From Pseudotabrizicola sp. (GTDB lineage: Bacteria > Pseudomonadota > Alphaproteobacteria > Rhodobacterales > Rhodobacteraceae), in contig NZ_JAUSNR010000026.1 in the NCBI RefSeq assembly GCF_030656345.1, forward strand, positions 62,001-126,000: a stretch of DNA of 64,000 bases, read 5' to 3'. Each line of letters starts with the position of its first letter. Within the stretch, counting starts at the first letter, position 1. Below, in pieces: positions 1 to 64,000 of this stretch. Below the pieces are notes generated by a model that was given only the letters and a program-made list of their open reading frames with translations, ran no database searches and was not told where the DNA came from. Made by a program: the position numbers and the translations under genes.

Positions 1-312
1 GGTCACCACCTCGATCCGCGTCGCCGCACTCACCTTCGACTCGCCGCGAATGCGGTATCCCACCGTCTGGCCCAGCGCCTCACCCAAAGTCTCTGCCATC
101 CGCGCCGCAGCCGCGCGGGTGGCCAACCGGCGCGGCTCCAGCATCAATATCCGTCCCGTCACCTGCGCCAGCAGCGCCAGCGGCACGCGGGTGGTCTTGC
201 CCGCACCGGGCGGGGCCTGCAACACCGCCATGCCCCGCACCGCCATCGCGGCCTGCAGCTGGGGGATCACCTCATCAATGGGAAGGGGTGTGGGGGGAAG
301 CGTATCTGACAT
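1..312 (-). CDS. hrpB: ATP-dependent helicase HrpB, N-terminal part (truncated by window edge)
   Basis: Reverse-strand translation [50 protein letters not shown]...[30 protein letters not shown]; Walker A and DEAH-helicase motif Ia typical of HrpB. Not in ORF track because it is open at the edge. Confidence 0.9.
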
Positions 313-376
313 AGGTCAGGGGTTAGGCCCAGTGGCGGCGCAGATCAAGGGGGCGGCGCACCCATGCCCCCGCCCC

Positions 377-1120
377 TTACTCGTCGCGGATCATCCGGGC
401 CGGGCCGAACAGACTGTCCATCGACACCTCGGCCACCCGCAACCGGCCATCCGCCCCCGCCGTATAACGCAGCACAAAGGGAAACGTCGCCCGTTCCGCC
501 AGATCCTGCGGCGGATAGCCGTCGATCCGGCGATAGACGCCCTGACAGGTCAGCCCGCCCTCCCCCGGCACGGGCTGCGACAGCGTCACCCGGCTGATGC
601 GGTGCCCGTCGAACATCCGCAGATCCAGCCGGCAGGCCGTCTCGGGCACCACGTCGCGCAGCACGGCATAAAACCCGGTCAGCGGGTCCACCGCGCCGCG
701 ATGCTCTGCCGGGTCGACCAGCGGCGCATCGGGCCGGGATGCAGCGGCGCTGACCACGGTGGCCAGCCCGTCCTGAAACGTCAGCTCGGCCCCACGCCCC
801 GCGCGCGCCCCTTCGCTTTGCGACGAATAGCGCTCCGGCACCAGTTCGCCGCCCCGGTCGCGGCCCTGCGCCCGCGTGGTCAGGCTGAACGACCGGAACA
901 GCCCGGCCAGACCGGCCGATGCGGCATTCGAGGTCAGCGCATAGCCCGCGCCGTCATGGTTGGCGGCAAGCGTCATCCGCCCCGCCGTCAGCCCGCTGAC
1001 GGTGATGGTATAGCGCGCCACGCTGGTGTCTTGCGCGGCCACCGGCACGGCAAGGCACAGGGCGGCGCACAGAGAGGCGCACCGGGCGGCAGATCCGGCA
1101 AGGACACTTGGGGCAAACAT
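377..1120 (-). CDS. DUF3108 domain-containing exported protein
   Basis: MFAPSVLAGSAARCASLCAALCLAVPVAAQD signal peptide, then DUF3108-like sequence; ORF-track start at 1429 looks too far upstream. Confidence 0.75.
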   Translation of the reverse strand: MFAPSVLAGSAARCASLCAALCLAVPVAAQDTSVARYTITVSGLTAGRMTLAANHDGAGYALTSNAASAGLAGLFRSFSLTTRAQGRDRGGELVPERYSSQSEGARAGRGAELTFQDGLATVVSAAASRPDAPLVDPAEHRGAVDPLTGFYAVLRDVVPETACRLDLRMFDGHRISRVTLSQPVPGEGGLTCQGVYRRIDGYPPQDLAERATFPFVLRYTAGADGRLRVAEVSMDSLFGPARMIRDE

Positions 1121-1291
1121 CACACGCTCCTTGAAACACCGGCCAGCCCGGCAAGACCAAGTAGACCGGCACCACCACACAGGCTGGCATAGACCCTGAG
1201 TATAGGGCATGAAAGGCAACAAGGAACGATCCGCAGCGCGCGCCGGGGCAAATTGTGCCGCAGACCGCGCCGGATCAAGCAGTTGTGACGG

Positions 1292-2281
1292 ATGGGCATA
1301 CCGATGGAGATGACCGAACTGGCCACGGCGGTGATCGCGGGCGACCGCAGGGCGCTGGCAAGGGCCATCACCCGGGTGGAAAGCGCGCGCGCCGATCACC
1401 GCACGCAGGCGGTGGATCTGGTGGCGCAAGCCCGCGCGGCCGGGCGGCAGGCCCTGCGCATCGGTCTGTCCGGCACGCCGGGGGTGGGCAAATCGACCTT
1501 TATCGAAGCCTTCGGCATGATGCTGGTGGCGCAGGGTCTGCGGGTGGCGGTGCTGGCGGTGGACCCAAGCTCGGCCCGGTCGGGCGGCTCCATCCTCGGC
1601 GACAAGACCCGGATGGAACGCCTCAGCCGCGAACCTGCCGCCTTTATCCGCCCTTCACCCAGTCAGGCGCAGATGGGCGGCGTGGCGCGGCGCACGCGCG
1701 AAGCGGTGGCGCTGTGCGAGGCGGCTGGTTTCGACGTGGTGCTGGTGGAAACCGTGGGCGTGGGCCAGTCCGAAACCGTGGTGGCCGAAATCTGCGACCT
1801 GTTCATCCTGCTCTTGGCCCCGGCGGGCGGTGATGAACTGCAGGGCGTCAAACGCGGCATCATGGAAATGGCCGACATGATTCTGGTCAACAAGGCCGAT
1901 GGCGATCTGAAACCGGCCGCCATGCGCACCCGCGCCGATTACGCCGGTGCCCTGCACCTGCTGCGCCGCCGCCCGCAAGACCCCGAAGGCTTTCCCAAAG
2001 CCGTCTGCGTCTCGGCAGTGGAAAACGACGGGCTGGCCGAGGCATGGGCCGACATGCAATCGCTGGCCGGTTGGCGGCGCGACCACGGCCATTGGCACAG
2101 CCGCCGCGCCCATCAGGCCCGGCACTGGTTTGGCGAAGAGGTGCGGCGCGGCCTCTTGTCGGTGCTGGACCGCGAACCGGCCAAGGGCGCGATGGCCGCT
2201 TTCGGTGCCAGGGTCGAGGCGGGGGAGTTGTCGCCCGAGGCCGCTGCGGTGCAGATGCTGGCCCTGGTGGGCAGGCGCTGA
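1292..2281 (+). CDS. meaB: Methylmalonyl-CoA mutase-associated GTPase MeaB
   Basis: LSGTPGVGKSTFIEAFGMML, AVDPSSARSGGSILGDKTRMERLS, VLVETVGVGQSE, VNKADGD: ArgK/MeaB G-protein motifs. Confidence 0.95.
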   Translation: MGIPMEMTELATAVIAGDRRALARAITRVESARADHRTQAVDLVAQARAAGRQALRIGLSGTPGVGKSTFIEAFGMMLVAQGLRVAVLAVDPSSARSGGSILGDKTRMERLSREPAAFIRPSPSQAQMGGVARRTREAVALCEAAGFDVVLVETVGVGQSETVVAEICDLFILLLAPAGGDELQGVKRGIMEMADMILVNKADGDLKPAAMRTRADYAGALHLLRRRPQDPEGFPKAVCVSAVENDGLAEAWADMQSLAGWRRDHGHWHSRRAHQARHWFGEEVRRGLLSVLDREPAKGAMAAFGARVEAGELSPEAAAVQMLALVGRR

Positions 2282-2299
2282 CGCCGTGGCGCCAACGTC

Positions 2300-2365
2300 A
2301 TGACGTAAGCCATACGCAAACCAGACGCAAACCAGACGCAGAACAGACGTAAAACACACGCCGGA
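2300..2365. repeat. Degenerate ~11-nt tandem repeat (about six units)
   Basis: atgacgtaagc / catacgcaaac / cagacgcaaac / cagacgcagaa / cagacgtaaaa / cacacgccgga in register. Confidence 0.7.
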
Positions 2366-2449
2366 TTTTACGGCCCGGACCCCAGCCCGCAGCCCTCTGA
2401 CCCGACAAGCCATGCACAGGCTGCATATCGGCTTTGGCCAATCGGCGGA

Positions 2450-2475
2450 TTGTGCACGCGCAGCATTACCCCCAT
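2450..2475 (+). promoter_or_regulatory. Candidate RpoH (sigma-32)-type promoter for the DUF1127 gene
   Basis: TTGTGC-N14-CCCCAT (TTGTGCacgcgcagcattacCCCCATgtta), close to the sigma-32 -10 consensus CCCCAT. Confidence 0.45.
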
Positions 2476-2544
2476 GTTAGCGTCAACGGAAAGGGCGGAT
2501 GGGCCGCCTTGTCCGATCCGAAGATGATGAAGAGGATAACGATC

Positions 2545-2760
2545 ATGGCTTACACGAACACGCAAACGGTTGCTGGCTTTCAGGTCGGTGGATGGATGGG
2601 CGATGTTCTGGCCAAGTGGAATGTGGCCCGCGAACGTCGCGCGGTCTATCTGCAAACCCTGAACGAATTGTCGGCAATGTCCGACCGCGATCTGGCTGAC
2701 ATCAACGTCGCCCGCGTGTCGATCGAAGACATCGCACACGAAGCCGCCTACGGGAAATAA
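2545..2760 (+). CDS. DUF1127 domain-containing small protein
   Basis: MAYTNTQTVAGF...WNVARERRAVYLQTLNELSAMSDRDLADINVARVSIEDIAHEAAYGK: DUF1127 (YjiS-like) motif; ATG at 2545. Confidence 0.85.
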   Translation: MAYTNTQTVAGFQVGGWMGDVLAKWNVARERRAVYLQTLNELSAMSDRDLADINVARVSIEDIAHEAAYGK

Positions 2761-2810
2761 TCCCCTATTTACGGCAACTTACCGATACGTCACGCAAGTG
2801 ACTCCGGCCT

Positions 2811-2888
2811 CCTGAAGGCGCGCTCCTCCTCCCTGCGCCAACAGGCTTTGCGGCGAACCGGTCCTCCCCCGGTTCGCCGTTTTCTTTT
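2811..2888 (+). ncRNA. Candidate CcsR/cuckoo-type sRNA in the 3'UTR of the DUF1127 gene
   Basis: Hairpin GGCGC-gctCCTCCTCCCt-GCGCC (2817-2839), then terminator hairpin with loop tcctccc; exact CCTCCTCCC at 2825-2833. Confidence 0.65.
2851..2888 (+). terminator. Rho-independent terminator
   Basis: CGGCGAACCGG-tcctccc-CCGGTTCGCCG (11-bp perfect stem) followed by TTTTCTTTT. Confidence 0.92.
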
Positions 2889-3004
2889 GTGCGGCACCTG
2901 TCGCAGTGTGGCGCTGTTAGCGCTGACATAATCTGTGAAGCCTGCAGGGCTTTCCCCATCCCGCCCCCCGGTTTACGCAGTGCTGCGGACAAGGGAGCGT
3001 TCTG

Positions 3005-4198
3005 ATGACCATGACAGAGGCAAAGCGGGCGCGTTGGGCGGTGGCGATGATGTTTGCCGCGGCGGGCTTTGTCATGGGGGCCTGGGCCCCGCAGATCCCG
3101 CTGCTGCTGCCGCGCCATCAGATCACCGAATTTACCCTTGGATTACTGATACTTGTGCTGGGTCTGGGCGCGGTTGGGGCCATGCTGTTCACCGGCCGGC
3201 TGATCGCGCGCTTCGGGTCCGTCGCGGTGCTGCGCGTCTTTGCGCTGTCCTCGGCGGTGGCCTTGCCGGTGGTGGTCTTTTCCCCGTCACTGCCCGTGCT
3301 GGTGCCCGCCATGGCGCTGCTGGGCGCGCTGATCGGCTGCATGGATGTCGCGATGAACGCCAACGCGGTCGAGGTCGAACGGCGGCTGGGCCGGGCGATC
3401 ATGTCCTCCAGCCACGGGTTCTGGAGCCTTGGCGGATTTTTCGGTGGTTTTGCAGGGGCTTGGGTGATTTCACACTGGGGGGCCTATGTGCAGGCCGGGC
3501 TGGTCGCGCTGGTCACGGCAGCAGTGGTTCTGGCGGTGATGCCCTTCCTGCGGGGTGAGGCCCCTGCCCCGGTGGTCGCCGTCACGGGCGAAAAGACCGT
3601 GCTGCTGCCACGCGCAGCGGGGCTGTGGTTGCTGGGCGCACTGGCGCTGTTTTCGATGGTGCCCGAAGGCGCGGTGCTGGATTGGGCAGCGATCTATCTG
3701 CAAAAGGACCTCGGCTCGGATGTGTTCCGGTCCGGCCTTGGCTTTGCGGTGTTTGCTGGCGCGATGGCGATCATGCGCTTTGCCGGAGACTCTGTGCGCA
3801 ACCGCTTTGGCGCGGTGCTGACGCTGCGGATCTCGGGTGTGCTGGCGGCTGCGGGGATGATGCTGGCGGCCGGGGCCCCCAGCGATACCCTTGCAATTGC
3901 TGCGTTTTTCATCACCGGGCTGGGGGTGGCGAACATGGTGCCAATCCTGTTTTCGGCTGCTGGAAACTACCCCGGCATCCCGTCCGGCACCGCGATTTCG
4001 GCGGTGACGATGGTGGGCTACGCGGGCATTCTGGTGGCCCCCGCCAGCATCGGCTTTGTCGCCGAAGCCATCGGCTTCCGCGTCACCTACGGGGTGCTGT
4101 CGCTGCTGCTGATCGTGGTCGCCCTGCTGGCAGGCCGCACCGCAGGGGCCGATGAGGTGCAGGCGGTGCCCGAACCTGCACCCCGCCGCGCGGCCTGA
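3005..4198 (+). CDS. MFS transporter
   Basis: About 12 hydrophobic segments; GRLIARFGSVAVLR-type MFS loop. Confidence 0.85.
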   Translation: MTMTEAKRARWAVAMMFAAAGFVMGAWAPQIPLLLPRHQITEFTLGLLILVLGLGAVGAMLFTGRLIARFGSVAVLRVFALSSAVALPVVVFSPSLPVLVPAMALLGALIGCMDVAMNANAVEVERRLGRAIMSSSHGFWSLGGFFGGFAGAWVISHWGAYVQAGLVALVTAAVVLAVMPFLRGEAPAPVVAVTGEKTVLLPRAAGLWLLGALALFSMVPEGAVLDWAAIYLQKDLGSDVFRSGLGFAVFAGAMAIMRFAGDSVRNRFGAVLTLRISGVLAAAGMMLAAGAPSDTLAIAAFFITGLGVANMVPILFSAAGNYPGIPSGTAISAVTMVGYAGILVAPASIGFVAEAIGFRVTYGVLSLLLIVVALLAGRTAGADEVQAVPEPAPRRAA

Positions 4199-4202
4199 GC
4201 CC

Positions 4203-4694
4203 TCAGCCCCCCATATAGTCGCCCTTGCCCAAAGCCACCCCATTGTGGCGCAAAATGTTGTAGGCCGTTGTCAGGTGGAAGTGGAACTGCGGCATTGAAT
4301 ACAGGTTCAGGAAAGTCTCGCCGGTCATGGTCACATCCTGCCCGCGCATTTTCAGCGTGATTTTGCGGGTTTCCGCCCCGTCATAGCGGGCCGCGTCAAA
4401 CCCGGCGATATAGCCGCGCGCCGCCACGATCCGGGCCTGCAACTCGGCAAAGCTGGTTTCGGTGTCGGGAAAGCTTTTCGGGTCCTCCCCCGCCAGCCGG
4501 GCGGCGGCGCGGGCGGCGAAATCGCAGGCCAGCTGCACCTGACGGACAAAGGGCAACATGTCGGGAAACAGGCGGAAGGTCAGCATCGCCTCGGGCTTGA
4601 TGGCATGGTCGGTGCAATGCGCTTCAGCCTTGGTCAGAAGGCGCGACAGGTTGGCAAGAAAGCGGTCGTAGACGGCGATGGATCGGTGATGCAT
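4203..4694 (-). CDS. DUF1993 family protein
   Basis: MHHRSIAVYDRFLANLSRLLTKAEAHC..AMLTFRLFPDMLPFVRQVQLACD..NLYSMPQFHFHLTTAYNILRHNGVALGKGDYMG. Confidence 0.85.
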   Translation of the reverse strand: MHHRSIAVYDRFLANLSRLLTKAEAHCTDHAIKPEAMLTFRLFPDMLPFVRQVQLACDFAARAAARLAGEDPKSFPDTETSFAELQARIVAARGYIAGFDAARYDGAETRKITLKMRGQDVTMTGETFLNLYSMPQFHFHLTTAYNILRHNGVALGKGDYMGG

Positions 4695-4791
4695 GAGGCA
4701 TGTCCTTTTTTGGCTTGGGCTAGTGATCTGCCCAAGGCTGCAAGGGGTCAAGAGTGGTTGAAGCCGCGCCGCGATGCGATATGTGGGGGAC

Positions 4792-5337
4792 ATGACAGAT
4801 GATCTTGCCAGCCGCGACCGCCTGCCGCCCGACCTTATGACCCTGCTGGCCGACTGGCCGCGCGAGCGGTGGTCTGATGTACCGGGGTTTGAAGGATTGT
4901 CGGCCTTCTGGCTGGACCGCCACCTTGGCTTTCGTGACCTGATGTCAGGCCTGCGGCTGGACGCCGAACACATGAGCGGCGGGCGGATCGACCCGCAGCG
5001 CTGGCAGGGCCGGTTGCTGCGCGGCGGCGAGCAGCTGGTGCAGGGGCTGATCGGGCATCATCAGGTTGAAGATGCAAGCTATTTCCCCGCCATGGTCAAG
5101 CTGGAGCCGCGCCTTGCGCGCGGGTTTGAGCTGCTGGACCGCGACCACCACGCGCTGGACGCGCTGCTCGATGGCTTTGTCGGCTCGGCCAACGATGCCC
5201 TGCAGGCGAGCGATCCGCGCGAGGCGGCGCTGGCGTTTCACACCAGCCTTGCGCCGTTCGAGCGTCAGCTGATCCGGCATCTGGAGGATGAGGAAGATCT
5301 GATCATCCCCGTCATCCTGAAACACCAGATGGGCTAG
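4792..5337 (+). CDS. Hemerythrin domain-containing protein
   Basis: GHHQVEDASYFPAM, LDRDHHALDALL, LIRHLEDEEDLIIPVIL: His/Asp/Glu pattern of HHE/hemerythrin proteins. Start uncertain (4774 or 4792). Confidence 0.75.
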   Translation: MTDDLASRDRLPPDLMTLLADWPRERWSDVPGFEGLSAFWLDRHLGFRDLMSGLRLDAEHMSGGRIDPQRWQGRLLRGGEQLVQGLIGHHQVEDASYFPAMVKLEPRLARGFELLDRDHHALDALLDGFVGSANDALQASDPREAALAFHTSLAPFERQLIRHLEDEEDLIIPVILKHQMG

Positions 5338-5349
5338 GCAGCGCGCTGA

Positions 5350-5433
5350 TAGCCGTAGCGCGCCCTGACTGACGCCGCGCTTTGGTTCGGCGAGAGCATC
5401 GTGGCCGGTGTAGCTGTCAACCTGCACGATGCC
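5350..5433 (-). pseudogene. Possible IS66-type transposase fragment
   Basis: Reverse-strand translation GGIVQVDSYTGHDALAEPKRG resembles the IS66 TnpC 'LQVDGYxGYxxL' segment; no surrounding transposase ORF. Confidence 0.4.
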
Positions 5434-5490
5434 CCCTCATCGCGTCAGGAAGCCGGGTTTTGGCCCAGCCTGGCCGTCATGCGTTGCGCG

Positions 5491-6207
5491 TCAGTTGACC
5501 TTTCGGGCGGCAAAGGGGGTCACGGTCCGGCATTGCAACCCCGCCAGCACCGCGTTTGCCGCCGCGTCTCCGGCGGTTGATGAGATGTTGTAGTCAAACA
5601 CGCTTTTGCCGCGCACTTCGGTCGGGCTGACCAGCGACAAGGTCCAGATCACGCTGGCACCCGTTGCCCCGGAACTGTCTGCCAGAGAATGGTCCGCCAC
5701 CACCCCGCGCCAGTTGCCCGAGCCGGTAACGCCGGACCAGCGCACCATGCCGGCAGCCTCGCTCATCAGCTTGTCGGGGTGAAAGCTGCCGTTCCAGTTG
5801 ATCTGCCGGGTCTCACCGCTCAGGTTGGTGGGCGGCGTGTTTCCGGCCAGCATCGGGCAGGCCGAAGTATCGGTGGCCCCGGTGGTGATCTGCCAGCGAC
5901 CATCTTCGGGCACCATCGGACCCGCCAGATAGACCGGGCACGACCCCGGCCCGCCGAACATCCGGTCAAGCTGCGCCGGGGTTTCGCTGCGCCAGCTGAA
6001 GCCGCCCGGTTCATCCACCAGCGTCAGCTCGCCCGCATTGTCGGGGATCTGGCCGGGCAATGTGGCAGCGATTTCTTGCAGCGTCATGGTAGAGATATAG
6101 CACATGCAGCCGCCGGGGGCGCAATCGGCGACCTGCACCCGCTCGGCCTGTGCCACCGGGGCAGAGGCGAGGACAAGCGCGGCACTCAGGGGAAAAAATC
6201 TGCGCAT
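5491..6207 (-). CDS. Hypothetical exported protein, likely co-transcribed with the vWA protein
   Basis: MRRFFPLSAALVLASAPVAQAERVQVADC signal peptide; starts 10 nt after the vWA gene stop. Confidence 0.7.
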   Translation of the reverse strand: MRRFFPLSAALVLASAPVAQAERVQVADCAPGGCMCYISTMTLQEIAATLPGQIPDNAGELTLVDEPGGFSWRSETPAQLDRMFGGPGSCPVYLAGPMVPEDGRWQITTGATDTSACPMLAGNTPPTNLSGETRQINWNGSFHPDKLMSEAAGMVRWSGVTGSGNWRGVVADHSLADSSGATGASVIWTLSLVSPTEVRGKSVFDYNISSTAGDAAANAVLAGLQCRTVTPFAARKVN

Positions 6208-6217
6208 CGGACTGCTC

Positions 6218-9200
6218 CTATGGTTGGCCGGGCCGCAGACGGGCGCGAAACTCTTCGGGAGAAAGGGTGCCAAGGTCGATGGGGATGATGGTGCCGCCAC
6301 CTGTGGCGGCAGGGGCCGCAGGCGACGCACCGCCGGGCACGACTTCGGCCACGCGGATCAGGTTCTGGTCGATCAGGCGCAGCACCCATGGCCCGGGCTT
6401 TTCCGGCACCTTCACCTCGACCTCAAGCGCGTCCGGTGTCACCCGGCTGCCGGTTTCAAGAATGGTGCGGTCGGGTTTGTCCGCACCGATGAAGCCTGCG
6501 GTGGCCTGCGGCGGTATCATCCCGCGCACCGACACCCGGACCATACCACCGGGAACAAGGTCGCCTTCCATCGTCAGCTCTGCCGGACCATCGCTGCCGC
6601 CCGAGGGCACCAGCACCGGCGGGCCACCGACATCAAGCTTTTCGCGTGCCAGAACCTGACCGCCCGCCAGATATTGCAGCTCATGCGGGCCGGAGGTGCC
6701 GTCCGGGATGCGCATCTCGCCGGTGACAACCTCATACAGGCTGGCCTCTGCCACCACCGCCCCGCCGGGGTCGACGATGGCCAGCCGGTCCGCCATCGCC
6801 ATGCGCGCGCGGGGGGACACACTGTAGGGCCTGCGCACTGCCGGGTTGGGGTTGAAATGCCGCAGCTCCGGCACCGGGGATGTCGCCACCTCCACCTCGG
6901 TCAGGGCACGGAAACTGGTACTTTCGGTATCGAACACCGCCAGAAGATAGCGGCCCGGCGCATCTGGCATCCGAATCGAGGCGCGGAATTCATCCAGCCA
7001 TGCGCCCTGATCCGGCAAAGCGTGGTCGGTGCCGCCGGCCAGCACCACCACCCGGTCGCTGCCGCGTTTGTCCTGCCCCCGGTTGATCTGCACCAGCACC
7101 TCTGCCCCGGCCAGATAGGGGCCACGGCCAACAAAACGCGCACCGTCATCGGGCTCGATGGCCATGCTGCCGACGCTTTCGCCCGCATCGCCCCCGAGCA
7201 CCTCAAACACAGCGGTAGCGGCCAGCGTTCCGCCTGCATCCGTGATCCGCACCTCATAGCGGCCAGGTTGGTCAGGCACCGGCAGAACCTGATCCTGCGC
7301 GCGCAGCATGTGACCGGCGTCTTCGGAAAGCAGCGCCGGGCCATCGGGGGCATCGGCGCGGGTCATGGTGATCCTGCCCTGAAAGCCCGGCGGCCCGGTC
7401 AGCGTCACCGGGAAATAGCCGTCCGTCCCCGCAAAGACCGGCTCGGTCGGCAGGCTGATCGTCACGCCCTGCCCCGCCTCTGCCCCCGTCAGCCGCGTGT
7501 TGGCGGCGATGAAGGCGGCGGCAATCTGCGCCTCGGCAGAGGCGTTGGACCAATAGCACAGCGGCCCGGCTGCGGTGGGCAGGCAAGGGCCATATTCGGG
7601 CGGCCAGACCGCATTGCCCATCAGCATCAGCACATCGGTGCCATTGGTGAATTGCGCGGTCACCGCGCCGTCAACATGCTCCACCTGCCACATCATCCAG
7701 CCGCGCGGCACCTGTGCTTCCAGCCCGTGGTCAAAGTTCACCCGCTGGCAGATCGCCTCATCACAGCCCATGGACTGGGTGGCCGGGGCCGGAAGGCTGC
7801 CCTGCCGATCGCCCTCCGGGTCCGGGCCATACAACTGGTCCTGCAACGCCGCCAGCGAGGGCAGGGCCACAGCCTCCGGCCAGACCACCACCGGCAGGCT
7901 GTTCGGGCCGGAAACCATCGTGCCGGAGTAGCCGTCCCCATAGGGTGCCAGCGAGATCACGAAGGCTTCCGGCGACACGGCGGGCAGCTGAAACCGCACG
8001 AAGAGGGTGCCCTCCTCCTCGGTCGCACTGTCCAGTGCGGCAGAGTCCAGCGGGGCCTGCGGGCCGACCAGCATCGGGGTGGGGGTGAAGGTGCCGTCCC
8101 AGCCATTGGCATCGGCACGGGTGCGCAGGGTGATGCGCAGCATGTCCATCACTTCGGTCGCGGCTCCGGCAGGGGCGTCGCGCGGCGGCACCGCCAGCAC
8201 CCGCCACGGGCCGTCCATCAACGTGCCGTGGTCTTCCTCGCCTCCGGCCTGAACCTGCCTCTGAACCTGAACCGTGAAGTCATTCACCTGTCCCGGAAAA
8301 ATCTCGACCTCTGCCGACAGGTCCACTTCGCCCGGCGCAGTGGCCGTCACCCGCCAGCGGCCCGGCTCGAAGGTGCCGGAAATCACCGGCCCGCTGTCCG
8401 TCGGGGCCCATGCCTCGGGGGACATGTCGGGGTCGAGCGGCACCGCGTCCCATGTCACATCCGATTGGGGCACACCGGACGGCAGGCGGAAGGTGGCGGG
8501 CACGGCGGCAATATTGTCCTGCGCCGCCTCACCTTGCGTGGCAGCGGCGGCCTGCGCGGCCAGATCGCTGCTGGTGGTCAGGTCGGCATCGTCAAACGGG
8601 ATGCCCACACCGAAGCGGCGGCCAAACATCACCTCGGTCCGTGACGGGTTCAGATAGCGCAGTTCATATTCACCGGGGTCGGATGGTGCCCGCAGACCGA
8701 CAGACCCGCCTCTTGACAGCGAATAGGCCCAGTCATAGCGCTGATGTTCATTCACCGGCTGGTCGATGTCAGCAATCACGATTAGTTCGCCGACCTGTTC
8801 CGGCCCACGAAAAGTGATCGGTATTCTGCTTCCAGGTTCAACCGATCCAATGGGATCGAAGCCCATGGCGGGGGGCACCACCTCGACCGCCTGCCGTGCG
8901 GTGATCACGCCACCGGCTGCGCGGATGATCAGGTCATACATCCCCGGCTCCTTTGGCGCGGTGCGCGTCACCGGATTGCGCGGTACGCCACCCGACATCA
9001 CGTTGATCGGGCCAAAACCGGGTGACGAGGGGGCCTGGTCTTCGCCCAATGGCACAAATCCCAGATAGTCTGTCGAGCCGGCCTCCCCCCGCCATGTGAT
9101 GTTGTAGGTGAACCCCGCCTCGGCCTTGTCGCTGATATCAAACGCGGCCTCTGGCGGTGAGGGATCTGGCTCCACGACCGGCTCCGGTCCGGGCGCAGGT

Positions 9201-9817
9201 TGCACGGCACTCACCTGTTGCAGCGCATCCGCCAGTTCCGCGCCGGAATTGGTCTGGAACAGCATTCCCCCGGTCTGGTCGGTGATGCACGACAGCGCCT
9301 CTACTTCCAGCCGTGTCAGCCCGAACCCCACCACATGGGCGCGGATGTCGATGCCTTCGGCGGCCAGTTCGGCGGCCAGCGCGCAAGGATCGCCCGCGCA
9401 GGTTTCCAGCCCGTCGGTGACAAGGATGATATCCGCCGCCTCTGCCGTGGGGGGAATCTGGCTGCGCGCCATCCTCAGACTGTCGGTCAGCGGCGTCATG
9501 CCGCGCGGCATCAGCCCGCGCAGGCGGCTCTCCAGCGTGCCGGGGGCAGTCTGCCCCAGCGGTGCAATCACCTCGATATCACTGCAGTCGCCGCGCCGGT
9601 TGTGGCCATAGGCGATGACGGACAGCGGCACCGCGCCATCACGGCTGGCAAAGTAATCGCCCATCACATCACGCGCCACCTCGATCCGGGTCAGATCGCC
9701 CTCGACCCGGTTCCACATCGAGCCAGAAGCATCGAACACCAGCACCGACACACGCTCGGCCATGGCAGGGGTCGCCGGCAGCATCAGCGCAGCAATAACA
9801 GGGAGCAGTCGGATCAT
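6218..9817 (-). CDS. Large exported vWA-domain protein (1199 aa)
   Basis: Signal peptide MIRLLPVIAALMLPATPAMA; MIDAS-type VLVFDASGSMW, DIILVTDGLETC; repeated 'PGxYxLR' beta-sandwich motifs downstream. Confidence 0.88.
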   Translation of the reverse strand: MIRLLPVIAALMLPATPAMAERVSVLVFDASGSMWNRVEGDLTRIEVARDVMGDYFASRDGAVPLSVIAYGHNRRGDCSDIEVIAPLGQTAPGTLESRLRGLMPRGMTPLTDSLRMARSQIPPTAEAADIILVTDGLETCAGDPCALAAELAAEGIDIRAHVVGFGLTRLEVEALSCITDQTGGMLFQTNSGAELADALQQVSAVQPAPGPEPVVEPDPSPPEAAFDISDKAEAGFTYNITWRGEAGSTDYLGFVPLGEDQAPSSPGFGPINVMSGGVPRNPVTRTAPKEPGMYDLIIRAAGGVITARQAVEVVPPAMGFDPIGSVEPGSRIPITFRGPEQVGELIVIADIDQPVNEHQRYDWAYSLSRGGSVGLRAPSDPGEYELRYLNPSRTEVMFGRRFGVGIPFDDADLTTSSDLAAQAAAATQGEAAQDNIAAVPATFRLPSGVPQSDVTWDAVPLDPDMSPEAWAPTDSGPVISGTFEPGRWRVTATAPGEVDLSAEVEIFPGQVNDFTVQVQRQVQAGGEEDHGTLMDGPWRVLAVPPRDAPAGAATEVMDMLRITLRTRADANGWDGTFTPTPMLVGPQAPLDSAALDSATEEEGTLFVRFQLPAVSPEAFVISLAPYGDGYSGTMVSGPNSLPVVVWPEAVALPSLAALQDQLYGPDPEGDRQGSLPAPATQSMGCDEAICQRVNFDHGLEAQVPRGWMMWQVEHVDGAVTAQFTNGTDVLMLMGNAVWPPEYGPCLPTAAGPLCYWSNASAEAQIAAAFIAANTRLTGAEAGQGVTISLPTEPVFAGTDGYFPVTLTGPPGFQGRITMTRADAPDGPALLSEDAGHMLRAQDQVLPVPDQPGRYEVRITDAGGTLAATAVFEVLGGDAGESVGSMAIEPDDGARFVGRGPYLAGAEVLVQINRGQDKRGSDRVVVLAGGTDHALPDQGAWLDEFRASIRMPDAPGRYLLAVFDTESTSFRALTEVEVATSPVPELRHFNPNPAVRRPYSVSPRARMAMADRLAIVDPGGAVVAEASLYEVVTGEMRIPDGTSGPHELQYLAGGQVLAREKLDVGGPPVLVPSGGSDGPAELTMEGDLVPGGMVRVSVRGMIPPQATAGFIGADKPDRTILETGSRVTPDALEVEVKVPEKPGPWVLRLIDQNLIRVAEVVPGGASPAAPAATGGGTIIPIDLGTLSPEEFRARLRPGQP

Positions 9818-10010
9818 GAGGTCTTCTCCAGCAGGACAAAATCGCGTTCACCGCCGCAGGTCCGACGGCGGGTGCGCGATCGGCCTGATCCGCATCGCGA
9901 TCAGACGCGGGTGAACATGGCGGACTGCGTCAGCAGCGATGCCAACCGTCTGACGCGGGAAACTGGCCGATGCCTGCAACGGTAGACCGCTGGCCCTTGC
10001 TGTGCCAATA

Positions 10011-10024
10011 TAAGGAAATCCTTA
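10011..10024. promoter_or_regulatory. Perfect palindrome upstream of the luxR-type gene
   Basis: TAAGGA-aa-TCCTTA, about 20 nt before the putative start. Confidence 0.4.
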
Positions 10025-10043
10025 GATTCAGAGGCATGATTGC

Positions 10044-10814
10044 TTGCAAAAATCACGGGTTGATGACTTTCTTGATGCCCTGACAGATGTCGGCGGTCCG
10101 GGCGGCAGGGCCTGCCCCCAAATGCTCTGGGATATGAGTGCGAGATTTTTTGCAGACAACGGCTTTGACAAGCTGATTTATATCGACGCCCAGCCCGGCA
10201 CCCACACCGGCACCCACCCCGGGGACAAAAGCGGCGAGCTGACCATGCTGACAACACTGCAGCCAGAGTGGGTCATCCGCTATAGGGATTGCGGTTATGC
10301 GCAGATCGACCCGTTTTTCAGCATTTGTTGCACCAGCTTCACGCCGGTCAGTACGGGCGTTGCCTATGCAGACAGTCACAAAAAATGGCTGTCACAAGCG
10401 CAGATGACCCTGATCAGCGAAGCGGCTGAGTTCGGCATCAATGCCGGTTTTTCCTCAACGATCCGGCGGGCTGGGCCTCAAGGGGTTGCCGGATGGAATA
10501 TCGGTTCCTCGTTGTCCAGGGCCGAAGTTGACGCCCTGCGTGCCGATCGCGGCCACATGCTCCGGCTGGCGGCGAGACATGCGCATGATGTGCTTCGCCG
10601 CGCGCATTTGGTCGCGCGCGCCAAATCGCTCTCCCCGCGCGAAACAGAGTGTCTTGCGCTTTTGGCACAGGGCCAGCGTACCAAGGACATCGCCCGCGCC
10701 CTCGACCTCAGCTCCGCAGCCGTGGAACTGTATCTGCGCAATGCCCGCAGCAAACTGGGTGCCACGACCCGCGAGCAAGCTGTCGCGATCGGCTTTGCAC
10801 AAGGCCTGTTGTGA
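10044..10814 (+). CDS. LuxR-family regulator with autoinducer-binding domain (LuxR solo)
   Basis: WVIRYRDCGYAQIDPFF (autoinducer-binding pattern W..Y...Y...DP) and C-terminal HTH LSPRETECLALLAQGQRTKDIARALDLSSAAVELYLRNARSKLGATTREQAVAIG. TTG start inferred. Confidence 0.85.
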   Translation: MQKSRVDDFLDALTDVGGPGGRACPQMLWDMSARFFADNGFDKLIYIDAQPGTHTGTHPGDKSGELTMLTTLQPEWVIRYRDCGYAQIDPFFSICCTSFTPVSTGVAYADSHKKWLSQAQMTLISEAAEFGINAGFSSTIRRAGPQGVAGWNIGSSLSRAEVDALRADRGHMLRLAARHAHDVLRRAHLVARAKSLSPRETECLALLAQGQRTKDIARALDLSSAAVELYLRNARSKLGATTREQAVAIGFAQGLL

Positions 10815-11033
10815 GCAGCTGTTGCCCTGCCTCCCTCAGCCAGCGCAGGGACAGGGATCGGCTTTCAACCGCTGTTAGCCTTCGATCCGGCGTCAGCCGA
10901 TGCGAGTGAACCCGGGCGGGCACCGGCACGTCAGCCCGTCACAGCACCTTCTGAGGTATATCGATCCCGGCAAGGCCGGTGAAAACGGAAAGGTCAATCA
11001 TGCTGTCTCCAGTCGTTTCGGGCTGTGCCGGTG

Positions 11034-12413
11034 TCAGCGCCCGACAATGCGGTTTGCAAGCGTTGCCAGCCGCGAGGTGCGCTGCCCGCCGCGCGCTGCC
11101 TCCCGCCGGTCGGCCAGATTGTACAGCCAGTACATGCCATGCACCCCAAGCCAGCGGAACGGCTCCACCTCCCATTTGCGGGGCTTTCGGTTTACCCAAG
11201 GCAGCGTGGTGCGCTCGGTGCCCTTGTCCAGCACCAGATCGGCCAAAGTCTGCCCCGACAGGTTCGACGTCGACACCCCAAGCCCGACGTAGCCCCCGGC
11301 CCAGCCGATGCCGGTCTTCGGATCAAGCCCCGCCGTGGTGCACCAGTCGCGCGGCACGCCCAGAACGCCACACCAAGCGTGGTCCAGTGCCAGCGCGCGG
11401 GTCTGGGGCAGCATCCGGTACAGAATGTCTTTCAGCTTTTCCACAGTTTCGGCCTGCGTCTCGCCATTGAAATCGGTCTTGGACCCGAACCGGTACGGCA
11501 CCCCGCGCCCGCCCATCGCAATGCGGTTGTCCTGTGTGCGCTGCGCATAGCAATAGGCGTGCGACGCATCGCCGAACACTTCATATCCGGTCCAGCCCAG
11601 TTCCTCCCACATCGCTTCGGGCACGGGTTCTGTCACCACGATGGCGCTGTTGAGCGGTATCCATTCGCGCGCATTGCCCGGGATGCCATGGGTAAAGCCC
11701 TCGGTCGCCCGCACGATCCGATGCGCCGTCACCGTGCCGCAATGTGTGGTCACGCGGCCCTTGCTGATGCCGGTCACGGTGGTCTGTTCATAGATCGCAA
11801 CCCCCTTTCGGGCGACGGCCTCGGCCAGACCGCGCACCAGCTTGGCGGGTTGCACGCGTGCGACACCCCCTGTCACCAATGCGCCCTGCACGTCCTTGAC
11901 GCGGATGCGGGCGGCGGCCTCGGCGGCACCGATCAGATGGCTGCGCGACTCTGGCACATCCCATGCCATGTCATCGGCCTGTTCGGCGCGCAGCCGTTCC
12001 ATCTGGGCGGGGGTGCAGGCAAAGGTCAGGCAATCGGTGCGCCTTATGTTGGCGTCAATGCCTTCCGCCTCGCAGACGCGGATCACCTCATCCACGGTGG
12101 CGCGCAGTTGCCGTTCAAAACCGATCACACCGTCGCGGGTGCCTGATGACAGATATTTCGAGCGGTTCCACGAAAACCCGCCGGAACACCAGCCGCCATT
12201 GCGCCCCGAGGCCCCAAACCCCGCAAACTCTTTCTCGACGATGGCAACCGACAGGCCGGGATTTGCAGCCTTGAGATAATAGGCGGTCCACAGCCCGGTA
12301 AACCCCGCCCCCACGATGCAGACATCAACATCGATATCGCCGGGCAGCGGTGCCCTGTATCCGGGCAGCCCGCCCATATCGGCAAACCAGAAAGACACAT
12401 CGCCGTTCTTCAT
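11034..12413 (-). CDS. FAD-dependent oxidoreductase (DAO/PuuB-like)
   Basis: DVCIVGAGFTGLWTAYYLKAANPGLSVAIVEKE dinucleotide-binding motif; GWAGGYVGLGVSTSNLSGQTLADL C-terminus. Start at MKNGDVSFW with GAGGAA upstream. Confidence 0.85.
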   Translation of the reverse strand: MKNGDVSFWFADMGGLPGYRAPLPGDIDVDVCIVGAGFTGLWTAYYLKAANPGLSVAIVEKEFAGFGASGRNGGWCSGGFSWNRSKYLSSGTRDGVIGFERQLRATVDEVIRVCEAEGIDANIRRTDCLTFACTPAQMERLRAEQADDMAWDVPESRSHLIGAAEAAARIRVKDVQGALVTGGVARVQPAKLVRGLAEAVARKGVAIYEQTTVTGISKGRVTTHCGTVTAHRIVRATEGFTHGIPGNAREWIPLNSAIVVTEPVPEAMWEELGWTGYEVFGDASHAYCYAQRTQDNRIAMGGRGVPYRFGSKTDFNGETQAETVEKLKDILYRMLPQTRALALDHAWCGVLGVPRDWCTTAGLDPKTGIGWAGGYVGLGVSTSNLSGQTLADLVLDKGTERTTLPWVNRKPRKWEVEPFRWLGVHGMYWLYNLADRREAARGGQRTSRLATLANRIVGR

Positions 12414-12426
12414 CGCGTTCCTCATC

Positions 12427-12765
12427 TTATCCTTCATGCCCCGCCGTCGAGCCATCATCAGCCAGAAGCGTGCCATCCTTTGGGTTCCAGGCCAAGTCGA
12501 CCGTGCTGGCGATGGCAAAAGGCGTGTCCTGTGTGGGGGTGCGGGCGATGACATGGCTGCCATCAGTGAGTGTCACCTCGTATTTCATCGCTGATCCCGG
12601 ATAGAGCATGAACCCGGCAATCAAGTTCAGCGTCTTGGTTTTGCCCGACCCCGAAGGGCCAAGGAAAGACATCAACTCACCCGGTTCAACCCGCAGAGTG
12701 AAAGTGGGAATCCCCCGGAAAGTTAGGGGCTGGGGAAGTAGAATTTTCCCATCAAGATGCACCAT
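12427..12765 (-). pseudogene. Internally deleted polyamine-type ABC ATPase (potA-like) remnant
   Basis: Walker A LGPSGSGKTKTLNLIAGF runs directly into a TOBE-like C-terminus (KYEVTLTDGSHVIARTPTQD..); Q-loop, signature and Walker B are absent. Confidence 0.8.
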
Positions 12766-12914
12766 CGATGAGGCCCAGGACCACGCCCCGAAATGGCTTT
12801 GGACTTACACCAACGACCGCCCGAACATGGGTATCGGCGGCATCACACCCCAGAAACTGAAACTGGCCGCGTGAGTTCTACCAGTGCATCCCGTTAGAAA
12901 TGGGGGGATTACCA
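12705..12914 (+). mobile_element. IS3-family relic (internally deleted, ~210 bp)
   Basis: Inverted ends TGGGAATCCCCC...GGGGGGATTACCA (TG..CA). Both ends carry TTCTAC inward; encodes the transposase tail APKWLWTYTNDRPNMGIGGITPQKLKLAA*. Confidence 0.75.
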
Positions 12915-13309
12915 TAGCCCTTCAGGCCCCATGACGACAGCGCGCTATGGTGCAGCTGGGGGATGGCCAACGCGCGCACCGCTCCTTCGGGCAGGCGGCT
13001 CAGATGGCGACGGTCGGCCACGTCGCGGATCAGACAGGGCAGCAGAGCGCAGCGCCCCGGCGCGTCAGGCGGGGGCAAGCCATCGACGCGACTATCCGGG
13101 TGACCTCGATATTCTGCCGGTCGCCCAGAAGGTGCCACCATCGCGACTGGGTGCCGTATCGGCGCGGGGCCACCGTCGGTGCGAGGGCGGTCGTGACGTG
13201 ATGTGCCTGGCTGTGCCGCGCCCGTGGCGATGCCGAAGGCGCGGAACCCGGACCGGGTCCGCAGGTTGTATCACAAGACAACGCTGCCAAAGTGCAATTG
13301 GAGGTCGCC

Positions 13310-14200
13310 ATGTTCCGCCCCATGCTTACCAGTCAATTCTGGATCGACCTCTACGCCGAGATTTCGGAGGACAACATCTTCAACGGGGCGGCGGCGCTTG
13401 CCTACTATCTGACGCTGGCGATATTTCCTGCTTTCATCGTGATCATGGCGGTGATCCCCTATCTGCCGATCCAGAACGTCGATCAGGCCATCATGGAGCT
13501 TCTGCATACGACAATGCCGGGCGAAGCCGCAGTCCTTCTGGAAACGACCGTTGCAGAGGTCACGCAAGAGCAGCGCGGTGGTCTGCTGTCGGTCGGCATC
13601 CTGTTCACTTTGTGGACCGTGTCCACCGGGATGTATGCTGTCATGCAGCAACTCAACATCACCTATGATGTCGAAGAGGCCCGCAGCTTCATCAAGGCAC
13701 GTGTCGTCGCACTCGTGCTCAGTGTTGCCTTCGTCGCGCTGGTGATCGGGGCGTTCACGCTGATCGTTCTCGGCGGTGTCATCGAGGGCTGGCTGTTCAA
13801 CCGGGTCGGCGAGAACGGGATCATCGTGCTCGCATTCCGGGTGTTGCGCTGGGGTCTGATCGTATGTGCGCTGCTGCTGGGGTTCGCGATGGTCTATCGC
13901 TACGCGCCCAACGTCGAGCAGAAATTCCGGTTCATAACGCCGGGCGCAGTGGTGGGCGTTGTCACGCTGGTGCTGGCGTCGCTGGCCTTCACCCTCTACA
14001 TCCAGAACTTCGGCGATTACAGCGCCACCTATGGCTCGATCGGTGCTGTCATCATTCTGATGCTCTGGCTCTATATTGCCGGGCTCGTGATCCTGTTCGG
14101 ATCAGAAATCAACGCTCTGATCGAACACTACGATCCCGATGGCAAGCGCAAGGGCGAGAAGCAAAGCCACGGAAAGGCGGGCGGCCCCCTGCACGAATGA
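13310..14200 (+). CDS. YihY/BrkB family membrane protein
   Basis: FNGAAALAYYLTLAIFPAFIVIMAVIPYLP..., YRYAPN.., FGSEINALIEH: YihY family signature; ATG preceded by GGAGG. Confidence 0.9.
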   Translation: MFRPMLTSQFWIDLYAEISEDNIFNGAAALAYYLTLAIFPAFIVIMAVIPYLPIQNVDQAIMELLHTTMPGEAAVLLETTVAEVTQEQRGGLLSVGILFTLWTVSTGMYAVMQQLNITYDVEEARSFIKARVVALVLSVAFVALVIGAFTLIVLGGVIEGWLFNRVGENGIIVLAFRVLRWGLIVCALLLGFAMVYRYAPNVEQKFRFITPGAVVGVVTLVLASLAFTLYIQNFGDYSATYGSIGAVIILMLWLYIAGLVILFGSEINALIEHYDPDGKRKGEKQSHGKAGGPLHE

Positions 14201-14253
14201 ACCGATGTTGCCGGGAGGGTGGCGCGGAGCGGGACCCGACGCGGTGCCGTGCC

Positions 14254-15036
14254 TTACGCCGCGCCTGCGGCTTGTGGCAGCGAAAACCAGCAGCCCGAAG
14301 GCGGCAGACGGCCGACGCGCAGCGGGCAGCCATAGGCGCGCTCCAGCGCGGCGTCGGTCAGAACGTCCGCCATCGGCCCTTGCCCGGTCATGTGCCCCTG
14401 ATCCATCAGCCAGACCCGGTCGGCGGCCATGGCCGTCAGGTTCAGGTCATGCAGCACCGTCACCACACCGCCGCCCCGCCCGGCAAAGTCGCGCATCAGG
14501 CGGACCACGCCCAGCTGATGCGCAATATCCAGACTTGCCACGGGTTCATCCAGAAAAAGCCAGCGCGGCACGCCGTCCACCACAGGCTCCCAGACCTGCA
14601 CCAGCACGCGGGCCAGCTGCACGCGGGCCTGCTGGCCGCCCGACAGCTCCTGATACAGCCGGGGGGCAAACCCCGCCATATCGACCGCTGCCAAAGCGCG
14701 CGGCACCAGATCGGCCCGCCCGGCATGGGGGGCTGCGGTCAGGCCCAGCCGCACGACCTCTGCCACTGTGAACGGAAACGCCAGCGCCGAGGCCTGGGGC
14801 AGCACGCCGCGCACGGCGGCCAGCTCCCATGCCCGCAGCCGCGCGCAATCGCGCCCGTTCAGGCTGACCTGCCCTGAAAAACCCACATCGCCGGTCAGCG
14901 CGCGCAGCAGCGTGGTCTTGCCAGAGCCGTTCGGGCCGACGATGACCGTCACCTCACCCGGCCGCGCCTCGGCGCTGATGCCGTGCAGGACAGGGCTTTT
15001 GCCCAAGGACACCCGGATATCTTTTGCAATCAGCAT
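14254..15036 (-). CDS. hmuV: Haem ABC transporter ATP-binding protein HmuV
   Basis: VIVGPNGSGKTTLLRALTGD, ELSGGQQARVQLARVL, WLFLDEPVASLD; next to hmuU/T. Confidence 0.92.
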   Translation of the reverse strand: MLIAKDIRVSLGKSPVLHGISAEARPGEVTVIVGPNGSGKTTLLRALTGDVGFSGQVSLNGRDCARLRAWELAAVRGVLPQASALAFPFTVAEVVRLGLTAAPHAGRADLVPRALAAVDMAGFAPRLYQELSGGQQARVQLARVLVQVWEPVVDGVPRWLFLDEPVASLDIAHQLGVVRLMRDFAGRGGGVVTVLHDLNLTAMAADRVWLMDQGHMTGQGPMADVLTDAALERAYGCPLRVGRLPPSGCWFSLPQAAGAA

Positions 15037-16104
15037 TTACAGATCCACCAACCCGCGACGGCGCAACAAAATCCACAGGAACACCGGCGCGCCCAGTGTG
15101 GCGGTGACGATGCCGATCGGCAGTTCCGCAGGCGCAATGATGCTGCGCGCGATCAGGTCGGCCAGCAGCAGCAGCGTGGCCCCGGCCAGACCGGCGTTGA
15201 CCAGCAAAAACCGATGGTCCGGCCCGGTTGCCAGCCGCAACAGATGCGGCACCACAATGCCGATAAAGCCGATGCCGCCCGACACCGCCACCGCCGCCCC
15301 GGTCGCCGCGGCCACGGTCAGGATTGCCACCGCCTTGACCCGTTGCACCGGCAGGCCGATGTGATGCGCCGCCGCCTCTCCCAGTGCCAGACCATTCAGC
15401 CCGCGCGCCAGAAAGGGCGCGGCCACCAGCGCCAGCGCCATCACCGGACCTGCCGCCAGCAGCTTGGGCCAGCTTGCCCCGCCAAGGCTACCCAACCCCC
15501 AGAACGTCAGATCCCGCAACTGCCGGTCATCGGCGATATAGACCAGCACCCCGGTCGCCGCCCCCGCCAGTGCCCCCAGCGCAATGCCCGCCAGCAGCAT
15601 GGTCGCCACCGAGGTGCGCCCCGCCCGTGTGGCCACCCGGTACAGCAGCAGCGTCGATACCCAGCCGCCAAGGAATGCTGCGAACGGCACCAGATGGTAG
15701 CCCACCGCCTGCGTGATCCACAGCGGTGCCAGACCGCCCAGCACGATGGCCAGAACCGCCCCCAGACCGGCCCCGGCCCCGACGCCCACCAGCCCCGGAT
15801 CGGCCAGCGGGTTGCGGAACAGGCCCTGCATCACCGCGCCCGCCACTGCCAGTGACGCCCCGACCAGCACGCCGGTCAGCATCCGGGGCAACCGGATTTC
15901 CCACAGGATCAGCCGGTCACGGTCCGGCATGGCCTCACCAGATACCAAAGCGTCCACCAGCGACCCGAGGGAAACCCCCGACGCCCCGTGCGACAGGCTG
16001 AGGCCAGCGGTCAGCAGCAGCGCCACCGACAGTGCCAGCATCGTCACCCGCGCCTGTGCGTCGCGGTCACCCAAGGGGTGCGCCGCATCCAGTGCCACCA
16101 TCAT
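15037..16104 (-). CDS. hmuU: Haem/iron ABC transporter permease (FecCD family) HmuU
   Basis: GEAMPDRDRLILWEIRLPRMLTGVLVGASLAVAGAVMQGLFRNPLADPGLVGVGAGAGLGA. Confidence 0.93.
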   Translation of the reverse strand: MMVALDAAHPLGDRDAQARVTMLALSVALLLTAGLSLSHGASGVSLGSLVDALVSGEAMPDRDRLILWEIRLPRMLTGVLVGASLAVAGAVMQGLFRNPLADPGLVGVGAGAGLGAVLAIVLGGLAPLWITQAVGYHLVPFAAFLGGWVSTLLLYRVATRAGRTSVATMLLAGIALGALAGAATGVLVYIADDRQLRDLTFWGLGSLGGASWPKLLAAGPVMALALVAAPFLARGLNGLALGEAAAHHIGLPVQRVKAVAILTVAAATGAAVAVSGGIGFIGIVVPHLLRLATGPDHRFLLVNAGLAGATLLLLADLIARSIIAPAELPIGIVTATLGAPVFLWILLRRRGLVDL

Positions 16105-16994
16105 CCACGCCCCAAAGTGAGGGCATCGCGCAGGGCCGCGTTCAACTCCAGCGCGGCAGCGCCGGTCCTTGGGCCAAAGCCCAGCAGATACAGACCGTCC
16201 ATCCGCACCACCCGCGCCCGTTGCCCGGCCGGGGTCAGCGCCAAAGCAGGATGCGCCACCAGTTCCGCCGCCGCCAGTGCCATTTCGCCGCCGCGATCCA
16301 TCGCCAGAATGACATCGGGGGCTGCCGCGATGGCCGCCTCATCCGTCAGGGGTTTATAACCGGAAAAGCCGTCAACCGCATTGACCCCGCCCGCCAGCGC
16401 AATCATCGCCGCCGCCGAAGTGTCGCTGCCTGCTGCCAGAATGCGCCCGCCCTGCAGCGACAGTACGAACAGCACCCGAGGCCGCGCGGGCATTGAGGCC
16501 GCTGCGGCGGCGGCCGCGTCCAGATCAGCTTGCGTCCGCGCTGCCAGTTCCGCACCCAGCCCGGGCACCCCAAGCGCCTCTGCCGCCAGCGCGATCTTGG
16601 CCAGCACATCCGCCGGGGTCTGCGCCTCGGGCAGGGTCACCAGCGGCACCCCGGCGCGGGTCAGCAGCTCGATGGTTTCCGGCGGACCGGCATCATGTTC
16701 GGCCAGAATAAGGTCCGGCTCCATCGCGATCAGGTTTTCAGGTGACAACCGCCGCACATAGCCAATGTCGGGCAGGACCAGCACCGCTTCGGGGAAGGTT
16801 GATGTGGTATCCCGCGCGATCAGGCGGTCGCCCTGCCCCAGCGCAAACACGATTTCCGCCGCAGACCCGCCCGCCGCGATCACGCGGCGCGGGCCCTCTT
16901 CGGCGCGGGCAAAGGTGGACAGGGCCAGCAGCAGAACCAGACCTGTCAGCCCGGCATGAAGCCCGCCGACAGACAAGACCCGCGCGCGTCTCAT
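16101..16994 (-). CDS. hmuT: Haem-binding periplasmic protein HmuT
   Basis: RRVIAAGGSAAEIVFALGQGDRLIARDTTSTFPEAVLVLPDIGYVRRLSPENLIAMEPDLILAEHDAGP. Confidence 0.92.
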   Translation of the reverse strand: MRRARVLSVGGLHAGLTGLVLLLALSTFARAEEGPRRVIAAGGSAAEIVFALGQGDRLIARDTTSTFPEAVLVLPDIGYVRRLSPENLIAMEPDLILAEHDAGPPETIELLTRAGVPLVTLPEAQTPADVLAKIALAAEALGVPGLGAELAARTQADLDAAAAAAASMPARPRVLFVLSLQGGRILAAGSDTSAAAMIALAGGVNAVDGFSGYKPLTDEAAIAAAPDVILAMDRGGEMALAAAELVAHPALALTPAGQRARVVRMDGLYLLGFGPRTGAAALELNAALRDALTLGRG

Positions 16995-18040
16995 GCCATC
17001 ACCTCTGCCGCCAGACCTGCCGTCATCCGGTCCCAGCCAGAGGTGTCGGTGTCCGCCTCGGCCCGCTTGCCGAACATCTGCAGGATCAGCCGGCCCGCCG
17101 CATCAAACGCCTCGACCGAAACGGCCGGGCCGCGTTTGGTGGGTTTGGTCACCAGCCAGACCTCGGCAATATGGTCGGCGCGCAGGTGCAGGTTGAACCG
17201 CGGGTCGAGCACGTTCTGCCATGGGCCCATCGGCTCTACCCGGTGGACCGGGCCGGAATGGATCTGGATGCAGCCTTCATTGCCGACAAAGATCATGATC
17301 TTCAGCTTGTCCTCGGCTGACCGTTCCAGCGCCCATGACACCGCCTCAACCGGCAGTTGCCGCGCGAAATCGGGGCCGACGGCGCGGTTCGCCCCCAGCC
17401 GGTTCATCTTCAGCTTGCGCACCATCGCCAGAAACTGATGCGTATCCGTCATCTGCGCCCATTCGCTGCGCAGGGCATCAATCTTGTCTTCGGCAATGCG
17501 CGCCGCGTCCGGCGCGGCGCGGGCAGTGATCTCGAACGGCGCATCCACCGGCAGGGCCAGATCGGCCACCGCAGCCTCAAAGGCCGCGATGTCGGACTCG
17601 GCGCCCAGATGCACCTTGTGCACCGCATCGCCCGCCGCATCGAACACCTGAATGCTGCGCTTCACGCCCTGTTCCGTCTCGCGCTGAATCGCAAAGCCAT
17701 GCACCCAGTGCCGCGGGAAAATCCGCAGATCAATCTCGTCACCCAGCACCATCGACGCATGGGCACCGGAGTGGAAATTCTTGTAGACCCCGCGCCGTTC
17801 ATGCACCGCGCTTTCGTTGCGGGTCAGCGCCATCACATCCCCCATCTGGCAGATATGCGGCAACAGACGCGCCGGATCGGCGATGATCCGGGTGGCAGCG
17901 GCACCCGCCTCGGCGGCAACCAGATGGGCCTCTGACAGGCCGATAGCGGCGGCAAGATCACGCTCGCGCAGCTTTGGGTGTTCGGTGCGGGCATGGGTGA
18001 TCCGTTCGATCACATCGGGGGAAAGCAGCATTGGGGTCAT
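16991..18040 (-). CDS. hmuS: Haemin-degrading/haem utilisation factor HmuS
   Basis: RDLAAAIGLSEAHLVAAEAG...MALTRNESAVHERRGVYKNF, internal duplication typical of HmuS/ChuS; start at MTPMLLSPD. Confidence 0.9.
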   Translation of the reverse strand: MTPMLLSPDVIERITHARTEHPKLRERDLAAAIGLSEAHLVAAEAGAAATRIIADPARLLPHICQMGDVMALTRNESAVHERRGVYKNFHSGAHASMVLGDEIDLRIFPRHWVHGFAIQRETEQGVKRSIQVFDAAGDAVHKVHLGAESDIAAFEAAVADLALPVDAPFEITARAAPDAARIAEDKIDALRSEWAQMTDTHQFLAMVRKLKMNRLGANRAVGPDFARQLPVEAVSWALERSAEDKLKIMIFVGNEGCIQIHSGPVHRVEPMGPWQNVLDPRFNLHLRADHIAEVWLVTKPTKRGPAVSVEAFDAAGRLILQMFGKRAEADTDTSGWDRMTAGLAAEVMA

Positions 18041-18137
18041 CCTTGGACATGGGGCTTTGACGCGGGTTCTTTGACGCGGGGGCAGTCGCATGTCTGGCGG
18101 GGGTAAGACCCCAGGGCTGGATGGCGCGGCGCAATAC

Positions 18138-18166
18138 TTGACGGATTTACTCTGGCAATCTAGAAG
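18138..18166 (+). promoter_or_regulatory. Candidate sigma-70 promoter for the haem receptor gene
   Basis: TTGACG-N17-TAGAAG in the hmuS/hmuR divergent intergenic region. Confidence 0.35.
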
Positions 18167-18252
18167 CCGAGTCGAACGGGGTCAAGAGCGATCCCGCAGG
18201 GTGCCAGCGTTCCGCCAGCCGACCATAACCGTCGCGACCAAGGGGACACTGA

Positions 18253-20367
18253 ATGCAACCGCAAAAGCCGGGGCAAGCCATCATTCCGGGCCTCGCCCGC
18301 CTGCTGACCACCGCCGCCATCATCGCCATCGCCGCTCCGGCCACTGCACAGGATGCAGCGGGCGGCGGCACGTTTCTGGGCCGCCTGATTCTGGGTGCGG
18401 GGCAACAAAAAGTGGCGATCGACACGCCGCAAGCTGTCACCGCAGTGGAACAGGAAGACATCGACCGCGAACAGCCCGCCACCATCGGCCAGATGTTCCG
18501 CAACGTGCCGGGGGTACAGACCGCAGGGTCCGACCGCCCGCTTGGCACCGCCTTCAACATCCGCGGCATCGGCACCACCGAACAGACCGCGAGCGAGGCG
18601 CGCATCATCGTCAACGTCGACGGCGTGCCGAAGTTCTACGAGCAGTACCGCATGGGGTCGTTCTTCACCGACCCCGAACTCTACCGCCGGGTCGAGGTGC
18701 TTCGCGGGCCGGGGTCTGCGGTGCTGTATGGGTCAGGGGCCATCGGCGGCACGGTGAATTTTGAAACCAAGGATGCATCCGATTTCATCCCCGAAGGCAA
18801 GACCGGGGCGGCGCGGCTGAAATTCGGCTATGACAGCAACGGCGACGGGATGACTGTCTCTGGCATTCTGGCCACGCGCCCTGCGCCGGGGGCAGAGTTT
18901 CTGGCATTTTTGGGCTACCGCACATCAAACGATTACAAGGATGGTGCCGGCAACACCCTGCGCGGCACGGAAAGTTCGTCGCCATCCGCGTTGGTCAAGG
19001 GCAAATTCCGTCTGGGCGAGACGCAGACCCTGCAGCTCTCGATGCAGCGGTTCGAGTCCGACAATGACAACGCCACCCTGTCGCAGACCGGGGGCGGCAA
19101 TGCCATCGCCGATGCCTTCGGCATCGTCAGCCGTGACGTCGCCGACACTACCCTCAGCGCCAAATGGGAGGCCACCACCGATCTGGCCTGGCTGAACCCA
19201 TCGGTTCAACTGTCCTGGTCTGACACCCGCGTGGTGCAACGCGACGCCCGCGACCTGACCGGGGCGCCGCAGGTCTGTCTGCCGACACTGTCCAACCAGA
19301 ACGTGTTCTGTGACGTCGATTACGCCTATCGCACCGCGATGCTGAAGGTTGAAAACACCACCTCCATGCAAGGGGCCGGGTGGGAGAATTTCCTGACCTT
19401 CGGGCTGCAGGCCACCGACCAGAAGCGCATCGCCGACAGCGCAGGCCCGATGGGCTTTCACCCCGCAGGCACCGACCGCAAGATCGGGGTCTATGCGCAA
19501 TCAGAACTGGTGCTGAGCGACCGCCTGACCCTGATCGCCGGTGCCCGGGCTGACTTTGGAGACCGCAAGGCACATCCATCGGTGCCCGGTGGGGAACAGG
19601 TCAAGGACGAGGCAACAGCCCTGACCTTTGCCGCCCTGTACAAGGTCACCGAGGACCTGTCGGTCTTCGGCTCGGTCTCGCGGACCGAACGCCTGCCGAC
19701 ACTGGACGAGCTGTATTCCTATTCTGCCACCAAGAACCCGGCGCTTAATCTAAACAAGGAACAGGCCACCAACCTTGAACTTGGCCTGTCATGGACCCGG
19801 CAGGGCCTGTTTGCCGCAGATGACAGTCTGCAGATCAAGGCCACACTGTTCCACAACAACATTGACGACCTGATCACCACCACCGCCACCACCGACACGG
19901 TGTTCCACCGCAATATTGCCCGGGCCAAATTCCAGGGTGCCGAGATCGAGGCGGGGTATGAGGCAGAGCGCATCTTTGGTCGGCTTGCCTATTCCCATGT
20001 GTCGGGCAAGGACCGCGATTATGGCTATACCATTGCCACCACTCCGGCAGATCAGCTGGCGCTGACCCTTGGGGGCCGCGTTCCGGATCGCGGCATCGAA
20101 TACGGCTGGCGCGGTACTTTCGTTGACGGCATCACAACCTCCAGCCGCAACGTCACCACCGGCGCGATCACGTTCACAAATTATGGCGGTTACGCCACGC
20201 ATGACCTGTTCGTGTCATTCAAACCGCAATCGGGCGCGCTGGATGGCTTTGACGTGCAGCTCGCGGTGGAAAATGTGTTGGACCGGGATTTCCGCAACAA
20301 CCTGTCGGCAGACCGCGGGCGCGGGCGGACCTTCAAGGTCAGCGTCGCCAAGGCGCTGACATGGTGA
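18253..20367 (+). CDS. hmuR: TonB-dependent haem/haemoglobin receptor
   Basis: Signal peptide; TonB box/plug (PGVQTAGSDRPLGTAFNIRGIG, RVEVLRGPGSAVLYGSGAIGGTVNF); C-terminal beta-barrel. Confidence 0.9.
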   Translation: MQPQKPGQAIIPGLARLLTTAAIIAIAAPATAQDAAGGGTFLGRLILGAGQQKVAIDTPQAVTAVEQEDIDREQPATIGQMFRNVPGVQTAGSDRPLGTAFNIRGIGTTEQTASEARIIVNVDGVPKFYEQYRMGSFFTDPELYRRVEVLRGPGSAVLYGSGAIGGTVNFETKDASDFIPEGKTGAARLKFGYDSNGDGMTVSGILATRPAPGAEFLAFLGYRTSNDYKDGAGNTLRGTESSSPSALVKGKFRLGETQTLQLSMQRFESDNDNATLSQTGGGNAIADAFGIVSRDVADTTLSAKWEATTDLAWLNPSVQLSWSDTRVVQRDARDLTGAPQVCLPTLSNQNVFCDVDYAYRTAMLKVENTTSMQGAGWENFLTFGLQATDQKRIADSAGPMGFHPAGTDRKIGVYAQSELVLSDRLTLIAGARADFGDRKAHPSVPGGEQVKDEATALTFAALYKVTEDLSVFGSVSRTERLPTLDELYSYSATKNPALNLNKEQATNLELGLSWTRQGLFAADDSLQIKATLFHNNIDDLITTTATTDTVFHRNIARAKFQGAEIEAGYEAERIFGRLAYSHVSGKDRDYGYTIATTPADQLALTLGGRVPDRGIEYGWRGTFVDGITTSSRNVTTGAITFTNYGGYATHDLFVSFKPQSGALDGFDVQLAVENVLDRDFRNNLSADRGRGRTFKVSVAKALTW

Positions 20368-20786
20368 TCCGGCTGACGTTTGCGGCGATGGCTTTTGCCA
20401 TCGCCGCAGGCACCGCACAGGCGCAGGATCGGGCGCAGGCGCAGGGCTTGCAGATCAGCCTCAACACGCTGGACCCGCAACCAGAGGCCTGCCGACTGAC
20501 CTTTGTGGCCGACAACAAGACCGAAGCCGAAATCACCCGACTGGTGATCGAGGCGGTTTTGTTCACAAAGGCCGGTCAGGTCGCGCAGTTCACCCTGTTC
20601 GACTTTGCCGCCCTGCCCATGGGGCGGCAAAGGGTGCGTCAGTTCGATGTGGCCGGGCTGGCCTGTGACGATCTGGGACAGGTGCTGCTGAACGGGGTGT
20701 CGGCCTGTGACGGCGCAGACCCCGCAGCCTGCGCCGCAGCGCTGAGCCCCGCAAGCACCGTAGAAGGTATAGAGGTGGCAGGATGA
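20361..20786 (+). CDS. Hypothetical exported protein within the haem-uptake operon
   Basis: MVIRLTFAAMAFAIAAGTAQAQ signal; overlaps the receptor stop and the exbB start. Confidence 0.75.
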   Translation: MVIRLTFAAMAFAIAAGTAQAQDRAQAQGLQISLNTLDPQPEACRLTFVADNKTEAEITRLVIEAVLFTKAGQVAQFTLFDFAALPMGRQRVRQFDVAGLACDDLGQVLLNGVSACDGADPAACAAALSPASTVEGIEVAG

Positions 20787-21454
20787 TTCATCTGACAGAC
20801 GCCCGCGATGCCCTGCGCGGTCTGATCGAACTGGGCGGGCCGGTGGTGGCGCTTATCCTTGCGCTGTCGGTGCTGGCAGGCGCGGTTGTGCTGTGGAAAC
20901 TGTGGCAGTTCCGCGCCGCAGGCGTCGGGCGGCACACCGGGCTGGAGGCGGCCATCGCCGCCCATGATGCCGGCCAGAACAGCCGCGCCCGGGCGCTGGC
21001 CGAAGCCGCGCCCAGCCATCTGGCCCCGCTGCTGGCCGAGGCGTTGCAGGCGCAAAGCGAGGGTGCGCGCGACCGCCTGTACACGCTGGCCGAAGACCGG
21101 CTGGCGCGGCTGGAATCCGGCTTTCGCCTGCTGGACACCGTGGCGCAAATTGCCCCCCTGCTGGGGCTGTTCGGCACCGTTCTGGGCATGATCGACGCCT
21201 TCCGCGCGATGCAGGGTGCGGGCGCGGCGGTGGACCCGTCTGTTCTGGCCGGTGGCATCTGGGTGGCGCTGATGACCACAGCCGCCGGTCTGGCCGTGGC
21301 GATGCCGGTCTCGGCGCTGCTGTCCTGGCTCGAATCGCGCATGGCGTCCGAGCGGCGGATGGCGGGCGCCGTGATCGAGGCGGCCCTGTGCCCCGGCATG
21401 GTCGCCATGGTGAAACCCGCTGTGCAGACGGACGGGGCCTATGTCCCGGCTTAG
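20783..21454 (+). CDS. exbB: ExbB/TolQ/MotA proton channel protein
   Basis: LDTVAQIAPLLGLFGTVLGMIDAFRAM...GGIWVALMTTAAGLAVAMP. Confidence 0.92.
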   Translation: MIHLTDARDALRGLIELGGPVVALILALSVLAGAVVLWKLWQFRAAGVGRHTGLEAAIAAHDAGQNSRARALAEAAPSHLAPLLAEALQAQSEGARDRLYTLAEDRLARLESGFRLLDTVAQIAPLLGLFGTVLGMIDAFRAMQGAGAAVDPSVLAGGIWVALMTTAAGLAVAMPVSALLSWLESRMASERRMAGAVIEAALCPGMVAMVKPAVQTDGAYVPA

Positions 21455-21815
21455 GAAAACCACGCGGCGGCGGGCGTTGTCGATGACCTCTCTTATCGAC
21501 GTGATCTTCCTTTTGCTGTTGTTTTTCATGCTGTCTTCAACCTTTACCCGCTTTGGCGATCTGCCGCTGACCACCGCCTCCGGCGGGGCGGCGGCGCAGG
21601 CCGAGGCGCCCACATTCCTGCGTCTGATGCCCGACAGCCTGACGCTGGACACCAACGCGCTTGACCTTGCCTCGGTGCCCGCAGCCCTGCTGGCGCGCGC
21701 GCCGGTTCTGGTGATCGTGGCCCCGACCGAAGGGGTGACGGCCCAGCGGCTGGTCGATGCGCTAAGCGTTCTGCGCGAGTTGCCGGGGGTAACCCTGCGC
21801 GTGATCGGAGGATAG
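21441..21815 (+). CDS. exbD: ExbD/TolR family protein (first copy)
   Basis: SMTSLIDVIFLLLLFFMLSSTF. Confidence 0.9.
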   Translation: MSRLRKTTRRRALSMTSLIDVIFLLLLFFMLSSTFTRFGDLPLTTASGGAAAQAEAPTFLRLMPDSLTLDTNALDLASVPAALLARAPVLVIVAPTEGVTAQRLVDALSVLRELPGVTLRVIGG

Positions 21816-21817
21816 CC

Positions 21818-22204
21818 ATGCGCCTTGCCGCCCTGCCCCGCCGCCCTTCGGAACCCACGATCACGCTGATCAATGTGGTGTTCCTGATGCTGATCTTCTT
21901 TCTGGTGGCCGGACAGGTCACCGCCCCGGTTGACCGCGACATCCAGCTGATCGACGCCGATGCTCTGGCCACCCGTGCCCCCGACGATGCCCTGGCCGTG
22001 CGCAGTGATGGCACGACCCTGTGGCGGGGTGAGGTGATCACGCCCGAAGAATTTGCCGCCGCCCGCATCGCTGATGGGGCCGAGGGTCTGCGCCTTGTGC
22101 CCGCCCGCGACCTGCCCGCACAGGATCTGTTGCGCATCGCCAATGCGCTGCGCATGGCGGGTGCGGCCGAAGTCCGGCTGGTGACTGACAGGTCAGCGCC
22201 ATGA
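21818..22204 (+). CDS. exbD: ExbD/TolR family protein (second copy)
   Basis: EPTITLINVVFLMLIFFLVAGQVTAP. Confidence 0.88.
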   Translation: MRLAALPRRPSEPTITLINVVFLMLIFFLVAGQVTAPVDRDIQLIDADALATRAPDDALAVRSDGTTLWRGEVITPEEFAAARIADGAEGLRLVPARDLPAQDLLRIANALRMAGAAEVRLVTDRSAP

Positions 22205-23115
22205 AGCACCCCCGCCTGCCGTTTGTGATCGCCCTCGCCCTGTCGGGTGCGCTGCACGCCGCCGCCGCCATCGCCATCGCCCCGCAGCCAGATGAATTTG
22301 CGGTCGAAGGCGGGGGGGCGGCAACTGTCGCCCTGCTGGGTGAGGCGTTTGAGGATCTGGCCCAAGGTGCCACGCCGGTTGCCGCGACCGAGGCGCCGCC
22401 CGCGCCACCGCTGGGCGCCGTGCCGGTGACGACACAAGTGGCCGCCACCGCCCCGCCGCTGACCGCAACCCCGGCCCCGCCGCTGTTGCTGCCGCCGTCC
22501 GAGACGGCGGATCTGGCCGCCATGCCACCCGTGGACAATGCGCCCGCAGTGCAGCCCGAACTGGCCCCACAGGTGCCTGCTGCCTTGGCGGCAGCCGCTG
22601 TCGCGGCCCCGCCAGAACTCGCAACCCCGGTCGAAACCGCATCATCGGCCCCCGATACCTCCCCCCGCCCACCCGCGCGCGCCGAGGCCCCCGCAAAGCC
22701 AGTCGAAAAACGCGCAGTGGCGCAATCTACGCCGGTCCCGGCGGGCAATGCCGACCGCAATGCCCGCAAGGGCGCACAGATGGGGCAGGAAAAAGCCGCC
22801 GCTGCCGCCGCCACTGGCGGATCGGGGGCGCAGACCGCGCAGGCTGGCAATGCTGCGCGCTCCAGCTATCCCGGTCTGGTGTTGCGCAAGATCGAACGGA
22901 CACGCAAGGCCGCCACACAGGCGCGCGGCACCGTGGTGGTGGTGTTCCGCGTGGCACCCTCTGGCGGTCTGGCCTCGGCGCGGGTGGCAAAATCCACCGG
23001 CGATGCGTCGCTGGAACGCGCGGCCCTTGACCACATCCGCCGCGCAGCACCCTTCCCGGCACCGCCTGCCGGGGCCGAAACCGATTTCCGGTTCGAGTTT
23101 GTAGGGCGGCGGTAA
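22201..23115 (+). CDS. tonB: TonB family energy transducer
   Basis: Pro/Ala-rich middle; C-term SSYPGLVLRKIERTRKAATQARGTVVVVFRVAPSGGLASARVAKSTGDASLERAALDHIRRAAPFPAPP. Confidence 0.88.
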   Translation: MKHPRLPFVIALALSGALHAAAAIAIAPQPDEFAVEGGGAATVALLGEAFEDLAQGATPVAATEAPPAPPLGAVPVTTQVAATAPPLTATPAPPLLLPPSETADLAAMPPVDNAPAVQPELAPQVPAALAAAAVAAPPELATPVETASSAPDTSPRPPARAEAPAKPVEKRAVAQSTPVPAGNADRNARKGAQMGQEKAAAAAATGGSGAQTAQAGNAARSSYPGLVLRKIERTRKAATQARGTVVVVFRVAPSGGLASARVAKSTGDASLERAALDHIRRAAPFPAPPAGAETDFRFEFVGRR

Positions 23116-23187
23116 GCTGGCGCGTCATCGGCCAGAGCGCTTCAGTCTGGTTGTCAGCTGTGCAAAAGACTGGCGAAAGTAAAAGAC

Positions 23188-23206
23188 TCGGGATTGACTT
23201 TCCCGA
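23188..23206. promoter_or_regulatory. Inverted repeat overlapping a -35-like TTGACT upstream of hemP
   Basis: TCGGGA-ttgactt-TCCCGA; preceded by direct repeats AAAAGACT at 23164 and 23181. Confidence 0.4.
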
Positions 23207-23272
23207 TCAAAACGCTCACCTATTCAGCCTCTGGCCATCGGCCTGATCCCACAGCTGCCAGGCCCGCCCGCA

Positions 23273-23434
23273 ATGCAAGACACACCGACGCCCCCAACCC
23301 TTCCACTGGATCACGCCCCTGCGCATGAGGCGATGGCGCTGACCAAGGGCGGACAGGTTGCGCATATTGTTCTGGACGGGCAGGTGTATACCTTGCGGAT
23401 CACCCGTGCGGGTAAGCTGATTCTGACCAAATGA
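23273..23434 (+). CDS. hemP: Haemin uptake protein HemP (53 aa)
   Basis: MQDTPTPPTLPLDHAPAHEAMALTKGGQVAHIVLDGQVYTLRITRAGKLILTK*; C-terminal YxLRITRxGKLILTK is the HemP signature. Below the size cut-off of the ORF track. Confidence 0.92.
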   Translation: MQDTPTPPTLPLDHAPAHEAMALTKGGQVAHIVLDGQVYTLRITRAGKLILTK

Positions 23435-23471
23435 CCCCAGCCAAAGGGCCCGCCTGCCCTGCAAGGATCTT

Positions 23472-23711
23472 ATGACCAGACTTCCCTCTCCCTGCATCAG
23501 CGTCTGCAAATTCAAGCGCGAGGGCCATTGCATCGGCTGCTCGATGACGAAGGATCAGAAAGACCTGTTCAAGAAGCTTAAGAAAGAGAAACACCAGCAG
23601 GCCTTTATCGACATGCTGGTGCATCAGCAGAATGATCTTGGACGCTATCGCCACTGGGCACCGGCCTACGTAAAGCGGTGCGAAAAGCGGGATGTCAAAA
23701 GCCCGCTTTAA
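23472..23711 (+). CDS. DUF1289 domain-containing protein
   Basis: SPCISVCKFKREGHCIGCSMTKDQKDLFKKL: Cys pattern of DUF1289. Confidence 0.88.
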   Translation: MTRLPSPCISVCKFKREGHCIGCSMTKDQKDLFKKLKKEKHQQAFIDMLVHQQNDLGRYRHWAPAYVKRCEKRDVKSPL

Positions 23712-23722
23712 GCCGGCACGCG

Positions 23723-24193
23723 TCAGCGCAGATGGGCGCGCAGCATCCATGCGAATTTCTCATGGGTCCGGGCGCGACCGATGGCCAGATCCTGCGTCAG
23801 CAGATCACCATTTTCCTCGGCCACCGCAGATATGCCCGCCATCGTCGCAGCAAGCGTTTCCTGTGCTGCCAGAAGCGTGGAAACCATGGCTTCCGCCTTG
23901 GCATGGCCGTCATGTTCAGCGATCTTTGACCGCTTCAGCATCGCCGACAACTGGCCTTCGGCATGGCCATCAAGTGCCTTGATCCGTTCGGCAAGATCGT
24001 CCTGAGCGACGAAATGATCTTCATACATGGTCTGGAACAGCGCGTGCAGCGGACCAAAGCCCATGCCGGCCACGTTCCAATGGAAATTCTGCGCCAGCAT
24101 CGTGGCGACAGCCGTTTCGGCGACGCCTTGATTAAGCGCTTCACACACGGCTTCGCGCGCGGATGGGCTGATTTGGGCTGAAGCTTGCGCCAT
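23723..24193 (-). CDS. dps: Dps family DNA-binding ferritin-like protein
   Basis: NFHWNVAGMGFGPLHALFQTMYEDHFVAQDDLAERIKALDGHAEG: Dps di-iron/ferroxidase motif. Confidence 0.93.
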   Translation of the reverse strand: MAQASAQISPSAREAVCEALNQGVAETAVATMLAQNFHWNVAGMGFGPLHALFQTMYEDHFVAQDDLAERIKALDGHAEGQLSAMLKRSKIAEHDGHAKAEAMVSTLLAAQETLAATMAGISAVAEENGDLLTQDLAIGRARTHEKFAWMLRAHLR

Positions 24194-24303
24194 GCCTGAC
24201 CTCCTGAAAAATACGTTCGGAATTCTGGGGCGGGACTGGCTTGCACGTCGGCTGGCTACCCGCAACCACAAGATAGGGGCAATGGCGGGTACGGGCAACC
24301 CCT

Positions 24304-24320
24304 TTTAGAATAATTCTAAA
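24304..24320. promoter_or_regulatory. Perfect Irr-box/iron control element (ICE)-like palindrome upstream of dps
   Basis: TTTAGAAT-A-ATTCTAAA (17 nt, perfect dyad), matching TTAGAA-N3-TTCTAA. Confidence 0.7.
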
Positions 24321-24338
24321 TCCGACAAAATCAGTCAG

Positions 24339-24746
24339 TCACATCTGCGCCTGACGCTGCGCAAGCTGTGCGGCCAGCCAGCCGATCTGCCGCCGGGCAT
24401 GGCGTGGCAGGCGCGACGCCAGCAAAAACCGCATGCTGGCCTCATCCCCGCGCTGCGCAGCACCCAACAGGCTGGCGATCCATGCCTCATCAAACGACAG
24501 CTCTGCCGCGCCCGGCTGATGCAGCACCGGAACCCTGCCCAGAACCACGGCCAGCCCGCGCAACAGCGCTTCAGCATAGCTGCGGGCCGCGACGCCGGAA
24601 TCGGTCGACAGCATCGCGCAGGCCCGGAACAGATCCAGCCGCGCCCCGGCCTGACAGCGGGGTGCCAATCGCCGCAATGCGGCAACGGGGGCCGGAATAT
24701 CAGCGATGGGGCGGGGATAAGAACGCGTCTGCGCGATTGCCTGCAT
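24339..24746 (-). CDS. Conserved hypothetical protein
   Basis: 135-aa ORF with GGAG ribosome-binding site; no family recognised. Confidence 0.55.
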   Translation of the reverse strand: MQAIAQTRSYPRPIADIPAPVAALRRLAPRCQAGARLDLFRACAMLSTDSGVAARSYAEALLRGLAVVLGRVPVLHQPGAAELSFDEAWIASLLGAAQRGDEASMRFLLASRLPRHARRQIGWLAAQLAQRQAQM

Positions 24747-24752
24747 GGGGAC

Positions 24753-24791
24753 TGCTCCATTAACCTGACTGTTATAGTCGGGTATGGAGCA
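24753..24791. repeat. Long imperfect dyad in the divergent intergenic region
   Basis: TGCTCCATTAACCTGACT-gttat-AGTCGGGTATGGAGCA (16 bp paired region, one mismatch, 2-nt bulge). Confidence 0.65.
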
Positions 24792-24891
24792 AAGGTCCAG
24801 AACAGATGCGTGGCGCGCGCGCGACTTGCGTCTGGACCCGGAGCGGGCCTGCCGTCACTCTGGACTCGTCGGGCAACGGGAAGGGTTCTTC

Positions 24892-25781
24892 ATGACAGCA
24901 ACACGCGATGAGCTTTTCTCGGCGTTCGGACTGCGCCTGCCGGTTCCACCGCTTGCGGGTCGTAAGACGGCCACCGTGAGTGAAGATGCGACCTGCCATG
25001 CCGAAGAACTGGCGCTGAGCAGCGGCGGCGAGAGCATCCGCGCCTTCTGGTGCCGCCCGCGTGACAACACTGCCCCCCTGCCCGCGGTCCTGATCCTGCA
25101 CGCCCATGGCAACCGCTATGACATCGGTGCCGCCGAGGTGATTCAAGGCCGCCCCGCCCTGTTCGCGCCGACCGGCCGGGCACTGGCCGCGCGCGGGATT
25201 GCGTCGCTGTGCCTTGACATGCCGTGCTTTGGCAGCCGCGCCGGGCAAGGCGAAAGTGCCGCGACCAAGGCGCTGTTGTGGGAAGGCCGCTCGCTTGCCG
25301 GGCAGATGCTGGCCGAGAACATCGCGGCGCTGGACTGGCTGCGCCTGCAGCCAGAGGTCGATCCCGACCGGATCGGGGTGTTCGGCCTGTCGATGGGGGC
25401 CACGCTGGCCTATTGGCTGGGGGCGCTGGACCCGCGCCTGCGCGCAGTGGCGCATGAATGCTGCTTTGCCGATTTCCGCGCCCTGATCGCCCTTGGCAAG
25501 CACGATCTGCACGGGATTTACCTGACTGTGCCGGGGTTACTTGCGCGGGCGTCAAACGGACAGATTGCCGGGATGATCGCGCCACGCGCGCAGTTTATCG
25601 GTCTGGGCGATCTGGACCCGCTGACGCCGCCTGCCGCCGCCGATGTGGCGTTGAAAGAGGTGCGGGCAGCCTATGCCGAACAGGGTGGGCGGCTGGTGAT
25701 TCACCGCGAACCCGCCTCGGGCCATGTGGAGACGCAAACGATGCATAGCGCCATGCTGGATTTCATGGAAAGCGCGCTGAC

Positions 25782-25785
<4 letters not shown>
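24892..25785 (+). CDS. Alpha/beta hydrolase (dienelactone hydrolase-like)
   Basis: VLILHAHGNRYDIG..., GVFGLSMGATLAYWL nucleophile elbow, SGHVET. Confidence 0.82.
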
Positions 25786-26837
<1,052 letters not shown>

Positions 26838-26846
26838 CGGGAACCC

Positions 26847-27896
26847 CTATTTCAACCCGGTTCCGGCGATACCCGCCGTGATGAACCGTTGCAGGAAGAT
26901 AAAGACCAGAACGACCGGGATCATGGTGATAACGGTCATCGCCAGCAGATAGTGCCACTGCACGTTCAGCTCTCCGGCATAGGCGTTCAGGCCGACTTGC
27001 AGCGTATAAACCTCTTGGCGCGACAGCACGATCAGCGGCCACAGGAAATCATTCCAGCGCCAGACCACCGAGAAAATCGCCAGAACCGCCAGCGCAGGCG
27101 CGGTCAGCGGCAGCACGATGCGCCAATAGATCTGCCATTCGCTGGCGTGGTCCATCCGCGCCGCCTCCAGCAGCTCATCCGGGATCGACAGCATGTATTG
27201 CCGCAGCAGGAACACGCCGGTGGGTGTGGCAACCGTGGGCAGGATCACCCCCCAGAGCGAGTTTATCAGCCCCACCCCGGACACAATCGAATACAGCGGC
27301 ACCAGAATGACCGACAGCGGAATCATCAGCGTGGCGATGATCAGCACCACCACAAACCCCCGCCCGCGGAATTCGTATTTCGACAGGGCAAAGGCCGCCA
27401 TCGAATTGGTCAAAAGGGTGATCAGCGTCGCCACCACCGTCACGAAGATCGAGTTCTTCGTGTAGGTCAGGAAGTCAAAGCGCAGGAACGGGTCAAGGTA
27501 GTTGTCCCAGGAAAACCCCACCGCGCGCACCGGGGTGCGGTTGGCGATGTTGATGCGCTGCACCTCCGCAGGGCTTTCCGGGTCCACCATCTGCGCCACG
27601 GTGCCCACCCGGCGCACCTCGGCCAGCGTGCGGGTGCCGTCGTCATCGGTGACGGAAAACAACGGCAGCGGGCGGTCATAGCCTTCGACCACCACCGTTT
27701 GCGACGCGTAAGGCAGCAGGGTCGGCGGAAATTCCGACAGTTGGGCCGGGGATTTGAACGACGACATGACCAGCCAAAGCGCAGGACCGAACATGATGAA
27801 CACGGCAGAGCCCAGCCAGACGAAGGTGAACACATCGGTCCAGTCCCAGCCGGTGCCGCCCTTGCGGCGGGTCAGGAATGCCATGGCGCGGCTCAT
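26847..27896 (-). CDS. Carbohydrate ABC transporter permease
   Basis: EAARMDHASEWQIYWRIVLPLTAPALAVLAIF: EAA loop of the MalG type. Confidence 0.92.
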   Translation of the reverse strand: MSRAMAFLTRRKGGTGWDWTDVFTFVWLGSAVFIMFGPALWLVMSSFKSPAQLSEFPPTLLPYASQTVVVEGYDRPLPLFSVTDDDGTRTLAEVRRVGTVAQMVDPESPAEVQRINIANRTPVRAVGFSWDNYLDPFLRFDFLTYTKNSIFVTVVATLITLLTNSMAAFALSKYEFRGRGFVVVLIIATLMIPLSVILVPLYSIVSGVGLINSLWGVILPTVATPTGVFLLRQYMLSIPDELLEAARMDHASEWQIYWRIVLPLTAPALAVLAIFSVVWRWNDFLWPLIVLSRQEVYTLQVGLNAYAGELNVQWHYLLAMTVITMIPVVLVFIFLQRFITAGIAGTGLK

Positions 27897-28906
27897 TTCA
27901 GCTTTCCTTTCCGCTCGTTCCAGCGGCCCAGAGCCAGCTGCAGCAATGTCAGCACAATCAGCACACCCCCCATCAGGATCGACGCCGCCGCTGCAAGTCC
28001 GGGGTTTTTCAGCAGCGAGGCAAAGCCGACCTCATAGATATATTGCGTCAGGAACAGCGTGGCGGTGCCGGGGCCACCGCCGGTCAGCACATAGGCCTCA
28101 TCAAACACTTGCACCGCGCGGATCAGGGCCAGCACGATCACCACCAGCATATTGGGCATCAACAGCGGCAGGGTGATGCGCCAGAACACGCGGGCGGGCC
28201 GGGTGCCATCCATCTCGGCGGCTTCATAGAGATCGCGTGGAATCGCTTGCAGACCGGCCAGCAGGATCAGGGCAAAGAACCCCAGATGCGCCCAGATCGT
28301 GACGCCAATCGCGGCGGAAAACGCATAGTTGCGATCCAAAAGCCAGTTCACAGGGTCCATCCCCATGCCCACCAGTGCCGCATTCAGCACGCCGTTGCGG
28401 TCAAGGATCCAGCGCCAGATCAACCCGACCACCACCGGCGACAACAGCACCGGGAAAAAGAACACCGCCCGCCAGAAGCTGAGCGCGCGCAGCGCCCGGT
28501 TCAGGATCAGCGCGGTGATGGTCGCGGCCACGATCAGCAGAGTGACCTGCAACACGACAAAAGTGCCGGTGTTGCGCAGGGCGATCCAGAACTGATCTTC
28601 TTGGCAGGTCATCAGATTGGTGTAATCGGTGCAGCGCAACAGCCGTTCATACTGCGCTGCACCCACATAGGTGCGTTCGGGCAAAAAGAGGGCGGCTCCG
28701 GTCGTCATCGAATAAGCGACGTTGATCACCAGCGGCAGCAGGACAAACACGGTGAAAATCGCCATGTTCGGCAGCAGGAAAAACGCCACCATGCCATTCT
28801 GCCCCGCCAGCCGCTGCCAAAGGCGCAAGGGCGCATCCAGCAAACGGGCGAGCCAGCCCAGGGGGGCCGCCACAACGGCCCCCAACATCCCCTTTACCCC
28901 GGTCAT
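27893..28906 (-). CDS. Carbohydrate ABC transporter permease
   Basis: DLYEAAEMDGTRPARVFWRITLPLLMPNMLVV: EAA loop of the MalF type. Confidence 0.92.
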   Translation of the reverse strand: MTGVKGMLGAVVAAPLGWLARLLDAPLRLWQRLAGQNGMVAFFLLPNMAIFTVFVLLPLVINVAYSMTTGAALFLPERTYVGAAQYERLLRCTDYTNLMTCQEDQFWIALRNTGTFVVLQVTLLIVAATITALILNRALRALSFWRAVFFFPVLLSPVVVGLIWRWILDRNGVLNAALVGMGMDPVNWLLDRNYAFSAAIGVTIWAHLGFFALILLAGLQAIPRDLYEAAEMDGTRPARVFWRITLPLLMPNMLVVIVLALIRAVQVFDEAYVLTGGGPGTATLFLTQYIYEVGFASLLKNPGLAAAASILMGGVLIVLTLLQLALGRWNERKGKLK

Positions 28907-28909
28907 GGC

Positions 28910-30172
28910 CTACTGCGCCGCCGCGACCGCTTCGGTGATGTCCTGATCGATGCGGGCATAGGCATCGTCCAGGGTCAGCTCACCCGCCATCACCTGGCTG
29001 ATCCGGTTGACCAGCGCGCCGTAGTAAGGTGACGCCCATTTCCACGCCGGAAGCGCATCCGCCGCTGGCAGGGTTTCGCCTGCAGCCGCCACGTAAGCAT
29101 CCAGCGCCGCCTTGACGTTCGGATCTTCGGTCTGCCAGTTCATGCCACCAGCGGCCACCACACCGGCATGGGCGGGCAGGAACAGGGTGCGTTCAGAGAA
29201 CTCTTTCACGATGTCTTCGCGCGCGAAATATTCCATGACTTTCGCCACTTCCTCGGCGTTCTGGGTGTATTTCACCGCAACCAAAGCTGCACCCCCGGCC
29301 AGACCGGAACAGCCAGCCGTGCCGCAGGGCGAGCCGGTGGCCACCCAGTCAAACCCGTCGCCGATCTTGGTCGACAGATTTGCGATCTGCCAGCTGCCCG
29401 AGTAATAGAACGGGATGGCGGCGTTGATGAAATCATCCGCCGCCGCACGATAGGTCGACCCCGATGCCGCAACCCAGGTGTCGCGCAGCATCTGCCCGCC
29501 CTCTACCCAGCCCACCAGCTTTTCGGCGAAGGCCTTGGTGCCGTCATCCACCGGCGCGGGCGTGCCGTCTGCCGCGATATAGTTCGCGCCATAAGACACC
29601 GCTGGCCCGGAAATCCGGTGGCCCGAACGGTCGATGGCAAAGGCCGCCGCTGTGCCCTGCGATTTGGCAACCTCATCGGCGGCAGCAACCCAGTCATCCC
29701 ATGTTGCCCCCGCACCTGGCAGCGCCACCCCGGCCTGTTCGAACAAGGTGAAATTGGCGAAGCCGCCGGTCAGCGTCAGTTGGGTCATGAACCCGGTGAT
29801 GGCGTCGCTGCCGTCTGTCCGCATCCAGTCGGCATGTGCGCCGAAATTGGTGCGCCAGTATTCGGCATCGGTCAGATGCGGCGTCAGGTCCAGCCAGTGT
29901 GGCGCAAGCGTCTTGATGTTGGTCACCCGCGCGATATCGGGGCCCGACCCGGCCTCAAGCTGAATCTGCAGCTGCTCCTGCACAACCTTATAGGCGACTT
30001 CGTCCAGTATGACGTTGATGCCGGGGTTTTCCGCATTGAAACGGGCGACGAGGTCTTTCATCACCTCGCCCTCCACCCCATCGGAATACCACATCAGCCG
30101 CACGTCACCGGCAAGTGCCGTGGTGCCCATCAGGCTGGCCCCAAGGGCCAGTGCGATCATTGTATGTTTCAT
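28910..30172 (-). CDS. Extracellular sugar-binding protein of the ABC transporter
   Basis: MKHTMIALALGASLMGTTALAGDVRLMWYSDGVEGEVMKDLVARFNAENPGINVILDEVAYKVVQEQLQIQLEAGSGPDIARV. Confidence 0.92.
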   Translation of the reverse strand: MKHTMIALALGASLMGTTALAGDVRLMWYSDGVEGEVMKDLVARFNAENPGINVILDEVAYKVVQEQLQIQLEAGSGPDIARVTNIKTLAPHWLDLTPHLTDAEYWRTNFGAHADWMRTDGSDAITGFMTQLTLTGGFANFTLFEQAGVALPGAGATWDDWVAAADEVAKSQGTAAAFAIDRSGHRISGPAVSYGANYIAADGTPAPVDDGTKAFAEKLVGWVEGGQMLRDTWVAASGSTYRAAADDFINAAIPFYYSGSWQIANLSTKIGDGFDWVATGSPCGTAGCSGLAGGAALVAVKYTQNAEEVAKVMEYFAREDIVKEFSERTLFLPAHAGVVAAGGMNWQTEDPNVKAALDAYVAAAGETLPAADALPAWKWASPYYGALVNRISQVMAGELTLDDAYARIDQDITEAVAAAQ

Positions 30173-30195
30173 TGCAGTCTCCTCCATGTGTTGTC

Positions 30196-30213
30196 CCGGC
30201 CCTCCCGCCGGGG
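30196..30213 (-). other. Intercistronic RNA hairpin upstream of the solute-binding protein gene
   Basis: CCCGGC-N6-GCCGGG, perfect 6-bp stem about 24 nt upstream of the start. Confidence 0.45.
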
Positions 30214-30219
30214 TCGTCG

Positions 30220-32694
30220 TCAGCGGTGCAGGGTTCTGTGCCCCACGACCGTCCATTCCTTCGGATCTATGATCCGTCCCTCTGCCCCGATCCGGCCATC
30301 GGCAAAGAACTGCACCGGGCCGTATTCTGGGTCGTCCACCGTGACTGTAGCACGCGGATCTGCGTCTGTGTCAGGCGCAAGTTTCGCGCATTGCGCAACG
30401 TAAGCGTCAAGCCCCTGCCCCGCCTCGCCCATCCGCACGATCCACCAGCCCTGCCGCCCCGCCAGCCGCAATTCGCAGCCTGCGGTTGGCCCGTCAGCCA
30501 CCATGTCCAAGGGGCCAGAGGCACGGATCACCATCGCCCCGTCGCCCGCCATGGCCGCCGCCAGATTGCCGGTCAGGCGGGTGTCATCAAAGCCCAGTGC
30601 CGGGAACCAGCAATGGGTGAAATCAGGCTGCTCCGGCTGACCGTCAAACCACACCAGCGCCAGGCCGCGATATTGCTGCACCCGTGGCACCGAGGCCGAT
30701 CCACCCCAATAGGACGGGCGGCCATAGCCGGAATGGATCACCTCACCCGGATGGTTGATCCAGATCTGCGCGTCGGGGTTGGTCCCCAGACGGCCATGCA
30801 GCAGCGTTTCCTGATAGCCCCAGTCAAACCAGCGATAGGCGGCGGTGGACCCCATCGCCCAGCCGGGGGTTTTCGCGTGGTAAAGCGCTGCAAACCGCCC
30901 CTCGCCTTGGGCAAACACCCATTCCTGTTCGCCCGAGGCCAGACTGGCGCGGGCGGACAGCGCCGGGTCCAGCTGCAACCCATGATCCCGCAGCGCCAGC
31001 GCCAGCCCCGGCAGACAGTGAAAGCGCGCGCCGAAACTGCCCATCCCCCACAGCATGCGGGTGATCGCCGACAACTCCAGCGTGCGGCCCGCGCGCAGGG
31101 TGTGCTCATAGCTGCGGCCTTGTGCAGCGGTGATCACCCCATGATGCGCCGAATTGGCCACCACCTCGACCAGCCGCACCACGGCGCGGCCTGCGCGTTC
31201 CCGGATATCGGCATCGGGGGCGAGGGCGTAAAGCGCAGTCAGGCCCTTGAGATCAATCGGGAAATAGGGGGCAGAGTTGAATTCGGCCATCTCCCACGCC
31301 TCAAAATGGTCCAGCCATGCCCGCACGCGGTCACGCCCGGTGGCCGACTGTTCAGCCCCACGGCGGCCAGACCGGCGGAAGGTGGCACCGGGCAGCAGAT
31401 GGCCCGCCAGATAGGCCGAGGTATGGAACAGCAGCGCGTGGTTTTCGCTGAAATACCACTGCACATCATTGCCCGGTTCATCCATCCAGTAGCGATAGCC
31501 AAGGATCGCCGCATCAATCCGGTCACGCACCCGGTCAGACAACAGATGCCCGAACCGGGTGCGCCCCCAGAGCAGCGGCACCAGCGCGAAATCGGCGCAA
31601 TCCCAGCAATCCTCGATCGCGGGGAGGGTCGCGTCGATCATTGCTTCGGTCTCGGGGCCAGAAAGCCCCTGCGCCAGCCGTGCCAGTGCCGCCACCGTGT
31701 CAGGTTCGGCGCGGGTGGCCACCCATGTCAGCGCCTCGTCGATCCGCGCCTCCAGCGTGGCGGGAACCGTGCCCTGTGCGGCCAGATCGCAGACCTCGAC
31801 GCCAAAGGTGCGGGTGGCGGCAAAGCCGTCTGCGGTCAGTGTTGGGATGAAATGCCGGAAATCGCCGGGCAGGTTTGCGGCCCGGTCAATGACCAGCCGA
31901 TCGGCTCCTGCGGGCAGGTGGCGCTGCAAGGCCGCCGGATGGTGCGACATGAAATCGCCCTCCACCCGTATCGCCACATCCACCGCCATCGGCATCGGCT
32001 GCGGCAGGACCAGGGCCACCTCACCCCCGGTATAGGCCGGTTGGTCAAAGTGCATCGTGGCCAGCGCGGTTTCCACCCTGCGGGCGCGGTCGGTGGTGCA
32101 GGCGGTGGGGATGCCAGCCTCGGCCTGCGGGCCATCCAGCCAGTCGGCTTGGATGTAATAGCGCGCATCGCGTTCAGCCAGATCGTCAAAGAACACCTGA
32201 ACCGTATTGTCACCCGCGGTCAGCGCCACCGTGAACTCGGCCGCTGTTTCGGCGTTGCGTTTGTAGGGGGCCATCCAGCCCGCCTCGGCCCCGTTCACAA
32301 ACAGAACCGCCCCGCCACAGGTGCGCAGCCGCAACCGCGCCTGCCCTGCCGCCTGCGCCCGGATCACGGTTTCCGCCCATGTCGCAATATGGGTGGGGCG
32401 GAACCAGAAGCCCGACAGATCCAGCCGGGGCGAGCCAAAGGGCAGCCAGTTGCGCGCACCTTCAAACCCGCCCTGCACTTGCGGCCTCTGGTCGCGTCGG
32501 TCCGCGGCAAACTGCGTGCGGCAGGGATACTCGTGCGGAATGAAGTTCTTGTCCTTGGTCAGGAAAAAGAACGGGTCCATCTCGCCCTTCATCGGCAGGT
32601 CGGGCAGGTCGAACCGCGCCTCGACGGTATGGCCAAGGCGCCAGTAGCCAAGGGCCGCGCCGGGGGTCAGGGGGTGGGACAGAAAGCCTTGCAT
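30220..32694 (-). CDS. 824-aa protein of unknown function in the uronide operon; likely carbohydrate-active
   Basis: Long ORF in a tight operon with kduI and GH105; N-terminal beta-sandwich-like, central helical/aromatic-rich region (MDEPGNDVQWYFSENHALLFHTSAYLAGHLLPG). Confidence 0.75.
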   Translation of the reverse strand: MQGFLSHPLTPGAALGYWRLGHTVEARFDLPDLPMKGEMDPFFFLTKDKNFIPHEYPCRTQFAADRRDQRPQVQGGFEGARNWLPFGSPRLDLSGFWFRPTHIATWAETVIRAQAAGQARLRLRTCGGAVLFVNGAEAGWMAPYKRNAETAAEFTVALTAGDNTVQVFFDDLAERDARYYIQADWLDGPQAEAGIPTACTTDRARRVETALATMHFDQPAYTGGEVALVLPQPMPMAVDVAIRVEGDFMSHHPAALQRHLPAGADRLVIDRAANLPGDFRHFIPTLTADGFAATRTFGVEVCDLAAQGTVPATLEARIDEALTWVATRAEPDTVAALARLAQGLSGPETEAMIDATLPAIEDCWDCADFALVPLLWGRTRFGHLLSDRVRDRIDAAILGYRYWMDEPGNDVQWYFSENHALLFHTSAYLAGHLLPGATFRRSGRRGAEQSATGRDRVRAWLDHFEAWEMAEFNSAPYFPIDLKGLTALYALAPDADIRERAGRAVVRLVEVVANSAHHGVITAAQGRSYEHTLRAGRTLELSAITRMLWGMGSFGARFHCLPGLALALRDHGLQLDPALSARASLASGEQEWVFAQGEGRFAALYHAKTPGWAMGSTAAYRWFDWGYQETLLHGRLGTNPDAQIWINHPGEVIHSGYGRPSYWGGSASVPRVQQYRGLALVWFDGQPEQPDFTHCWFPALGFDDTRLTGNLAAAMAGDGAMVIRASGPLDMVADGPTAGCELRLAGRQGWWIVRMGEAGQGLDAYVAQCAKLAPDTDADPRATVTVDDPEYGPVQFFADGRIGAEGRIIDPKEWTVVGHRTLHR

Positions 32695-32703
32695 GTCGGA
32701 TGC

Positions 32704-33537
32704 TTACCTAAGCGATGAGATGGGAACGGGGGTAAAGTCGGTATAGGCCTGATTTTCGCCGGTCATGCCCCAGACAAAGGCATAGGGCCCTGTGCCCGCC
32801 CCCATATGAATGGACCATGCGGGCGACAGCACCATGTCGCCATTGGCAATGACCAGATGCCGGGTTGCGTCGGGGCGGCCCATGAAGTGCATCACCCGGT
32901 CATCAGCGCCCATGTCGAAGTAGCAGTACGCCTCCATCCGGCGTTCGTGCAGATGCGGTGGCATGGTGTTCCAGATGCTGCCGGGGGCCGGATCGGTGAT
33001 GCCCATCAGCAAAAGACAGGACGGTGAGACTTCGGGGTGAATGTACATCGCCAGACTGCGGACATTGGCCTTGGCCGGATCGCCCAATTGGATGTGTTTG
33101 GCCTGATCGCGCCGAATCAGCCGGGTCGGGTGATCCGCTCCCGCCGGCACGGAGTTGAGGTAGAACCACGCCGGGGTGGCGGCATCATCGCTGCGCATTT
33201 CCACCCGTTGCACGCCGCGCCCAATATACAGGATATCACGGTTGGCCATCGTGTAATCCGCGCCATCCACTGTAACCACCCCCGGTCCGCCCAGATTGGC
33301 AAGCCCGCCCTCGCGGGCAGAGAAGAAGTACTCGGTGCCCAGCTCTGCCCCGTCACCGAACACCAAAGGGGTAGCGGTGGGGACGGCACCGCCAAGGATC
33401 ATCCGGTCGACATGGGTATAGGTCAGCCGCAACTGCCCCGGCGCGAAGGCCCCTTCGACCATGTAGTCGGCGCGCAGCCGGTCGCTGGTTGCGGTCATCA
33501 CATCGGCGGGGTTGCCGCCATAACGCACGTCCATCAT
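32704..33537 (-). CDS. kduI: 5-dehydro-4-deoxy-D-glucuronate isomerase KduI
   Basis: REGGLANLGGPGVVTVDG, MPPHLHERRMEAYCYFDMG, VLSPAWSIHMGAGTGPYAFVWGMTGENQ. Confidence 0.95.
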   Translation of the reverse strand: MMDVRYGGNPADVMTATSDRLRADYMVEGAFAPGQLRLTYTHVDRMILGGAVPTATPLVFGDGAELGTEYFFSAREGGLANLGGPGVVTVDGADYTMANRDILYIGRGVQRVEMRSDDAATPAWFYLNSVPAGADHPTRLIRRDQAKHIQLGDPAKANVRSLAMYIHPEVSPSCLLLMGITDPAPGSIWNTMPPHLHERRMEAYCYFDMGADDRVMHFMGRPDATRHLVIANGDMVLSPAWSIHMGAGTGPYAFVWGMTGENQAYTDFTPVPISSLR

Positions 33538-34631
33538 GCCACCTTCTCTGTTGCCAGCTGGCCCTCGGCCTCGACCAGACACAGGATCGCCAGCGCCTGA
33601 CCGTATCCGGTGGGTTGCAGGGGAATGTCGCGGTAGAATTGCAGATCTGGTCCCATGCGGGTGCCGTAAGACACGTTCTGCACCGTGCCCGCGTCGTCGA
33701 TATTCGCCAGCACCGCTTGCACCCCGCGCCACCCCGCCTCGGCCCAGTCCGGCCCGCCGATGCCTTGGCGTGCCGCCTTCAGCAGGCCATAAGCAAAGCC
33801 CGCCGTTGCGCTGATTTCTTCATAGCTGCCCGGGTCATCCAGCAAGGTCCGCCACGCGCCGCTGGCGGTCTGCAACGGCAACAGCGCCGAAACCTGCGCT
33901 TTCAGCACCTCTGTCAGATACAGCCTGACAGACCCCGGCAGATCCGGCACCTCGAACAGATCCAGTATACAGGCGGTGATCCAGGCATTGCCGCGGGCCC
34001 AGCGGGCGCGGGCAAAGTTGTGCCGCCCGTCAAAGGTCCAGCCATGAAACCAAAGCCCGGTCTGCGGGTCCGACAGATAGCGCGCATGCACGAGAAACTG
34101 CCGGATCGCCTCATCCACCAGCTCTGCCTGGCCCGAGGCGTGGCCATAGCGCGCCAGAAACAGCCCCGCCATGAACAGCGTGTCATCCCACAACTCACCG
34201 GGGTTCACCTTGTCGGACACGTCATGCTGCAAACCGCCCTCGGCCGTGCGCGGCGCATCCGCCATCAGGCGGTTGGCCCACTCGTCCAGCACCGGCTGCC
34301 AGCGCGGATCGCGGGTTTCCCCCCACAGCACGGACAGCGCCAGCATCGGCGCGGTGGTGTTGATGTTCAGCCCCGGCAGCCCTGCCGCCAGATGCCGCGC
34401 GTACCAACTCTCCAGCAGCGTCTGCAATGCCGGGTCACGATGGCGCCGCCACAGCTGCGCCAGCCCGTACAGCCCCACGCCTTGCGGCCATTCCCAACTG
34501 TCAAAGCTGATGTAATCGCCTGCCGTTCCATCAAGATTCGGCTCGTCGAACTGCCCGTCATGGCGCAGGTCGGTCAGACCCTGCACCAGCTGACGCAATT
34601 TGAGCCTGATCTGATCAGCCTGTGGTCGCAT
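33534..34631 (-). CDS. Glycoside hydrolase family 88/105 (unsaturated rhamnogalacturonyl hydrolase-like)
   Basis: WEWPQGVGLYGLAQLW, DDTLFMAGLFLARYG, GLWFHGWTFDGRHNFARARWARGNAW. Confidence 0.92.
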   Translation of the reverse strand: MRPQADQIRLKLRQLVQGLTDLRHDGQFDEPNLDGTAGDYISFDSWEWPQGVGLYGLAQLWRRHRDPALQTLLESWYARHLAAGLPGLNINTTAPMLALSVLWGETRDPRWQPVLDEWANRLMADAPRTAEGGLQHDVSDKVNPGELWDDTLFMAGLFLARYGHASGQAELVDEAIRQFLVHARYLSDPQTGLWFHGWTFDGRHNFARARWARGNAWITACILDLFEVPDLPGSVRLYLTEVLKAQVSALLPLQTASGAWRTLLDDPGSYEEISATAGFAYGLLKAARQGIGGPDWAEAGWRGVQAVLANIDDAGTVQNVSYGTRMGPDLQFYRDIPLQPTGYGQALAILCLVEAEGQLATEKVA

Positions 34632-34691
34632 CTCCCCTCCCCGGTCGATGTATCCGGGCCTGTCTGTCGGCCCTTTTGCAGATCATGGCGC

Positions 34692-34726
34692 TGCAATTTT
34701 TTTGCACAACATGAAAATTTTTTGCA
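34692..34726. promoter_or_regulatory. Pair of LacI-type operator-like sites
   Basis: TGCAAttttttTGCA-type sites: TGCAATTTTTTTGCA (34692-34706) and TGAAAATTTTTTGCA (34712-34726), 20-bp spacing, in the GH105/lacI divergent region. Confidence 0.6.
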
Positions 34727-34755
34727 TAGTGGGGCAGCAGAGCGGAAAGACACCC

Positions 34756-35802
34756 ATGACAGCAAGTCCCCCCGGAAAAAGTGGCAAGCCCAGCCGTCGC
34801 ATCAGGCTGGATGATCTGGCCCGCGCCTGTGATGTCTCTATCGCCACGGTGTCGCGCGCGCTTTCCGGTGCGCCGGGCGTCCGCCCCGAACTGGTGGAAA
34901 AGATCCAGCGCAAGGCGCAGGAGTTCCGCTATGCCCTGCCATCCACCCTCGCCGGTCAGCGGCTCTTGATCCTGGCCAGCGCCGCCGCGATGGAAGATTA
35001 CGCTCGCAGCCAGTTCACCCTGAACGTCATGCAGGGCATCGAGGAACGCGCCCGCCTGCTGCGGGCTGAGGTGATTACGCAGGCGATCACCAGCACCGAG
35101 CAGGAACGGCAGGCCCTTGCAGAGGCTGCCACAGATCCGCGCGTCGCGGGCCTGCTGTTCCTGACGCTGGATGACGAAGATATGCTGACCCCCGCCCGCG
35201 CCCTTCGCAAACCCGTGGTTCTGGTCAATGGCGATGACCCGCTGATGCAGCTGTCGTCGGTTGCACCGTCCAACCGCGCCGCTGCCGCGATGGCGACCGA
35301 TTACCTGATGCGGCTGGGCCATCGCCGCATCCTGTTTCTCAGCCGCCGGGGCCGCCGCACGATTGAGCGCCGGGCCGAAGGCTGGCGCGACCGGATGACG
35401 GCGGGCGGGGCAACGCTTGACGCCGATCTGCAGATGGATGTCGCCGACTGGCTGCCCGATTGCGCCGCAACCGCCCTGCGCGACAGGGTGCGCACGCGGG
35501 GCGTGGATTTCACCGCCGTTCTGTGCGCCAGTGACTCTCTGGCGCTCGGGGCGTTGCAGGGGCTTGCCGCGCTGGGGATTGCGGTGCCTGACAGGGTGTC
35601 CGTCCTTGGGATGGACGGGCTGGCGCAGGGAGCGTTCTTTTCACCCGCGCTGACTGCGCTTGAAATTCCGATGCGCCACATCGGGGCAGCGGCGGTTGAT
35701 CTGGTGCGCGACCTGAGCCTTGGGGCCCACCTGCCCGCCCGCCGCATCGAATTCGCCTGTCGTCTGGTGGAACGCAGATCCTGCGGCCCAGTAGCCTCAT
35801 GA
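34756..35802 (+). CDS. LacI family transcriptional regulator
   Basis: RLDDLARACDVSIATVSRALSGAPGVRPELVEKIQRKAQEFRY HTH plus periplasmic-binding-like effector domain. Confidence 0.93.
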   Translation: MTASPPGKSGKPSRRIRLDDLARACDVSIATVSRALSGAPGVRPELVEKIQRKAQEFRYALPSTLAGQRLLILASAAAMEDYARSQFTLNVMQGIEERARLLRAEVITQAITSTEQERQALAEAATDPRVAGLLFLTLDDEDMLTPARALRKPVVLVNGDDPLMQLSSVAPSNRAAAAMATDYLMRLGHRRILFLSRRGRRTIERRAEGWRDRMTAGGATLDADLQMDVADWLPDCAATALRDRVRTRGVDFTAVLCASDSLALGALQGLAALGIAVPDRVSVLGMDGLAQGAFFSPALTALEIPMRHIGAAAVDLVRDLSLGAHLPARRIEFACRLVERRSCGPVAS

Positions 35803-35927
35803 CCCACACGCGCAGGCGGGATTGAAACGATCCCACACCGGGGTCGATGGGTTGGCCGACGCGCAACCGGATCAGCCATGAGGCTGCAAAGTTGGCAGGA
35901 GGTTGCGGAGGCTGCGTCGCTTGGCGG

Positions 35928-37052
35928 TCAGCCGTCTTCACGGCTGACGCAAACGTCGTGGCCATGCGCCTTCAGCAGCGCGTGGCGGCGGGCAGCGTTC
36001 AGATCTTGCGCCACCATTTCGGCGCACATCTGCTGCGCGGTGATCTCGGGCGTCCAGCCCAGCCTTTCGCGCGCTTTTGTCGGATCACCCAGCAAGGTTT
36101 CCACCTCGGCCGGGCGGAAATAGCGCGGATCAATGCGCAGCACCACATGGCCGGGCCGCACCGCCGGGGCCTTGTCGCCCTGCACATCCACCACCGTGGC
36201 GGCTTCATCCACCCCTTCCCCCTGAAAGCTGAGCGTCAGGCCAAGCTCGGCCGCGCTCCAGGTAATGAACTCGCGCACGGAATACTGCTTGCCGGTCGCG
36301 ATGACAAAATCTTCGGCGCTGTCTTGCTGCAGCATCATCCATTGCATGCGGACGTAATCCTTGGCGTGGCCCCAGTCGCGCAAGGAATCGATGTTGCCCA
36401 TGAACAGGCAGGTTTCCAGACCCTGCGCGATATTGGCCAGTCCGCGGGTGATCTTCCGGGTGACAAAGGTTTCCCCCCGGCGCGGGCTTTCATGATTGAA
36501 CAGAATGCCGTTGCAGGCAAACATGCCGTAGGCCTCGCGGTAATTCACCGTGATCCAGTAGGCGTAAAGCTTGGCCACCGCATAGGGGCTGCGCGGGTGG
36601 AACGGCGTGGTTTCGCGCTGCGGCGTTTCCTGCACAAGGCCGTAGAGTTCCGAGGTCGAGGCCTGATAGAAGCGCGTCTTCTGGTCCAGCCCCAGAAAAC
36701 GGATCGCCTCAAGCAGGCGCAGGGTGCCGGTGCCATCGACATCAGCGGTGTATTCGGGGGCCTCAAAGCTGACCGCGACATGGCTTTGCGCGCCCAGATT
36801 ATACACCTCATCGGGCTGCACCTGCGCCAGAATGCGCGTGAGGTTCGACGTGTCGGACAGATCGCCGTAATGCAGGCGCAACCGGGCATTATCCAGATGC
36901 CGGTCCTGATAGATATGGTCAATCCGCTGGGTGTTGAACTGCGATGCCCGCCGTTTGATGCCATGCACCTCATACCCCTTGTCCAGCAGTAATTCCGCCA
37001 GATAAGAACCGTCCTGGCCGGTAATGCCGGTAATAAGGGCGCGTTTGGTCAT
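35928..37052 (-). CDS. gmd: GDP-mannose 4,6-dehydratase
   Basis: [122 protein letters not shown]. Confidence 0.97.
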
Positions 37053-37123
37053 GGTTGTTCCAGTTTCTGAGACGTTGCAGTTTCCACCACCAACCCAATC
37101 AGGTCGATTGCAGGATGTGAGAG

Positions 37124-37690
37124 TCAGCGTTTTTGTTTGCCAATATGGTCAAGCAAACGGTCCTTATATCTGGTGATGACATGATCGCGCAGGCTGCCAC
37201 TTTTCCGTTCAAACTCCGGATCGAACGCGGCCAGCGATGACAGATGGGTATCAAAATCGATCAGCGAATACATGTCACCAATTCTGATGACATTCCCGGT
37301 TTTAAGATCGGAGAACACCCAGCCACTTTGCACTGTCGCGCCAAACAGACGGTCGACAAAATCATCCGGAATGACGGCCGGGTGTTCGCCTCGACGCGTC
37401 ACATAGCCGCGAAGGATGCCGACCGGATCGTAAATGAACTCTTCCAGCGCACCGCTCAGTTCCGGAAGGAACAAGCCCGTGTCAAAACCGTGCAGCAGTT
37501 TCAGATTCCTGACAGTGACAAACTTTCCCCCGACCGCCGCGACCGTCCGCGCGACGAAATGTTCTCCCCAGACCTTGTAATATCGGTCGTTGGTCCGGAA
37601 CATCCGCCTGTCCTGCGTCGTGCCAGCCCCCCATCGGTTTGGATCGGTGCAATCCGTCAACCCGCTGAAATCAATGTCGGACAGCAGCAC
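37124..37690 (-). CDS. Small kinase-like protein (WbdD kinase domain-like)
   Basis: YYKVWGE (beta3-Lys-like), [24 protein letters not shown]: DLKxxN catalytic loop and DFD in the DFG position. GTG start directly after the methyltransferase TAG, same frame. Confidence 0.75.
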
Positions 37691-38350
37691 CTAGCGCTCT
37701 CCCGTCAGAACGGGAAACACCTCGGACCCGAGCATTTTTTCACTGACCGCTACCGAGATCTTTTTCATGCCCAGCGCCTCAAGGAACCGGATGTTTCCGG
37801 CAATGTCAAAAACACCGTCAAACCGCGTGTTCTTGCTGATATGCCCGGAAAACGATCCGCGTTCGGCGGCAAGAATGCGGCCGGGACGGCATTGTATGAC
37901 CACGCAGTCACATTTCTTTTTTGCATCTTCAATGATCAGGTCAATTTCATCATCTGACAGATGATAAAGTACCAGGGTCAGCAGCAGGGCATCATAGTCA
38001 ATGCGCGTGCAGGTTGCGGCGCTTTCATTCAAAAGCGTGATATTGTCGAAGCTGTAGCCCTTGTCCTTGAAAAATTGCAGCCACCTGCCGCTGATGTCAA
38101 AAATTGACCTGTCAATTTCAAGACCGGTCACCGTCTTTGCAAATTGGCTTGTCAGCATGGTGTACATGCCAAAATTGCTGCCGATTTCAAGAACATTGCG
38201 GTTTCGGAACAGTTCAAGTTTCCTGATGACAGGCTCTGTCTTCTGATCAACCCGCTGATAGCTGAGCGGATACCCCCCGACTTTACTTTCGGAAATACTC
38301 TTCATCAACTCATCAAAGTGGCCGGTGAAATCCGCAGAACTGAAGGACAT
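37691..38350 (-). CDS. Class I SAM-dependent methyltransferase
   Basis: RNVLEIGSNFGMYTMLTSQFAKTVTGLEID motif I/II; LLLTLVLYHLSDDEID. Confidence 0.85.
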   Translation of the reverse strand: MSFSSADFTGHFDELMKSISESKVGGYPLSYQRVDQKTEPVIRKLELFRNRNVLEIGSNFGMYTMLTSQFAKTVTGLEIDRSIFDISGRWLQFFKDKGYSFDNITLLNESAATCTRIDYDALLLTLVLYHLSDDEIDLIIEDAKKKCDCVVIQCRPGRILAAERGSFSGHISKNTRFDGVFDIAGNIRFLEALGMKKISVAVSEKMLGSEVFPVLTGER

Positions 38351-38359
38351 CGCTTTTCC

Positions 38360-41293
38360 TCAACTGTTTAAAATTTTACGCGTCAGACATGGGGCCGTCT
38401 GCAACGCCTCATAGATGGCGGATTGCGCCACAGCGTGGCAAAACCCCTCATAGCTCAGGTCAATCACTGCGCGGCGCTGCAACAGATACTGGTGGGCCGC
38501 CTCTACAAGACCGGGCGTGGCCAGCGCCCGGTCCGCCCCGGCTTCATCCGTCACATACAGCGGATAGTCGGCACCCAGATATTCCATCACCGCAGGCAGC
38601 GGGTTGATCAGGATGGGCGTTGCGCGGGCGATGCATTCGATCACCACATTGTTCGCCGCCGTGCCATACAGCAGACACAGCACCACCGAGGATGACAGCA
38701 GCGCGTCGTAGCGGGCGTTGGGGACGAACGCCACCATCTCGACCCCCGGGTCGCGCTGATCGCCGAAGACGGCGATGTCGCGCTGCAAAAACGCCGTCGT
38801 CCATTGTTTGAGCAGCATGATCCGCCTGTGCCCGGGCGCACGCAGCCGGTGGATCGCCTGCAGCCGCCGCAGCCAGTCGCCCACCTGCACCACCGCCGGC
38901 GCGGCGCGATAGGCGGAAGGGTCGAACAGTCTGGCGTCATATCTGGTCGGGTGTTTGACCGACAGGGTCGCCACGCCGGGCAAGAAACGGTTCAGATCCG
39001 CCTCCAGATCCTGCGCGAGCGTCAGGATGCCCCGGCAGGCGGGCAATGATTGCCGGAACAGCGCGGAGGTCAGAAAGGTCTCGGGCCGGGTTGCAGGTTC
39101 AAACCAGTCCGGCGTTTCAAACGGGACATGCAGAATGCCGATCCAGGGCCGCGTCAGGGCGCAGGGATTTGGGGATCTCGCCTCGCCCTCGGCATCGCCC
39201 CAGACGAACTGCCGTTCGAGAAAGGGGATGACCTGCACACCATCCTCCCCGTCGATTTCCAGCGGGGTCAGTGCGTTGACCAATGCGTTGAAATTGTTGC
39301 GGTGCTGGCCATAGTCGCGGGCCGTTCCCCCCAGACACAGCTTGCGCGGCAGACCGGCGGGCGGTCCATTCCGCTTTGGCTGCGCCCCGCTGCGCCGGGC
39401 CAGAAACAGCGGCAGAAACTCATCCTCCACCACCTTGTGCAGACGGTCCAGATCGGTACCGCGACGGTTGTGCGACGTGGGATTGACGAAGTAAAACCCC
39501 AACGGGGCCGGATCAAGCCAGCCCGATCCGCCACCCTGCAGCACCTTCAGCCAGAACGCCCAGTCGGCAAAGGTGCCATAGCGCCCTTCATCGAACCAGC
39601 CGAAGCGGGCATGCAGCGCGCGGCGCCAGACCGGCATGCAATGCGGCAAGTTGAACGGCTCCAGCCCCGGCGGGGACTGATCCGTCAGCGTAGCAAGATC
39701 GCAGAACCCGAAGGCACCGGGCCGGTCGGCATACCAGGCGTCGCGGTTGTCGGGCAGGGTTCCGTCATCGGGGAAGACATAGAACGGGTTCAGGGCGCTG
39801 GCCGCCACCAGCACCTCGGGCCGGCTGTCCAGCTGGGCAACCAGCGTGGCCACATGGGCAGGGTCGCGCAGATCATCGACATTGGCGTTGGAAACATAGG
39901 GCGTGCGCGCCACCCTGATGCCGATGTTCCAGCAGGCATAAAGCCCCGGGTCCTTGCGGAACCACAGCACTGTCGCGGTGGGATAGCGCGACAGATGGGC
40001 ATCCAGCAGACCGGCCTCATGGGCCGTCAGGGTCGAGACAAGGAACACATGTTCGATCTGGCTGCCATAGCCGTCAAGCCGGGTGCAATTGGTCAGAAAC
40101 CCGTTCATGAATGCATCGGCCCGGAACACCGAGGTCATCAGCGTGCAGCCAAGCGCCACGGGCGCAGGCAAAGTGTTTGCGGTCAGGGTCAGGAAAACCC
40201 CTTCAACCTCGGCCAGCAGCGCCGCATCGATCCGGTCGATATCGGCAACGAAGGCCAGAGATTGCAGGGTCCCGTGATCGCCGTTCAGCAGTGCGCAACG
40301 CAGCGCAGCGACGCCGTCGCAGGGCCTCAGGACCGACGCTGCCGGATATTCGGCCAGCACGGCAAGATTTTCAGCGATGATCCGGTCCGGGTCGGCATCG
40401 CACAGGATCATGACTTCGCAGGCGTGCCGGTCAGCCAGAGCGCAGAGGGGCGCAAGATGCGCGGCCAGAGCGTGTTCCAGCCCTGCCGGCACCGCCATAT
40501 ATATTCTGGGCCGGTTGGTGCTGGCCGGTGCCGGTCGGTAACCGGCGCGAAGCCAGCGGGTCGACACCCAAGGGTTGCCAAAGTAGTTCCACGGGTAGAC
40601 CGCATTCTGTTTGGTGTGCCGCCAGAGAATTTCCTGCGACGTCTCGTCCGCATTGACCTCGCGATAATACGCATCGTCCTTGGGCTGCTCATGGTGCTGC
40701 AGCACGATATCAAGGCATGGGTTGAACACCTCGCAGCCCGACCCGAGCAGATCATGGGTCAGCAGCATGTCGCAGTTCATCTGGCCGGGGCAATAGAACA
40801 GATCACGCGTCAGATGCAGCGGCTGGCAGAACGCCCAGGCATCGGCCGAGAGGGTGTTGGGCAGACCGTTGCCGTCATACAGCGTCAGGGCAAGTTCGCC
40901 ATCCTGCGGATCATGCCGGGTCAGTGCAAACACCACCGGCGCGCCCTCGCCTGCCATCGCCGCCAGCGTTTCAGTCAACCGCGCGGCCGAGCCATCGTCG
41001 GCCAGGCTGATATCGGCGTTCAACATTGCCACCGCCTGCGCGCCATGGGTCAGGCAATGGTTGGCGCAGGTGAACAGATCGGCAAAGGTGGGCCGCTGAC
41101 CGGTGTGTTCGATCCGGACGCGCCCTGACGCGCCAGCGGAGGCGGCGGCCGCGATGTACCAGTCCGGCCTGCCCTCGGTCAGCACCACAATTTCTGACAC
41201 AGCCGCAAGCGCCAGATTGGCCCGCAGGGCCGCCAGAACCGGATCGCGGCGGTCGGCGGGCAGATTGCCGATTGTGGTAACAAGGGTGATCAA
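38360..41293 (-). CDS. Multidomain glycosyltransferase (two GT-A-like modules plus C-terminal GT-B-like module)
   Basis: EHVFLVSTLTAHEAGLLDAHLSRYPTATVLWFRKDPGLYACWNIGIRVARTPYVSNANVDD (GT2); C-terminal YDALLSSSVVLCLLYGTAANNVVIECIARATPILINPLPAVMEYLG (GT-B donor-site pattern). TTG start inferred. Confidence 0.8.
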   Translation of the reverse strand: MITLVTTIGNLPADRRDPVLAALRANLALAAVSEIVVLTEGRPDWYIAAAASAGASGRVRIEHTGQRPTFADLFTCANHCLTHGAQAVAMLNADISLADDGSAARLTETLAAMAGEGAPVVFALTRHDPQDGELALTLYDGNGLPNTLSADAWAFCQPLHLTRDLFYCPGQMNCDMLLTHDLLGSGCEVFNPCLDIVLQHHEQPKDDAYYREVNADETSQEILWRHTKQNAVYPWNYFGNPWVSTRWLRAGYRPAPASTNRPRIYMAVPAGLEHALAAHLAPLCALADRHACEVMILCDADPDRIIAENLAVLAEYPAASVLRPCDGVAALRCALLNGDHGTLQSLAFVADIDRIDAALLAEVEGVFLTLTANTLPAPVALGCTLMTSVFRADAFMNGFLTNCTRLDGYGSQIEHVFLVSTLTAHEAGLLDAHLSRYPTATVLWFRKDPGLYACWNIGIRVARTPYVSNANVDDLRDPAHVATLVAQLDSRPEVLVAASALNPFYVFPDDGTLPDNRDAWYADRPGAFGFCDLATLTDQSPPGLEPFNLPHCMPVWRRALHARFGWFDEGRYGTFADWAFWLKVLQGGGSGWLDPAPLGFYFVNPTSHNRRGTDLDRLHKVVEDEFLPLFLARRSGAQPKRNGPPAGLPRKLCLGGTARDYGQHRNNFNALVNALTPLEIDGEDGVQVIPFLERQFVWGDAEGEARSPNPCALTRPWIGILHVPFETPDWFEPATRPETFLTSALFRQSLPACRGILTLAQDLEADLNRFLPGVATLSVKHPTRYDARLFDPSAYRAAPAVVQVGDWLRRLQAIHRLRAPGHRRIMLLKQWTTAFLQRDIAVFGDQRDPGVEMVAFVPNARYDALLSSSVVLCLLYGTAANNVVIECIARATPILINPLPAVMEYLGADYPLYVTDEAGADRALATPGLVEAAHQYLLQRRAVIDLSYEGFCHAVAQSAIYEALQTAPCLTRKILNS

Positions 41294-41346
41294 GCGGCAC
41301 TCTTCTCTTGGGTCTGCACCTTGGCGCGTAGCGGTTGAACGGCGGA

Positions 41347-41811
41347 TCAGGCGGCGCGCCGGTAGGCAAGAGCAACGCTGCGGGCAAGGATTGCCTGCGC
41401 CTGTGCCCGTTCGGGGTATCCGGATGCGGCCAGCCGCCGCAGCAACTGATGCGCGCGCGCCGGATCGCCACCGCGAAGATGCCCCGCCGCCACCGCAAGC
41501 CACAGATCGGGGCGGCAGGGATCTTTGGCCAGATCCGCCTCTGCCTCTGCCACCGCCTGACTGTCCGGAACGGGCAAGTCCGCCAGACCGTCCAGCGGAT
41601 CATCGCTCTGCTCGGGCAGGCGCAGCAGCCCTTCCGGCAGCGGCAGGCGCAGGTTGATCAGGCGGGCGAAAATCACATACTGACCGCGCAGATGGCTGTT
41701 CCGCGCCACAACCGGGCTGCTTTGCAACGCCGCCAGTTCGCCGATGATCCTGTCATGCAGGCTGCCATCCTGGCGCAAAGACTCGAGGTAAAGTTCGTAC
41801 ATCTGCTGCAA
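41347..41811 (-). CDS. Small TPR-like helical protein
   Basis: CRPDLWLAVAAGHLRGGDPARAHQLLRRLAASGYPERAQAQAILARSVALAYRR: TPR-like hairpins. Confidence 0.55.
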   Translation of the reverse strand: MQQMYELYLESLRQDGSLHDRIIGELAALQSSPVVARNSHLRGQYVIFARLINLRLPLPEGLLRLPEQSDDPLDGLADLPVPDSQAVAEAEADLAKDPCRPDLWLAVAAGHLRGGDPARAHQLLRRLAASGYPERAQAQAILARSVALAYRRAA

Positions 41812-41871
41812 AGGGGGGCTGCCCGTTTTGAGGTGATCTGCGCTATGCCCTTCTGCGATATCGCCAGTTTA

Positions 41872-41887
41872 TTAACGGACTGTTAAC
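41872..41887 (+). promoter_or_regulatory. CtrA-type binding motif TTAA-N7-TTAAC
   Basis: TTAAcggactgTTAAC, plus an extra TTAA half site at 41893, between the glycan operon (-) and fcl (+). Confidence 0.6.
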
Positions 41888-42055
41888 GACGATTAAGATG
41901 CAGTGCCTGCAAACGGGTTTGGTCCGGGGTTGCACGGCCTGCGACTGGTGCGTGTTGCCTGCTGCAGGGCCCGCTCCCGCCGGGCGCAGATCGTCTTGCC
42001 ACAGGACTGTGCAGTCAGTATCGTTCTGGTTGAATTATTCTGGAACGCCTGACCA

Positions 42056-43030
42056 ATGAAAATCTACATCGCCGGACACCGGGGCATGGTCGGGTCTGCC
42101 ATCCTGCGCCTGTTGCAGGCGCGTGTTGCAGCGGGCGAAGCGCTGACCCTGCTGACCCGCAGCCATGCCGAGCTTGACCTGACCAGCCAGACGCAGGTTC
42201 AGGCCTTCATGCAGAAGGAACGGCCCGATGTGGTGATTCTGGCCGCCGCAAAGGTTGGCGGTATCCATGCCAACAACAGCTATCCGGCGGATTTCATTTA
42301 TCAAAACCTGATGATCGAATGCAATGTGATCCATCAGGCCCATGCCGCCGGGGTCAGACGGCTGTTGCAGTTGGGGTCGTCCTGCATCTACCCCCGCGCG
42401 GTCGCACAGCCGATGGCGGAAGGTGCCCTGCTGACCGGCGTGTTGGAGCCGACGAATGAACCCTATGCCATCGCCAAGATCGCCGGGATCAAGCTGTGCG
42501 AAAGCTACAACCGGCAGCACGGCACCGATTTCCGGTCGGTGATGCCAACCAACCTTTACGGCCCCGGCGACAATTTCCATCCGCAGAACAGCCATGTGCT
42601 GCCCGCCCTGATCCGCCGGTTTCACACCGCCGCCCGCGCCGGTGAAAAGCGGGTGACGATCTGGGGTTCTGGCCAGCCCCGACGCGAATTCCTGCACGTT
42701 AATGATATGGCCGAGGCCAGCCTGTTCGTGCTGGATCTGCCAAAAGACGTGTATGACGCAAACACGCAACCGATGCTCAGCCACATCAATGTGGGGACCG
42801 GGCGGGATATCACGATCCTTGATCTGGCCCGCACCGTCGCCGAAGTGACCGGCTTTGGCGGGCAGATAGAGACGGACCCGACAAAGCCCGACGGCACGAT
42901 GCAAAAGCTGATGGATGTGTCGCGGCTGGCCGGCATGGGCTGGCGGGCCCGGATCGAGTTGCGTGACGGACTCGCGCAGACCTATGACTGGTTCCTGTCG
43001 ACTGACCCCGATGCGCTGCGCGCCTCCTGA
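42056..43030 (+). CDS. fcl: GDP-L-fucose synthase
   Basis: [76 protein letters not shown]. Confidence 0.97.
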
Positions 43031-43060
43031 CCAGCGCGCGCGGGTCCGGGGGCACGGCTG

Positions 43061-43921
43061 ATGCCCGCTGCCCGCGCGCACCTGTTCATCGACACCCAGC
43101 ACGGGCTATGCAACCGGCTGCGGGCCATGGCGTCGGCTGCGGTGATCGCAAGGGGGACGGGGCGGCAACTGGTTGTGGTCTGGCGGCCCGACCACCATTG
43201 TCAGGCGCGATTGGCCGATCTGCTGGATTACCCCGGCCCGGTGATCGAGGATGACAGCGCCGACAGTTTCCGCGCGCGGGCCACAAAGGTCTATAATTAC
43301 ATGGAGATCGAGCCGGGATCGGCGCATGGCGCAGCGGTGCTGGAGGGCAAGGACACCGGGGGTGATGTCTATATCCGGTCGGCCTATTCCCTGACCACCC
43401 GCCTGACCAGCATGGCGCAAGAGCAGGTCTTTCTGCGCCGGTTGGTGCCGTCACAGCCGGTCTGGGATCTGGTGCAAACAGTGCGCCACCCGTCGGACGT
43501 GGCGGCGCATATCCGCATGGCCACCGGCCCGGCCTTCGACCATCTGTCGCATGAATCCCCTGAAAACTGGCCCGCAGAGCGGCACCGCGAGCTGATCGAA
43601 TGGCGCATGAAAAGTGATGTGTCCCGCTTTGTCGACCGCCTGACGCGGGCGTTTGATCAGGGGGCCAGACACGCCTTTGTCGCCGCCGATCTGGCTGCAA
43701 CCTATGCCGCGCTGTCCGAAAGGTTTGGCCACAAACTGCGCTTTCTGCCGCGCGAATCGTACGACCGCTCGCCCCGGCAGTTGCAATATGCGATGGCCGA
43801 CCTGATGCTGCTGACCTCGGCACCGCTGCTGCTGGCCAGCCATTGGAGCTCTTTTTCCGATGTTGCGCAGCGATTGTCGCGGCCCTTTCACCGGGTGGAA
43901 CGCAGCGGCATCGATTTCTGA
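43061..43921 (+). CDS. NodZ-like (GT23/GT68-type) putative fucosyltransferase
   Basis: HGLCNRLRAMASAAVIARGTGRQLVVVW and DVAAHIRMATGP resemble nucleotide-binding motifs of NodZ/O-FucT enzymes; directly after fcl. Confidence 0.65.
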   Translation: MPAARAHLFIDTQHGLCNRLRAMASAAVIARGTGRQLVVVWRPDHHCQARLADLLDYPGPVIEDDSADSFRARATKVYNYMEIEPGSAHGAAVLEGKDTGGDVYIRSAYSLTTRLTSMAQEQVFLRRLVPSQPVWDLVQTVRHPSDVAAHIRMATGPAFDHLSHESPENWPAERHRELIEWRMKSDVSRFVDRLTRAFDQGARHAFVAADLAATYAALSERFGHKLRFLPRESYDRSPRQLQYAMADLMLLTSAPLLLASHWSSFSDVAQRLSRPFHRVERSGIDF

Positions 43922-43925
43922 CCCG

Positions 43926-44546
43926 TCAGACGGCGACCGCTGTCAGGGTTCTTTGCCCCGCCATCGCGGCCTCACCCGAGCCAAGATGCAGCAGCCGCAA
44001 ATCGCGCAGGTCAAGGCGGAAATTCTGTTTGGGCAACGGCAGGATCAGCGTGTGGAACTGCCCGGCCCAGACCAGCGGATCGCTGGCCGCGATGCAGTGC
44101 AGCATAACCGATGCGCCGCCAGCGGGTGTCAGCCTGATCTCTTCCGCAAGGATGGTATCTAGGGTCTCGTCTTCCTTGCTGGAGCGGACAAACGGCTGGC
44201 AATCGAACGGCACAGTGCTGCTGGCGTCGATCACCAGACCAAAACTGTCCCCAGCAGCAAAAGCGCCCGCGCCAAGACCGATGTTCAGCGCAAACCAGCG
44301 CGGGGACCCTTGCAGCGTGACCTCTGCCGTCAGAAGCTGGCCGGGAGCCGATTGCACCGCGATTGCCACCTCGGCCTGCGCGCTGTCCCATGAAAAATAG
44401 ACATTGGGGCTGATGTGCCCCCCCTCTTCGGCGGGGGCCATGATGGTGGCCTGCCGCAGGCGGTGCAGCGTGATGGCAGAGTCTTCGACACAAGGATGGG
44501 GCACTGGGAACACTCCTGAACAGCAACAAGGAACCGAGACGACCAA
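43926..44546 (-). CDS. Hypothetical protein
   Basis: ORF with codon-like composition, start uncertain; no family recognised. Confidence 0.5.
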   Translation of the reverse strand: MVVSVPCCCSGVFPVPHPCVEDSAITLHRLRQATIMAPAEEGGHISPNVYFSWDSAQAEVAIAVQSAPGQLLTAEVTLQGSPRWFALNIGLGAGAFAAGDSFGLVIDASSTVPFDCQPFVRSSKEDETLDTILAEEIRLTPAGGASVMLHCIAASDPLVWAGQFHTLILPLPKQNFRLDLRDLRLLHLGSGEAAMAGQRTLTAVAV

Positions 44547-44807
44547 AGCAGAATGCCAGTTTCATCCGCCCGGCACCAGCCGGTCCGTCGCGCCGCCGCA
44601 AATGTGCCGCCCCTTGGCCGTGTCGTGGCCATTCACCCGTGCTTTCATTGACATGCACACAGGATCGGGCAAAAAACACATGCAGAAACGGCTGGACAGG
44701 ATGGGTCACACGGGTCAGGTGTTTATGGCGGGCGGCATCACAGGGACCCTTATCGTGTTTTCTGCCAGCGTTTCAGGTTGTGTGAGTAAGAGTAAGCAGG
44801 TCAGACC

Positions 44808-46253
44808 ATGACACCCAGTATTTACCCTGTCCTTTTGTGCGGCGGTTCGGGCACGCGGCTGTGGCCGTTGTCGCGGCAGTCCTTTCCCAAGCAGTTTTCG
44901 CGTCTGACCGGAAATGAGAGCCTGTTTCAGGCTGCTGCCCGGCGTCTGAAAGGCGATGGGTTTTCTGCCCCCGTCATCATCACCAGCAATGATTTCCGCT
45001 TCATCGTGGTCGAACAGCTGGCCGGGATCGAAGCCGCCCCGCAGGCGATCCTGATCGAGCCTGAGGGGCGCAACACCGCCCCCGCCGTTCTGGCCGCCGC
45101 CCTGCATCTGCAGCAGCTTGATGCGGATGCCCTGCTGCTGGTGGCCCCGTCTGACCATGTGGTGCCCGATGATGCGGCCTTCCGCGCGGCGGTTCATGCC
45201 GCCTCCGCGCGCGCGATGGCGGGCGATATCATCACCTTCGGCATCACGCCCACCCGGGCCGAAACCGGCTATGGCTATCTGGAACTGGCAGCGGGGGCAG
45301 ACCCGATGGCCGATACCCCGCAATCGCTGGCCCGCTTTGTCGAAAAGCCTGACGCGGCAACGGCCACGACGATGCTGAATGCTGGCAATTTCCTGTGGAA
45401 CGCGGGGATTTTCCTGTTCACCGCCGCCACGCTGGTCAAGGCGTTTCAGGATCACGCCCCGCAGGTGCTTGGCCCGGTGCAGGCGGCTGTGGCCAAAGCC
45501 CAGCCCGACCTGTCCTTCACCCGGCTGGACCCGGCGGCCTGGGCCGATGTGCCCGATATCTCGATCGACTACGCGATCATGGAAAAGGCCGCCAATCTTG
45601 CGGTGATGCCATTTTCCGCCGGCTGGTCCGATCTGGGCGGCTGGGATGCGGTCTGGCAAGAGGCCGGGCCCGATGCATCGGGCAATGTCGCCTCGGCCAA
45701 CGCCACCGCGATTGATTGCGAAGACACGCTGCTGCGGTCGGAAACCCCGCGGATTGAACTGGTCGGGATCGGCCTAACCGACATCATCGCCATCGCCACC
45801 ACCGATGCGGTTCTGGTCGCGCATAAATCGCAAAGCCAGCGGGTGAAAGAGGCGGTCGCCATCCTCAAGGCGCGCGGTGCCGCGCAGGCCACCACCTTCC
45901 CGACCGACCACCGCCCCTGGGGCATGTTCGAAAGCCTAGTGATCGGATCACGGTTTCAGGTCAAGCGGATTGTGGTGAACCCCGGTGCAGCGCTGAGCCT
46001 GCAATCACACCACCACCGGTCTGAACACTGGATCGTGGTGCAGGGCACAGCAAGGGTGACCGTCGACAACGACGTCCGGCTGCTGACCGAAAACCAGTCG
46101 GTCTACATTCCGCTGGGGGCCGTGCACCGCATGGAAAACCCCGGCAAGCTGCCGATGGTGCTGATCGAAGTGCAGACCGGCAGCTATCTGGGCGAAGACG
46201 ACATCATCCGGTACGAGGATGTCTATTCACGGGGTCAGGGCGCGAAGGGCTGA
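44808..46253 (+). CDS. manC: Mannose-1-phosphate guanylyltransferase / mannose-6-phosphate isomerase
   Basis: PVLLCGGSGTRLWPLSRQSFPKQF; FVEKPD; C-terminal cupin QSHHHRSEHWIVVQGTARVT. Confidence 0.97.
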   Translation: MTPSIYPVLLCGGSGTRLWPLSRQSFPKQFSRLTGNESLFQAAARRLKGDGFSAPVIITSNDFRFIVVEQLAGIEAAPQAILIEPEGRNTAPAVLAAALHLQQLDADALLLVAPSDHVVPDDAAFRAAVHAASARAMAGDIITFGITPTRAETGYGYLELAAGADPMADTPQSLARFVEKPDAATATTMLNAGNFLWNAGIFLFTAATLVKAFQDHAPQVLGPVQAAVAKAQPDLSFTRLDPAAWADVPDISIDYAIMEKAANLAVMPFSAGWSDLGGWDAVWQEAGPDASGNVASANATAIDCEDTLLRSETPRIELVGIGLTDIIAIATTDAVLVAHKSQSQRVKEAVAILKARGAAQATTFPTDHRPWGMFESLVIGSRFQVKRIVVNPGAALSLQSHHHRSEHWIVVQGTARVTVDNDVRLLTENQSVYIPLGAVHRMENPGKLPMVLIEVQTGSYLGEDDIIRYEDVYSRGQGAKG

Positions 46254-46293
46254 GCGCGACAGATAGCTGACTGGCAAGCCTCGGGTCAGGCCG

Positions 46294-47307
46294 TCAGCCT
46301 GTGGCGCGCAGCGCCCGGAAAGGGCCAGTGACGCGCCAGGATCTTGACGCGTAAACGCTGTGCAGCTCCCGCTCCAGCTGATCAGCGCGCGCTTTGCTCT
46401 CGGTTCCAGCCAGAATCACCTGCTGATCCTTCAGCAAAATCGCGGCCAGTGTGGCCTCTCGCCCGGCAGCCTGTTCTGTGGCTGTGTCCAGCTGGTGCTG
46501 CAATGCCTGCACCTTGGCCGTCTGCAGTTTCAGATCGGCAAGGGTATCGTGCAACGACCGCAACCCGGCGGGCAAGGCCGCCAGCCGCTTTTGGCCAGCG
46601 TCATCGCCTGCAATCCTGTCGGTGCCAAGCCGCAGTGCCAGACTTTCGCGCAGCAGGCTGACTTCGGCATCCAGCAGATTTGCCTTTTCCTCCAGGGCGG
46701 CCACCGCTTCCTGCAGCCGGTCCGCTTCGACTTTCGCCTGCCGATGGACCTGCAACGCAGCCTGACATCCCACAACAGACAAACCGCCACCGTCGCCCCC
46801 ACGACGAAGGGCCGCGATTTCGTCGGCAAGGCGCGATGCCTCGGGATCGCGCAGCAAGGCCGCTTCGGCGATGACCAGCAAGACCGGATCCAGGGGCGGC
46901 GGAAGGTCTTTGACGATGGCCGGTTCGCCTGCCTCCGCCAGTTGGGCAAGCACCTGCGCCTCGGCGCTGGCAAGGCCACGCGCATCCACCAGACGCAGCC
47001 GGCGACGCACCCGACGCGCGGCCCGCAGCAGCGGCTCTGCCGCTGACTTCCAGTCGGTCAGGGCGCCTTCAACACTGCCACGCGCGGAAAGATGCCGGGC
47101 AATCGCCTCGACGGGATGTGTGACAGGGACGATGATCTCGCTGTCCCCCCCGACACTGACCGCCGCTTCAAGATCAGGAAAGCGGGTCAATTCCCGGCCC
47201 GGAAACAGGGCCGCAAGCTGCGCGGCGATCGGTGGTGCCAAGGGGTCGTCACCTGCCACCACCAACAGGGGGGACAGATCCGTATCAGTGGGGCTTGGCA
47301 TCGGCAT
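46294..47307 (-). CDS. Coiled-coil protein with C-terminal SWRxTxPxR tail
   Basis: Long heptad-like helix (EADRLQEAVAALEEKANLLDAEVSLLRESL...) ending LHSVYASRSWRVTGPFRALRATG. Confidence 0.7.
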   Translation of the reverse strand: MPMPSPTDTDLSPLLVVAGDDPLAPPIAAQLAALFPGRELTRFPDLEAAVSVGGDSEIIVPVTHPVEAIARHLSARGSVEGALTDWKSAAEPLLRAARRVRRRLRLVDARGLASAEAQVLAQLAEAGEPAIVKDLPPPLDPVLLVIAEAALLRDPEASRLADEIAALRRGGDGGGLSVVGCQAALQVHRQAKVEADRLQEAVAALEEKANLLDAEVSLLRESLALRLGTDRIAGDDAGQKRLAALPAGLRSLHDTLADLKLQTAKVQALQHQLDTATEQAAGREATLAAILLKDQQVILAGTESKARADQLERELHSVYASRSWRVTGPFRALRATG

Positions 47308-47398
47308 TCTTTCACTCGCATTGGCACAATTCTGCGACTGTGCCGGGGCCAGGGGGAAAAATCAACCTTGCCCCTTTCACCCCGGCACAGCATCCCCC

Positions 47399-48919
47399 TC
47401 AGAACCAGCGGCCAATGGCGGTATAGCCCCAGCGGAACTCTTCGGTCAGCGCCACGGCGGAAAAGGCGCGCAAGACGCCATTGGTCAGCGCGGTTGTGGT
47501 GGGGCTGCCGTTCATCGTCAGCCAACCATCGGCCGAGGCTGCGAATCCCCCCCGCAACGTTACCAACGGTGCCCCGACAAAGGCCATCGGAAAGCTGGGA
47601 ACGGTCAAAGAACTGTTGGTGAAAAGCGCCCCGCGCGCGGTGGTCACCGCCAGCGAGGGCGCAGCCAGATCGCGCCAGCAGATCTGCGTCCCGTCCGCAA
47701 AGCGCGTGAAATTGCCGTTCGCATTGGTGCCGCGCTCGATGACCGCCCCGGTGGGCAGACCCGCCGTTTGTGCAACCGTGCCGACAACCCGGGCCTGGTG
47801 CAACATTTCGGTCCATAGCACAGGGCCGGTCGCCGTGGTGCGGCGACCGTGCCAGAACCTGATATCTGCCCCGCTGGCCAATCGCGCCGCGATGATCACA
47901 CAGCCGCCGCTCGTGGCTTTGCTGACAATGGCGCTGCCGGAAAAAGCAGCACCGCTACCCGGTGCGCCGACAGCTGTCGCCTCCTGATAGGTATAGACCC
48001 CCGGCGCGATATCTTGGGTAAAATCCGCCAGCAGCAGGCTGGCACCAATGCCGAAATCCCCCACCTTCAGCAAGCGCCCGGCGGTGGTATCGCTGGCGCT
48101 TTGCGTGACCGCCGTTCCGGTCACCGGCACCGACAGCTGCAGCGCCGTGTCGGTTACCACCGCCCGCGCAACCCCGCCGGTGCTCAGGCCGATCTGATGC
48201 GCAGCGGGGCTGAACAGCCCGGTGCCGCCATCGCCGTCAAACCCCAGCGCCGGGTCGACTGCCGTGCCGCCGGGCAAAAGTGCCCCGGCGGGAAAGCGCA
48301 GCTGCCCGGTTGCGGGCACGGTGCCCAGCGCCTCGGACCACGCTGCGCCATCGGCACTGACCTTGATGGCAAAGGCATCATTCCCCGCCAGCCCCATCTC
48401 GGCCCGCCCGGACCAGCCGGTCTGAAACAACAGGCTGGCGGTGTCGATCGGGGCCGCCTTGTTGATTTTCAATTGATGCCCCGCCCCGTCATGGCTGAAC
48501 AACGACGCCTGCGAGGCGACTGCCAGCCGGTTGACAGCATCAGACCCTGTCCCGATTCCAAGGCCCGAAAGCTGATCCATCGGCAACTGCGCCCAGTCCC
48601 CGGCCTGACGCACCTGCAACGTGGCCGTGGCGCGGTCCCAGGCCCGCCACCCCTCTTGCGCCGGTACAAACAGCCAGCCATTACCGGCATGAATCGCCAA
48701 TTTGCCCGACTGCCCGGTCCAAAGCCCGGTCGGGGCGGCCCCGATGGCCCAGACCTGCCCGTTCTGCGCGGTTTCGGGCGGTGTGTTCTGGCCGATGGCC
48801 TCGACACACAACTGGGCGGCAGCGTCGATGATCTGCAGTGCCTCGTTGTGCGTGACATGCTTTTGCGCCTGTGCCGGAAGAATATAGGGCATGGCAAGAT
48901 TGGGCGTTGTGTCCGGCAT
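47399..48919 (-). CDS. DUF2793 domain protein, phage/GTA spike- or fibre-like
   Basis: MPDTTPNLAMPYILPAQAQKHVTHNEALQIIDA (DUF2793 N-terminus); C-terminal FTRFADGTQICWRDL..FRWGYTAIGRWF fibre-tip-like. Confidence 0.85.
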   Translation of the reverse strand: MPDTTPNLAMPYILPAQAQKHVTHNEALQIIDAAAQLCVEAIGQNTPPETAQNGQVWAIGAAPTGLWTGQSGKLAIHAGNGWLFVPAQEGWRAWDRATATLQVRQAGDWAQLPMDQLSGLGIGTGSDAVNRLAVASQASLFSHDGAGHQLKINKAAPIDTASLLFQTGWSGRAEMGLAGNDAFAIKVSADGAAWSEALGTVPATGQLRFPAGALLPGGTAVDPALGFDGDGGTGLFSPAAHQIGLSTGGVARAVVTDTALQLSVPVTGTAVTQSASDTTAGRLLKVGDFGIGASLLLADFTQDIAPGVYTYQEATAVGAPGSGAAFSGSAIVSKATSGGCVIIAARLASGADIRFWHGRRTTATGPVLWTEMLHQARVVGTVAQTAGLPTGAVIERGTNANGNFTRFADGTQICWRDLAAPSLAVTTARGALFTNSSLTVPSFPMAFVGAPLVTLRGGFAASADGWLTMNGSPTTTALTNGVLRAFSAVALTEEFRWGYTAIGRWF

Positions 48920-49016
48920 CTCTGCGGGCTCCTGGGTAAGGTCTGTGCAAGCCCGTACCGTAGTCGCAAATTGGCTGACGCCGTTTTACCGCTGCGGCGG
49001 CACTGGTAGGGATTGA

Positions 49017-50030
49017 TTAACCAATATCGCGCGTCACTGGTCGGGGGTCATCCTCCCCGGCCGCAAGCCGCATCACCCCCGCATGATCCAGCGACGTGTC
49101 GCGCAGGACAGCATCACGGAACGCCCGCCAGATCAGCCGGCGAAAGGCCGGACGGTCGGCAGGGGCGTAATGCCGCGCCAGCTGGGGCCAGCTCCACACC
49201 CACAGTGGCAGCAACAGCCAGAACGCGGGTCCGGCGGCGAGGCGGTACAGAAACAGGCGGTTGCGATGGTAGTAATAGACCTTCCACACCGGCATCACGA
49301 TGCCAGCCGCCGACAGCGAACCTGTGTCATGTTCGAACCGGATCTGCGGCGCAAACACCAGCCTGCCGCCGCGCCGGGTCAGGGTCATGGTGTAGATCGC
49401 ATCATCGGCATAGAGAAACAGCCGCGCATCCGGCACCCCCGCGCGCGCCAGACCCTGCCGCGACAAGAACAGCCCCACAAAGGACGCCCCGTCAACCGGC
49501 ACGATCTGCGCCCCCTCAAACGCGGTGTTGCCCAGATGAAACGCGTTCCGCCCGCCCCCCAGCAAGGTGCGCACAAACACCGTCAGGTGCCAGAATGGGT
49601 TCACCGTCGGGCGGTTCATCCGGCAGATCTGCCCGTCCGGATGGCGCACCGCAGCGGCAACGCCCTCGACGCCATCCAAAGCGCCCTGGTGCAACAGGCT
49701 GTGAAACTGCTGCACCGCACCTTCCTGCGGCCGCGCATCATCATCCATCACGACAAGCCAGTCGGGGTCCAGCTCGGCGCGGACAAAGGCGATGCCATGG
49801 GCAAAGCCGCCCGCCCCACCCCGGTTTTCGGCCAAACTCTCCACCTGCAAACGGCTGTCGGTCTGTGCCGCCAGCCAAGCCGCCGTCCCGTCAGTGCTGC
49901 AATTGTCCACAACGACCACGGTCTGTAGCAGGGCGTCCGGGCAGGCCAGCAAGGCCGCAATGGTGCGCTGCAACTGCGCCAGACGATTGTAAGTCACGAC
50001 AAGTGCCACGAGTTTCAGCTGTGTCTGCAT
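49017..50030 (-). CDS. Glycosyltransferase family 2 (galactofuranosyl/rhamnosyltransferase-like)
   Basis: LVALVVTYNRLAQLQRTIAALL..VVVVDNCSTDGTAAWL..NRGGAGGFAHGI..WLVVMDDDARP. Confidence 0.9.
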   Translation of the reverse strand: MQTQLKLVALVVTYNRLAQLQRTIAALLACPDALLQTVVVVDNCSTDGTAAWLAAQTDSRLQVESLAENRGGAGGFAHGIAFVRAELDPDWLVVMDDDARPQEGAVQQFHSLLHQGALDGVEGVAAAVRHPDGQICRMNRPTVNPFWHLTVFVRTLLGGGRNAFHLGNTAFEGAQIVPVDGASFVGLFLSRQGLARAGVPDARLFLYADDAIYTMTLTRRGGRLVFAPQIRFEHDTGSLSAAGIVMPVWKVYYYHRNRLFLYRLAAGPAFWLLLPLWVWSWPQLARHYAPADRPAFRRLIWRAFRDAVLRDTSLDHAGVMRLAAGEDDPRPVTRDIG

Positions 50031-50228
50031 ACTGATTTGCCCGCCCCCCACGCCCACCGATGCCCTTGTCCGGCCAAAGCCAGCACCTGCTGCGGTATGG
50101 GCCAGCCACCGCAAAGGCTCAAGCCCATTTGCCCTAACCTGCGGGTGCGGAACGTCTGGCATGATTTGTGGTTGTTAGAGCAGGAGCCGCATGGCACCAC
50201 CAAAGCTGAACATCAGGGAGGGCTGCCG

Positions 50229-51212
50229 TTGGATCATGTTCTGGTGACAGGGGGCGCGGGCTACATCGGCTCGCACGCGTGCAAGGCGCTTGCGGGGGCC
50301 GGATTCGTTCCGGTCACCTTCGACAATCTGTCAACCGGCTGGCGCGACGCGGTCAGATACGGCCCGCTGGTGGAAGCTGATCTGCTGGACCGCGCCGCAG
50401 TTGATGCTGCCTTTGCGCAGTATGCTCCGGTCGCCGTGCTGCATTTCGCGGCGCTGTCGCTGGTGGGCGAAAGCATGAAGGACCCGGGCCATTACTGGCG
50501 CGTCAATCTGGGCGGCGCGCTCAATCTGGCCGAGGCGGCGGTGGCGGCGGGCTGCATGAATTTCATCTTCTCGTCCACCTGCGCCACCTATGGCGATCAG
50601 GACGGGGTGATGCTGGATGAGGGCACCCAGCAGCGCCCGATCAACGCCTATGGCGCATCGAAACGCGCGATAGAAGACGTGCTGAGCAATTTTGAAGCGG
50701 CCTTCGGCCTGCAACACGTGATCTTCCGTTATTTCAACGTCGCAGGCGCGGACCCCGAAGGCGAGCTGGGCGAACAGCACACGCCCGAAACCCATCTGAT
50801 CCCGCTGATGCTGGACGCCATTGCCGGGCGGCGCGATGCGCTTGTGCTGCACGGCACCGACTATCCGACCGCAGACGGCACCTGCATCCGCGATTATCTG
50901 CACGTCACCGATCTGGCCAATGCCCATGTGCTGGGCCTGAAATGGTTGCTTGATGGCAAAGGATCGCGGTCTTTCAACCTTGGCAGCGGCACCGGGTTTT
51001 CGGTGCGCGATGTCATCCGCCATGCCGGTCAGGTCACCAACCGCCCGGTGCCGATGACCGAAGGCCCGCGCAGGCCCGGCGATGCCGCCGTGCTGGTCTC
51101 GGGCAGCGACCGCGCCGAAACCGAGCTGGGCTGGACCCGTGCGCATTCGACCATGGATCAGATGATCCGTGATGCCTGGCAGTGGCATGGGAAACCGGGC
51201 TTCAAGGCCTGA
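50229..51212 (+). CDS. galE: UDP-glucose 4-epimerase
   Basis: DHVLVTGGAGYIGSHACKALAGAGF.., SSTCATYGDQDG, YGASKRAIEDVL, RDYLHVTDLANAHVLGLK; TTG start inferred. Confidence 0.92.
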   Translation: MDHVLVTGGAGYIGSHACKALAGAGFVPVTFDNLSTGWRDAVRYGPLVEADLLDRAAVDAAFAQYAPVAVLHFAALSLVGESMKDPGHYWRVNLGGALNLAEAAVAAGCMNFIFSSTCATYGDQDGVMLDEGTQQRPINAYGASKRAIEDVLSNFEAAFGLQHVIFRYFNVAGADPEGELGEQHTPETHLIPLMLDAIAGRRDALVLHGTDYPTADGTCIRDYLHVTDLANAHVLGLKWLLDGKGSRSFNLGSGTGFSVRDVIRHAGQVTNRPVPMTEGPRRPGDAAVLVSGSDRAETELGWTRAHSTMDQMIRDAWQWHGKPGFKA

Positions 51213-51227
51213 TCCGGCACCTGTCAG

Positions 51228-51998
51228 TCAATCCACCATCTCTGTCGCCAGGGCAAAGCCGGTCAGCTCTTCTTCCAGCAGAATGTAGATATTGTCCGGC
51301 GGGGTCTGCATCGCCTTGGCTGACAGGCGCAGGTCGATGCCCATGGCGTCCAGATAGTCCAGCACCTCGCCCTGACCGTGCTGGATGCTTTGCACCGCGA
51401 CAAAGGCGGGCAGCAGGGTGTTTTCGCCGAAATAATGCTGATGCACCCCGACGAGGGCCTTGCGGCTGACCTGCCGTTCGGTTCCGGCAGCCAGCATGTA
51501 GGGGCAGGCGGAAAAGCACGCCGCCCCCGCCTGCATCCGCGTCGGCAGCTCTACCGCGCGGATCATCCGCCCGATCTCCAGCGCATCGGTGACCGATCCG
51601 CCGGGGCTGTGCAGGGCGATCAGGTCGGGTGGGGCCGTGCGCTGCTTCAGATACTCAGCAAAGCGGGCACTGTCGCCGGGGGCGATTGCCCCTTCAAGCA
51701 GGACCGTCGCCACACCGCCCGACCGTGTTTGCGTGAACTGCAACCGCTCGGGCACCGAATCGCTGCGGGGAAAATCCGGCCCGGCGGGCTGTTCGCGCGG
51801 CAGGTCGCGCGGGGTGTAGCGGCGGGTCTGATCGCCGGGCCGCACGGGCACTGCGGCAGGCGGGGCCGGGTTGCCCTGCCACAGGCCCGGCAGGACGCGC
51901 TGTAAATCGCCGAACACAATCAGCCCGGCCAGCGCGATCTGTGCCGCCAGCATGGCCTGCAGCACCTGCCCCGAGCGAAGTTTCTTCTCGCCAGCCAT
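51228..51998 (-). CDS. Membrane-anchored ClpP/crotonase-fold periplasmic protein
   Basis: N-terminal TM; LIALHSPGGSVTDALEIGRMIRAVELPTRMQAGAACFSACPYMLAAGTERQVSRKALVGVHQHYF. Confidence 0.78.
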   Translation of the reverse strand: MAGEKKLRSGQVLQAMLAAQIALAGLIVFGDLQRVLPGLWQGNPAPPAAVPVRPGDQTRRYTPRDLPREQPAGPDFPRSDSVPERLQFTQTRSGGVATVLLEGAIAPGDSARFAEYLKQRTAPPDLIALHSPGGSVTDALEIGRMIRAVELPTRMQAGAACFSACPYMLAAGTERQVSRKALVGVHQHYFGENTLLPAFVAVQSIQHGQGEVLDYLDAMGIDLRLSAKAMQTPPDNIYILLEEELTGFALATEMVD

Positions 51999-53351
51999 TC
52001 AGCGCCTGCCGCTGAACACATGCGGTACAGGCGGCTCTGGCGCTACCGGGTCGGTGACCGCAGCCACCGGTACAGGCCGGTCGGTGGGGGGTCGGTCATC
52101 CGCCGGCTGCGCCACGGGTTGCGCCTGGGCCTGTGGCGCGGGCTGCTCCAGCGCCCGCAGCGCCGTCACGGCAGCGCGTATCTCCGACAGTGTCATCGTC
52201 TCTTCGGGCGCTGCAGTGCCCCGGTCTGACCGGATGGCACTTTGGGCCACCATCATGATCAGCACCAGCACGGCAGGCAGCAGGTCAATGGCAATTGCCC
52301 CCGCCCAGGAGGGGATGAAATCGCCCGCATAGCGCAGCACCGCATCGGCAGTGGAGATCGGGGCATAGGTGGTGTCATCCGGCGTTGGCATCGCCAGCAC
52401 CTCATCCGCCGCCGCCTTCAGCGTCGTCGCCCGCTGCGCCAGCAGGGTCAGCACAGCATCAATCGTGCTGCGCTGACCGCTGCGGATGCTGTCGGTCGAT
52501 CCGTCCAATTCCGGCACCACCACTGACGCCGACAGATCCTGCGCCGCCCGCGCCACCAGCGGGGCCACCGACAACTGCCGCAACTGCGCGATCAGCCCGG
52601 CCAAACGCACGGATTCTTCCGCAAACTCCACCGACCGCTGTTCAACGTCCCCGGCCGATGCCGTCAGCGCCCGCATCCGGCTGAGGATCTGGTTGCCCTC
52701 AGAGAACGCAGCATCCACCAGCGGTGCCTGCGCTGCAATCTGGGCTTCCAGCCCGGCCAGCTCATCCGCTTTCTGGATCAGCACGCGGAACACCGCGCCG
52801 CGCCCCGCCGTGCCCGACAAGTTGCCCGTCGCCTCCTGTGCCGACAGATCCTGAAAGCTCTGCCGTGTGCGCGCAACATCCAGCCCCAGCCCCTGCGCCG
52901 CCACCGTCACCCGGTTGGCCTGCTCCAGCCCGACCTGATACTGCTGCACGGTTTTCGCCAGATGCTGTTCCACCGCCGCAGATCCCGCCAGCGCCGCCGC
53001 GTTCAGCCAACTGGACATGGCGATAATCGCCACAGACCCCAGCGCCATCGACAAAAACAGCCCCAGCCGGGACGATGCACTGCGCATCGCGGGCAGCAGG
53101 CGGATCAGATAGCTCCAGAACACGAAGATCGCGACCGAGACCGCCAGCGAATAGGCCACGGCGGCAAAAAAGCTCATAGCACCCGTGTCATTCAGCAAGG
53201 ACGACACACCAAGATAGGTGTAGATCCCCGATGCGACCGACAAGACGCCCAGCGCCATCGGGGTAAAGGTTTCCAGCGCCTTGAGGTGGCCTTCGATCTC
53301 GCGCGCCGATTGCAGGCCCCGTGCCTCGGCAGGGGTGGGTGTCTGGGTCAT
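51999..53351 (-). CDS. Integral membrane protein of unknown function
   Basis: Several TM segments (MALGVLSVASGIYTYLGVSSLL.., LFLSMALGSVAIIAMSSWL) flanking a coiled periplasmic region; abuts the ClpP-like gene. Confidence 0.75.
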   Translation of the reverse strand: MTQTPTPAEARGLQSAREIEGHLKALETFTPMALGVLSVASGIYTYLGVSSLLNDTGAMSFFAAVAYSLAVSVAIFVFWSYLIRLLPAMRSASSRLGLFLSMALGSVAIIAMSSWLNAAALAGSAAVEQHLAKTVQQYQVGLEQANRVTVAAQGLGLDVARTRQSFQDLSAQEATGNLSGTAGRGAVFRVLIQKADELAGLEAQIAAQAPLVDAAFSEGNQILSRMRALTASAGDVEQRSVEFAEESVRLAGLIAQLRQLSVAPLVARAAQDLSASVVVPELDGSTDSIRSGQRSTIDAVLTLLAQRATTLKAAADEVLAMPTPDDTTYAPISTADAVLRYAGDFIPSWAGAIAIDLLPAVLVLIMMVAQSAIRSDRGTAAPEETMTLSEIRAAVTALRALEQPAPQAQAQPVAQPADDRPPTDRPVPVAAVTDPVAPEPPVPHVFSGRR

Positions 53352-53436
53352 GCGGCTGCGGCTCCCTTGGATGCGGCCGGAACCCGGCAAACGGCTGTGT
53401 GAAAGATAGGCGCGGCAGGCCCGCGCACCAAATGCC

Positions 53437-53454
53437 AACAGCGTGAACGCTGTT
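53437..53454. promoter_or_regulatory. Perfect 18-bp palindrome in a divergent promoter region
   Basis: AACAGCGT-ga-ACGCTGTT. Confidence 0.45.
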
Positions 53455-53566
53455 CCGGGCAATCCAGCCCCGCAAAGGAACCGCCACCATGCGCCCCGCG
53501 TTGATGCGCGAAGGGGCACGTCTGGCACAACAGCCCGGGCCCCGATGCACGTAAATGAGGTGATCC

Positions 53567-54025
53567 ATGTCGACTGAGAAATTCTGGAAAGAACTGGAAG
53601 ACGTCAATTCCGCCATGCTGGGCATCGGCTCGGCGCGGCACGTGCCGATGTCGCCCTATGCCCGCAAGGAAGACGGGGCCATCTGGTTCATCACGGCACA
53701 AGGCACAGCGCTGGTCGATGCGGTCACCCAAGGGGAGACCGACGCCTCGCTGATCGTCACCGGGGAAAGCAACATCCACGCCCGGATCGAAGGCAATGCC
53801 GCACTGGTGCAGGACCGCGCCAAGCTGGAAGAATTGTGGAACCCGGTCGCCAGCAGCTGGTTTGACGGGATCGACGATCCGGACATCCGGCTGATCAAGC
53901 TGACACCTGCCATGGCCGAGGTCTGGCTGACCGTTGGCGGGCTTGGCTTTGCGTTTGAGCTGGCAAAGTCCAAGGTCACCGGCAAAGAACCCGATATGGG
54001 CGAGCATTTCAGCCTGAAATTCTGA
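53567..54025 (+). CDS. Pyridoxamine 5'-phosphate oxidase-family (general stress 26-like) protein
   Basis: FWKELEDVNSAMLGIGSARHVPMSPYARKEDGAIWFITAQGTALVDAV, LWNPVASSWFDGIDDPDIRLIKLTPAMAEVW. Confidence 0.88.
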   Translation: MSTEKFWKELEDVNSAMLGIGSARHVPMSPYARKEDGAIWFITAQGTALVDAVTQGETDASLIVTGESNIHARIEGNAALVQDRAKLEELWNPVASSWFDGIDDPDIRLIKLTPAMAEVWLTVGGLGFAFELAKSKVTGKEPDMGEHFSLKF

Positions 54026-54056
54026 CAGGCGGCGCTGCGGTCCGTCGCAAAACCCG

Positions 54057-54092
54057 AAGCCCCCCGGTCTGCATTGACCGGGGGGCTTTACT
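54057..54092. terminator. Rho-independent terminator between convergent genes
   Basis: AAGCCCCCCGGTC-tgcatt-GACCGGGGGGCTT, 13-bp perfect stem, then TTACTTTAT. Confidence 0.92.
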
Positions 54093-56348
54093 TTATCGCG
54101 CGGCAAATGTGCGCAAGCGTTGCAGGGCCAGGGGTTTCACAAGGACGGTCGGTTCCTGATCGACGTCGATATCAACCCAGATTTCCCCCGATGCGGTTTC
54201 GCGCCGCACACTGTAACAGCGGTTTGCCTGCACCACCCGGGTCGCACCCGGCCCACGCAGGTCGGCAATACGCTCCTCACGCAGTTGCAGCAGACAGCGC
54301 GTCAGCCGGTATTTCCGCCCTGCAAAGCCGTCGACATGCTGCAAGGCTGAAAGTTGCACCGGATCAACCGGGATGCGATTGTCAGGGTCAGTCAGCCAGA
54401 ACGACGGCCCCTCGCAGCCACGGTAAATGTCCGGCACTCCGCGCGACAGGCATTTGAACGCCAGCTGCACCAGCGACAGCACTTCGCCGCGATCAATCAG
54501 CGCCGCCGCAGCCTCTGGCAGCGTCGTCTGCCATTCCCTGGCAAGGTCACGCGCCAGTGCAAGGGCCGGAGTCTCGGCCTGCGCATCGGGGAACGAGGGC
54601 GATGTGATGTCCTTGGCCTCGCGCATTGCCTTTTCCAGATAGGCGACGACCCTTTCGGCCAGATCGGGGACATCCTCTGCCGGTTGCCACGCGGATAGCA
54701 ACGCGTGCATCAGCACCCACAACTCATCCTTGCGCAGCCCGTCGCGCTCGGCCTCTGTCACGCGGGGCACTGCGCACAGGTCACGCCACAGCACCTGAAC
54801 CGCATCAGGCAACTGCGCGCAGGCCACCAGCCGCATCCGGGCATCCTCGCTGCGCTTGGTGTCATGCGTCGAGGTCAGAACCATCGCTCCCGGCGCAACC
54901 CCGGCGGTGAGTCTGGCAAATTCATCCGTGTTCAACGACACATCATCCGGCGACGCCCCGACCTCACAGGCTGCCGGATAGGGGACAAAGCGGTAAAAGG
55001 TCGTATCCTCGGCCGATTTGGCCATGACCGCCCCGCTGGTCTGCTGAAACAGATCCCGGAACGCAATTTCCGCCGGGGTCTGCGCCTGCACCACACAGTC
55101 AATCAGACGCAGCGCCGTGGTGGGCGGGCGGACATGCAGCCGCACAAACTCGCGCATCGTCTCGGCGGTCCGATCGGCGAAGTCTGCGGCCATGCCGCTT
55201 TCCCCGAAATAGCTGCGATAGACCGGCATCGACTCCAGCATGCCCATCACCGACTGGCGCAGGGTTTCCGGTCCGGGGTCATGGTGGATGTCGTCGGCAA
55301 GGGCGGCGCTGGCCGCTTCAACCAGCCGCAGCACCTCGGCCGCCAGGTCATGCCGCAGAATGTCACGCTTTGCCGCCTTCAGGGTCGCAGCATAGTCGGG
55401 ACTGCACCCGGTGGCATCAGCCCACAGCTTGGTCAGCGCCTGCGCCCCCCTTTCCGGCGTCAGCACCTGTGCGAAGCTGCGGGCGTGTTCATAGCCGGTT
55501 GTGCCTTCGACCGGCCAGTCCGGCAGCGGCTCATCACCGACAAGGATCTTCTCGACCCAGACCGGCACATCCGGCCCCACACGCTTGCGCAACCGCGCCA
55601 GATAGGCCCCCGGCACGCGCAGCCCGTCAACATGGTCCACGCGCAGCCCCTGCACGTGCCCGCTGTCTACCAGATCAAGGACAAGGCGGTGCATGTCGTC
55701 AAACACGTCGTCGCGGTCCACCCGCATGCAGATCAGGTCGGTGATGTTGAAAAAGCGTCGGTGCGTGATCCGGTCACTTTCGGCCTCCCAATGGATCAGC
55801 TGCCAGGGCTGACGGTCCAGCACCGCATCCAGCGTGCCTTCACCGCCGCCATGCAGCGGCACCCGCAGATCCGCCACCGCCAGCACGGGCCCAAGCTGCG
55901 CGTCTTCCTGCACAGACACAGCCCCCTCGGCACGCAGCGCCTCCAGCGTGCGCGGCAGCCATGGCAGAGCAAGACGGCCCGCAGACCAGTCAATGTCAAA
56001 GTGCCGGGCGTAGCGGCTGGCTGCCCCATACCGCAGCACATCACACAGCCACGGGTTTTCCAGCGAAAAGGCGGTGTGGTTCGGCACGATATCCAGAATA
56101 AGGCCCAAACCCCTGCCCCGCGCTTCATCAGCCAAGCGGCAGAATCCCTCCAGCCCACCCAAGGCCGGGTCCACCGCATCGGGCCGGGTCACATCATATC
56201 CGTGGGTCGATCCGGTGGTCGCGGTGAAGACCGGCGACAGGTACAGATGGCTGATCCCCAGCCGCGCAATCGCATCAAGGTCGTGGATCACGCGGTCAAA
56301 GGTCACGCCGTTGCGCAGTTGCAGGCGATAGGTGGCAACAGGCAGCAT
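54093..56348 (-). CDS. treY: Malto-oligosyltrehalose synthase
   Basis: ATYRLQLRNGVTFDRVIHDLDAIARLGISHLYLSPVFTATTGSTHGYDVTRPDAVDPALGG; VLTSTHDTKRSEDARMRL; GVPDIYRGCEG. Confidence 0.95.
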   Translation of the reverse strand: MLPVATYRLQLRNGVTFDRVIHDLDAIARLGISHLYLSPVFTATTGSTHGYDVTRPDAVDPALGGLEGFCRLADEARGRGLGLILDIVPNHTAFSLENPWLCDVLRYGAASRYARHFDIDWSAGRLALPWLPRTLEALRAEGAVSVQEDAQLGPVLAVADLRVPLHGGGEGTLDAVLDRQPWQLIHWEAESDRITHRRFFNITDLICMRVDRDDVFDDMHRLVLDLVDSGHVQGLRVDHVDGLRVPGAYLARLRKRVGPDVPVWVEKILVGDEPLPDWPVEGTTGYEHARSFAQVLTPERGAQALTKLWADATGCSPDYAATLKAAKRDILRHDLAAEVLRLVEAASAALADDIHHDPGPETLRQSVMGMLESMPVYRSYFGESGMAADFADRTAETMREFVRLHVRPPTTALRLIDCVVQAQTPAEIAFRDLFQQTSGAVMAKSAEDTTFYRFVPYPAACEVGASPDDVSLNTDEFARLTAGVAPGAMVLTSTHDTKRSEDARMRLVACAQLPDAVQVLWRDLCAVPRVTEAERDGLRKDELWVLMHALLSAWQPAEDVPDLAERVVAYLEKAMREAKDITSPSFPDAQAETPALALARDLAREWQTTLPEAAAALIDRGEVLSLVQLAFKCLSRGVPDIYRGCEGPSFWLTDPDNRIPVDPVQLSALQHVDGFAGRKYRLTRCLLQLREERIADLRGPGATRVVQANRCYSVRRETASGEIWVDIDVDQEPTVLVKPLALQRLRTFAAR

Positions 56349-56498
56349 CAGCAGGGTGTCCCTTCAGCAGGCATATTAACGATTGGTCACAGGCCCAACC
56401 CGCTTGCCGCCGTTCGGTTCCCGCCAACCGTCGCAAAGCTGTGTTTCATCCGCCCATCTGCCCTTTGCCCGGCTCCGTTCCGGCGCTAGACTGTTCAG

Positions 56499-56717
56499 AT
56501 GACCACACGCCCCGTGAAACATTCGCTGACCCTGCACGGCCACCGCACCAGCGTGTCGCTGGAGGTCAGTTTCTGGGAGGCGTTCCGCGCCATCGCGGCC
56601 GATCAGGGCGAAACGGTCAACGCCCTTGCCGCCCGCATCGACGCGGGCCGTCAGGGCGATGAAGGGCTGGCCTCGGCCATCCGGGTGTTTGTGCTGCAGC
56701 ATTATCAGCGCAAATAG
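56499..56717 (+). CDS. Ribbon-helix-helix domain protein
   Basis: HSLTLHGHRTSVSLEVSFWEAFRAIAADQGETVNALAARID. Confidence 0.85.
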   Translation: MTTRPVKHSLTLHGHRTSVSLEVSFWEAFRAIAADQGETVNALAARIDAGRQGDEGLASAIRVFVLQHYQRK

Positions 56718-56788
56718 CCCAATCGCGGACTGGAAGCGGACCGCGGCTTGCGCTATGGCCACTGCATCGCATCCTCAGGGAGAGTCCC

Positions 56789-57457
56789 ATGAAAGCCGCT
56801 GTCATCACCTTCCCCGGTTCGAACTGCGACCGGGATCTGGCACTTGCCTTTGAACAGGCCGGTTTTCAGGTGACGCGGGTCTGGCACAAGGATACCGACC
56901 TGCCGCATGGCACCGATGTTGTGGGCGTGCCGGGCGGATTTTCCTTTGGCGACTATCTGCGCTGCGGGGCCATTGCGGCGCAGTCGCCGATAGCCCCGGC
57001 AATCAAGGCGCATGGGGCAAAGGGCGGCTATGTTCTGGGCATCTGCAACGGGTTTCAGGTGCTGACAGAAATGGGCCTGCTGCCCGGGGTTCTGATGCGC
57101 AACGCAGGTCTGAAATTCGCCTGCAAACGCGTGGCCCTGCGCGTGGCCACGACTGACAGCCCCTACACCAACACCTATGGCCGCGGGCAAGAGATTGAAA
57201 TTCCCATCGCCCACCATGATGGCAACTACACCATCGACGCCGAAGGTCTGGCAAAACTGCAGGGCGAAGACCGCATCGCCTTTACCTATGCGGCCAACCC
57301 CAATGGCTCGATGGCCGACATCGCCGGTGTGCTGTCCGAAAACCGCCGGGTGCTGGGCATGATGCCCCACCCCGAGCGTGCGTGTGAGCCGGTTCACGGC
57401 GGCACCGATGGTGCCGGAATGTTCCGGTCATTGATGGGCGGGATGGCGCTTGCCTGA
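56789..57457 (+). CDS. purQ: Phosphoribosylformylglycinamidine synthase subunit PurQ
   Basis: MKAAVITFPGSNCDRDLALAFEQAGF..GVPGGFSFGDYLRCGAIAA..GYVLGICNGFQVLTE..MMPHPER. Confidence 0.97.
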   Translation: MKAAVITFPGSNCDRDLALAFEQAGFQVTRVWHKDTDLPHGTDVVGVPGGFSFGDYLRCGAIAAQSPIAPAIKAHGAKGGYVLGICNGFQVLTEMGLLPGVLMRNAGLKFACKRVALRVATTDSPYTNTYGRGQEIEIPIAHHDGNYTIDAEGLAKLQGEDRIAFTYAANPNGSMADIAGVLSENRRVLGMMPHPERACEPVHGGTDGAGMFRSLMGGMALA

Positions 57458-57504
57458 CCGGCCAGCGCTTGAGGCGGTCGTGACCTGGGCCTAGAGTCCG
57501 GCGC

Positions 57505-59274
57505 ATGGCGGACAGAACCTATCCAGCAGACCAGAGCGAAGACGCGCAGGGGATTTCCTGGCGCGTGAAACTGGTGATTGCGCTGATGGTTGTTCTCGCC
57601 ATCGGCGTGGTTCTGGTGACAAACCGCTGGCTGACCGAACGGTTTTCCGAAACCACGCGCAACCGGGCCGATCTGCGGCTGGCGCTGTACTCCGGCAACA
57701 TGATTTCCGAACTGCAGCGCACCTCGGTCGTGCCCTTGCTGCTGTCCACCGACCCCGCCTTTGGTGAGGCGTTGCGCAACGGCAATTTTTCCCAGACCTC
57801 GCAACGGCTGATCAAGGTGCAATCCGAAATCGGCGTGGCCTCGATCATGCTGATGGACCGCGATGGCAGGGTGGTCGGCGCGACCAACCGCAATCTGCTG
57901 GGCACCCCCTACCGCAACGAAAGCTTCTACGTTGATGCGTTGCGGGCCAAGGACACGATCTTCACCGTGGCGCGGCGCGGCACGGCGGGGTTCGATTTCA
58001 CCTATTCCCGGTCGATCATCGTGGATGGCCGTTCCGTCGGTGTGATCGCGGTGGCGGTCGACCTGCAGAAATACGAACGCGCCTGGACCGGATTTCAGGA
58101 TGCCGTGCTGGTGACCGACAGCGAAGGCACGGTCATACTGGCCACCGAACCCCGCTGGCGCGGTCTGCCCCTGACCGAGGCGATGGCGGCGCGCGAACCC
58201 CCCACCGCCATCGGCCGCGCGTTGCAGGCCACGGCCGACTGGGCCCAGAACCCGCCCGACGCCTATCTGTCCGGACAGGCCGTGATGAAAACCGAGGCCC
58301 GCGTGCCGTTCCGGGGCTGGCGGATGGTGACCTTCACCGCCTACGATTCGGTGCGCGAACGGGTCAATGGCGTGCTGGCGCTGGAGATCATGGGCTTTGC
58401 TATTCTGCTGGCGCTGACCTTCTATGGCCTGTCGCGCAAGGCCTGGTCGCAAAGCATGAGCTTTCAGCGCGAATCGGCAGAGCTGCGGCTGCTCAATGCC
58501 CGGCTGCAACGCGAGATTGCCGAACGCGAGAAGGTCCAGAAAGATCTGGCCGTGGCCGAACTGACGCTGGCCCAATCGTCCAAACTGGCGGCGCTGGGGG
58601 AAATGTCGGCAGCCGTCAGCCACGAGCTGAACCAGCCTCTGGCTGCGATGAAAACCTATCTGGCCGGGGCCCGCCTGCTGTTGCAGCGCCGCCGCCCGGA
58701 AGAAGCCTTGTCGTCATTCCAGCGCATCGACGATCTGATCGAACGGATGGGCGCGATCACCCGCCAGCTGAAATCCTACGCCCGCAAGGGCGGTGAGGCG
58801 TTCGAGCCGGTCGATCTGCGCCAGGCCCTCAGCTCGGCCCTGTCGATGATGGAACCCCAGCTGAAAGCGCGGGTGGTCAAGATCACCCGCACCCTGCCGC
58901 GCCAGCCGGTGATGGTGATGGCAGACCGGATCCGGCTGGAGCAGGTGATCATCAACCTGCTGCGCAATGCGCTGGACGCGACCAAGGACCGGCAGGGCCC
59001 GCAGATCGATCTGATCCTGTCGCAGGGCGACACCGCCATGCTGATGGTCCGCGACAACGGGCACGGGATTGCCGAACTGGATAACCTTTTCGAGCCCTTC
59101 TACACCACCAAGAAACCCGGCGAAGGCGTTGGCCTTGGTCTTGCGATCTCCAGCGGTATCGTTGGCGATCTGGGCGGCCGGTTGACCGCGCGCAATGCCG
59201 AAGGTGGCGGCGCGGTTTTTGAAATGCAATTGCCTCTGATGAGGCCTATAAACGAGCAGGAAGCTGCGGAATGA
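57505..59274 (+). CDS. dctB: Sensor histidine kinase, DctB-like
   Basis: Two TM segments with PAS-like periplasmic domain; H-box AAVSHELNQPLAAMKTYLAGARLL; N/G boxes NLLRNALDAT, DNGHGI. Confidence 0.88.
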   Translation: MADRTYPADQSEDAQGISWRVKLVIALMVVLAIGVVLVTNRWLTERFSETTRNRADLRLALYSGNMISELQRTSVVPLLLSTDPAFGEALRNGNFSQTSQRLIKVQSEIGVASIMLMDRDGRVVGATNRNLLGTPYRNESFYVDALRAKDTIFTVARRGTAGFDFTYSRSIIVDGRSVGVIAVAVDLQKYERAWTGFQDAVLVTDSEGTVILATEPRWRGLPLTEAMAAREPPTAIGRALQATADWAQNPPDAYLSGQAVMKTEARVPFRGWRMVTFTAYDSVRERVNGVLALEIMGFAILLALTFYGLSRKAWSQSMSFQRESAELRLLNARLQREIAEREKVQKDLAVAELTLAQSSKLAALGEMSAAVSHELNQPLAAMKTYLAGARLLLQRRRPEEALSSFQRIDDLIERMGAITRQLKSYARKGGEAFEPVDLRQALSSALSMMEPQLKARVVKITRTLPRQPVMVMADRIRLEQVIINLLRNALDATKDRQGPQIDLILSQGDTAMLMVRDNGHGIAELDNLFEPFYTTKKPGEGVGLGLAISSGIVGDLGGRLTARNAEGGGAVFEMQLPLMRPINEQEAAE

Positions 59275-59281
59275 GGTTTTC

Positions 59282-60610
59282 ATGTCGCGCGCAATGAAAG
59301 TGGCCATCGTCGATGACGAAGCCGATATGCGTCAATCCATCAGTCAGTGGCTGGCCCTTTCGGGCTTTGACACCGAAACCTATGCGAGTGCCGAAGATGC
59401 GCTCAAAGGTATCAGCGCCGATTTTGCCGGCGTGGTCGTCAGCGATATCAAGATGCCCGGAATGGATGGCATGGCCTTCCTGAAACGGCTGATGAGCATG
59501 GATTCGGGGCTGCCCGTCATCATGATCACCGGCCACGGCGATGTGCCGATGGCGGTCGAGGCGATGCGGGTCGGGGCCTATGACTTTCTGGAAAAGCCGT
59601 TCAACCCCGACCGGATGACGGAACTGGCGAAAAAGGCCACGCAGGCCCGCCGCCTGACGCTGGACAACCGCGCTCTGCGCCGCGAATTGTCTGACGGCTC
59701 GGTGCTGATGAAAAAGCTGATCGGCGGCAGCCCGGTGATGGAGCGGTTGCGCGAGGATATCCTCGATCTGGGTCAGGCGGATTCTCACGTGCTGATCGAC
59801 GGCGAAACCGGCACCGGCAAAACCTTGGTCGCCCATGCGCTGCATGCCGTCGGCCCGCGCGCGTCGAAAAAGTTCGTCACCATCTCTTGTGCTGCATGGT
59901 CGGAAGATCAGCTGTCGTCGAAACTGTTCGGCCCGGCGGAAGATGGCACCATCCCGCTGGTCGAAGAGGCGCGTGGCGGCACGCTGTGTCTGGAAGATGT
60001 GGAGGCGCTGAGCCATTCGCTGCAGGCCCGCCTGCTGACCCTGATCAACGAGTCCGGCACTCCGCCTGAAACCCGGATCATCGCGATCTGCAATGAACAT
60101 GCGGCGGACAAGACGCTGGAAGACATCCTGCGCGCCGATCTGTTCTACCGGCTTGGCGCGATGACCATCCTGTGCCCGCCGCTGCGCGCGCGCGGCGAGG
60201 ATATTCTGACGCTGTTCACCCGCATGTCCGAACAATTTGCCGAAGAATACGGCTGCGAGGCACCGCAGGTCACCGCGCAAGAGGCGGCACAACTGTTGCA
60301 GGCGCCATGGCCCGGCAATGTGCGCCAGCTGGTCAACATCGCCGAACGCGCCGTGTTGCAGAACCGGCGCGGGTCAGGCTCCATCGCCAGCCTGCTGATG
60401 GCGGATAACGAGGCGTCGGGTCCGGCGATGACCACCGAAGGCAAACCGCTGAAGGAATATGTCGAAAGCTTCGAGAAAATGCTGATCGACAACACCATGC
60501 GCCGCCACAAGGGCAGCATCGTCGCGGTGATGGACGAATTGTGCCTGCCGCGCCGGACGCTGAACGAAAAGATGGCGAAATACGGCTTGCAGCGGCAGGA
60601 TTACACCTGA
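59282..60610 (+). CDS. dctD: DctD/NtrC-type response regulator lacking GAFTGA
   Basis: Receiver VAIVDDEADMRQS..VVSDIKMPGMDG; AAA+ GETGTGKTLVAHALH; FYRLGAMTILCPPLRARGEDI; Fis-type HTH. L1-loop GAFTGA absent. Confidence 0.85.
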   Translation: MSRAMKVAIVDDEADMRQSISQWLALSGFDTETYASAEDALKGISADFAGVVVSDIKMPGMDGMAFLKRLMSMDSGLPVIMITGHGDVPMAVEAMRVGAYDFLEKPFNPDRMTELAKKATQARRLTLDNRALRRELSDGSVLMKKLIGGSPVMERLREDILDLGQADSHVLIDGETGTGKTLVAHALHAVGPRASKKFVTISCAAWSEDQLSSKLFGPAEDGTIPLVEEARGGTLCLEDVEALSHSLQARLLTLINESGTPPETRIIAICNEHAADKTLEDILRADLFYRLGAMTILCPPLRARGEDILTLFTRMSEQFAEEYGCEAPQVTAQEAAQLLQAPWPGNVRQLVNIAERAVLQNRRGSGSIASLLMADNEASGPAMTTEGKPLKEYVESFEKMLIDNTMRRHKGSIVAVMDELCLPRRTLNEKMAKYGLQRQDYT

Positions 60611-60666
60611 TCCCGTCGCACTGCTGTTACACAGCGAAAGGTATTCACGGCGGGAAAACCTGAAAG

Positions 60667-61593
60667 GTGCCCGCCGTGACCACCCCTTCGAATACCCCCG
60701 CGCAAGACTGGCTTCAGGCTGAACTGGCCGACACCTTTGACGAGGATTTCGAGCTGGAGCTGGAAGATGCCCAGCTGTCGCTGGAAATCGCGCGGATCTA
60801 CAAGGAAAAGCACCCCGAAACCATCGACCGGCACGCCTATTTCCATGCGCTGATCCGAATGCAGTCGGAACTGATCAAGCTGCAGGACTGGGTGCAGTAT
60901 CATGGCAAAAAAGTCGTGGTGATCTTTGAGGGCCGCGACAGCGCTGGAAAAGGCGGCGTCATCAAACGCCTGACCCAGCGCCTGAACCCGCGCGTGGTAC
61001 GCACGGTCGCCCTGCCCGCGCCATCCGACCGTGAAAAATCGCAGTGGTATTTCCAGCGCTATGTGCCACACCTGCCCGCAGGCGGCGAAATCGTGCTGTT
61101 CGACCGCAGCTGGTACAACCGCGCCGGGGTGGAACGGGTGATGGGCTTTGCCAGTGAAGATCAGGTCGAGCAGTTCTTCCACGACGTACCGGAATTTGAA
61201 CGTATGCTGGTACGGTCGGGCATCACGGTGATCAAATACTGGTTTTCGATCACCGATGAAGAACAGCAGATGCGGTTCCTCATGCGCATCCATGATCCGA
61301 TGAAGCAGTGGAAACTCTCGCCGATGGATCTGCAAAGCCGGGTGCGGTGGGAGCAGTACACCAAGGCGAAAGAGGAAATGATGGCCCGCACCAACATTCC
61401 CGAAGCGCCGTGGTATATCGTGGAAGGCAACGACAAAAAGCGCGCCCGCCTGAACTGCATCGACCACCTGCTTGGCCTGATCCCGTACGAGCCTGTTCCG
61501 CATGAAGAGGTTCACCTGCCCGAACGCGTGTTCAACCCAGACTACGAACGCGCTGTCCTGCCACCAGAGCTGTATGTGCCCGCCAAATATTGA
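60667..61593 (+). CDS. ppk2: Polyphosphate kinase 2
   Basis: VVVIFEGRDSAGKGGVIKRLTQRLNPRVVRTVALPAPSDREKSQWYFQRYVPHLPAGGEIVLFDRSWYNRAGVERVMGF. Confidence 0.97.
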   Translation: MPAVTTPSNTPAQDWLQAELADTFDEDFELELEDAQLSLEIARIYKEKHPETIDRHAYFHALIRMQSELIKLQDWVQYHGKKVVVIFEGRDSAGKGGVIKRLTQRLNPRVVRTVALPAPSDREKSQWYFQRYVPHLPAGGEIVLFDRSWYNRAGVERVMGFASEDQVEQFFHDVPEFERMLVRSGITVIKYWFSITDEEQQMRFLMRIHDPMKQWKLSPMDLQSRVRWEQYTKAKEEMMARTNIPEAPWYIVEGNDKKRARLNCIDHLLGLIPYEPVPHEEVHLPERVFNPDYERAVLPPELYVPAKY

Positions 61594-61976
61594 CCGGCAG
61601 CAGCGCAAACCCCGCCCGGCTGCACCGCAACCGCAACATTTGCCGCGAAATTGCCCATTGCCCTTGCGCGCGCTTTCCCGCTAGGGTTGGCGGGCATGGG
61701 GTATCTTGTGCACAGAATTCTCTGCCTGCCAGCGCCGACGCGATGAAACGCGCGCAAAAGCAAGCAGCCGGATCGGCCGAAAGGCTGTTGTCATTGCCCG
61801 CAAGTCTTTGGATGCACGGGCTTTTTAAAGGTGGGGGGCTTATCGCCCCTCAGAGTTGAACCGCGATGACGCGCGCGACAAAGACGATAGACGGCGTGGG
61901 GTGCCCAATGGGCATCCTGCCGTCACGCCTGACGCGCGCGCCCGCCCGAACAAGACGCCTTTCCCCGTATCATTGC

Positions 61977-61996
61977 CCCTCTGGTCCGCCAGAGGG
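61977..61996 (+). other. Strong RNA hairpin in the rne 5'UTR
   Basis: CCCTCTGG-tccg-CCAGAGGG, 8-bp perfect stem with a UNCG-type loop, ~30 nt upstream of the rne ATG. Confidence 0.65.
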
Positions 61997-62026
61997 TTTG
62001 ATGCGTCTCAGGCGCAATGGAATGTT

Positions 62027-64000
62027 ATGGCCAAGAAGATGCTTATTGATGCCACCCACCCCGAGGAAACCCGGGTGGTTGTGGTCGACGGAAACAAGGT
62101 TGAGGAATTTGACTTTGAAACCGTCAACAAACGCCAGCTTGCAGGGAACATCTACCTTGCCAAGATAACGCGGGTCGAACCCTCGCTTCAGGCGGCTTTC
62201 GTCGATTACGGCGGTAACCGGCACGGATTTCTGGCATTTGCCGAAATTCATCCCGATTATTACCAGATCCCGGTCGCCGACCGCAAAGCGTTGATCGAAG
62301 AAGAACGCGCCTATGCCCGCGCCGAGGAAGAGGAAGAAAACCGCCGCTCTCGCCGCCGGTCGCCCCGTCCGAAGCCCGCCGCTGAAGAGGCAAAGGTTCA
62401 GGATGCCACAACATCCGGCCCGGCCGGCATGGATGTGGTCGATCTGGACGAGGACCAGGACGGCGACGCCGCCGCAGCGGCCACCGGGCACGACCAAGGC
62501 GCCCAGGATCATGACCACGATCACGGCGGTGACAACGGCGCTGACAAGGGCAACGGGAATGGTGAAACGCCTTACCGCGCCATGGATCACGCCTCGGAAA
62601 CCGACGATGAGATTGAATCGATCGCCGAAGAGGATGTGTCGGAAGAAATCAGCTCTTCGCGCAAACCCCGCGCCCGGCGCTATAAAATCCAGGAAGTGAT
62701 CAAGGTTCGCCAGATCATGCTGGTGCAGGTGGTCAAGGAAGAACGCGGCAACAAGGGCGCTGCGCTGACGACCTACTTGTCACTGGCCGGTCGCTACTGC
62801 GTGTTGATGCCCAACACCGCGCGCGGCGGCGGCATCAGCCGCAAGATCACCAACGCGCCCGACCGCAAGAAGCTCAAGGAAATCGCCGGTGAGATCGAGG
62901 TGCCGGAAGGTGCCGGCCTGATCATCCGCACGGCGGGCGCCAAGCGCACCAAGGCGGAAATCAAGCGCGACTACGAATACCTGATGCGCCTGTGGGAACA
63001 GATCCGCGAGCTGACCCTGAAATCCATCGCCCCCGCCCCGATCTATGAAGAGGGCAACCTGATCAAACGCTCGATCCGCGATCTGTACAACCGTGAGATT
63101 GACGAAGTTCTGGTCGAAGGGGCCGAAGGCTTCCGCGTCGCCAAAGACTTCATGCGCATGATCATGCCCAGCCACGCCCGCGCGGTGCAGCTGTATCAGG
63201 ACCCGACCCCGCTGTTCGCCCGTTATCAGGTCGAAGGCTATCTGGGCGGCATGTTCAACCCGACCGTGCAGCTGAAATCCGGCGGCTACATCGTCATCGG
63301 CATCACCGAGGCGCTGGTCGCCATCGACGTGAACTCGGGCCGCGCCACCAAAGAAGGCTCCATCGAGGACACCGCGCTGAAAACCAACCTGGAGGCTGCC
63401 GAAGAGGTGGCCCGCCAGCTGCGTCTGCGCGACCTTGCCGGTCTGATCGTCATCGACTTCATCGACATGGAAGAGCGTCGCAACAACGCCGCCGTCGAGA
63501 AGAAGCTGAAAGACAAGCTGAAAACCGACCGCGCCCGCATTCAGGTTGGCCGCATTTCGGGCTTTGGCCTGATGGAGATGAGCCGCCAGCGCCTGCGCCC
63601 CGGCATGCTCGAATCCACCACCCAGCCCTGCCCGCATTGCCACGGCACCGGGCTGATCCGCTCGGACGATTCCATGGCGCTGCAGGTTCTGCGCGCGCTG
63701 GAAGAAGAAGGCACGCGCAAGCGGTCCAAGGAAGTGCTGCTCAAGGCTCCGGTCGGGATCATCAACTACCTGATCAACCAGAAACGCGAACATATCGCGC
63801 TGATCGAGGCCCGCTATGGCATGGCCGTGCGGCTGGAGGCGGATCCGTCGATGATCAGCCCCGATTACACCATCGAAAAGTTCAAGACCGCGCTGCGCGT
63901 GGTGCCGGAACCGGGTGCGGTGATCTCGGGCAACTCCAGCCTGATGGGTGCGCCTGTGGCCGAGGAAGAAGACGAAGATCTGCCGATCGAAGATGATGTG
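62027..64000 (+). CDS. rne: Ribonuclease E/G (runs off window)
   Basis: MAKKMLIDATHPEETRVVVVDGNKVEEFDFETVNKRQLAGNIYLAKITRVEPSLQAAFVDYGGNRHGFLAFAEIHPDYY..; Zn-link CPHCHGTG. Absent from ORF track because it is open at the edge. Confidence 0.97.
   Translation, partial: MAKKMLIDATHPEETRVVVVDGNKVEEFDFETVNKRQLAGNIYLAKITRVEPSLQAAFVDYGGNRHGFLAFAEIHPDYYQIPVADRKALIEEERAYARAEEEEENRRSRRRSPRPKPAAEEAKVQDATTSGPAGMDVVDLDEDQDGDAAAAATGHDQGAQDHDHDHGGDNGADKGNGNGETPYRAMDHASETDDEIESIAEEDVSEEISSSRKPRARRYKIQEVIKVRQIMLVQVVKEERGNKGAALTTYLSLAGRYCVLMPNTARGGGISRKITNAPDRKKLKEIAGEIEVPEGAGLIIRTAGAKRTKAEIKRDYEYLMRLWEQIRELTLKSIAPAPIYEEGNLIKRSIRDLYNREIDEVLVEGAEGFRVAKDFMRMIMPSHARAVQLYQDPTPLFARYQVEGYLGGMFNPTVQLKSGGYIVIGITEALVAIDVNSGRATKEGSIEDTALKTNLEAAEEVARQLRLRDLAGLIVIDFIDMEERRNNAAVEKKLKDKLKTDRARIQVGRISGFGLMEMSRQRLRPGMLESTTQPCPHCHGTGLIRSDDSMALQVLRALEEEGTRKRSKEVLLKAPVGIINYLINQKREHIALIEARYGMAVRLEADPSMISPDYTIEKFKTALRVVPEPGAVISGNSSLMGAPVAEEEDEDLPIEDDV

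Follow-up and report, generated by a model that had tools for sequence, protein, structure and literature searches.

A methyltransferase and a kinase-like protein encoded on adjoining codons in a variable slot of a predicted GDP-fucose glycan cluster of Pseudotabrizicola sp.

In the 64,000-nucleotide stretch of Pseudotabrizicola sp. DNA analysed here (the window), a reading frame for a putative methyltransferase (MT) and one for a kinase-like protein lie in one frame on the minus strand, with 0 nt between the TAG of the first and the GTG of the second (Table 1). This raises the question of whether they are the two halves of a split WbdD-like methyltransferase-kinase, as the original prediction proposed, and of what such a pair would do in its surroundings.

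Table 1. Features of the locus, in window coordinates
Feature	Position	Strand	Evidence and remarks
gmd, GDP-mannose 4,6-dehydratase	35928..37052	-	Pfam GDP_Man_Dehyd 6e-152; right flank of slot
Swappable slot	37054..38436		Without DNA homology to relatives; colinear blocks on both sides
Kinase-like protein	37124..37690	-	188 aa, GTG start, TGA stop; DLKTGN-x10-IDFD motif
Junction	37691..37708	-	GGGAG Shine-Dalgarno in MT 3' end, TAG, then GTG at 37690
MT, class I SAM-dependent methyltransferase (predicted)	37691..38350	-	219 aa, stop TAG; weak but consistent MT matches
Large multi-domain glycosyltransferase	38360..41293	-	Weak GT2 Pfam match; left flank of slot
TPR-like small protein	41347..41811	-	Pfam TPR_14 6e-4, below cut-off; 69% in G046
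fcl/wcaG, GDP-fucose synthase	42056..43030	+	Pfam Epimerase 1e-62
Possible fucosyltransferase	43061..43921	+	286 aa; assigned by eye only
manC, mannose-1-phosphate guanylyltransferase / mannose-6-phosphate isomerase	44808..46253	+	Pfam

Anatomy of the adjoining reading frames

The bases around the junction are as had been described: the MT frame runs from an ATG at 38350 to the TAG at 37693-37691, the kinase-like frame from the GTG at 37690-37688 to a TGA at 37124, and counting the TAG as one residue joins them into the fusion of 408 aa that had been anticipated. The GGGAG noted 8 nt upstream of the GTG is also present, and its duplex with the anti-Shine-Dalgarno (anti-SD) sequence, at -7.4 kcal/mol, is among the better ones for the 13 starts of the window that are correctly placed and were scored (for comparison, -5.6 kcal/mol at the MT start and -3.3 at gmd); weaker SD sites precede the later in-frame starts of the kinase-like frame, a TTG at residue 11 and an ATG at residue 30. 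The 26 genes tabulated end in TGA (21), TAA (3) or TAG (2, the MT and one other), and because TAG terminates another gene too, we read it at the end of the MT as an ordinary stop. The junction fits termination-reinitiation and favours, among the forms previously considered for the product, separate proteins, making a readthrough fusion or a lesion less likely. Both frames show a coding-type codon-position bias, and their GC content is 49% (MT) and 55% (kinase-like), compared with 61-67% in neighbouring genes; as low GC is common to both, they plausibly arrived together.

The first product appears to be a class I SAM-dependent methyltransferase, carrying motif I (VLEIGSNFG) and an acidic residue, E78, after β2, at weak E-values; its matches are likewise weak (NCBIfam CpaM, 1e-6; PDB 1vbf, 9e-4). 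The second is probably a phosphotransferase, judging by one motif block. The YYKVW, DLKTGN and IDFD signatures reported earlier are found at residues 37, 128 and 144. A block of the DLKTGN-x10-IDFD type is the standard kinase catalytic loop followed by the metal-binding Asp, and the catalytic D, K and N as well as the metal-binding D are all retained here. Just 4 of 200,000 shuffles of the protein reproduce the relaxed pattern (D-h-[KR]-x-x-N ... h-D-F-[DGEN]), which places the block beyond chance composition, and the distance from N to D, 12 residues here and 13 in WbdD, suits the hairpin.

Outside this block the N-lobe is unrecognisable, with a K39 that lacks an αC Glu at the usual distance. 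The kinase-like protein has zero matches in Pfam, even at E 10, none in PHROGs or NCBIfam, and none credible in the PDB; SAKe matches from the first PDB search, about 30 residues long and with no single stretch passing, were taken as repeat artefacts. A single-sequence AlphaFold prediction reached a pLDDT of 33, and a model built from an alignment of 44 unrelated kinases, which yielded no fold matches with E below 0.001, is given little weight because of its partial circularity and because its confidence is confined to the surroundings of the catalytic loop, at about residues 111-150.

Searches of sampled genomes and pattern scans returned no orthologue of the MT in 399 genomes of the phylum (strict E of 1e-10), of the kinase-like protein in 395 of the order, or of the joined 408 aa in 397 genomes of the family, in which the one weak match, a 433-aa MT, was judged not to be an orthologue. 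Plasmids, phages and viral contigs were empty, as was a peptide pattern scan of GTDB genome contigs, and a degenerate catalytic-loop pattern run on GTDB genomes gave 86 stretches, mostly from other kinases, 0 of which were similar outside the loop. Because no orthologue of the pair was found, the neighbouring glycosyltransferase was used as query instead.

A variable slot in a conserved glycan cluster

Two genomes of the same genus, G046 and G1027, share with the window a colinear block of 12.8 kb that reaches from galE through the whole glycosyltransferase gene (51.2 to 38.4 kb), at 78-81% DNA identity, and colinearity with the genus resumes from gmd onward at 88%; G835, which is more distant and belongs to another genus of the family, carries the cluster at 52% protein identity. 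Between the glycosyltransferase gene and gmd, the MT and kinase-like stretch has no counterpart in these relatives, which carry unrelated modification genes instead (blastn breakpoints at 38437 and 37053 against G046, and at 38426 and 37064 against G1027). The slot holds 1) in G046, a Sulfotransfer_3 (8e-17; gene of 45% GC) and a Methyltransf_24 (1e-10) protein, 2) in G835, one 576-aa fusion of WcbI (5e-28) and a Stf0-like sulfotransferase (5e-5), and 3) in G1027, a WcbI-like remnant, which matches the G835 protein by blastp at 6e-10, with a Methyltransf_24 on the other side of a contig break. The basis for slot replacement is these three genomes besides that of the window, G1027 being represented by two contigs with the break inside the slot, and a looser parallel, G021, in whose related fucose cluster a two-repeat sulfotransferase-like protein adjoins gmd and a clear Sulfotransfer_1 gene lies nearby. 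The WcbI-like frame of G1027 (L151, 1-271), of about 60 aa and cut off at the contig end, is possibly a decaying slot gene; the protein beside gmd in G021 is encoded by a 912-aa frame of L154, at 3656-6394 on the minus strand, and its two repeats are similar to each other, with a weak Pfam match.

Every recognisable slot cargo is a modifying enzyme. Low-GC foreign DNA (45-55%) occurs among the slot genes of G046, G1027 and the window's own genome (G000), and no remnants of the relatives' cargos were detected in the window. The cargos of G046, G835 and G1027 share with the MT and kinase-like pair their place, a similar size and often a low GC content, but belong to unrelated protein families and chemistry. 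Because the relatives carry unrelated sulfate- and methyl-adding enzymes in the same slot, we read the pair as probably a swapped-in module of a sugar-decoration slot. The comparison strongly supports a glycan-modifying, decoration-type role, leaving the sugar and the bond unspecified; the proposal that the pair caps a fucose-containing glycan thus holds in its link to fucose-glycan genes and in the modifying role, and is not supported as regards a WbdD-style cap that sets chain length.

As for the flanks, the gmd product is 95% identical to a protein in G046, and the large glycosyltransferase (listed as a frame from 41503, with TTG 41293 as the likelier start) has homologues within the genus (75-77%) and in G835 (52%). 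The name fcl/wcaG follows from the pairing with gmd. The product of the gene next to it has zero Pfam matches, is conserved with the cluster (87% in G046, 57% in G021) and may represent a new fucosyltransferase family.

The cluster holds three further conserved products, all on the minus strand. A 206-aa protein of no recognised family (43926-44546) is found at 73% in G046 and 37% in G021. A 337-aa protein (46294-47307; 60% in G046, about 30% in G835 and G021) has a coiled-coil-like C-terminus ending in YASRSWRVTGPFRAL, a motif that WbdD, too, carries towards its C-terminus (SRSWRMT at residue 592), and could be a scaffold of the glycan machinery. A DUF2793 protein inside the glycan cluster (47399-48919; 83% identical in G046, 44% in G835) has strong PHROG tail-fibre matches and, DUF2793 being the tail fibre family of RcGTA (PMC10883770), a link between fibre and glycan or to the GTA is possible. 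On contig C37 of the window's genome, two sulfotransferase genes with an ABC-2 permease close by (29-50 kb) are perhaps a separate capsule-type cluster.

Candidate roles of the pair

The explanation that we favour, with confidence slightly better than even, is that the pair is cargo acquired by the decoration slot of this GDP-fucose glycan cluster and consists of two coupled proteins responsible for phosphorylation and methylation. The conserved cluster around the slot would make a GDP-fucose-dependent glycan, and the cargo would vary by genome between a sulfotransferase, a WcbI-type enzyme, a Methyltransf_24 and, here, the MT with the kinase-like phosphotransferase. Ribosomes would terminate at the TAG and, by way of the GGGAG inside the MT frame, begin again at the GTG next to it; this coupling, be it of two subunits or of enzymes that act in sequence, would give matched amounts of two separately made proteins. 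The kinase-like protein would then phosphorylate a hydroxyl on one of the sugars of the glycan, after which the MT would methylate the resulting phosphate, or a neighbouring hydroxyl, so that the glycan would bear an anionic or capped group instead of sulfate. Argued by analogy, phosphorylation followed by methylation of the phosphate would be the simplest joint chemistry for the pair, and it would set a decoration at a place comparable to that of sulfate. A more specific version, which we consider somewhat unlikely, is that this is a third, unrelated MT and phosphotransferase pair, made of two coupled genes, that puts methyl-phosphate on a fucose glycan to which the relatives add sulfate, bacteria swapping the two.

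Alternatively, the two proteins may be independent modifiers, the MT O-methylating a sugar and the kinase-like protein acting otherwise or being catalytically dead. Unrelated chemistries do stand side by side in the slots of G046 and G835, the N-lobe is degenerate, and the generic MT matches give no pointer to phosphate; we nevertheless find this unlikely, since the adjacent-codon coupling and the shared composition suggest joint action, and the kinase-like protein has kept its full set of catalytic and metal-binding residues. A fused MT-kinase gene recently interrupted by an amber mutation (or by an assembly error), or a readthrough fusion, would account for the gapless shared frame and the fusion obtained by reading TAG as a residue, and WbdD and ORF6 of Klebsiella O7 are indeed fusions. 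We find this improbable: the stop lies where the two domains are expected to meet and not within either of them, a good SD and a start codon accompany the TAG, which a random lesion would rarely supply, TAG is a normal stop here, and neither frame has decayed further.

If the favoured explanation is true, the locus is a natural experiment in compact form, in which a glycan cluster is conserved but for a single variable slot where close relatives swap sulfation, acyl-type and methylation/phosphorylation enzymes. Comparing this one slot would test changes in surface charge and in phage or gene-transfer-agent receptors, as well as enzyme function, and a sequence-orphan kinase-like family would join the few known MT-kinase glycan modifiers.

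Relation to WbdD and other methyltransferase-kinase systems

A WbdD-type terminator would phosphorylate and methylate a growing polymer at its non-reducing end, thereby stopping growth, setting length and licensing export. The original prediction took WbdD of Escherichia coli O8 and O9a to be an MT-kinase fusion, which is correct for O9a; in O8 the kinase is absent, the fusion being found in O9/O9a WbdD only (PMC3482155). In the fusion, the MT spans residues 1-210 and the kinase starts at 211, and H132, H133 and R203, which bind phosphate, are the residues by which WbdD acts as a phosphate MT (PMC3482155). The order of the two domains in our pair is that of WbdD, the spacing of the Gly-rich loop, Lys and catalytic loop is similar, the MT has QR..D near its N-terminus as does WbdD (R36 of WbdD corresponding to R33), and the cluster encodes a separate coiled-coil protein with the WbdD-like SRSWR motif.

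On the other hand, similarity between WbdD of E. coli HS (O9), which matches the solved WbdD chains, and the joined 408 aa is not significant by blastp (E 0.065, catalytic loops unaligned), and a profile comparison aligns the MT over motif I only (E 0.0067) and the kinase in the wrong place (E 0.089). In a tentative placement of the phosphate-binding residues, the column of H132/H133 holds Y129/H130 in the MT, and R203 aligns by score to R176, but in the loop after β5 and not in the β6-β7 hairpin. A WbdD-like junction (R-VL[IL]) that looks alike by eye is below significance and was discarded, and a search of 399 genomes with the WbdD kinase returned ordinary Ser/Thr kinases. Neither protein of the pair has a coiled coil, and the kinase-like one ends 61 residues past the catalytic Asp. 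The window's genome has 0 matches to the carbohydrate-binding domain Wzt_C (PF14524), no Wzm/Wzt genes were seen in the cluster, the genome's ABC-2 permease candidates are on other contigs only, and the relatives' slots hold sulfotransferases, enzymes that do not act as terminators of the WbdD kind. WbdD membership is therefore not supported, and we regard a terminator of this type as quite improbable.

In summary, O9/O9a WbdD (PDB 4AZS/4AX8) and the pair are alike in having an MT with a kinase-type domain directly behind it, and in being encoded among glycan genes whose cluster also makes use of GDP-mannose. They differ in that WbdD is one polypeptide with a coiled-coil ruler and a Wzt recognition domain, whereas here there are two reading frames, no C-terminal ruler and no Wzt_C, and in that the kinase-like protein has 188 aa, compared with about 249 aa in WbdD. 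ORF6 of Klebsiella pneumoniae O7 pairs an MT with a kinase of about 220 aa that has no relation to WbdD and is not recognised from its sequence (PMC11231755). Likened by description, it resembles our pair in having an MT beside such a kinase domain, and differs in being fused to CBM, coiled-coil and GT2 modules and in that its kinase resembles AmiN. Since it shows that unrelated MT-kinase terminators exist, a function by analogy may still be considered for the pair.
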